Below, piece after piece: positions 1-34,965 of a stretch of 34,965 nucleotides of DNA; within the stretch, counting starts at the first letter, position 1, and each line of letters opens with the position of its first letter. The DNA comes from Olleya sp. (GTDB lineage Bacteria; Bacteroidota; Bacteroidia; Flavobacteriales; Flavobacteriaceae). The translations under genes were made by a program, and so were the position numbers. The DNA is taken from the NCBI GenBank assembly GCA_023300575.1, contig JALZUT010000109.1:1-34965 (forward strand). The letters are read 5' to 3'. The notes under the pieces are model-generated. The model searched no databases. It was not told the DNA's origin and worked only from the letters and a program-made list of their open reading frames with translations.

Positions 1-1403
1 ATGTTGTAAACAGATACATTATTAATGGCTTTTTGAGCTTTTAATGTTAAGTTATCGTTTACTGGGTTTGGATAGTAAGAGAATAAGCTATCTGCATTAA
101 ACTGATCTACACTTGCTGTAGGTTCAGATACCATTAATGTGAAAGAACCTGGTGCAAAAGACTTTGCTGCAACACCATCACCATTAACTCTTACATAGTA
201 AGTTGTACCAACTGTATTTACAGTAAGCATTTCTGATCCATCACAATTATCATTTGCTGGTGATGGTGGTGGTGTACCTATACAAATATCAAAAGAAGAT
301 GTTTGAACTGCAGTACCTGTCCAGGTATAAACTTGAACGAAATATGTACTACCAACAGCTAAACCTCCTGTTTTACTGCCATTAGGATCTGAACAAATAG
401 AGCAACACCTAAAGCACCACATCTTGAATCTGCATCGTAAACTACGTGATACATATCTGTTGTGCTTCTTGTTATATTAATTAGTGAAACTGTGTGAGAA
501 ACACTTGATGTAACAAAGCTGTACCAAACATCATCATCTTCTGTTCCACCACAGTTATCAACTCCAGAATCTGTAGCTCCATTAATTGTACCAGAAGTAA
601 CTTCTGAACATAATAAATCTTCATTTACTGTTAAAGAAACAGCACCTAAACATTCATCATTTTATGGAGGTAAACCTAAAGTTATAAAGGTAACTGAACC
701 AGTAAAAGTACTTAAATCTCCACCACAATTTGTTTGAACAAACATGTCGTAAGTTACATTAGGTATTAAACCCACAACTGTTACAGCTGTAGTCGCTTCA
801 ATGCCACTTGCAGTAAGCACTTGGAGTTCCTTGTGTTATACCTGTTGGTTGCACTTCCCAGTTATAATCTGTTGGTGTTCCAAAAGCTGGAGCTGTCCAA
901 GATAGATCTGCAGTCGTGGATGTTACGTTTCCTGCTGCTAATGCATCAGGATCACCACAAATAGGTGCAGGTGTAAAAGTTAAAGTCCAATCAAACGGTC
1001 CAGCATTCCATCTGTCAACCATTCAATATAATAGGTTGTTCCGCCTGTAACTATAACACCGTTAAGTTCGGAAGCTAAGTCGTTTCCTGATCCGTCTGGT
1101 GCAAAAGGACATGAATTGTCGTTATTGACAATAGTTGGTCCGACACAATCGCCTAGAATATATAAATTCGTATCTGAGCCTCGTAAACAAGCAGAAACAT
1201 CAATTGTTCCATCTCCAGGTGGAGTATAAAAATACCATGCTGCACTATTAGATCCAACACCATCACCTACACTTGATAAATTAACAACAGTAATGTTGTT
1301 GTGTTTGTAGCTCCTGAAACCACAGGTAATGCTGATGCACAATCCTCTTGAGAAAAACCAAGATTAGTTACTAAAAGAGCAAAAAAAATAAACTAATTTA
1401 CAT
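1..1403 (-). pseudogene. Decayed fibronectin-III / T9SS type A sorting-domain protein (runs off left edge)
   Basis: Read on the minus strand in shifting frames, this recovers a secreted cargo protein. It has a signal peptide (ALLVTNLGFSQ), a domain with GDGTIDVSACLRGSDTNLYI, a fibronectin-III segment (TSTTADLSWTAP), a second domain beginning NDECLGAVSLTVN, and a C-terminal sorting domain (YYPNPVNDNLTLKAQK) that continues past base 1. The gene is broken many times. The putative ATG (1403-1401) is followed at once by TAA (1400-1398). The T run after it is one base short for the signal-peptide frame. A TAA interrupts PP-NDEC at 664-662, and frame changes occur near 1290, 1020, 820 and 390. Intact relatives are surface or secreted proteins exported through T9SS. 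The domain calls come from motif recognition. The pseudogene call is firm unless the assembly is error-prone, which the intact neighbours argue against. Confidence 0.85.
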
Positions 1404-1562
1404 ATGAAATTATTAATTAGTTGTTTAATAATAGAACGTATTTAGTTATAATAGTTAAAAAATACATAAAAAGGTTTAAGTGCTAATTTATTTAACAAAA
1501 AAAAGAGTACTAATTGATTGTGAAAAATTTACATACCGATTAATAATATTAATTATTTTCAC

Positions 1563-1595
1563 AAAAAAAGCCTTGCTAAATCCACAAGGCTTTTT
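1563..1595 (-). terminator. Rho-independent terminator of fabI
   Basis: Inverted repeat gccttg/caaggc flanked by A and T runs, about 20 bases beyond the fabI stop. Read on the minus strand, the hairpin is followed by seven T residues. The A/T symmetry would let it work in both directions. Confidence 0.85.
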
Positions 1596-1614
1596 ATAAA
1601 ATATTATGTATACT

Positions 1615-2442
1615 TTATTTTTTACTTTCTGCTTCTACAAATGCATCCATTACAGCGTCACTAACACCCATGTTACTAAACCCTCCGTCATTATAAAGGT
1701 TTTGTAATGTTACACGTTTTGTTAAGTCACTAAATAAACTTACTGTGTAATTTGCACAATCTAAAGCTGTTGCATTACCTAAAGGTGACATTTTTTCCGC
1801 ATAAGCGATAAAACCATCAAATCCTTTAACACCAGAACCAGCAGTTGTAGGCGTTGGAGATTGAGAGATTGTATTGACACGTACCTTTTTATCTCTACCA
1901 AAGAAATAACCAAAACTACGTGCTACACTTTCTAGATAAGCTTTATTGTCTGCCATATCATTATAGTCTGGAAACACACGTTGTGCTGCCATGTAAGTTA
2001 AAGCGACAATACTTCCCCATTCACTCATAGCGTCTTGCTTATATAAGGTTTGCATTACTTTATGAAACGACATTGCAGACACATCTGTCCCTTTTTGTGT
2101 CCATGCATAATTTTGATCTGTATAGGGTTTTCCTTTTCTTACATTTATTGACATACCAATAGAGTGCAAAACAAAATCAAGCTTACCGCCTAAAATCTCA
2201 GTTGCCTGAGTTACTAAATTTTCTAAATCTTCTATAGATGTCGCATCTGCAGGAATAATTTGAGAGCCTGTTTTTTCTGCTAATTCATTAATCTGTCCCA
2301 TACGCATAGCAACTGGTGCGTTTGTAAGTACAAATGTACCACCTTCTTCATGCACGCGCTCTGCAGTTTTCCAAGCTATAGAGTTTTTGTCTAATGCTCC
2401 AAATATGATTCCTCTTTTTCCTTTTAGTAAGTTATATGACAT
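1615..2442 (-). CDS. fabI: Enoyl-[acyl-carrier-protein] reductase (FabI)
   Basis: Catalyses the last reduction of each fatty-acid elongation cycle, trans-2-enoyl-ACP to acyl-ACP, in the cytoplasm. The 275-residue length is normal for FabI. It begins with the nucleotide-binding segment GKRGIIFGALDKNSIAWKTA, has the DFVLHSIG stretch near residues 89-96, and carries the FabI active site: Tyr150, then Tyr160-x6-Lys167 (DYNDMADNKA), followed by RVNTISQSPTPTTAGSGV. It is monocistronic: a perfect -7 box lies about 30 bases upstream and a terminator follows directly. In related genomes fabI sits next to recN; here a dead gene lies between them. Confidence 0.97.
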   Translation of the reverse strand: MSYNLLKGKRGIIFGALDKNSIAWKTAERVHEEGGTFVLTNAPVAMRMGQINELAEKTGSQIIPADATSIEDLENLVTQATEILGGKLDFVLHSIGMSINVRKGKPYTDQNYAWTQKGTDVSAMSFHKVMQTLYKQDAMSEWGSIVALTYMAAQRVFPDYNDMADNKAYLESVARSFGYFFGRDKKVRVNTISQSPTPTTAGSGVKGFDGFIAYAEKMSPLGNATALDCANYTVSLFSDLTKRVTLQNLYNDGGFSNMGVSDAVMDAFVEAESKK

Positions 2443-2471
2443 GGTTTTTGGTTTGAAAATTTTATGTTAAA

Positions 2472-2479
2472 CAAAAATA
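2472..2479 (-). promoter_or_regulatory. Bacteroidota -7 element for fabI (TATTTTTG)
   Basis: Perfect TAnnTTTG match on the minus strand, 29 bases upstream of the fabI ATG. I see no good -33 TTTG at 19 bases spacing, so only the -7 box is claimed. Confidence 0.5.
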
Positions 2480-2564
2480 TAAAACTCTACTTGTTTTATT
2501 TTATGATTTGTCTTTTAAATTAAAATTATTTTAAAATCTCAAAAACTGAAGTGCGTCTCTATTA

Positions 2565-3571
2565 CTAATTTACAATATGTGGTTCATTATTTATAGTGAA
2601 TACTTTCATGCCTCGACAATTTTTACTTGTATAGAAGCCACTTTCTGTATTTGCAATAGTTTTTAGTTTATTAGATATATCTATTAATGAGACTATACCT
2701 AAATGAGTATCATAACATCCTGTTTCTACTTCTACTGGTAAGAATTTACTTATTGGAATTAGATCTTTAACAGCAGCATTATTTAAATCTATTGTCAAAA
2801 TCGCATTAGTTGTAGCTAATTGATTTTTACTATATAATATATTGATTTTAAACAAAAAAGTAGTACCATTAATTAATAAGCTAGATTAAAAATAAGTAAC
2901 GTATTTTTGTATTGCATATGTTAAATTATATGTTTTTGTTTCATTAACAAATGTATTATCTATACTAATAAACACTGCAATTGACATCCTATGCCAAACT
3001 TCTATAAGGTCTAATTTTTATCTCCATTAACATCAGCAAAAACTGTATCTTTAACCATTCTTATTTTTTCTAAATCATTTGCAGTAGTTGCTGTAATATT
3101 TTTAAAAATACCATTCTCGTTTAAAAGTAATGTACTAGTTCCTACTTGAGGATACTGTCATGATACTTGGAAATTCTCCAATAAATAAATCTAGATAGTT
3201 ATCATTATCAAAATCGCTTGTGACAAAACAAGAGATGCTAGTATTAAATTTCCTTGATTTATAAATAGTTTATTAGATGCCATATTAGCAGTAAAAAAAA
3301 CATATTAAAGTCCATCATTAATAAAGTCGGCAATTGTTACACCTTCTCCATTATAAAAAAACTCACAAGAAAAATAATTTAAATCGTTGGACTCTTTATT
3401 GTAATTAATAAAATCAATTCCAGTTTCTTACATATTTAATTTGAGTAAATAATGTCTGACTTTTTTCTTTAGGTTTGGATTGTTCTGTTTTGATAAGAAT
3501 ATTATTCTCTTTTTATCATTATAAGAAACTAGTAATATAATAAACAAAAAGCTTCTGAATATAAATTTTAT
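2565..3571 (-). pseudogene. Collapsed remnant of a VCBS/FG-GAP ASPIC-UnbV surface lipoprotein
   Basis: Minus-strand fragments in changing frames reconstruct both ends of a CRTAC1/UnbV-like protein. The N-terminus reads (M)KFIFRSFLFIILLVS(C). The expected ATG is ATA (3571-3569) and the expected lipobox Cys is TAT/Tyr (3523-3521). Then come DLNYFSCEFFYNGEGVTIAD, FTANMASNKLFINQGNL, SDFDNDNYLDLFIGEFPS and GMVKDTVFADVNGDK, and a C-terminal piece (2855-2565) containing LPVEVETGCYDTHLGIVS and ANTESGFYTSKNC. DFDNDN and DVNGDK are Ca-binding VCBS-type loops. As I recall, intact members run to about 1,100 residues, whereas this stretch holds only about 1 kb, so the centre, including most of the UnbV domain, has been deleted. 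The 96-codon ORF at the 3' end is the leftover C-terminus rather than an independent small gene. Confidence 0.8.
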
Positions 3572-3604
3572 TAAATAAGATACTTTAATTAGTGTTTAAA
3601 ACAA

Positions 3605-5257
3605 TTAACTCAGTAATTGCTTAGCATGTGCAATTGCAGATTCTGACAATTGTGTACCACCAAGCATTTGGGCTAACTCTACAATACGGTCGTCATGATT
3701 TAACTGGACTAGATTTGTAGTTGTTACCTCTTTTACATCTTCTTTGTATACTTTATAATGTGTATTCCCTTTTGCTGCAATTTGCGGTAAATGGGTAATA
3801 CTAAAGACTTGCATTTTAGTGCTCATCTGCGACATGATGTCTGCCATTTTATTAGATATCTCGCCAGAAACACCTGTGTCAATCTCATCAAACATAATAG
3901 TTGGCAGTTTGATATATTTAGACAAAATATATTTTATAGCCAGCATAATTCTAGACATTTCTCCTCCTGAAGCTGCTTTTTTTAACGGATTAAATTGTCC
4001 GCCTTTATTAGCAGAAAACAAGAAACTAAGTTCATCTTTACCATTAAATAAAAAGCTTTCGGAAGCTTGCAACCCAATATTAAACTGTGCATTTGGCATG
4101 CCCAAATTAGATAGAATATACTCCAATTGTTTTTTTAAATCTGGGATAGCGGTATTACGTTTATCTGTTATAGTCGTTGCTTCTTTATTTAAAAGTGTAG
4201 TAATTACTTCTATCTCTTTTTGTTTAGCGATAATGTTTTGGTCCACATTTTCTGTTGCTTCAACTTTATCTGTTAACTGAGTTTGTATTGTTATTAATTC
4301 TGAAACGGATTGCACTACATGTTTTTTCATCAAATCATTAAGTAATGTAAGCTTTGCTCCTACTTCTTCTAATCTATTTGGATTTGCATCCAGACTATCT
4401 TGATGGCGTTCTAAATCGACTATAACATCGTCTAACTCAATTAAGTTTCCTGTTACACGATCCAACAAATCTTGATACAATGCAGAGATTGAAACTAACT
4501 TCTCTATTGCCGATTTAACTTCTCTTAAAGACTTTAAAACACCCATTTGTTCTTCTGTAAGTAGATTATTAGCTTCTTCTAGCTTAAGCTGAATAACTTC
4601 TACATTACTTAACATATCATATTCTTCTTCTAAAGTTTGTAGCTCATTTTCTTTTAAATTTACTGCAACTAATTCATTTAATAAAAATAAATTATAGTCG
4701 TGCTCTTTTATGGCTTCTGCTTGAAATTGCTGAAGTACTTTTAATTGATTTTGAAGGGTTTTATATGCTTTAAGATGAAGTGCGTAAGTCTCTAAATTAG
4801 TTTCAGTTTTTGCTAAAGCATCAATGACCTGAAACTGGAATGCATCATCTACTAATTGCAACGTTTCATGTTGCGAATGGATGTCTATTAAATGTGATCC
4901 TAACAATTGAAGACTTGATAAATTAACAGGAGAGTCGTTTACAAATGCTCTAGATTTGCCAGATGGTAAAATTTCGCGTCTAATAATAGTATGTATCTCG
5001 TAATCTAAATCTTCAGCTTTAAATAAAGGTTTCAACTTGTATTTAGTAATATCAAATGTAGCTTCTATTATGCATTTACCATCTGTATTACGAAGACTTG
5101 ATAAATCTGCTCGCTTTCCTAAGATTAACGATAAACCTCCTAAAAGTATTGATTTACCAGCACCAGTTTCACCTGTAATAATGGAAAACCCATCGTTAAA
5201 ATTAACTTGAAGGTGATCTATTAAGGCGTAATTTTTTATGGTTAGTCCAGTAAGCAT
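3605..5257 (-). CDS. recN: DNA repair protein RecN
   Basis: SMC-like ATPase that acts on double-strand breaks during recombinational repair. At 550 residues it is normal for RecN. It opens with MLTGLTIKNYALIDHLQVNF and the Walker A loop GETGAGKS (residues 29-36). The centre (about 150-370) is rich in Leu, Glu and Lys, as expected for the coiled-coil arms. The C-terminal half carries the ABC signature ASGGEMSRIMLAIK and Walker B TIMFDEIDTGVSGE. It is the last gene of the bamD-rpoZ-coaBC-porD-recN run, 77 bases after porD. The gap holds short AGTGAAA repeats, so partial separate control is possible. No terminator is obvious after its stop. Confidence 0.97.
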   Translation of the reverse strand: MLTGLTIKNYALIDHLQVNFNDGFSIITGETGAGKSILLGGLSLILGKRADLSSLRNTDGKCIIEATFDITKYKLKPLFKAEDLDYEIHTIIRREILPSGKSRAFVNDSPVNLSSLQLLGSHLIDIHSQHETLQLVDDAFQFQVIDALAKTETNLETYALHLKAYKTLQNQLKVLQQFQAEAIKEHDYNLFLLNELVAVNLKENELQTLEEEYDMLSNVEVIQLKLEEANNLLTEEQMGVLKSLREVKSAIEKLVSISALYQDLLDRVTGNLIELDDVIVDLERHQDSLDANPNRLEEVGAKLTLLNDLMKKHVVQSVSELITIQTQLTDKVEATENVDQNIIAKQKEIEVITTLLNKEATTITDKRNTAIPDLKKQLEYILSNLGMPNAQFNIGLQASESFLFNGKDELSFLFSANKGGQFNPLKKAASGGEMSRIMLAIKYILSKYIKLPTIMFDEIDTGVSGEISNKMADIMSQMSTKMQVFSITHLPQIAAKGNTHYKVYKEDVKEVTTTNLVQLNHDDRIVELAQMLGGTQLSESAIAHAKQLLS

Positions 5258-5262
5258 TCTTA

Positions 5263-5294
5263 AAGTGAAAAATTAAAAAAGTGAAAAGTGAAAG
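5263..5294. repeat. Short AGTGAAA direct repeats in the porD-recN gap
   Basis: Three copies of agtgaaa within about 30 bases, separated by A-rich DNA. This is low-complexity sequence immediately upstream of recN. I assign no function. Confidence 0.4.
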
Positions 5295-5334
5295 GCTTAA
5301 TCTTTTGCTTTTCAAGAATGAAAAATAAGCGTAA

Positions 5335-6222
5335 TTAAAATTTAATATTTCTCCATTTTGCGGAGTGTAATGGTGCAACTTTATTAAGTGTGTCAATTAA
5401 CTCTACAATATCAACACTTGGTCCATCAGAAAAAATTTGTTCTATCTCTTCTGCTTTAGCATCAAAAAAAACACGAGCTAAATAAGAGTTTGGACGTTTT
5501 CTATTAAGCGTCTTAAAATAACCTAAAGCTAAGGCAATCTCGTTTTTAGCGTCTTTTAAATTTTGGCTCATTCTGTCTAAGCCTCTTCTGTGGTAGTTGT
5601 ACATTACGGTTCTAAACTCTTTAAACGTTGGCGATAACACATTGTCTATCAAAGCAAAACGACTTTGTAAACCATCTTCTAACTTCCAACCTGCAAAATT
5701 TTCTTGTTGGGAAAAATTAGTGATTTGCTGTGCTTGTTCAAAATATTTACTACCTCCTTCTTTTTCAAAAGATTCGGCATCCATACCCAAAATCATGTAA
5801 ACATGAAATGCTAATACAGATACTAAATTAGATTGGTATTGTGTTGGATTGTATACAAGGTTTTGAAACTCTATATATTCAAACGTAAAATCGTTGTCTT
5901 TAATATTGTAAGTTGGTGTTGTGTAACTAGATCCAAATACTGGTCTAGAAGATTGTATTTGAATGGTTGCTCTGTAATTATTACCAGAATATTCGTTAAT
6001 ATTAATCACCAAATTACAAGCTATACGCTCTTGAGGCTTAACCTTACGGTCTGTCCATTGTGTATTAGCAATAAACTCTTTTAACTGTTTTTCTAATGAT
6101 TTAAACTGTTGTAAATTCTCGTCACCAGTAAGTTGTGCATTAACAACAACATTAGCATCTAACTCTTGTGCAATTGCAGAGATACTGAAACAGAATAAAA
6201 AGAAAAATAAAATATTACGCAT
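5335..6222 (-). CDS. porD: PorD-like protein of the type IX secretion system (DUF4835)
   Basis: 295 residues with a clear signal peptide ending SISAIAQ (cleavage near residue 19), followed by ELDANVVVNAQ. The body has features of the DUF4835/PorD family: ACNLVININEY, RPVFGSSYTTP and the C-terminal APLHSAKWRNIKF. PorD is needed for T9SS function in Bacteroidota; its exact role in the envelope is poorly defined. Its start overlaps the coaBC stop by 8 bases, so the two are translationally linked. Its retention matters here because two T9SS cargo genes in this window are dead. The family call rests on sequence recall and conserved gene order. Confidence 0.85.
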   Translation of the reverse strand: MRNILFFFLFCFSISAIAQELDANVVVNAQLTGDENLQQFKSLEKQLKEFIANTQWTDRKVKPQERIACNLVININEYSGNNYRATIQIQSSRPVFGSSYTTPTYNIKDNDFTFEYIEFQNLVYNPTQYQSNLVSVLAFHVYMILGMDAESFEKEGGSKYFEQAQQITNFSQQENFAGWKLEDGLQSRFALIDNVLSPTFKEFRTVMYNYHRRGLDRMSQNLKDAKNEIALALGYFKTLNRKRPNSYLARVFFDAKAEEIEQIFSDGPSVDIVELIDTLNKVAPLHSAKWRNIKF

Positions 6223-7426
6223 CTATAGTGTTTATTATAGTATTTAATAGGTCTTTAGCCACTTCTGTTTTAGATTTAAGTTCATAAACAATCGCGTTTT
6301 CATCCTTATCAATAAGGGTGACTTTGTTGGTATCTAAAGCAAAGCCTGCACCTTTATCATTTAACGAATTTAATACAATTAAATCTAAATTCTTCTTTTT
6401 CAGTTTCAATTTAGCGTGTTCTAATTCGTTATTGGTCTCTAAAGCAAAGCCTACTAAGAACTGATTTGTTTTGATTTGACCTAAAGACGCTAAAATGTCT
6501 TTAGTTTTTTCAAGCTCTAAAGTTAACGTTGTATCCTTCTTTTTTATTTTCTGAGTTGCAACATTTTTTGCTCTATAATCTGCAACAGCTGCAGATAAAA
6601 TAGCAATATCAGCTTTTTCAAAATAAAGATGAGCAGCCTCATACATCTCTTGTGCGCTAACCACAGGTATTACAGTAATTAAGCTATGACTAACTTTTTG
6701 ATGTGTTGGTCCAGTAATTAAAATAACTTTTGCTCCTAAATTAGCTGAAGCTTTGGCAATCTCAAAACCCATTTTACCAGAGGAATGGTTACCAATAAAA
6801 CGTACAGGATCTATAGCTTCATGGGTTGGTCCAGCAGTAATTAATACGGTTTTATTTTTAAGAGGTAAACCGTCAATAATATCTTGCTCAATAAAGCTTA
6901 TAATATCTTCGGGTTCTGCCATACGACCTTCCCCTACTAACCCACTAGCAAGCTCGCCAGATGTTGCTGGTATCATAACATTACCAAAACTTTTAAGTGA
7001 CTTAAAAGAGCCTAATGTAGAAGGGTGTTTATACATGTCCAAGTCCATTGCTGGTGCAAAATAGACTTTACATTTAGCAGATAAATAAGTCGCTAATAGT
7101 AAATTGTCACAAATGCCATTTGCCATTTTTGACATGGTATTTGCTGTTGCTGGTGCAACTACCATATAATCTGCCCAAAGTCCAAGATCTACATGGTTAT
7201 TCCATACTGCGTTATCATCTTCTTTGTCTATAAAAGTAGAATGTACTGGGTTTTTGGAAAGTGTTGATAATGTTAAAGGTGTAACAAAATCTTTAGAAGC
7301 AGGTGTCATCACAACTTGTACGTTGGCACCCGCTTTTATAAATGCTCTAACTAAATGTGCTGTCTTGTAAGCAGCAATACCTGCGCTAACGCCCAATAGT
7401 ATGTTTTTACTACTTAAGATAGACAT
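6215..7426 (-). CDS. coaBC: Bifunctional phosphopantothenoylcysteine decarboxylase / phosphopantothenate-cysteine ligase (CoaBC, Dfp)
   Basis: Makes 4'-phosphopantetheine for coenzyme A in two steps. The N-terminal CoaC flavoprotein domain (about 1-180) has GVSAGIAAYKTAHLVRAF, the catalytic His region NNHVDLGLWAD (His78) and APATANTMSKMANG. The C-terminal CoaB domain (about 185-403) has LITAGPTHEAIDPVRFIGNH, SSGKMG, ILSAAVADY and the KIKKKD lysine cluster. Two classical CoaC landmarks differ: PxMNxxMW reads PAMDLDMY (Asp128 for Asn), and the usual ACG motif Cys before GxGRM is Ser161 (LASGLVGEGRM). I believe these changes are common in Bacteroidota, but I could not check. It is 3 bases after rpoZ and overlaps porD by 8. 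Confidence 0.95.
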   Translation of the reverse strand: MSILSSKNILLGVSAGIAAYKTAHLVRAFIKAGANVQVVMTPASKDFVTPLTLSTLSKNPVHSTFIDKEDDNAVWNNHVDLGLWADYMVVAPATANTMSKMANGICDNLLLATYLSAKCKVYFAPAMDLDMYKHPSTLGSFKSLKSFGNVMIPATSGELASGLVGEGRMAEPEDIISFIEQDIIDGLPLKNKTVLITAGPTHEAIDPVRFIGNHSSGKMGFEIAKASANLGAKVILITGPTHQKVSHSLITVIPVVSAQEMYEAAHLYFEKADIAILSAAVADYRAKNVATQKIKKKDTTLTLELEKTKDILASLGQIKTNQFLVGFALETNNELEHAKLKLKKKNLDLIVLNSLNDKGAGFALDTNKVTLIDKDENAIVYELKSKTEVAKDLLNTIINTIDA

Positions 7427-7429
7427 ACT

Positions 7430-7762
7430 TTAGTTGTCTTGATTATCGTCCTCTGTATTTCTATGGTAGATTTTATCATCTAACCATTCTTGTACAGCTA
7501 AAGCGTGTGGCTTAGGTAGTTTTTCGTAAAATTTTGAGACTTCTATTTGCTCTTTGTTTTCAAAAACTTCTTCTAAGCTATCGTTATAAGTAGCAAACTC
7601 TTCTAATTTCTCTATTAATTCTTTTTTGATTTCAGAATTAATTTGCTCTGCTCTTCTTGATATAACAGAAATTGCTTCGTAGATGTTATCTGTAGGTGCA
7701 TCTATTATGTTACGATTGTAAGTAGTTGTTGTTAACGGAGCGTCGATTTTTTTTAAATCCAT
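7430..7762 (-). CDS. rpoZ: RNA polymerase omega subunit (RpoZ-like)
   Basis: 110 residues. The central part, DNIYEAISVISRRAEQINSE (about 26-45), matches the omega fold helix in which the N-terminal Ile/Ala-rich helix packs on the beta' subunit. It starts MDLKKIDAPLTTTTYNR, as Bacteroidota omega proteins do, and has an acidic tail. It supports RNA polymerase assembly. It lies between bamD (6-base gap) and coaBC (3-base gap), the usual place in this phylum. Confidence 0.88.
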   Translation of the reverse strand: MDLKKIDAPLTTTTYNRNIIDAPTDNIYEAISVISRRAEQINSEIKKELIEKLEEFATYNDSLEEVFENKEQIEVSKFYEKLPKPHALAVQEWLDDKIYHRNTEDDNQDN

Positions 7763-7768
7763 AATATG

Positions 7769-8569
7769 TTAGCTTTTTGTACTAAATTGTTCTAATTGTT
7801 GTTGTAAGTCTTTGCCCATTCTAGTGGCATCTTCTATAAACTCTGAGTCTGAATGTAATCTTTTAAATGCATTAGAATATGTTAATGCTGCATTAAGACG
7901 TTCTTCTTTTTTGTACTCTACACTTTTTGTTGCTAATTGATAAGCAGAATCTAATCTGTAAAATAAAGCTTTTTCGCGCAATGTAGAACCAGGAAAATCT
8001 GCAATAAAATTATCAAAACCACTTATTGAAGCCTTAAAGTCTGAGATGTGGTTGTATTGCTTAGCTATACTAAATGCTTTAAATTCTAACTTATATTCTA
8101 AGTCTCTTACCAATTTATTTATTTCTGGCATGTAAGTAGAGTTTGGATACAAATTAGCAAATAATTGTAGTTTTTCTAGCGCATCATTTGTCTCGTGTTG
8201 CTCTTTTGAGTAAACTGGAGATAAATCTGCATAACTAATTGCACTTTTGTAATATGCATCTTCTAGCTTTTCACTTTTTGGATAGGCATTTGCAAAACGT
8301 TCAAATTGGTAACCAGATAAGTAAAACTGTTCCATTTGGTAAAACGTGTCTGCATACAAATACATTAATTTTTCTGCTTGAGGCTTACCTCTGTATGCAG
8401 GTACAATTTGCTTAAACAAACGGTTAGCTTTACTCCAATTACCCTCGTTGTATAATTGTTCTCCCATCTTAAATTTTACCGCAATATCCTCGGATTTCAA
8501 GGCTTTTTGGTATTCGTTACAAGATGTAAAAAATAAAAATGTAATTAAAATGTAAAATAAATTCTTCAT
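7769..8569 (-). CDS. bamD: Outer membrane protein assembly factor BamD
   Basis: 266-residue lipoprotein with lipobox FTSC (Cys17) after a hydrophobic signal. It is made of tetratricopeptide-like helices: EQLYNEGNWSKANRLFKQIV, then YADTFYQMEQFYLSGYQFER, then KSAISYADLSP. BamD helps the BAM complex insert beta-barrel proteins into the outer membrane. It heads the minus-strand run bamD-rpoZ-coaBC-porD-recN and has its own promoter just upstream. The operon therefore joins outer-membrane assembly, T9SS and central functions under one start. Confidence 0.92.
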   Translation of the reverse strand: MKNLFYILITFLFFTSCNEYQKALKSEDIAVKFKMGEQLYNEGNWSKANRLFKQIVPAYRGKPQAEKLMYLYADTFYQMEQFYLSGYQFERFANAYPKSEKLEDAYYKSAISYADLSPVYSKEQHETNDALEKLQLFANLYPNSTYMPEINKLVRDLEYKLEFKAFSIAKQYNHISDFKASISGFDNFIADFPGSTLREKALFYRLDSAYQLATKSVEYKKEERLNAALTYSNAFKRLHSDSEFIEDATRMGKDLQQQLEQFSTKS

Positions 8570-8587
8570 AAATTTTTAAACGAAGCG

Positions 8588-8618
8588 CAAAAATACGCTA
8601 TTTAAATGGATTTTTAAA
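8588..8618 (-). promoter_or_regulatory. Promoter of the bamD operon (TTTA-N19-TATTTTTG)
   Basis: On the minus strand the -7 box TATTTTTG (8595-8588) matches TAnnTTTG perfectly, and a TTTA lies exactly 19 bases upstream (8618-8615), near the -33 consensus TTTG. The predicted leader to the bamD ATG is only about 13-15 bases. Confidence 0.6.
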
Positions 8619-8678
8619 ATAAAATTTCTTTGCTAAATTAATTGAAGATATCAAGTTAGACATAGGTTTAAGTATAAT

Positions 8679-9566
8679 TTAACTTTTGTCAAACTGCTTC
8701 ATAAAGGCTTCCATTTTTTCTTGCAATTCATTAGTTGCAGGCATCAATGGTAATCTAACTGTTTTATCACATAATCCTAAATAACTTAAAAGCCCTTTTA
8801 TTCCTGCGGGATTATTTTCTTCAAAGATAAGACTTGTAATTTCCATCATGCTGTAATGCAAGGCATAAGCTTCTTTTGCTTTTCCTTCAAAACCAAGATT
8901 AATCATGGTAGAAAACGCTTTTGGAAACGCTTGACCTAAAACAGAAATCACACCTGCTCCTCCTGCTAATACAACGCCTAAAACTAAATCGTCATCACCA
9001 GATATAACACTAAAGTCTGCTGGTTTATCCTTTAACAACTGGTAGTACTGATGCAAATTATTACCAGCTTCTTTTACGGCTATTATATTTTCAAAATCTC
9101 TAGCTAAACGCAAAGTCGTTTCTGGCGACATATTTGAAGATGTACGTCCTGGCACATTATATAAGATTATTGATACTGGACAGACTTCTGCTATAGCTTT
9201 AAAGTGCTGATAAACACCTTCTTGTGTTGGCTTACTATAATATGGAGACACAGATAATATTCCTGTAATACCAGATAAATCTGTATCTTTAATTTCATCT
9301 ATAACTGTTGTTGTGTTATTACCTCCAATACCCAAAACTAGAGGTAAACGACCATTATTAACAGCACTTATAGTTTTAATAATTTCCTTTTTTTCCTGCT
9401 TGGTTACGGTTACACTTTCTCCTGTGGTACCACTAATTACGATGTAATCTATACCATTTTTTATGTTATATTCTACAATATTGGCTAAAGCATCATGATC
9501 TACACTTAAATCTTCTTTAAACGGAGTTACTATTGCTATTCCAGTTCCTGAAAAAGGGTTATTCAT
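8679..9566 (-). CDS. dapA: 4-hydroxy-tetrahydrodipicolinate synthase
   Basis: Condenses pyruvate with aspartate semialdehyde, the first committed step to diaminopimelate and lysine. At 295 residues it is typical. Motifs include GTTGES (46-51), YYSKPTQEG (109-117), Tyr136 and Arg141 in YNVPGRTSSNM, and the Schiff-base Lys165 in IIAVKEAGNN, followed by VISGDD. It is cotranscribed with the DUF6913 gene, whose stop overlaps its start by 8 bases. A later enzyme of the same route, dapF, lies near 29 kb. Confidence 0.97.
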   Translation of the reverse strand: MNNPFSGTGIAIVTPFKEDLSVDHDALANIVEYNIKNGIDYIVISGTTGESVTVTKQEKKEIIKTISAVNNGRLPLVLGIGGNNTTTVIDEIKDTDLSGITGILSVSPYYSKPTQEGVYQHFKAIAEVCPVSIILYNVPGRTSSNMSPETTLRLARDFENIIAVKEAGNNLHQYYQLLKDKPADFSVISGDDDLVLGVVLAGGAGVISVLGQAFPKAFSTMINLGFEGKAKEAYALHYSMMEITSLIFEENNPAGIKGLLSYLGLCDKTVRLPLMPATNELQEKMEAFMKQFDKS

Positions 9567-10086
9567 GGTTTAATTTATTTAATATGTTTAGATATTTAAC
9601 TAATTCGGTTTTAAAAATAGTTTGGTCTTTTAGTTTTGTTTGAATGATTAAATCATTTAAATTTTCATCTGCTTTAAAAATACCGACTTTAAATTTTGCT
9701 TTAGATATTGCAGTTACAAGTTGAAGTGCTAGGTTTTCGGTTTCATAAAAATTAATAAGTAAATCAAAATCTTTAGCTACAAAATCTTTAATTACTTGTG
9801 ATTTAAGAGTCCCTTTCCAACCAATTTCTTTTTCAGAAAAAGTATTAGTAAATATAGACACCTCTTCTTTTTTTAAGCTAACTAGAGATAAAATTTCCAA
9901 CTCATTAGCATTGATTTTTAATGTTTTAGCTAAATTACTTAACCATTCTAAATCATTAAACTCTTTATCAAATACTAAGATTCCAACTTTTTTAATTGTG
10001 CTATTACTAGTAACAACAACGCGTTGCTTAACACAATTGTTAATATACTTTTTATTAGATTTTTCTTTAAAACCTTTTAAAATCAT
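9559..10086 (-). CDS. DUF6913 family protein, function unknown
   Basis: 175 residues, soluble, with no signal peptide or membrane segment. It starts MILKGFKEKSNKKYINN and contains TIKKVGILVFDKEFND, GWKGTLKSQ and KDFDLLINFYET, and ends FKTELVKYLNILNKL. I recall this layout as the DUF6913 family found next to dapA in Flavobacteriaceae. The alternating hydrophobic strands suggest an alpha/beta fold, but no catalytic motif is visible. It overlaps dapA by 8 bases and is presumably translated with it, so a link to dapA expression is plausible but unproven. Confidence 0.75.
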   Translation of the reverse strand: MILKGFKEKSNKKYINNCVKQRVVVTSNSTIKKVGILVFDKEFNDLEWLSNLAKTLKINANELEILSLVSLKKEEVSIFTNTFSEKEIGWKGTLKSQVIKDFVAKDFDLLINFYETENLALQLVTAISKAKFKVGIFKADENLNDLIIQTKLKDQTIFKTELVKYLNILNKLNHE

Positions 10087-10106
10087 CTATCTTTAATCCT
10101 TTGTTG

Positions 10107-10114
10107 CAAATGTA
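10107..10114 (-). promoter_or_regulatory. -7 element upstream of DUF6913-dapA (TACATTTG)
   Basis: Perfect TAnnTTTG on the minus strand, 20 bases upstream of the DUF6913 ATG, in the divergent gap with the 5'-nucleotidase genes. No convincing -33 box is seen. Confidence 0.45.
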
Positions 10115-10158
10115 GTAATTGTAACCCTAAATTAGTTCTAAATTCTTCAACATTAAAT

Positions 10159-10917
10159 ATGAAATTTAAACCTCTATTTTTACTCCTTTTAATTGGTCTT
10201 ATGACGAGTTGTAAGCAAGAACCTTACTCTTTAACAAAAATTGAAGGAAAGCAAATAACCATTAATGACTCTTTAGCAATCGACGAGGACATTGATGCGT
10301 TTATTAAACCTTTCCGCGAAAGCGTTAATAAAGATATGGAAACAGTCTTGTCTTACTCGCCAAAAACGTATAGTAAAAGAGATGGCGAATTTAATACCGC
10401 TATCGGAAATCTTATGGCAGATGCAGTTTATAAGCAAAGTAATCTTATTTTCAATAAACGTACTGGTAAAAATATTGATATGGTTTTGCTAAATTATGGA
10501 GGTATTAGATCTATAATTTCTAAAGGAAATATTACAACTAGAACTGCTTTTCAGATTATGCCATTTGAAAACAGCATTGTTGTTGTTGCTTTAAAAGGAC
10601 AACAAATAGATAGTTTAACTTATTATTTAAGTAAAGCCAAACGCGCACATCCTATTAGCGGTTTAGAACTAAATTTAGATAACCATTTTACTATTACTAA
10701 AGCATTAATTAAAGACAAAAAAATAAAAAAAGACAAAGTCTATTACGTTGCTACAAATGACTATTTGTATAGTGGTGGTGACAGAATGAATTTTTTTAAA
10801 ACCAATGATAGTCTATATGTTTTGGATTATAAAATTAGAAATGCGATGCTAGACTACTTTAAAAAAGTGGATACTATAAACCCAAAGATTGATAATAGAT
10901 TTATCAAAACCAAGTAA
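10159..10917 (+). CDS. 5'-nucleotidase C-terminal (substrate-binding) domain lipoprotein
   Basis: 252 residues with lipobox LMTSC (Cys18). It contains the 5_nucleotid_C motifs GNLMADAVY (83-91), NYGGIRS (112-118) and FQIMPFENSIV (131-141), and later YSGGDRMNFF. In UshA-type enzymes this domain binds the nucleotide base, and here it is encoded as a separate protein. The catalytic metallophosphatase domain is the next gene, 3 bases downstream, so the domain order is reversed relative to the fused enzyme. The two proteins probably meet at the envelope to hydrolyse nucleotides or a related phosphoester. The substrate is unknown. Confidence 0.9.
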   Translation: MKFKPLFLLLLIGLMTSCKQEPYSLTKIEGKQITINDSLAIDEDIDAFIKPFRESVNKDMETVLSYSPKTYSKRDGEFNTAIGNLMADAVYKQSNLIFNKRTGKNIDMVLLNYGGIRSIISKGNITTRTAFQIMPFENSIVVVALKGQQIDSLTYYLSKAKRAHPISGLELNLDNHFTITKALIKDKKIKKDKVYYVATNDYLYSGGDRMNFFKTNDSLYVLDYKIRNAMLDYFKKVDTINPKIDNRFIKTK

Positions 10918-10920
10918 TAT

Positions 10921-11838
10921 ATGAAACGTAGAAACTTTATACAACAAGCAACAGCAGCTTCAGCTTTAATTACAGTTGGCGGTTATGGATTACAATCTTT
11001 TACTACTACTTCAAAGACAACAAAAATAACAATTTTACATACTAATGATGTGCACAGTCACATTGATGCATTTGGACCTGAAGACGGAAGAAATGCTAAT
11101 AAAGGTGGTGTTGCTAGACGTGCAACCTTAATTGAAAACATCAGAACACAAAGCCCTAATACTTTACTATTAGATGCTGGAGATATTTTTCAGGGTACAC
11201 CATACTTTAATTATTATGGTGGCGAGTTAGAGTTTAAACTTATGAGCAAACTTAAATACGATCTAGCAACTATTGGTAATCATGACTTTGACAATGGTAT
11301 AGATGGGTTGTATGCACAATTACCACATGCTAGTTTTAATTTTGTATCTGCTAACTATGACTTTTCTAATACTGTTATGGACACACATGTTAAGCCTTAT
11401 CAAATATTTAAAAAAGAAGGAATTAAAATTGGCGTATTTGGCTTAGGTATTAGACTAAATGGTTTAGTAGATAAAAACATGTACAAAGAGACCCAGTATT
11501 TAGATCCTATTGAAGCTGCTCAAGAAATGACACGTATTTTAAAAACTGACGAACAATGCGACTTAATAATATGCCTATCGCATTTGGGTTACCATTATAG
11601 TAATTCTCCTAAAAAAATTAGCGATTTAAATTTAGCAAAAGCCACAAAAGATATTGACTTGATTATTGGTGGACACACGCATACTTTTTTACCAAAACCA
11701 ACAGTTGCACAAAACCTTGAAGGCAAAAATGTATTGGTTAATCAAGTAGGATGTTACGGAATAAACTTAGGAAAAATAGATTTTTACTTTGAGCCAGATA
11801 GTACTAAAAAAGCAGAAGGCAAATCTATTATTGTTTAA
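10921..11838 (+). CDS. 5'-nucleotidase-type metallophosphoesterase with twin-arginine signal
   Basis: 305 residues. A Tat-like signal, KRRNFIQQATAASAL, opens the protein, implying export in the folded state. Metal ligands are complete: HTNDVHSH (40-47), LLLDAGDIFQG (Asp85/Asp88), GNHDFDNG (119-126), His221 in CLSHLG and GGHTHT (250-255). This is the calcineurin-like catalytic half of a 5'-nucleotidase. Its partner half is the gene just upstream, and spacing of 3 bases indicates one transcript. Its 3' end overlaps the convergent membrane-protein gene by 11 bases. Confidence 0.92.
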   Translation: MKRRNFIQQATAASALITVGGYGLQSFTTTSKTTKITILHTNDVHSHIDAFGPEDGRNANKGGVARRATLIENIRTQSPNTLLLDAGDIFQGTPYFNYYGGELEFKLMSKLKYDLATIGNHDFDNGIDGLYAQLPHASFNFVSANYDFSNTVMDTHVKPYQIFKKEGIKIGVFGLGIRLNGLVDKNMYKETQYLDPIEAAQEMTRILKTDEQCDLIICLSHLGYHYSNSPKKISDLNLAKATKDIDLIIGGHTHTFLPKPTVAQNLEGKNVLVNQVGCYGINLGKIDFYFEPDSTKKAEGKSIIV

Positions 11839-12544
11839 GTGAATTTATTTCATTTAACTGAAACTGCCTTATTTTAATATAATTATAAAGGAAGTAAAAA
11901 CCAACACCCATTAAAAGAGTATAAGCTATTTGTAATAATTGCTCTGATGAAATAAACAAATATGCAACTTGAATCATTTCTGAAAAAACAATACAAACAC
12001 TAGCTAAAAATAACAACAAGCCTTTTTGAGTTTCATGATACAAATAATGCAGTAAAGAAAAGGAAAGTAATAGTAAAATTTGAATGTTATAAATGACTTC
12101 AAAAGCAAAATCAAAAGTATTGATAACTATATCTTTATCCTGCAAAATCATCTGATTTAGAGCAAAAACCAAATACATGTTAAAAACTAATAATACTACC
12201 AGCTGTAATTTGAATTTTTTTATTAATGCTTTTAGGTTAAAATCTTTAACAAGAAAAATCAATAACAAAATATATCCTGCTGCTACAAAGCCATTAGATA
12301 CATGATAAGCATTTGGAATAAAATCTAGTTTAAAAAATTCTGCTAAAGAAAAACCTATTAAAAAGAAGCCAAAAAAATGACTTATATTTTGCTTTTGAGA
12401 ATAATATAAATATGCTAACATTGGAAATATCAGCGCCCAAGAATATTCAAACAATTCTTGAAAACTAAAAAGCCTACCTAAAATAGTTAGTATTACTAGT
12501 AAGCATAGTATTGCGCTTACAATATTAAAATTGTTAAGTTTCAT
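11828..12544 (-). CDS. Multi-pass membrane protein, function unknown
   Basis: About 238 residues and very hydrophobic. Seven or eight membrane segments are apparent, for example IVSAILCLLVILTILG, FFGFFLIGFSLAEFF and LQLVVLLVFNMYLVFAL. It ends in a basic, polar tail (IRQFQLNEINSLKQ). I do not recognise the family; the size and topology are loosely like YhhN/TMEM86 proteins, but I see no supporting motif. An upstream ATG at 12553 would add MCK. I prefer the start at 12544 because MKLNN is more typical, but ribosome-binding signals are too weak to decide. It stands alone, convergent with the nucleotidase gene. Confidence 0.7.
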   Translation of the reverse strand: MKLNNFNIVSAILCLLVILTILGRLFSFQELFEYSWALIFPMLAYLYYSQKQNISHFFGFFLIGFSLAEFFKLDFIPNAYHVSNGFVAAGYILLLIFLVKDFNLKALIKKFKLQLVVLLVFNMYLVFALNQMILQDKDIVINTFDFAFEVIYNIQILLLLSFSLLHYLYHETQKGLLLFLASVCIVFSEMIQVAYLFISSEQLLQIAYTLLMGVGFYFLYNYIKIRQFQLNEINSLKQ

Positions 12545-12672
12545 TTTACACACATTTGGGACTGCAAGTATATATATAAAAAAACAAATAAACGATTATA
12601 TATGCTTTTAATCGACTAGATAGAATATTTTAAATCACGTATTCTCGAGTTAAAAACAACAGAAATTAATTT

Positions 12673-14670
<1,998 letters not shown>

Positions 14671-15438
14671 TTAAGGCATACTTATAATTCTTGTTGTTTT
14701 CCCGTCTTTATTAATGAATAAAACCAAATAATAACCATTAGCTCCATCACTATTCCAAGAAGTGAAAATCAATTGATTAAAATCGGTTAAATATAATTTT
14801 GCAGATTTGAAATTTGGTTCAAATAAATAATCAAAATCAACTTTTTCAACATTAACTTTTCTATTTTTTAAATAAAAATCTATTGATTTAATATTTGCTT
14901 TAGGAAAATCACCACCTATACCATAAGGTATCCTATTATTTATTAAATCTATATAACCACTACTATCAATAGATATTTTATAATTAGAAGCATTAAATTT
15001 TTCTTTTATTAATTCAAATTTTATACTATCATTTCTAAATATTAAAGAATTTTCTATTATTTTTTTTGATAATACAGGATAATTAAATTCAATATCAAGA
15101 ACATTGTTTTTTACAAAAAAATAGTCAACTAAAGTATCTTTAGATTTATATTTAATTTTATATTCATCGAAATATTCAAAAAATAAATTTAATAATGAAT
15201 CACTTTCTTGCTCAGATAACTCTTCAGAAAGATCTATTTCATGAGAACCATTAATAGTCCAAGGGTTAATTGAATCTTCTTTTATAACTTTAATACTATT
15301 TGTGTTTTCTGAATCTACTTCTTTGACTTTACTTTTTCCTACATTTTTTTCAATGTCAACTTTTGACGTTTTTATTTCTGCTTTTTCCTTTTTACAAGCA
15401 AAACAGACTAACAATAATATATAACCGCAATATTTCAT
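14671..15438 (-). CDS. Lipoprotein of unknown function upstream of ligA
   Basis: 255 residues with signal and lipobox VCFAC (Cys15), then a Lys/Glu-rich linker (KKEKAEIKTSKVDIEKN). The C-terminal part alternates strands and turns: YKISIDSSGYIDLINN, IDFYLKNRKVNVEKVDFDYL, FKSAKLYLTDFNQLIFTSWN and GYYLVLFINKDGK. I do not recognise a family. It is AT-richer and more charged than its neighbours. The TAA is directly followed by the ligA ATG, so translation is probably coupled. It may be an accessory insertion into a prmC-ligA run. Confidence 0.75.
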   Translation of the reverse strand: MKYCGYILLLVCFACKKEKAEIKTSKVDIEKNVGKSKVKEVDSENTNSIKVIKEDSINPWTINGSHEIDLSEELSEQESDSLLNLFFEYFDEYKIKYKSKDTLVDYFFVKNNVLDIEFNYPVLSKKIIENSLIFRNDSIKFELIKEKFNASNYKISIDSSGYIDLINNRIPYGIGGDFPKANIKSIDFYLKNRKVNVEKVDFDYLFEPNFKSAKLYLTDFNQLIFTSWNSDGANGYYLVLFINKDGKTTRIISMP

Positions 15439-15447
15439 AGTAGACTA

Positions 15448-15465
15448 CTTCCTGTGCAGGAGTGA
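15448..15465. repeat. Small inverted repeat TCCTG/CAGGA between prmC and the lipoprotein
   Basis: acttcctg-tg-caggagt forms a stem of about 7 pairs with one bulged base in the 35-base gap. It has no T run, so it is a poor terminator. It resembles the tip hairpins of dispersed palindromic repeats and may be a relic. Confidence 0.3.
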
Positions 15466-15473
15466 AAATTTAA

Positions 15474-16367
15474 TTAATTTTTCATCCCTTTCACCATTCG
15501 ATCTCTTCCAAACATGTCCTGCTTCAATTCAATTCCCACAAATCCTTTTTCTTCTAAAAGCTGAATCATTTCTTGTCCAAGATATTCATTAATTTCAAAA
15601 TACAACTCACCTTTAGGCTTCAAATTAGTAACAGCAAACTCAGTTATTGCTTTATAAAAAACAAGTGCATTATCATCTTCTACAAATAACGCTAAATGTG
15701 GTTCGTTTTTTAAAACATTAGTTTGCATTTTGGCTTTTTCAAGGTTTCTAACGTATGGTGGATTGGATACTATGGTATCAAATTTAAAATTTTTATTATT
15801 AGATAAATGCTTTGACAAACTCAGCATGACACTTTTACTATTTAATATATCTGCTTCAACAAACGCGACATCTACATTATTTAATTCTGCATTTTGTTTT
15901 GCTATTTTAAGCGCGTCTTTAGATACGTCTAAAGCGTAAACTTTAGCATTTATAACTTCTTTAGCTAAACTAATTGCAATACAACCTGATCCTGTTCCAA
16001 TATCTAAAATAGCTATCTGAGATTCTTCGACAAGCTCAGTATGACATTTTTTTACCCAATCAACAAGCTCTTCTGTTTCAGGACGTGGTATTAAAGTATG
16101 TTTATTAACCTTAAAAGGCAATCCGAAAAACTCGGTTTTGCCTAAGATATACTGTATTGGTTTTTGTTGTTTTAAATCCTCTAATACATTAAAAATAGGA
16201 GATTGCTCTTCTTTTGTGATAGACAAATCGGTATCTAACGCGATTTGCAAACGCGAGATATCAAAAAAATGGGCGGTACATAAAAAGAAAAAACTAGACA
16301 CCTCTTCTTTACCATAGATAGCATCTAATTGCTTGTGAAAAATATTTTTTAAGTCTTTTAAAAGCAT
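15474..16367 (-). CDS. prmC: Peptide chain release factor N5-glutamine methyltransferase PrmC (HemK)
   Basis: Methylates the GGQ glutamine of release factors RF1 and RF2. The start at 16367 (MLLKDLKNIFHKQLD) is preferred; the longer open frame to 16403 overlaps the preceding gene by 29 bases. Counting from 16403: PIQYILGKTEFFGLPF (82-97), PRPETEELV (106-114), SAM motif ILDIGTGSGCIA (132-143) and the catalytic NPPY (214-217). Two segments look foreign to the family: CHTELVEES (120-128), just before the SAM motif, and SVMLSLSKHL (191-200), just before the NPPY strand. Both are translations of the same dispersed repeat (16025-16046 and 15810-15831), read in different frames. The core motifs remain intact, so the enzyme is probably active. 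Confidence 0.94.
   Translation of the reverse strand: MLLKDLKNIFHKQLDAIYGKEEVSSFFFLCTAHFFDISRLQIALDTDLSITKEEQSPIFNVLEDLKQQKPIQYILGKTEFFGLPFKVNKHTLIPRPETEELVDWVKKCHTELVEESQIAILDIGTGSGCIAISLAKEVINAKVYALDVSKDALKIAKQNAELNNVDVAFVEADILNSKSVMLSLSKHLSNNKNFKFDTIVSNPPYVRNLEKAKMQTNVLKNEPHLALFVEDDNALVFYKAITEFAVTNLKPKGELYFEINEYLGQEMIQLLEEKGFVGIELKQDMFGRDRMVKGMKN
15810..15831 (-). repeat. Dispersed repeat copy A inside prmC (read as VMLSLSKH)
   Basis: On the plus strand it reads CTTTGACAAACTCAGCATGACA, with 19 of 22 bases identical to copy B at 16025-16046, which has the same orientation. It is inserted in frame at a loop before NPPY. Confidence 0.8.
16025..16046 (-). repeat. Dispersed repeat copy B inside prmC (read as CHTELVEE)
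   Basis: The core on the plus strand is CTTCGACAAGCTCAG followed by TATGACA. Codon phase differs from copy A, so the same DNA yields a different peptide. It includes the self-complementary CTTCGACAAG hairpin tip. HTELVEES and MLSLSKH strings recur in Bacteroidota proteins as translations of such repeats. Confidence 0.8.
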
Positions 16368-16374
16368 TTTAGTT

Positions 16375-16866
16375 TTATAAATCTTTAACCATCCAAATAC
16401 CACAATTAAAATGCCCCGTATTACCTAAAGGTCCTTTTAAATGGGTAAATCCGTAACTTTCATAAATATGGATTGCTTCCTTTAATTTAGGAATTGTTTC
16501 TAAATATGCACGATTAAAGCCTAAAGACTTGCCTTTTTTAAGACATTTTTTAAATAGTTTTTTACCAAAACCTTTACCGCGTAAGCGATTAGAAAAATAC
16601 ATTTTTTGTATTTCAAACACCTCGTTTTCCAAACCACTTAATGGTTTTAAACCGCCTCCCCCTTCTACAACACCATCAATAGTAACGACATAATACACTT
16701 CTTTTTTTTCAGAATAAGACTCATACATCTTTGGTGTTTCAACATCTGCATAAGCAGTACCAACTAAAGGCAAGTCATATTCTATAAAAACCGCCCTTAT
16801 AACAGCTTCCATTTGCGCATTATCTTGTGGCTGGATTTCTCTTATTTCAATTATAGTATTACTCAC
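16375..16866 (-). CDS. GNAT-family N-acetyltransferase
   Basis: 163 residues. The acetyl-CoA pyrophosphate loop is clear in RLRGKGFGKKL (R/Q-x-x-G-x-G/A), preceded by strand EVFEIQKMYF and followed by the C-terminal IYESYGFTHLKGPLGNTGH. The initiator is GTG at 16866. The substrate cannot be told from sequence; relatives acetylate small amines or protein N-termini. It heads the run GNAT-prmC-lipoprotein-ligA, 7 bases ahead of the preferred prmC start, and is divergent from the LEA-like lipoprotein gene 54 bases away. Confidence 0.9.
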   Translation of the reverse strand: MSNTIIEIREIQPQDNAQMEAVIRAVFIEYDLPLVGTAYADVETPKMYESYSEKKEVYYVVTIDGVVEGGGGLKPLSGLENEVFEIQKMYFSNRLRGKGFGKKLFKKCLKKGKSLGFNRAYLETIPKLKEAIHIYESYGFTHLKGPLGNTGHFNCGIWMVKDL

Positions 16867-16920
16867 TTTTTAATAGTATTTTTACAGCGTTGAAGATACA
16901 TTAAATCTAAAAATTTAAAG

Positions 16921-17376
16921 ATGAAAAATACACTAATCTTATTAACAATAGTATTCACTTTTTTTAGCTGCAAAGTCACCGAAAAACCAGAATTTTTAAA
17001 AGTAGAAAACATTAAAGTAACAGAATCTACTTCTAAATTTGTAATCATTACTGCTGATGCTTTTTTCTTGAACCCTAATGCTATTGGTGGACAATTACAA
17101 ACAGACGGAATTAAAGTAATTGTTAATGGTAATGAGTTAACTACTGTTACTGCCAAAAATTTTAAAGTACCAGCAAAAAAAGAATTTTTAATGCCTTTAA
17201 AAGCAAGTATACCAACTGATAGTTTATTTAGTAATAAAAATCTAAGCGGACTACTAGGTAGTTTATTTAACAAAAAGATGAAAGTCCAATACGTTGGAGA
17301 TATCAAATATAAAATCCTTGGATTTTCTCATAAATACCATATTGACAGAACAGAAGACGTTAAAATAAAACTATAG
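16921..17376 (+). CDS. LEA type 2-like lipoprotein
   Basis: 151 residues with lipobox FFSC (Cys17). It has a beta-rich body: LKVENIKVTESTSKFVIITA, DAFFLNPNAIGGQLQTDGIK and VPAKKEFLMPLKASIP. Strand spacing and the FxNPN-type phrase are typical of water-stress/LEA14 domains, a fibronectin-like fold; the family role is not established. An opposing minus-strand frame covers the same DNA but has no family resemblance. Its TAG is one base before the ribD start, so the two are cotranscribed. Confidence 0.85.
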   Translation: MKNTLILLTIVFTFFSCKVTEKPEFLKVENIKVTESTSKFVIITADAFFLNPNAIGGQLQTDGIKVIVNGNELTTVTAKNFKVPAKKEFLMPLKASIPTDSLFSNKNLSGLLGSLFNKKMKVQYVGDIKYKILGFSHKYHIDRTEDVKIKL

Positions 17377-17377
17377 C

Positions 17378-18361
17378 TTGTCTCACGAATATTACATAAA
17401 ACGCTGTTTACAAATCGCTAAAAATGGATTAGGCACGACACGACCAAATCCTATGGTTGGTAGTGTTATTGTGTATGATAACATAATTATTGGCGAGGGT
17501 TTTACAAGTCCTTATGGTAGTAGTCATGCAGAGGTTAATGCTATAAATGCAGTTGTTGATAAATCACTTTTAAAAAACGCAACTATTTACGTCACTTTAG
17601 AGCCTTGTAGTCACTTTGGTAAAACACCTCCTTGTAGCGATTTAATTTTAAAACATCAAATACCAAACGTCGTTATTGGCTGTGTTGACGACAATCCAGA
17701 AGTAGCAGGGAAAGGCATTAAAAAACTTAAAGAAGCTGGTTGCAATGTTACAGTTGGTGTTTTAGAAACAGACTGTAAAGCACACCACAAACGTTTTTTT
17801 ACATTTCATAATAAAAAACGGTCTTATATTATATTAAAATGGGCAAAAACTAGTGATGGTTTTATTGCGCCAAAAAGTAAAGACAACCAAAAACCGGTTT
17901 GGATAACCAACCAATATTCTAGACAGTTAGTTCATAAATGGCGTGCAGAAGAACAAGCCATTTTGGTTGGCACAAACACAGTGTTACAAGACAACCCTAG
18001 TTTAACAGTTAGAGATTGGACTGGAGATAACCCGATTAGAGTGGTTTTAGATAAAGATAAAAAACTAGATGCTAGTTTTACCGTTTTTAATAATGAAGCA
18101 AAAACAATCTCTTTAAAAAAACACACAGCTAAAGACCTATGTAACCTTTTACATGAAGCAAACATCAATTCTATAATTATTGAAGGTGGCGCAAAAACAT
18201 TGCAGCTTTTTATAGATGAAGGACTTTGGGATGAGGCACGCATATTTACTGGATCTGTCACTTTTAATAAAGGTGTTATAGCACCAACTTTTACAGGTTG
18301 TTTAATTTTAGAAAAAAAAATAAAAGAGGATACTTTAACCATTTTTACTAACAATAATTAA
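17378..18361 (+). CDS. ribD: Riboflavin biosynthesis deaminase/reductase RibD
   Basis: Bifunctional: deaminates the GTP-derived pyrimidine, then reduces its ribosyl side chain. The 327 residues cover both domains. The deaminase zinc site is HAE (50-52) plus Cys77 and Cys86 in PCSHFGKTPPC. The reductase domain starts near 150 (IILKWAKTSDGFIAP) and includes RAEEQAILVGTNTVLQDNP and IIIEGGAKTLQLF. The initiator is TTG (17378), one base after the upstream stop; MSHEYYIKRCLQIAKNGLG matches normal RibD N-termini, so this start is right. A small structured repeat follows the stop. Confidence 0.96.
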   Translation: MSHEYYIKRCLQIAKNGLGTTRPNPMVGSVIVYDNIIIGEGFTSPYGSSHAEVNAINAVVDKSLLKNATIYVTLEPCSHFGKTPPCSDLILKHQIPNVVIGCVDDNPEVAGKGIKKLKEAGCNVTVGVLETDCKAHHKRFFTFHNKKRSYIILKWAKTSDGFIAPKSKDNQKPVWITNQYSRQLVHKWRAEEQAILVGTNTVLQDNPSLTVRDWTGDNPIRVVLDKDKKLDASFTVFNNEAKTISLKKHTAKDLCNLLHEANINSIIIEGGAKTLQLFIDEGLWDEARIFTGSVTFNKGVIAPTFTGCLILEKKIKEDTLTIFTNNN

Positions 18362-18367
18362 AAAGTA

Positions 18368-18443
18368 TTGTCATTACTGCGAAAGCAGAAATACAGAATA
18401 GTCCTATTATTAAAGTAGATTACTACTTTACTAGTAATGACAA
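18368..18443. mobile_element. MITE/REP-like structured element with 11-bp terminal inverted repeats
   Basis: Perfect terminal repeats TTGTCATTACT (18368-18378) and AGTAATGACAA (18433-18443) enclose two internal hairpins: CTGC-GAAA-GCAG (18378-18389, a GNRA-type loop) and AAAGTAG-ATTA-CTACTTT (18412-18429). The fold is cloverleaf-like. GTCATTnCTGCGAAnGCAG strings are common dispersed repeats in Bacteroidota, often linked to REP-associated transposases. No transposase is present here. It fills the ribD-HAD gap and ends 13 bases before the HAD start. Confidence 0.75.
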
Positions 18444-18456
18444 AAAATTACAAACT

Positions 18457-19068
18457 ATGATAAAAACTCTAATCTTTGATTTTGGAGATGTATTTATAAA
18501 TTTAGACAAAGAAGGCGCAATACAAAATGCGCTTGAACTATTTAAGATAGAATCACTTCCTGAAGAACTTGTTGCATATAATACGTTGTATGAACAAGGT
18601 TTGATTAGCACAGAAGAATTTATTGATTTTTATAGGATGAATTTTCCTGAAATATCAGAGTTAGACTTAGTATACACCTGGAATTCTATAATTAAACACT
18701 TCCCTAAAAAAAGGTTAGAATTTATACAGCAATTAGCAAAAGACAAAAAATACCAACTTATTTTATTGAGCAATACTAATGAGCTTCATATCAATCACAT
18801 TAAAGAGTGTGTTAATTTTTATGAGGATTTTAAAGCCTGTTTTGACAAGTTCTATTTGTCGCATGAGATAATGTTACGTAAACCAAATGCAGATATTTTT
18901 CAGTTTGTTTTAAATGAAAACAAGTTAGAAGCAAAACAATGTCTGTTTATTGATGACACTACAGAAAACACAGAAGCTGCATCAAAACTAGGTATGCATG
19001 TTTGGAATAATAAACCTTTAACAGAAGATGTTATTGATTTATTTACTATTAAAAAAGACTTGTTTTAA
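18457..19068 (+). CDS. HAD-superfamily hydrolase (YihX-like)
   Basis: 203 residues. HAD motif I is IFDFGDV with nucleophile Asp8, motif II is ILLSNTNE, motif III is the Lys in MLRKPNADIF, and motif IV is FIDDTTENTEAA. The helical cap between motifs I and II (residues about 18-95) is of the type seen in YihX-like sugar-phosphate phosphatases. The substrate is unknown. The last base of its TAA is the first of the next ATG, so it is coupled to the EamA transporter gene. Confidence 0.9.
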   Translation: MIKTLIFDFGDVFINLDKEGAIQNALELFKIESLPEELVAYNTLYEQGLISTEEFIDFYRMNFPEISELDLVYTWNSIIKHFPKKRLEFIQQLAKDKKYQLILLSNTNELHINHIKECVNFYEDFKACFDKFYLSHEIMLRKPNADIFQFVLNENKLEAKQCLFIDDTTENTEAASKLGMHVWNNKPLTEDVIDLFTIKKDLF

Positions 19069-19937
19069 TGTATTTAGCACTTAGCATTTGCGCGTCATCA
19101 TTAATTTTTATGATTTTCAAAATAATAGGAAAGCATAAAATTAATACGCTTCAAGCTATAATTGTCAATTATTTTACTGCCTTTACTTGTGGTATTTTAA
19201 GTTATGACACTACTGTTGTTGCTGGAGATGTTATAAATTCTAAATGGTTTTATGGCGCCATTTTTTTAGGCATATTATTTATTTCATTTTTTAATATCAT
19301 GGCTTTAACTGCTCAACGCAATGGACTATCTGTAGCGTCTGTAGCAAGTAAAATGAGTGTTGTTATTCCTGTTATTTTTGGATTATATATCTATAACGAA
19401 AGTCTAGGTTGGCAAAAAGGATTAGGTATTGTTCTAGCGTTGGTTGCCGTCTATTTAGCTTCAGTTAAAGCAAAATCTGAAACCTTTTCTATCAAAAACT
19501 TATGGCTTCCTATATTATTATTTTTAGGTTCTGGTGTTATTGACACGACTATCAAATATTTAGAAACCACGTATGTACCAGATAATGGTATTCCTTTATT
19601 TTCTGCAACTATTTTTTTAATAGCTGGCTTAATCGGAGTCTGCATAATTTCCGTTAAAGCTATACAAGGCACATTTCATTTTAATATAAAAAGTATTCCT
19701 GCTGGCATCATTTTAGGGATAGTAAACTACTACTCTATTTACACGTTATTAAAAGCATTAAGACCATTAAGTTTAGATGATTTTGAGAGTTCGACCATTT
19801 TTACAGTCAACAATGTTGGAATAGTAATGCTGTCTACTTTAATTGGGTTATTACTTTTCAAGGAACGTTTACTTGTAAAAAACTGGATAGGTATTGGCAT
19901 TGCTGTAATCTCTATATTATTAGTTATTTTATCTTAA
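19068..19937 (+). CDS. EamA/DMT-family transporter
   Basis: 289 residues with about ten hydrophobic spans in two homologous halves, the 2x5 TM drug/metabolite transporter pattern. Visible spans include LALSICASSLIFMIFKIIG, FYGAIFLGILFISFFNIMAL, VVIPVIFGLYIY and GIGIAVISILLVIL at the end. EamA motifs such as NESLGWQKGLGIVLALVAVY and a second-half FKERLLVKNWIGIG support the call. The substrate cannot be read. Overlaps the HAD stop by one base; YigZ follows 3 bases later. Confidence 0.9.
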   Translation: MYLALSICASSLIFMIFKIIGKHKINTLQAIIVNYFTAFTCGILSYDTTVVAGDVINSKWFYGAIFLGILFISFFNIMALTAQRNGLSVASVASKMSVVIPVIFGLYIYNESLGWQKGLGIVLALVAVYLASVKAKSETFSIKNLWLPILLFLGSGVIDTTIKYLETTYVPDNGIPLFSATIFLIAGLIGVCIISVKAIQGTFHFNIKSIPAGIILGIVNYYSIYTLLKALRPLSLDDFESSTIFTVNNVGIVMLSTLIGLLLFKERLLVKNWIGIGIAVISILLVILS

Positions 19938-19940
19938 ACT

Positions 19941-20552
19941 ATGGAAAGCGACGGTTATAAAACCATTACAAAACCCTCTGAAGACGTTTTATTTAAAGAT
20001 AAAAACTCTAAGTTTTTTGGCTATGCGTATCCTGTAACTAGCGAAGATGAAGTAAAAACGTATTTAAAACTTTTAAAAAAACAACACCATCAAGCCAGAC
20101 ATTGGTGTTATGCCTATCAAATTGGTACAGAAACTATTAAATATAGAGCTAACGATGATGGCGAGCCAAGTAATAGTGCTGGAATGCCAATTTACGGACA
20201 AATACAATCTTTTGAAGTTACCAACATATTAATAGTTGTGGTGCGCTATTTTGGAGGTGTAAAATTAGGCGTAGGTGGTTTAATAAACGCATATCGTACA
20301 GGAGCACAATTAGCATTACAAGCGTCTATAATTGAAGAGCGCACCATTAATATTGACTATATTATTACTTGTGAATATGATTTAATGAATAAAGTCATGC
20401 GTGTTATAAAAGAAAAAAACTTAAACATTACCAATCAAAAATTAGAACTAGATTGTCAAATCACAATTTCGGTAAGAAAAAAAGAGGCAGATAATATTTA
20501 CTCTATTTTTGAATCTATATACAAAGTTAAGATTAAGAAGATTGAAGACTAA
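19941..20552 (+). CDS. YigZ/IMPACT family protein
   Basis: 203 residues. The N-terminal UPF0029 domain (about 1-125) has KDKNSKFFGYAYPVTSEDE, RHWCYAYQIG, DDGEPSNSAGMPIYGQIQ and VVRYFGGVKLGVGGLINAYR, the strongest family block. A C-terminal ferredoxin-like domain follows. The family is linked to translation or ribosome-associated control in other organisms; the bacterial role is unclear. Its 3' end overlaps the convergent thioesterase gene by 4 bases. Confidence 0.93.
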   Translation: MESDGYKTITKPSEDVLFKDKNSKFFGYAYPVTSEDEVKTYLKLLKKQHHQARHWCYAYQIGTETIKYRANDDGEPSNSAGMPIYGQIQSFEVTNILIVVVRYFGGVKLGVGGLINAYRTGAQLALQASIIEERTINIDYIITCEYDLMNKVMRVIKEKNLNITNQKLELDCQITISVRKKEADNIYSIFESIYKVKIKKIED

Positions 20553-20953
20553 TTATCTAATGCATCTAAAAAATATTTTGGTGGTCTAGTTGGTCTTTTT
20601 GTATTAAAATCTACAAATGCTAAGACTACATTTGCGGTACACAGAATTTGTGACAAATCATTCAATATTTCATATTCAAACTCGACCAAAGCAGTAGGCC
20701 TTTTTTTGAGTTGCGTTTTTACTTTAATAACATCATCATAAAGAGCTGATTTTTTGAAATTTATAGCCAAAGAAACTACTGGAAGACCAACACCATCTTC
20801 CTCCATTTTTTTATAGGAAATGCCTAATTTACGTAACCACTCGATTCTAGCCATCTCTAGATATAATGCATAATTACCGTGATGAACCACTCCCATCTGA
20901 TCTGTTTCTGCATATCTTACCCTAATATCAATTTCATCTTTTATTATAGCCAT
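20549..20953 (-). CDS. Acyl-CoA thioesterase, hotdog fold (YbgC/FadM-like)
   Basis: About 134 residues from the preferred start at 20953 (MAIIKDEIDIRVRYAETDQM). The open frame continues to 20995, but the extra 14 residues look like non-family sequence. The hotdog motif RYAETDQMGVVHHGNY, followed by LEMARIEWLRKLGISY, carries the conserved Asp and His region of YbgC-type thioesterases. Later strands AINFKKSALYDDVIKV and ALVEFEYEI fit the fold. It hydrolyses acyl-CoA or acyl-ACP thioesters; chain preference is unknown. It is monocistronic, divergent from dnaA. Confidence 0.9.
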   Translation of the reverse strand: MAIIKDEIDIRVRYAETDQMGVVHHGNYALYLEMARIEWLRKLGISYKKMEEDGVGLPVVSLAINFKKSALYDDVIKVKTQLKKRPTALVEFEYEILNDLSQILCTANVVLAFVDFNTKRPTRPPKYFLDALDN

Positions 20954-21135
20954 TTTATGATTTATTTTTTGTAGTTCAGAAAAAACTAGCAACATGCGAA
21001 AAAAAAACTAAATATTCAATAGTAAATCATTTTTTTTTTACGTTTTTTGTTCACATATTTGTCAAGCTAACAACAAAGTCTCTTTTTCTAATTACTGAGA
21101 CAAAACAACTAACTTAAATACCTTTAATAATCAAC

Positions 21136-22563
21136 ATGAGTATAACTGCGCAAACGGTATGGAACAATTGTCTTCTTTTTATAAAGGATAACATTCAGCC
21201 ACAAGCTTATAAAACATGGTTTGAACCTATAATAGCAGTTAAACTTACTGATAATGCATTAAGTATACAGGTACCAAGTAAATTTTTCTACGAGTGGCTT
21301 GAAGAGCATTATGTCAAACTATTAAAAGTATCATTGACTAAAGAGTTAGGCGAAACTGCAAAACTGGTTTACATTATTAAAATGGAGAACACGTATGGCA
21401 ACAAGCAACCATTTACAGAAAAAATCCCAAGTTCTAATAGAGGGTCATTAAAATCTCAAGATATAGATGTACCTCTTAATAATAAAAACCCAGAGCTTAG
21501 AAATCCGTTTGTAATCCCCGGAATTAGAAACGTAAAAATTGAATCTCAACTTAATCCAAACTATAATTTTGACAACTTTTTAGAAGGTGATTCTAACCGT
21601 CTAGCACGTAGTGCAGGTTTAGCTGTATCAGCAAAACCAGGTGGTACTTCTTTTAATCCACTATTAATATTTGGTGGTGTTGGATTAGGTAAAACACACT
21701 TAGCACATGCTATTGGTGTCGATATAAAAGATAAGTATCCAGAAAAAACAGTTTTATATATTTCTGCTGAAAAATTTACGCAACAATATATAGATTCGGT
21801 TAAAAAGAATAATAGAAACGACTTTATCCACTTCTATCAATTAATTGATGTTTTGGTTATTGACGACGTACAATTCTTATCTGGTAAATCTGGAACTCAA
21901 GATGTGTTTTTCCATATTTTTAATCACTTACATCAAAACGGTAAGCAAGTTATTTTAACAAGTGACAAAGCTCCTGTAGACATGCAAGATATTGAACAGC
22001 GTTTATTATCACGTTTTAAATGGGGCCTTTCGGCAGAATTACAAACACCAGATTTTGAAACGCGTGTTTCTATTTTAAAGAATAAATTATATCGTGATGG
22101 TGTAGAAATGCCTGATGATATTATTGAATACGTTGCAAAAAATATTAAATCTAATATTAGAGAATTAGAAGGCGCAATCATTTCTTTAATTGCACAATCT
22201 TCTTTCAATAAGAAGGAAATAAATATAGAATTAGCGAAGCAAGTCGTAGAAAAATTTGTAAAAAATACAAAACGCGAAGTATCTATAGATTACATTCAAA
22301 AAATTGTATCGGATTATTTCCAAATGGATGTGGATACGCTTCAATCTAAAACTAGAAAGCGTCATATTGTACAAGCTAGACAATTGGCTATGTTTTTTGC
22401 AAAAAAACTAACAAAAGCGTCTTTAGCAAGTATTGGTTCTCAAATTGGTAAACGTGATCACGCAACAGTTTTACATGCGTGTAAAACTGTAGACAACTTA
22501 TCCTCTACAGATAAACAGTTTAAAAAATACGTTGAAGATTTAACCAAGAAACTTTCGGTTTAG
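21136..22563 (+). CDS. dnaA: Chromosomal replication initiator DnaA
   Basis: Binds DnaA boxes and opens the origin. 475 residues in four domains: N-terminal domain I (about 1-85, WNNCLLFIKDN), a variable linker, AAA+ domain III with Walker A GGVGLGKT (180-187) and Walker B LVIDDVQFLSGK, and domain IV with the DNA-binding signature GKRDHATVLHACKTV near the end. I saw no convincing cluster of TTATCCACA boxes nearby, so I do not call an origin. As expected for this family it was followed by a tyrosine phosphatase gene and an RsmI-like methyltransferase; the former is now dead. Confidence 0.97.
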   Translation: MSITAQTVWNNCLLFIKDNIQPQAYKTWFEPIIAVKLTDNALSIQVPSKFFYEWLEEHYVKLLKVSLTKELGETAKLVYIIKMENTYGNKQPFTEKIPSSNRGSLKSQDIDVPLNNKNPELRNPFVIPGIRNVKIESQLNPNYNFDNFLEGDSNRLARSAGLAVSAKPGGTSFNPLLIFGGVGLGKTHLAHAIGVDIKDKYPEKTVLYISAEKFTQQYIDSVKKNNRNDFIHFYQLIDVLVIDDVQFLSGKSGTQDVFFHIFNHLHQNGKQVILTSDKAPVDMQDIEQRLLSRFKWGLSAELQTPDFETRVSILKNKLYRDGVEMPDDIIEYVAKNIKSNIRELEGAIISLIAQSSFNKKEINIELAKQVVEKFVKNTKREVSIDYIQKIVSDYFQMDVDTLQSKTRKRHIVQARQLAMFFAKKLTKASLASIGSQIGKRDHATVLHACKTVDNLSSTDKQFKKYVEDLTKKLSV

Positions 22564-22596
22564 ATTAATACATTTCCGATGTCTCGGAAAAAAGAT

Positions 22597-23053
22597 ATGA
22601 CTAAAATTTTAATGGTTTGTTTAGGACAATATTTGTCGTCCTCCTTTAGCAGAAGGCATTTTAAAATCAAAAATAGATCCTAATAAATTTACTGTAGACT
22701 CTGCAGGAATTAGAAGCTATCTTACTGATAATAAAACAGATACATGCTAAATTATTATTACTAAACAAAACGTAATTGACATAAAAAAGCAACAACCTAG
22801 ACAATTTATTAAAGACGATTTTAAAGATTTTGATTAGATCTATGTTATGGCCAATTATAATAATAGTATTGCTATAGCTGTTACCTAATCCGAAAAAACA
22901 AAAATAAAACTGATATTAAACACCTCTTTTCCTGGTAAAAACGTAGAAGTTTCAAACCCTTGTTATGTCGGAGATAATGGCTTTGAAACCGTATATAAAT
23001 TATTAGAGGATGGGTATTCTATTATTGCAAAAGAACTAAATGAAGCTTATTAA
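22597..23053 (+). pseudogene. Dead low-molecular-weight protein tyrosine phosphatase
   Basis: Reads MTKILMVCLG, then a one-base insertion (C near 22627), then NICRPPLAEGILKSKIDPNK in the shifted frame. In that frame there are stops at 22748, 22835 and 22886, after which the true C-terminus SNPCYVGDNGFETVYKLLED is recognisable. The signature loop CxxxxxR(S/T) has Pro in place of Ser after Arg (22640-22642), and the general-acid DP motif near the C-terminus reads NP. The gene is thus broken both by frame and in its active site. The family dephosphorylates tyrosines, often in capsule or exopolysaccharide control. Position after dnaA is conserved in flavobacteria. Confidence 0.9.
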
Positions 23054-23101
23054 TCGTATTTAGAATTTAACCTTTTCATTAACTTTACTAAAAGACACAT
23101 T

Positions 23102-24475
23102 ATGAAACCTTTTTACGGTCTAATATTTTTTACTCAATTTACTTTTTTTGGATATTCTCAAACTACAGAACTTACAGTATTTGTTAGTAATTTAAACGAT
23201 TAAATCGAGCTTGTTCATGCAGGAGACGATAGACTTTTGTAGTAGAACAGAATGGTGTTATTAAAATTTTAAATGCAAATGGCACTGTTAATAATACACC
23301 TTTTCTAAACATTAACACTATTCTTGATTCTGGTGGATAAAGAGGTCATTTAGGTTTAGCTTTTGCACCAGATTACACAACAAGTGAACGCTTTTATGTT
23401 AATTACACAAATAATGTTGGTGATACAGTAGTGGCTAGATATACTGTTAACAATAACCCCAATATAGCCAATACAAACGGAACTATTTTACTAACCATTA
23501 GCCAACCTTTTAACAACTATATTGCCAGAAAATTAGCTTTTGGAGCAGATGACTATTTGTATATAGCTTCTGGTAATGGTGATGATCCAGGAAATAGAGC
23601 CCAAAACACCAACACTTTATTGGGTAAAATACTAAGCATAGATGTTAGTGGTGCTACTTATAGTAATCCTAGTGATAATCCTTACATTTCTTGGGGTGAT
23701 TAGCCGAGATATTTGCAATAGGCTTAAGAAACCAATGGAAACTATCTTTTGATAGTAGTAATGGGGATTTATAGATCGCAGATGTTGGTCAGAGTGGTTT
23801 TGAAGAAAGAAATAAATCTGTAAGCCTAGGAACAACAGGTGATAATTATAGATGGAGATGTTATGAAGGCTTACACGATTTTAATAATGAACAGTCTTGT
23901 ACTCAAATGTCAGCGACAAAAACACCTGTTAGTGAATATGTTTACGGAAACAGTCCAAACGAATTTAGACTTGCTATAACTGGTAGTTATGTTTATAGAG
24001 GTACAACTTACACTAATTTTGTTGGTAAATATTTTTTTGCTGATTTTTACTCAAATGAAATAGGCATACTAAAAGATAATTCAGGTACCTGGACAATGTC
24101 TTGGCAAGTACCAAATATTACTTTCTCATGGACTAGTTTTAGAGAAGTTAATAATGGATAGCTTTATATTGTAGGCGTAAATGCTGTGTATAAAATATCT
24201 ATCCTAATTTAAGTATAGAGACTTTTAACGGTAAATCATTTAAAATGCATCCTAACCCTGTAATAAAATTGGTTAATTTTGATTTTAATACTAAAATCAA
24301 AATATCAAGACTATAGATTTGTATGACGTACAAGGAAAAAAAAAATAAAACGAGTACTCCTAATCTAACTAGCACATTTAGTATAGATGTAACATAGTTA
24401 CCAAAAGGGTTTTATCTAGTTAAATTAACAGATAAAATAGAGAATAGTATTGTAAAAAAATTAATTATTAATTAA
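23102..24475 (+). pseudogene. Dead PQQ-type sugar dehydrogenase (GSDH) with T9SS sorting tail
   Basis: A signal peptide (MKPFYGLIFFTQFTFFGYSQ) leads into a glucose/sorbosone dehydrogenase propeller: VVEQNGVIKILN, GHLGLAFAPDY, ASGNGDDPGNRAQNTNTLLG, EIFAIGLRNQWKLSFD and ADVGQSGFEE. The end is a T9SS sorting domain (MHPNPV ... LPKGFYLVKLTD ... KLIIN). In-frame stops lie at 23201, 23338, 23701, 23772, 24159, 24314 and 24395. A T is missing near 23238, and frame changes occur at 23704 and in the A run near 24345. The stop at 23772 replaces the Trp of the usual GDLWIADVGQ, and that at 23338 the Glu of GGERG. Its final TAA overlaps the next ATG (TAATG). Confidence 0.9.
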
Positions 24476-25191
24476 TGAGTAAAAATTCAGGAAAGCTTTA
24501 TCTAATTCCATGTACTTTAGGAGATTCAAACCCTTTTAATGTTTTACCAATACAAGTGAAACAGATAATAGACCGATTAGATACGTTTGTTGTAGAAAAC
24601 TCTAAATCTGCAAGAAAATTTATTAAAAGTATTACGCCAGAAAAACAACAATCAAGTTTAACACTCTTTGAATTAAATAAGTTTACAGAACCTACAGCAT
24701 TACCAGATTTTTTAAAGCCTTGCATAGATGGACAAGACTTAGGTTTATTATCTGATGCTGGATGTCCTGGTATTGCAGATCCTGGTGCAGATGTAGTAAG
24801 TTTAGCACATAAACATAACATACAAGTTGTACCTTTAGTTGGACCATCTTCTATCCTATTAGCCATGATGGCTTCTGGATTTAATGGTCAAAGCTTTGCT
24901 TTTAATGGGTATTTACCAATTGATAAAAGTGAAAGAAAAACAGAACTAAAACGCTTAGAACGTTTAAGTTTTGAACACAATCAAACGCAATCTTTTATAG
25001 AAACACCTTATAGAAATAATAAACTACTAGAAGATTTATGTGCTATACTAAATGATAACACAGAGATTTGTGTGGCTTGCGACATTACTTTATCAACAGA
25101 ATTTATAAAAACGAGAACTGTAAATCAATGGAAAAAAAACAGTGTCAACCTTCATAAAAGACCAACACTATTTGTAATTCATAAATATTAG
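24475..25191 (+). CDS. SAM-dependent methyltransferase, RsmI-like tetrapyrrole-methylase fold
   Basis: 238 residues. The hallmark SDAGCPGIADPGADVV (about 93-108) and VPLVGPSSILLAMMASGFNG (about 122-141) match RsmI, which 2'-O-methylates C1402 of 16S rRNA. The N-terminus, GKLYLIPCTLGDSNPFNVLP, replaces the usual GxLYxVxTPIGNL. That, and the shorter length (RsmI is about 285), indicate the flavobacterial paralogue group rather than a certain orthologue, so I withhold a symbol. It starts within the stop of the dead dehydrogenase gene. Convergent with the lysozyme-like gene, 4 bases between stops. Confidence 0.88.
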   Translation: MSKNSGKLYLIPCTLGDSNPFNVLPIQVKQIIDRLDTFVVENSKSARKFIKSITPEKQQSSLTLFELNKFTEPTALPDFLKPCIDGQDLGLLSDAGCPGIADPGADVVSLAHKHNIQVVPLVGPSSILLAMMASGFNGQSFAFNGYLPIDKSERKTELKRLERLSFEHNQTQSFIETPYRNNKLLEDLCAILNDNTEICVACDITLSTEFIKTRTVNQWKKNSVNLHKRPTLFVIHKY

Positions 25192-25205
25192 AGTCTTATA
25201 CTCTA
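25189..25205. other. Small hairpin spanning two convergent stop codons
   Basis: TAGAGT-CTTAT-ACTCTA: the left arm starts with the methyltransferase TAG and the loop contains the TAA of the opposing gene. There is no T run. It could slow both polymerases, or be chance. Confidence 0.3.
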
Positions 25206-25816
25206 TCGTGAGGTACTCTAACCTTTTTTAAAGGTTTAATTAAAGACGTATCATAACCAGAAAACTTATTCATATAATACTTAATAGTTGCACCATTAGC
25301 GTCAGCAAAATTGTTTTCGCCATAACTTCTTAAATATTTTTTTACGCTTCCTGGACCTGCTAAATGAGCTGCAGCTAAAATACCAGACTCCGTGACTTTA
25401 TTTCCGTTAATATATTTACCATCAAAACGTTTTATATCCCGACGCAACACCCATTTATTACGTTGTGCATTAGCAACAAATGCTTTTTCTTGAAGCTCTG
25501 GTGTATTTAAAAATAATTTAGTATTGTAGATACCAATAACGTTTAATGTACTGCGTCCAAATTGGTATTTACCTAAATAACCAAATTTGTTAACTCTAAA
25601 ATAATCGTTTTGTGATTCTTTGAAGCCTAAAGCCTCTTTAAATCCTATAAAGGATTTTCCTAAATGAAGAGAAAAAACTTCTAATGGTTCAACACAGTTT
25701 TTAACTAAAACTTGTTCTTCTAAGTTTTGAGAATCTTGTTGAATAGTGATTACAACTGCAACTAAAATTGATATTGTAAGTACTAGCGATAATAACTTTT
25801 CAATATTTTTTTTCAT
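25196..25816 (-). CDS. Exported lysozyme-like protein (often labelled 'peptidoglycan-binding LysM')
   Basis: 206 residues. An N-terminal hydrophobic span (LLSLVLTISILVAVVITI) serves as signal or anchor. The core has FGYLGKYQFGRSTLNVIGI, KAFVANAQRNKWVLRRDI, a central TESGILAAAHLAGPGSVKKY and a C-terminal KFSGYDTS. The arrangement of GYxGxYQFG and the AAHLAGPG helix resembles lysozyme-like transglycosylases; I see no LysM repeat despite the common label. A role on peptidoglycan is inferred. It has a perfect -7 box and a leader with competing hairpins, which suggests regulation. Confidence 0.8.
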   Translation of the reverse strand: MKKNIEKLLSLVLTISILVAVVITIQQDSQNLEEQVLVKNCVEPLEVFSLHLGKSFIGFKEALGFKESQNDYFRVNKFGYLGKYQFGRSTLNVIGIYNTKLFLNTPELQEKAFVANAQRNKWVLRRDIKRFDGKYINGNKVTESGILAAAHLAGPGSVKKYLRSYGENNFADANGATIKYYMNKFSGYDTSLIKPLKKVRVPHDRV

Positions 25817-25822
25817 TTGTTT

Positions 25823-25858
25823 AGATTTTATAGCCTTAAAATCTTTATATCTAGGCTA
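25823..25858 (-). promoter_or_regulatory. Leader with two mutually exclusive hairpins
   Basis: agatttta (25823-25830) pairs perfectly with taaaatct (25837-25844), leaving tagcct as the loop. That same tagcct (25831-25836) pairs with aggcta (25853-25858). Both stems cannot form at once. The segment lies between the predicted transcription start and the ATG of the lysozyme-like gene. It matches no riboswitch class that I recognise. Confidence 0.4.
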
Positions 25859-25871
25859 AAATTTAGACGTG

Positions 25872-25879
25872 CAAATATA
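25872..25879 (-). promoter_or_regulatory. -7 element of the lysozyme-like gene (TATATTTG)
   Basis: Perfect TAnnTTTG on the minus strand, predicting a leader of roughly 50 bases. No clear -33 match at 19 bases spacing. Confidence 0.5.
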
Positions 25880-25921
25880 CAACAAATCCTTGTAAATTGA
25901 ATGTCAATACATTAACTTACA

Positions 25922-26830
25922 TTAAAAATATATTAAGTGCCCAACCAGCTTACCGTTTCCGTTAATTTCTAGTGTAGGAAAAGGCACCTTAATTACGTTT
26001 ATTATATTGAAAAATTGTTTTAAAAAAGCAGATTTAGTCTTGATCTTAGTTAAATCTGCATCTAAACTTAAATAAAACTGTTTACTCCTTTTTTGATTTG
26101 AAAAGTTAACAGCTTGAAGCGCGTTACTTCCATATAGCAAACCATCTACTCCATATCCAAAAGCTACATTTAACCATTCTGGTAGTTTACTGTCTTTATA
26201 AAAAGAATTTAAATTAGCACTTAACCAGTAGGTTTGTCCATTATAATCTTTTAAAATTTCTTCTAGAAAACCATCACCTAATTTATTTGGATTTTGAGAT
26301 GCAAATCTAGATTGGTTAAAAGAATATTTTAAAACCACACGTTGCGATTCCCAAAGCAACTCTTGTCCAATATATAAACCTGCTCCTGCTGCATTGGCTG
26401 TAAAATCTCCCCAAGAAAAGCCCCATTCTTCAGAAAAGCCATCTAAAACTTCAACAGCTGTTAAAAACGTAAATCCTAAAGTTGCACCATAAATGAGTTG
26501 ATTTTTCTTACTTACACCACTCCAATTTAAAGCTTGCGCTCCAAATCGACCCAATTGATAAGCGGTAAAAGCATGACCAAGCTTATCCATTTGAAACCAC
26601 TCTGCATTATCATTAGTCGTTTTAAATTTAGAACGTTCAAAATCGGCATACCACAATGTATTTAAACTTATTAAAGATAAACTAGTTAAGCTACTTTCGG
26701 TAATAACAACAACATTTCTACGCTTAATATTTAGTGTATGACTTGGTGTAAAATAGGAGGCGCTTTCGATTTGTGCAATAGCAGTAATCGAAAACAAAAT
26801 TAAAAATAAAGAAGAAAGTACTTTTAACAA
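25922..26830 (-). CDS. DUF2279 (YfiM-like) membrane-associated protein
   Basis: 302 residues with a signal peptide ending FSITAIAQ. Family blocks are FQMDKLGHAFTAYQLGRFG, LGFTFLTAVEVLDGFSEEWG and GFSWGDFTANAAGAGLYIG; the His and acidic residues in these helices are conserved in DUF2279. The remaining half is beta-rich and could be an outer-membrane region. The function is not known. It follows mltG by 2 bases at the end of dapF-GNAT-mltG-DUF2279, so an envelope or peptidoglycan role is plausible. Confidence 0.85.
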   Translation of the reverse strand: MLKVLSSLFLILFSITAIAQIESASYFTPSHTLNIKRRNVVVITESSLTSLSLISLNTLWYADFERSKFKTTNDNAEWFQMDKLGHAFTAYQLGRFGAQALNWSGVSKKNQLIYGATLGFTFLTAVEVLDGFSEEWGFSWGDFTANAAGAGLYIGQELLWESQRVVLKYSFNQSRFASQNPNKLGDGFLEEILKDYNGQTYWLSANLNSFYKDSKLPEWLNVAFGYGVDGLLYGSNALQAVNFSNQKRSKQFYLSLDADLTKIKTKSAFLKQFFNIINVIKVPFPTLEINGNGKLVGHLIYF

Positions 26831-26832
26831 GT

Positions 26833-27876
26833 TTATCTATTTACACCTTGACTGTTAATCCAACGCACATATTCATTTTTATTAGCATTGTGTTGACTTA
26901 ACGTTTTGGCAAATTTATGATATCCAAAATTTTTAACATTAGCAACAAAATAGTAATAACTATGCTTTTCAGCAGTTAAAACCGCATCTATTGCAGAGAC
27001 GTCAGGCATTGTGATTGGTCCTGGAGGTATACCTGGATTCTTGTATGTATTATAAAGCGAGTTAATTTCTAAGTCTTTATATAAAACACGTTTAATAATT
27101 TGATCAAAATCGTTTTCTTTTAGTTTTTTAGCATAAATAACTGTTGGATCTGCTTGTAAAGGCATTCTTTTTCTTATTCTGTTTAAATATACGCCTGCAA
27201 CACGAGGTCGTTCATCTACTTTTGCAGTTTCTTTTTGCACAATAGACGCTAAAGTTATGACTTCATTTACGGATAAATTTAAAGCCTTCCGTTTTGCTTG
27301 TCTGTCGTTATTCCAAAACCTGAAATATTCTTTAAGCATACGCGCTCTAAAATCTTCTGCAGACGTATTCCAGAAAAACTCATAGCTATTTGGTACGTAC
27401 ATGCCTAAAACAGTAGCTTCTGTAAACTTGTTTTTATCTAAAAACACGTTATCAGTCATCGCTTTTAATAATGTTAAGCTATCTGGTTCTATTTGTTGTG
27501 CAATACGACCTGCTAAATTTTGGATACGTTCTTGGTTATTAAAACTAAGTTTTATTGGTGTATTTTTACTTCTAATTGAATTAATAATATTATTATTACT
27601 CATGTCTTTTTCAATAGCAAAACGACCTGGTCTAATATTAGTAATGTATTTTTTTCTTGCTGCTAACGCGTCAAAACTTTTAATATCTTTAAGTAACGGA
27701 ATTAATTGTTCTCGCACCTCTTCATACTTTGCACCTGTAGTAATGTAGATATACGCTTTATCATTATTAAAAGCAGTATTTTCTTTAAACATTGCACCAT
27801 AAACAAAATTAGCAAAGTAAGCCGCAACTACAAGCCCTATTAAGGCTATAGTCATTAATATTTTTTTAATGTACAT
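26833..27876 (-). CDS. mltG: Endolytic murein transglycosylase MltG (YceG-like)
   Basis: 347 residues. One membrane anchor (MTIALIGLVVAAYFANFVYG) is followed by a LysM-like region and the catalytic domain. The active-site Glu is Glu216 in ASIVQKETAKVDERPRVAG, followed by VYLNRIRKRMPLQADPTVIY and the C-terminal NPGIPPGPITMPD. MltG cuts nascent glycan strands in the periplasm and so sets glycan length. Its start overlaps the GNAT stop by 11 bases. Confidence 0.96.
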   Translation of the reverse strand: MYIKKILMTIALIGLVVAAYFANFVYGAMFKENTAFNNDKAYIYITTGAKYEEVREQLIPLLKDIKSFDALAARKKYITNIRPGRFAIEKDMSNNNIINSIRSKNTPIKLSFNNQERIQNLAGRIAQQIEPDSLTLLKAMTDNVFLDKNKFTEATVLGMYVPNSYEFFWNTSAEDFRARMLKEYFRFWNNDRQAKRKALNLSVNEVITLASIVQKETAKVDERPRVAGVYLNRIRKRMPLQADPTVIYAKKLKENDFDQIIKRVLYKDLEINSLYNTYKNPGIPPGPITMPDVSAIDAVLTAEKHSYYYFVANVKNFGYHKFAKTLSQHNANKNEYVRWINSQGVNR

Positions 27877-28402
27877 TGTTATTTATAAGTTGAAATAAAT
27901 ATTCGTTTTTGTAATGTCCTTTTAGAAAATTCCAGTCTTTTTTAAGACCTATTTCTTTAAATCCTTGATTTTTAAATAATGAAATACTAGCTGTATTGTC
28001 TTCAGAAATATTACAATATAATTGATGCAAATCTAAATGTGTAAAACAGTAATTTGTTAACAATTGTAATGCTTCTTTAGCATATCCTTTTTGGCGATTT
28101 TCAATCTCCTTAACTAATACACCAATACCTGCACGACGGTTTTTAAAATCGAAATCAAAAACATCTATCATTCCTAACGTTTTATCTTCCTTAGTATTAC
28201 AAATCATTAATCGTAGTTGTTTGACTTCAAAAACATCTTTGTGTGCGTTATCTAAATATTGTTTGATTAAATATTTAGAATATGGTGTAATGGTATTACT
28301 AATTTCCCAAATAGATTCGTCATTTTCAATCTGGTGGATAAATGCTAAATCATCTGCTTCTAAAGCGCGTAAATAAATTTGTTTCCCTTTTAGTGTTAGC
28401 AT
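27866..28402 (-). CDS. GNAT acetyltransferase, RimJ/RimL type
   Basis: 178 residues. It begins MLTLKGKQIYLRALEADDLAFI, typical of the RimJ/RimL group. The acetyl-CoA region is altered to KEIENRQKGYAKEALQLL (loop RQKGYA), followed by NISEDNTASISLFKNQGFKE. The substrate is unknown. Overlaps dapF by 7 bases and mltG by 11, so it is embedded in that operon. Confidence 0.92.
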   Translation of the reverse strand: MLTLKGKQIYLRALEADDLAFIHQIENDESIWEISNTITPYSKYLIKQYLDNAHKDVFEVKQLRLMICNTKEDKTLGMIDVFDFDFKNRRAGIGVLVKEIENRQKGYAKEALQLLTNYCFTHLDLHQLYCNISEDNTASISLFKNQGFKEIGLKKDWNFLKGHYKNEYLFQLINNNVH

Positions 28403-29175
28403 TCTATTTCGCCTTTAAATACTTGAGTTGTTGGACCAATTAACATAACATTATTATAGGTATTGTTTTCTATATTAAAAGACACTTGAAGTACACCTCC
28501 TTCTACATTTAATATTACTTTATTGTCTTTTATTAAACCTGTTTTATGCAACGCTAATGCTACAGCTGTTACACCTGTCCCACATGATAAGGTTTCGTCC
28601 TCTACACCTCTTTCATAAGTTCTAACTGCAAACGTATTTTTAGTTATCTGTTCAACAAAATTAACATTGCTTCCTGCTTCATTATAAGGTTGTCCGTAAC
28701 GAATTTTTTCACCTTCTACTTTTACATTAAAATCTGACAAGTTTTCTACAAACTGAACATGATGTGGTGATCCTGTATCTAAAAATTGATGATTTGCATA
28801 GGTTTCTATAGTGTTTACATCTTTCATTTGTAGATGTACAGTCCTATTATCGATAGTTGCGTGATGTAAACCGTCTATCGCTTCAAAAGTAGTGTTGTGT
28901 TGTATAAGTTTCAAAAATTTCGCGAAAGCGACAATACATCGTCCTCCATTACCACACATAGAACTTTCGTTACCATCAGCATTAAAATAAACCATTTTAA
29001 AATCTGCTTCTGCATGGTTTTCTAGCAATATTAGGCCATCTGCACCAATACCAAATTTACGATTACATAAAAAAGCAATCAATTTGGTATTATTTTTGTT
29101 AAAGGTATCCTGTCTGTTATCAATGATAACAAAGTCATTTCCGGTACCTTGATATTTGTAAAAAGTCATTGTCAT
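28396..29175 (-). CDS. dapF: Diaminopimelate epimerase DapF
   Basis: Interconverts LL- and meso-diaminopimelate for lysine and peptidoglycan. The start at 29175 (MTMTFYKYQGTGND) is chosen; 29169 is equally possible. A longer frame to 29199 is unlikely because its first codons overlap a perfect promoter -7 box. The two catalytic cysteines are present in SSMCGNGGRC and DETLSCGTGVTAVA. EAGSNVNFV and RTYERGVE are further family motifs. First gene of dapF-GNAT-mltG-DUF2279, placing DAP supply and glycan cutting under one promoter. Confidence 0.96.
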   Translation of the reverse strand: MTMTFYKYQGTGNDFVIIDNRQDTFNKNNTKLIAFLCNRKFGIGADGLILLENHAEADFKMVYFNADGNESSMCGNGGRCIVAFAKFLKLIQHNTTFEAIDGLHHATIDNRTVHLQMKDVNTIETYANHQFLDTGSPHHVQFVENLSDFNVKVEGEKIRYGQPYNEAGSNVNFVEQITKNTFAVRTYERGVEDETLSCGTGVTAVALALHKTGLIKDNKVILNVEGGVLQVSFNIENNTYNNVMLIGPTTQVFKGEIEC

Positions 29176-29196
29176 TTTGGGATGAAAATTGAAAAA

Positions 29197-29204
29197 CAAA
29201 TATA
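29197..29204 (-). promoter_or_regulatory. -7 element of the dapF operon (TATATTTG)
   Basis: Perfect TAnnTTTG on the minus strand. Transcription would begin a few bases downstream (near 29190), which rules out the ATG at 29199 as translation start and favours 29175 or 29169. Confidence 0.5.
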
Positions 29205-29301
29205 AGTTTTTCAGTTGTTAAATCGTCGTTAAAGTTGAAATTGCCATCCAATATTTAATTAATTTTAATCGTTATATGAATAAATCTAAACTTAAATTAT
29301 T

Positions 29302-30723
29302 ATGAAGAAGATGTTAACCTTGGTTTTAGTTTCGGTATTGGGAGGTGCATTTACCCTTGGAACTTACATAACCTTTCTTGAAAAAGAAGCACAACAAATT
29401 ACAATAGAAACAACTCAGAAAAATCCTGTTTTTATACCTACAAATTACAAAACAACTAATACTGCTTTAGCTGCTGCAGAAAATATTGACTTTACTACTG
29501 CTGCAGATAAAACATTAAATACTGTGGTACATGTTAAAAATACAACTATAAATAACACATCTGTTACCATACAAGACTTGTTTTATGGTCGTGCACCACA
29601 AAGTAAACAATTAGGTACTGGTAGTGGTGTTATAATTTCTCCTGATGGCCATATTATTACCAATAACCATGTTATTGAAAACTCTGATGAACTTACTGTT
29701 ACGCTTAACGATAATCGTACTTTAAAAGCAATAATTGTTGGTACAGATCCAAAAACAGATATTGCGTTACTTAAAGTTGAAGCTGAAGGTGATTTACCTT
29801 ACACCACTTTTGGAGATAGTGATACTGCTAAAATTGGCGAGTGGGTTTTAGCAGTCGGTAATCCATTTAATTTAACATCAACGGTTACCGCTGGTATCAT
29901 TAGTGCTAAATCTAGAGATCTAAGTGGTAGTAGTTTACAATCTTTTATACAGACAGATGCAGCTGTAAACCCAGGAAATTCTGGTGGCGCATTAGTCAAT
30001 ACTGCTGGAGAATTAATTGGTATCAATACCGCAATCACTTCTCAAACAGGATCTTATATTGGGTATTCTTTTGCTGTACCAAGTAATATTGCTAAAAAAG
30101 TAATCCAAGATATTATGGAGTTTGGTAATGTACAGAATGGTATTCTGGGTGTAATTGGCAACTCCCTAAATAGCAATTATGCTGAAAAACTGGGTGTTGC
30201 AGAAACCGAAGGGTTTTACGTTGATGATGTAGAAGAAGATAGTGGTGCAGCACTTGCTGGAATAAAAAGTGGTGATATTATTAAGAAAGTTGATGACATC
30301 AAAATTAAAAAATTTAGTGATTTAAGAGGGTTTTTAGATTCTAAACGTCCTAATGATATAGTCAATGTTAGCGTATTAAGAAATGGAGTTGAAAAAGAAA
30401 TTCAAGTAACTTTAATAAAAAATGCCACCTTTTCTTTTTCTCTTATAGGTGAATTAAAAAATGCAAAACCAAAAGAATTAAGAAAATTTGATATTAAAAA
30501 TGGTTTAAAAATCCAGACAATGACAGAAGATGATTATTACTCAAAATACTGGAGAGCAAATGGTATTGTAGCTGGTAATATTTTAAAAACAATTAATGAC
30601 ATTGAAATTAATTCTATTGAAGAATTAAAAGATATTGTGAAAAATTTAGATAGAAAAGAATCTATTAGATTAATTGTTGTTAATTCTAGTGGACAAACAG
30701 AACGTCATTCGTTTGGTAGATAG
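29302..30723 (+). CDS. htrA: HtrA/DegP-family periplasmic serine protease
   Basis: 473 residues. The N-terminal hydrophobic segment (MLTLVLVSVLGGAFTLG) is a signal or anchor. The trypsin-like domain has the full triad: His123 (NNHVIEN), Asp153 (DPKTDIALLK) and Ser227 (NPGNSGGAL). Two PDZ domains follow (about 275-370 and 385-470), the second less canonical (GIVAGNILKTINDIEINSIE). It acts as protease and chaperone on misfolded envelope proteins. It is monocistronic, with a strong terminator after the stop. Confidence 0.95.
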   Translation: MKKMLTLVLVSVLGGAFTLGTYITFLEKEAQQITIETTQKNPVFIPTNYKTTNTALAAAENIDFTTAADKTLNTVVHVKNTTINNTSVTIQDLFYGRAPQSKQLGTGSGVIISPDGHIITNNHVIENSDELTVTLNDNRTLKAIIVGTDPKTDIALLKVEAEGDLPYTTFGDSDTAKIGEWVLAVGNPFNLTSTVTAGIISAKSRDLSGSSLQSFIQTDAAVNPGNSGGALVNTAGELIGINTAITSQTGSYIGYSFAVPSNIAKKVIQDIMEFGNVQNGILGVIGNSLNSNYAEKLGVAETEGFYVDDVEEDSGAALAGIKSGDIIKKVDDIKIKKFSDLRGFLDSKRPNDIVNVSVLRNGVEKEIQVTLIKNATFSFSLIGELKNAKPKELRKFDIKNGLKIQTMTEDDYYSKYWRANGIVAGNILKTINDIEINSIEELKDIVKNLDRKESIRLIVVNSSGQTERHSFGR

Positions 30724-30742
30724 TATAAAACTGAAATCAGTA

Positions 30743-30786
30743 ATAAAAGCACTTAATTTTAAAAATTAAGTGCTTTTATTTTTTTA
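30743..30786 (+). terminator. Rho-independent terminator of htrA
   Basis: Near-perfect 18-base inverted repeat (ataaaagcacttaatttt and its complement, arms 30743-30760 and 30762-30779) followed by a T run. It may be bidirectional. Confidence 0.85.
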
Positions 30787-30796
30787 TCAATTTTCC

Positions 30797-30827
30797 TTTA
30801 CGAAAACGTTTGAAATCTATACTTTTG
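30797..30827 (+). promoter_or_regulatory. Promoter of gapA (TTTA-N19-TACTTTTG)
   Basis: -7 box TACTTTTG (30820-30827) fits TAnnTTTG, and TTTA (30797-30800) sits exactly 19 bases upstream, the same layout as the bamD promoter. The leader is about 30-35 bases. Confidence 0.55.
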
Positions 30828-30865
30828 CGGATATTTTGCAACTCTAATTAACAACACTAAACAAA

Positions 30866-32314
30866 ATGTCTATTAACGAAACTTACGAAAACGAATTAGC
30901 ATTTCAAGCCGACCGACGCAGAGCAACTGTAGAATTCATTAAAATTGTTAGTGATTTATGGTATGATAAGTCAATTGAATTGGTGATTTTTAGAAATCCA
31001 TTAATTGATAGAAATGTATCAGAAATTTTAAATCTACACGAATATGCTGGCGAATTTGTACAAAAACCAATATCAATTTTTGATTCAGTAGAAATCGCAC
31101 AAGCTATTAAGACTTTAGACGTACCTCCTGCTAAACTTGATATTGGTAAACTAACTTACGAGTATCATCTAGAAGAAAAAAAGTACAGCAATGCTATGGC
31201 TTTTGTAGCTAATAAGCTAAAAGACGCTAGTAGTACAGAAGACATTACACCTAAAGATGTTGTACTTTATGGTTTTGGTCGTATTGGACGTTTAGTTGCT
31301 AGAGAGTTAATGACTCGTACCGGTAAAGGTAGTCAGTTACGTTTACGCGCTATTGTAACGCGTGGTAAATTAGATGCAACTGTTTTAGAAAAGCGTGCTG
31401 CTTTACTGCGTAACGATTCTGTACATGGTGAATTTTCTGGAACTGTAACTGCAGACTTAAAAAAAGAAGCTTTAATCATAAACGGAACAACCGTTAAAAT
31501 AATTAGCGCTAATCAACCAGAAGATATAGATTACACTAAATACGGAATTAATAATGCGTTAATAATAGACAACACAGGTGTCTTTAGAGATAAAGTAGCT
31601 TTAGAACGTTTAAAAGCATCTAAAGGTGCAAGTAAAGTATTATTAACTGCTCCTGGAAAAGGGATTCCTAATATTGTTTATGGTGTTAATCATTTAGAAA
31701 ACAATCCAGATAAATTAGATATTTTCTCTGCTGCTTCTTGTACTACAAATGCTATTACACCTGTTTTAAAAGCAATGGAAGACACATATGGCGTAACATC
31801 TGGACATTTAGAAACCATTCACGCCTATACAAACGATCAAAACTTAGTTGATAATTTTCATAGTAAATACAGACGTGGTCGTGCAGCTGCTTTAAATATG
31901 GTAATTACCGAAACTGGAGCTGGTAAAGCTGTATCTAAAGCCTTACCAAGTTTTGAAGGTAAACTAACCTCTAACGCAATACGCGTACCTGTACCAAACG
32001 GTTCTTTAGCTATATTAAACTTAGAATTAAGTTCTAAAGCAAGTATAGACAGTATTAATGCAACACTTAAAAAGTATGCATTAGAAGGCGACTTAGTAGA
32101 ACAAATTAAATACGAAATGAGTGATGAATTAGTATCTACAGATATTATTGGTAGTTCTGCACCTTCAATCTACGACAGTAAAGCAACTATAGTACGTAAA
32201 GATGGTAAAAATGCTATTCTTTATATATGGTATGATAATGAGTATGGTTATAGCCATCAAGTCATTAGATTAGCTAAATACATTGCTAAAGTAAGACGTT
32301 ATACTTACTATTAA
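30866..32314 (+). CDS. gapA: Glyceraldehyde-3-phosphate dehydrogenase, long form
   Basis: Glycolytic oxidation and phosphorylation of glyceraldehyde-3-phosphate. At 482 residues it is about 150 longer than classical GAPDH because of an N-terminal extension (residues 1-130, starting MSINETYENELAFQADRRRA) that precedes the Rossmann motif YGFGRIGR (135-142). Catalytic Cys292 is in SAASCTTNAITPV and the partner His319 in ETIHAYTND. WYDNEYGYSHQVIRL is the usual C-terminal block. The long form is normal in Bacteroidota; the function of the extension is unknown. It has its own promoter and terminator. Confidence 0.95.
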   Translation: MSINETYENELAFQADRRRATVEFIKIVSDLWYDKSIELVIFRNPLIDRNVSEILNLHEYAGEFVQKPISIFDSVEIAQAIKTLDVPPAKLDIGKLTYEYHLEEKKYSNAMAFVANKLKDASSTEDITPKDVVLYGFGRIGRLVARELMTRTGKGSQLRLRAIVTRGKLDATVLEKRAALLRNDSVHGEFSGTVTADLKKEALIINGTTVKIISANQPEDIDYTKYGINNALIIDNTGVFRDKVALERLKASKGASKVLLTAPGKGIPNIVYGVNHLENNPDKLDIFSAASCTTNAITPVLKAMEDTYGVTSGHLETIHAYTNDQNLVDNFHSKYRRGRAAALNMVITETGAGKAVSKALPSFEGKLTSNAIRVPVPNGSLAILNLELSSKASIDSINATLKKYALEGDLVEQIKYEMSDELVSTDIIGSSAPSIYDSKATIVRKDGKNAILYIWYDNEYGYSHQVIRLAKYIAKVRRYTYY

Positions 32315-32333
32315 TAAAAATATAATTAAGGTT

Positions 32334-32366
32334 AAAAAAGGGCGTTTTAAAAAAACGTCCTTTTTT
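32334..32366 (+). terminator. Rho-independent terminator of gapA
   Basis: aaaaaagggcgtttt pairs with aaaacgtcctttttt with one G-U pair and ends in six T residues, 20 bases after the gapA stop. Confidence 0.85.
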
Positions 32367-32416
32367 GTACGCAACCTTTAGAGCGTTTTTGCATCTATAA
32401 ATAAATACTTTTCTTT

Positions 32417-32932
32417 ATGAAAAAACGAATCAACTACCTGTCTATTTTTATCCTGCTCTTTGCAAGTTCTTGTTGGTACACAGCTAATGATGATGATATT
32501 TCAGAACCATTTGTTCCAACAAACCAATACGAAGCAGTAACAATGCTAAGAACAGAATTTGAAAACTCTACAACTCTTGAAGAGGCCAAACCAATTGAAG
32601 AAACAGGTAAGATTTATGTAAAAGGTAATTTATTGTTTATAAATCAACCTAATAAAGGATTTCATGTTTTTGATAACAGTGATCCTTCAAACCCTATTAA
32701 TTTATCTTTTATTAAAGTACTAGGATCTTCAGATTTAAGTATTAAAAATAACATGTTGTATATTAATAATGCTACCGATTTAATTGCTCTAAAACCAGAC
32801 TTTTCAAATGCTTCAATAGAAATTACAAAGCGTGTCATTAATACTTTTCCAGAGCTTAAGGCACCAGATGGTTTTAGCTATCACAATACACTAAGTAACG
32901 AAGTCATTATAGACTGGATTCTAATACAATAA
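32417..32932 (+). CDS. Lipoprotein, LVIVD-repeat-like, first of a pair
   Basis: 171 residues with lipobox FASSC (Cys19), then an acidic linker (NDDDISEPFVP). ETGKIYVKGNLLFINQPNKG, FHVFDNSDPSNPINLSFI and SIKNNMLYINNATDLIAL match the short strand repeats of LVIVD beta-propeller proteins: name, value shown, 'in step with' phrase. Shorter than a full propeller, so it may need a partner, perhaps the next gene, which starts 4 bases later. The role at the cell surface is unknown. Confidence 0.75.
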   Translation: MKKRINYLSIFILLFASSCWYTANDDDISEPFVPTNQYEAVTMLRTEFENSTTLEEAKPIEETGKIYVKGNLLFINQPNKGFHVFDNSDPSNPINLSFIKVLGSSDLSIKNNMLYINNATDLIALKPDFSNASIEITKRVINTFPELKAPDGFSYHNTLSNEVIIDWILIQ

Positions 32933-32936
32933 TATC

Positions 32937-33683
32937 ATGAAAAAATATAGTTTTTTAATACTACCAATTGTATTAATACTAATTGGATGTTCTTCAGACT
33001 CTAGTTCTTCAGAGTCAAGTAGTTTTGATAATAGCACTGGTCAAGGTGGCTCTTTAGCTAGGTTTGCCATTTTTAACGATTACCTGTACACAGTAGATAA
33101 TCAGGATTTAAATGTATTTAATATTAGTAATAACGAACAGCCTGTTCAAGTCAATGAAGTACCAATAGGTTTTAATATTGAAACCCTTTTTAACTACAAA
33201 GAGTTTTTATTTATTGGTTCACAAAACGGAATGTTTATTTATAGTGTAGATAATCCGGAAACACCACAATTCTTATCAGAAGCTCAACACTTTACTGCTT
33301 GCGACCCTGTAGTTTCTAATTTAACTCATGCTTTTGTAACCTTACATTCTGATATAGGCTGTGGTAATATTTTAAATCAATTACAGATATATGATGTAGC
33401 AGATTTAGAAAATCCTATACTAATCTCTACCAGAAATTTAACTAGACCAATAGGCTTAGGCTTGTATGGTGATTATCTAATTGTTTGTGATGATGAAGTA
33501 AAGATATTTAATATTGCAGATCCAGAAAACAGTGTATTAGTCCATAATATAAATAGAGGTGCTTTTGATGTCATTATACAAGATAACTTATTGATTTTGG
33601 TAGGAGAAAATGGTTTATATCAATACAGTTTAGACCCTACTAATATAGAAAACACACAAGAATTAAGCACGATTAACATCTAA
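32937..33683 (+). CDS. LVIVD-repeat lipoprotein
   Basis: 248 residues with lipobox LIGC (Cys18) followed by a Ser-rich tether (SSDSSSSESSSF). At least four LVIVD-type repeats are visible: YLYTVDNQDLNVFNISN, FLFIGSQNGMFIYSVDNPE, LQIYDVADLENPILIS and YLIVCDDEVKIFNIADPEN. These form a small beta-propeller, presumably on the outer surface. It shares an operon with the preceding lipoprotein and has a terminator just after its stop. The ligand is unknown. Confidence 0.85.
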   Translation: MKKYSFLILPIVLILIGCSSDSSSSESSSFDNSTGQGGSLARFAIFNDYLYTVDNQDLNVFNISNNEQPVQVNEVPIGFNIETLFNYKEFLFIGSQNGMFIYSVDNPETPQFLSEAQHFTACDPVVSNLTHAFVTLHSDIGCGNILNQLQIYDVADLENPILISTRNLTRPIGLGLYGDYLIVCDDEVKIFNIADPENSVLVHNINRGAFDVIIQDNLLILVGENGLYQYSLDPTNIENTQELSTINI

Positions 33684-33705
33684 AACATTAAATTTACTCG
33701 TATAT

Positions 33706-33734
33706 AAAAAGCCTCACATTTGTGAGGCATTTTA
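33706..33734 (+). terminator. Rho-independent terminator after the LVIVD gene
   Basis: Perfect 8-base stem GCCTCACA/TGTGAGGC flanked by A and T runs, 22 bases after the stop. Confidence 0.85.
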
Positions 33735-33804
33735 TTATAATTAAACCTAATACTAATCCTTTTTTTATATTTTCGTGTTGCAAAATATTACAAACCCAAC
33801 TTAA

Positions 33805-34446
33805 ATGTCAAAATCAAACTATTTAATAACTGCTATTTTATTTGTTTTTATAGCGTTTTCGACTTCAGCACAGACACAAACACAGACACAAGCTGTTAAT
33901 GAAGATGACAAACTATCATTAGATTCTGGTACGTTACAAAGTCAATTTGAATACCTAACAAAAAAATCTACTAACTGGAGAGATGAGAGAGGACGATCTT
34001 ATGAAGTAATAAGAAACGAATGGGTTACAAAAATAAAATCTAATACTTTAGACTCCTTAAAAGCAATAAAAAAAGACTTACTAAACACACAAAATAAAGT
34101 AGTTGCTCAAAACACCGAAATAGAACAACTTAAAAGTAGTTTATCTAATACAAAAACAAATTTAGACACTACAAACCAAGAAAAAGACAGCATGTCTTTG
34201 TTTGGTATGCAAATGAGTAAAGTGGGTTACAATGCCTTAATGTGGTCTATTATTGCTGGCTTATTAGCCTTTTTATTATTCTTTATTTTTAAATTTAAAA
34301 ATAGCAATTCAATAACAAGAGCAGCTAAATTAAAACTTGAAGAAACAGAAGAAGAATTTGAAGATCACAGACGTACAGCTTTAGAACGTGAGCAAAAAGT
34401 AAGACGTCAATTACAAGACGAAATCAACAAAAATAGAAATAGCTAG
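33805..34446 (+). CDS. Coiled-coil membrane protein (family often mislabelled tRNA (guanine-N1)-methyltransferase)
   Basis: 213 residues. The signal peptide (LITAILFVFIAFSTSAQ) leads into a short TQ-rich repeat, then an extracytoplasmic helical region (about 85-130, LKAIKKDLLNTQNKVVAQN) likely to form a coiled coil. One membrane span follows (about 144-163, ALMWSIIAGLLAFLLFFIF), then a second charged helix (AKLKLEETEEEFEDHRRTAL). It contains no SAM or TrmD-like motif, so the label often given to this family is not supported. Function unknown. Its TAG lies at the edge of a dispersed repeat copy. Confidence 0.85.
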   Translation: MSKSNYLITAILFVFIAFSTSAQTQTQTQAVNEDDKLSLDSGTLQSQFEYLTKKSTNWRDERGRSYEVIRNEWVTKIKSNTLDSLKAIKKDLLNTQNKVVAQNTEIEQLKSSLSNTKTNLDTTNQEKDSMSLFGMQMSKVGYNALMWSIIAGLLAFLLFFIFKFKNSNSITRAAKLKLEETEEEFEDHRRTALEREQKVRRQLQDEINKNRNS

Positions 34447-34465
34447 CTTCGACAAGCTCAGCTAC
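34447..34465 (+). repeat. Dispersed repeat copy C (CTTCGACAAGCTCAG core)
   Basis: Shares 15 consecutive bases with prmC copy B; the rest (CTAC) diverges from the TATGACA end. It lies directly after the stop of the coiled-coil gene and just before its terminator. Confidence 0.75.
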
Positions 34466-34475
34466 TTTCTTTAAT

Positions 34476-34511
34476 AAACAAATCTGTAAATTTAACTTTA
34501 CAGATTTGTTT
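34476..34511 (+). terminator. Rho-independent terminator of the coiled-coil gene
   Basis: Perfect 15-base stem AAACAAATCTGTAAA/TTTACAGATTTGTTT around the loop tttaac, ending in T residues. Confidence 0.85.
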
Positions 34512-34561
34512 TATGACAATAATTATAGCCAACTTATTTCATAATAATTCTAGGATTTGTT

Positions 34562-34948
34562 ATGCTTTTTAACGGACTTGACTACGATTACTTTGAAGGC
34601 AACAAATTTAATTTCATTATTCAACGAGACCTACTTTGGAAGCGATTCTTGGACATTTATTAAAATTACAGAAGCTTGTATAGAAAGTAAAATAATAGCA
34701 ATAATACTTAGAGGTTTATTTACAGCATTATCAAAAGAAAAAATTGAAGACTAATTTACTTCTAAATTAGGAACAGACTCTTTTGTTTGGGCTATAATAG
34801 TAAATTATGTCATTCTTTTAACAGCTATTATATTTATTATGATTTGACATTTCTTACTGTACTAGTATTCAACATGTTTACATCTCTAGTATTCTTTATT
34901 ATTCGTTTTAACTTTTTAAAATTTAAATCCAGTAGCGATGAAGAATAA
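34562..34948 (+). pseudogene. Broken membrane-protein gene upstream of an XRE regulator
   Basis: In pieces, this reads ATG-started MLFNGLDYDYF, then, one frame over, ETYFGSDSWTFIKITEACIE and FTSKLGTDSFVWAIIVNYVI, and, after another shift, YDLTFLTVLVFNMFTSLVFF and KFKSSSDEE with TAA at 34946. An in-frame TAA lies at 34752. The parts together make a protein of about 130 residues with three or four membrane spans. I do not know the family. Small membrane proteins paired with XRE regulators recur in flavobacteria. The next gene's ATG lies inside the last codons, a typical operon overlap. Confidence 0.65.
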
Positions 34949-34965
34949 TATAAAAGTACAACGTG
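34938..34965 (+). CDS. Start of an XRE-family HTH transcriptional regulator (cut by window end)
   Basis: Nine codons are visible, MKNNIKVQR, the usual opening of short Cro/C1-type regulators (about 70 residues) in this phylum. It begins inside the end of the broken membrane-protein gene. The rest lies beyond the window, so the family call rests on a short string and context. Confidence 0.55.

Follow-up and report, generated by a model that had tools for sequence, protein, structure and literature searches.

The 76-base element between ribD and a HAD-family hydrolase gene in Olleya sp. is an inverted pair of one repeat, and palindromes related to this repeat bracket genes for a small GIY-YIG nuclease, each nuclease clade having palindromes of its own, across phyla. 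The element occupies positions 18,368 to 18,443 of the window, the 34,965-nucleotide (nt) stretch of contig JALZUT010000109.1 that was analysed as a whole. We consider it probable that the element is a decayed dimer of CGTC-type REPs, palindromes that in their full-length arrangement bracket a GIY-YIG nuclease, which, we infer, moves REP-ended DNA. The small nuclease is thereby put forward as a candidate for the missing partner of the CGTC REPs, a repeat class without a known mobiliser. If correct, this proposal would describe a REP system in which a GIY-YIG nuclease takes the place of the HUH transposase, and it would account for repeats found in several phyla, those of Neisseria dRS3 among them.

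A REP dimer at the ribD–HAD junction

The junction between the two genes is 95 nt long and holds the REP dimer. The features are as follows.

17378..18361, plus strand: ribD (riboflavin deaminase/reductase), the upstream gene; named from an earlier, sequence-only reading and the list of open reading frames (ORFs)
18368..18443, no strand: whole head-to-head REP dimer with its tags outward, between the ribD stop and the HAD start; 76 bases
18369..18392, plus strand: left REP unit, 24 nt, with one A-A mismatch within the stem; TGTC tag at 18369-18372, stem ATTACTGC at 18373-18380, loop GAAA at 18381-18384 and stem GCAGAAAT at 18385-18392
18393..18418, no strand: spacer separating the two REP units, 26 nt
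18419..18442, minus strand: right REP unit, inverted; minus-strand GTCATTACTAGTAAAGTAGTAAT plus the outer T of the tag
18457..19068, plus strand: HAD-family hydrolase, the downstream gene; from the ORF list, with the family name from the sequence-only reading

The sequence-only reading had described 11-base perfect terminal inverted repeats (TTGTCATTACT and AGTAATGACAA), a GNRA-capped 4-bp hairpin (CTGC-GAAA-GCAG), a 7-bp hairpin (AAAGTAG-ATTA-CTACTTT) and a distance of 13 bases to the HAD start (ATG at 18457), all of which are present. Each 11-base terminal repeat opens a full palindromic unit of 24 nt, and the 7-bp hairpin is an alternative structure available to the spacer and the right unit. 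On the minus strand, the right unit comprises TGTC, ATTACTAG, TAAA and GTAGTAAT, with the inverted tag at 18439-18442. An inverted repeat of 25 nt with 80% complementarity (I1) links the two units, each of which retains seven of its eight stem pairs. The left unit matches the search pattern GTCATTNCTGCGNANGCAGNAAT with no mismatches, and the right unit is recovered with three mismatches when the loop is left free in the pattern. The family consensus, derived from other copies, reads TGTC-ATTCCTGC-GNAN-GCAGGAAT followed by CCA or CTA; relative to it, two pairs of the right stem are altered on both sides (C-G to A-T and G-C to A-T), and the tail of the left unit is ACA, where many family copies have CCA or CTA/CTC.

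The RNA folding energy of the 76 bases is better than that of 200 of 200 dinucleotide shuffles on either strand (z −4.52 and −4.54), and folding as DNA is likewise better than all 200 (z −5.05). The cloverleaf proposed from the sequence alone holds for minus-strand RNA and for single-stranded DNA; it is one among several near-equal folds and differs from the plus-strand RNA minimum. Its shape arises because two REPs are inverted, not from an individually designed RNA, and the anatomy of an inverted repeat pair is more informative than the cloverleaf. An Rfam search of the window gave no matches, no terminator-like site or T-run overlaps 18368-18443, and no target-site duplication is evident by eye beside the element, relatives being too diverged to fix the exact empty site.

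The repeat belongs to a multicopy family. Pattern searches, from which all copy counts were taken, found 37 copies within three mismatches in the own genome (2.31 Mb in 253 contigs, 76% complete) versus none for the reversed control, and near-exact copies occur in 118 of 400 Flavobacteriaceae genomes, again with none for the control. Three congeners hold 28, 21 and 13 copies, and others hold few. Most own-genome copies are single units, and several are paired head-to-head like the window dimer. Closely spaced copies in G234, a high-copy genome, nearly always pair up head-to-head, mostly 48-55 nt start-to-start; the window pair, at 49 nt, has the same orientation and spacing. Only 3 of 30 REP copies lie inside an ORF. 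Stem pairs also covary: pair 7-20, which was free in the search pattern, is a standard pair in 56 of 74 distinct units versus 48.6 in shuffles (p 0.003), and pair 9-18 in 71 of 74 versus 68.2 (p 0.001), with shuffles that make no correction for kinship among the units. Copies and paired substitutions, which the sequence-only reading had proposed to look for, are thus both found, and the element is neither single-copy nor unconserved.

A special preference for operon junctions was rejected. Although 21 of the 22 classifiable own-genome copies lie between co-oriented genes, this is no excess, because neighbouring ORFs at these loci share their orientation in 44 of 49 pairs anyway. At three own-genome copies (L012, L015 and L021), inverted REP ends (GCAGGAATGACA) lie very near start codons and contain an ATG that reads in frame into the gene, a possible alternative start or mis-annotation.

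CGTC-tagged REPs (family CGTC-1) were defined by Di Nocera et al. in 2013 and include Neisseria dRS3 and Rickettsia RPE-6 (PMC3733652). Their tag is often TGTC, their 8-bp stems begin with A-T, loops are of 4 nt in family 1 and tails are short, unpaired and CCA-like; they are intergenic, occur mainly as head-to-head dimers 20-100 bp apart, span five phyla and have been reported from Bacteroidetes, including Gramella forsetii (PMC3733652). The published survey linked no dedicated transposase to them and left their means of spread open (PMC3733652). Judged by its sequence, the window element fits this superfamily, as a TGTC variant in the usual head-to-head dimer form, and taken alone it is an ordinary REP dimer. 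The earlier reading had offered two possibilities, a structured RNA and a nonautonomous element that is mobilised in trans; the latter is supported in kind, the element being a CGTC-type REP dimer with relatives that bracket a nuclease gene, and not a cloverleaf RNA designed as such.

GIY-YIG nuclease genes between palindromes

Nine stretches were fetched solely for their closely spaced REPs, and four of them carry a stand-alone gene for a GIY-YIG nuclease of about 100 amino acids between or beside the REPs. A second start from REPs again led to loci matching GIY-YIG genes. The nuclease domain matches Pfam PF01541 with 59-65 bits, and the best NCBIfam match is a group I intron endonuclease family, below its cut-off. 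The catalytic Y, Y, R, E and N residues are kept in 75-76 of 76 aligned nucleases, 72 of which are without stops.

The nuclease was sought in 43 genomes, and flanks were fetched for 110 matches. A match to the window-type REP (class A) lies within 700 bp of every one of the 11 genes with 66% or more identity to the query, one of which is the query's own locus, itself chosen by its REPs. Eight of the 11 are bracketed by the palindrome, either at both ends within 30 bp or at one end, and in most the margins measure 13-24 bp upstream of the gene and 6-29 bp downstream of it, the tags pointing outward. Two (L266 and L292) are bracketed by a sister-class palindrome, with the class-A match farther out. 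Genes for nucleases more distant from the query lie between different palindromes (ATTTCCGC, CGTCATTGCGAG, CCTGAAC..TTCAGG and GTCATTTCGA).

Inverted-repeat flanks with a score of at least 17 accompany 35 of 62 related nuclease genes versus 3 of 648 unrelated control ORFs (p 8e-39), and 14 of 26 after loci with shared flanks are merged (p 1.6e-19); for the 27 genes below this score, inverted flanks are weak or not measurable. Distant GIY-YIG genes failed as a negative control, and unrelated ORFs were used because about 20 of 45 distant GIY-YIG genes have inverted flanks of their own. Palindrome classes change in step with the nuclease tree (15 changes versus 51.5 when shuffled), a congruence inflated by several loci that are orthologous across genomes. 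A single genome (G068) contains seven nuclease genes with six palindrome classes. A close nuclease is present in 9 of 20 high-REP genomes versus none of 20 zero-REP genomes (p 0.001). The own genome (G000), at 76% completeness, has no close nuclease and only distant matches, a broken one at 34% and another at 32%; two 99%-complete congeners (G008 and G002) also have no close nuclease.

On contig C124 of the own genome (L288, 18578-18808), two direct repeats of about 80 nt that contain a tRNA 3′ end (GGGGTCAGGGGTTCGAATCCCTTGTCGCCCAC...) enclose a broken, distant GIY-YIG ORF, an arrangement suggesting that a further type of GIY-YIG element targets tRNA ends. At L257 (G374:C4:326000-329000), a 107-bp unit that includes the REP is repeated in tandem at least 15 times, always in one orientation, and a GIY-YIG gene lies within the array.

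The arrangement recurs in Proteobacteria. A tblastn search of plasmid records, some of which are mislabelled chromosomes, found 34 records, mostly in taxa with published CGTC REPs: Sinorhizobium, Azospirillum lipoferum, Novosphingobium aromaticivorans, Sphingobium and Neisseria. Alpha-, beta- and gammaproteobacterial loci share the REP–nuclease–REP plan, and at least 10 of the 15 plasmid-collection loci that were read lie between palindromes in inverted orientation, for which CGTCATCCTCGGGCTTGACCCGAGGATCCA with its complement is typical; three of the 15 (L373, L379 and L384) show no bracketing. L384, from Sphingomonas paeninsulae, is a GIY-YIG remnant between the usually adjacent rnc and era genes, without visible palindromes. 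A literature search, with most subscription journals and preprints outside its reach, found no link between GIY-YIG proteins and REPs.

Origin of the dimer and competing explanations

These observations can be joined in one mechanism. The REP family would belong to a wider palindrome set, the full-length form of which is REP–nuclease–REP with tags outward. Most likely, REP-ended DNA spreads through cuts by the nuclease, which would recognise the palindrome belonging to it; DNA of this sort that includes the gene would be the autonomous form, and the gene-less dimer, as in the window, would be a small non-autonomous form moved in trans. A head-to-head CGTC-type dimer may have inserted long ago at the ribD–HAD junction, in an ancestor of the Lacinutrix-like lineage, and may since have been kept or eroded by descent, the partner nuclease seemingly having been lost from the own genome. 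The window copy would now be a relic, because it contains no gene, its genome has no close nuclease and its units are eroded; its two stem-loops, lying between co-oriented genes, are probably transcribed and would alter the expression of those genes modestly at most. Given the REPs around nuclease genes in other genomes, the best interpretation of the element is that of a decayed relative of REP–nuclease–REP without the gene. The analysis shows what the repeat is, how many copies it has, its dimer form and covariation, the varying occupancy of the junction, and the association of nucleases with clade-specific palindromes across phyla; that the nuclease causes the movement, and that the window copy moved in this way, we infer. 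We consider about as likely as not the broader proposition, namely that CGTC REPs are the ends of tiny mobile elements encoding a palindrome-specific, single-domain GIY-YIG nuclease and that gene-less dimers are miniature derivatives moved in trans. The clade-specific nuclease–palindrome pairs make the mobiliser question for CGTC REPs directly testable by in vitro cleavage.

The strongest competitor, which we nevertheless regard as unlikely, is that the REPs are the target: homing-type GIY-YIG parasites would have cut their way into palindromes that spread by other means, and the window dimer would never have been colonised. GIY-YIG domains are known in homing endonucleases, as the NCBIfam match recalls, below its cut-off though it is, and insertion sequences that target REPs are reportedly on record. 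Genome G370, with 37 near-exact REPs and no GIY-YIG match whatever, shows high copy number in a nuclease-free genome. Empty sites bear on the matter in both directions. One Sphingobium site occurs in three versions (without REP, with one CGTC palindrome, and as REP–gene–REP): strains without the gene have the single palindrome exactly at the REP–gene–REP position of others, as expected of a target, whereas one strain has neither REP nor gene. In Azospirillum lipoferum, a REP dimer–gene–REP dimer arrangement splits sufB and sufC, whereas the sufB–sufC site of the three closest relatives has no gene and no REP, so that the REPs and the gene arrived together or in quick succession. The REP-free Azospirillum sites favour a nuclease that moves REP-ended DNA, and the single-palindrome Sphingobium state fits either a mobiliser or homing. 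The class-A genes, moreover, sit inside a head-to-head pair at the short margins given above, like a unit with its ends, which also speaks against homing into pre-existing palindromes.

A local regulatory RNA or attenuator of the ribD–HAD transcript, selected for its cloverleaf at this site, is improbable. The strong folding, the position between co-oriented genes 13 nt before a start codon and the paired stem changes in one relative would suit it; dozens of unrelated sites with the same repeat and the lack of a terminator-like T-run do not. The state of the junction in L077 and in other close relatives, given next, also weighs against it.

The HAD gene has orthologues in 80 Flavobacteriaceae records, and in 42 of 79 relatives aligned by the gene pair, ribD and HAD overlap or are at most 9 nt apart, the rest having insertions. 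A REP of this class is found at the junction in six relatives (L066, L071, L073, L074, L077 and L086) and not in others. The orthologous left unit of L086 has a perfect 8-bp stem (ATTGCTAC/GTAGCAAT), two pairs of which differ from the consensus on both sides; the orthologous junction of L077, by contrast, folds no better than shuffles (z −0.74), and in the close relatives L067, L068 and L079 the structure is lost or replaced by unrelated repeats. Those three and L100 carry unrelated repeat families (GATCAGAATTGTATCGAGAA; GCGCAGTCGA hairpins), which marks the junction as a recurrent insertion point. In the tree from which junction occupancy was read, the row for the window groups with the L086-group rows with moderate support (86/81), so that a single old insertion followed by decay seems plausible; more than one event is also possible. 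Origin counts are not pressed, because the long branch of one misassigned row (L070) set the drawn root.

A conventional REP/RAYT system, in which a Y1 (IS200-like) tyrosine transposase moved the REPs and has since been lost here, is very improbable. GTAG-type REPs work with RAYTs (PMC3733652), and some relatives, several congeners among them, have Y1 transposases; against this, at 60 Y1-transposase loci no REP of the window family (GTCATTCCTGCG palindromes) lies within about 1.5 kb, no Y1 match exists in the own genome or in the top-copy genomes G313, G234, G204 and G370, the tag is TGTC and not of the GTAG type, and the published CGTC survey likewise lists no transposase (PMC3733652). The absence of REPs from Y1 flanks largely refutes a Y1/RAYT partner. 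A chance palindrome, although many weak hairpins are expected at AT-rich junctions, has a negligible probability and is refuted by the shuffles, none of 200 folding as well, and by 37 genomic copies versus none for the control.

Relation to known systems

The REP-linked nuclease shares its catalytic domain with the homing GIY-YIG endonucleases of group I introns and with free-standing ones, and selfish spread by DNA cutting is plausible for it. Unlike them, it is not located in an intron, has about 100 amino acids comprising the catalytic domain only, and is flanked by clade-specific palindromes. The UPF0213 GIY-YIG proteins (PDB 1zg2 and 1ywl) are similarly single-domain proteins of about 100 amino acids and match weakly (E 7e-4 and 4e-3), but their sequence identity to the REP-linked nuclease is low. 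We know of no reported REP association for UPF0213 proteins.

MITEs resemble the window element in being short, gene-less, ended by terminal inverted repeats and related to a gene-bearing form; they differ in that the REP unit here is often single, no target-site duplication is evident by eye and the partner is not a known transposase. The GTAG REPs and REPINs of Pseudomonas and E. coli are also short palindromes in inverted pairs, non-autonomous and presumed to owe their movement to a linked enzyme acting in trans, whereas the window tag is TGTC and their partner, a Y1 HUH transposase, is absent or unlinked here. Closest are the CGTC-1 REPs, with which the window element shares the TGTC tag, the 8-bp stem with A-T first, the 4-nt loop, the head-to-head dimer form, the intergenic position and the multicopy state, although the window copy is eroded (a left-stem mismatch, a changed right stem and the tail ACA). 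Whereas CGTC-1 REPs were published without a transposase, related palindromes are found here around GIY-YIG nuclease genes.
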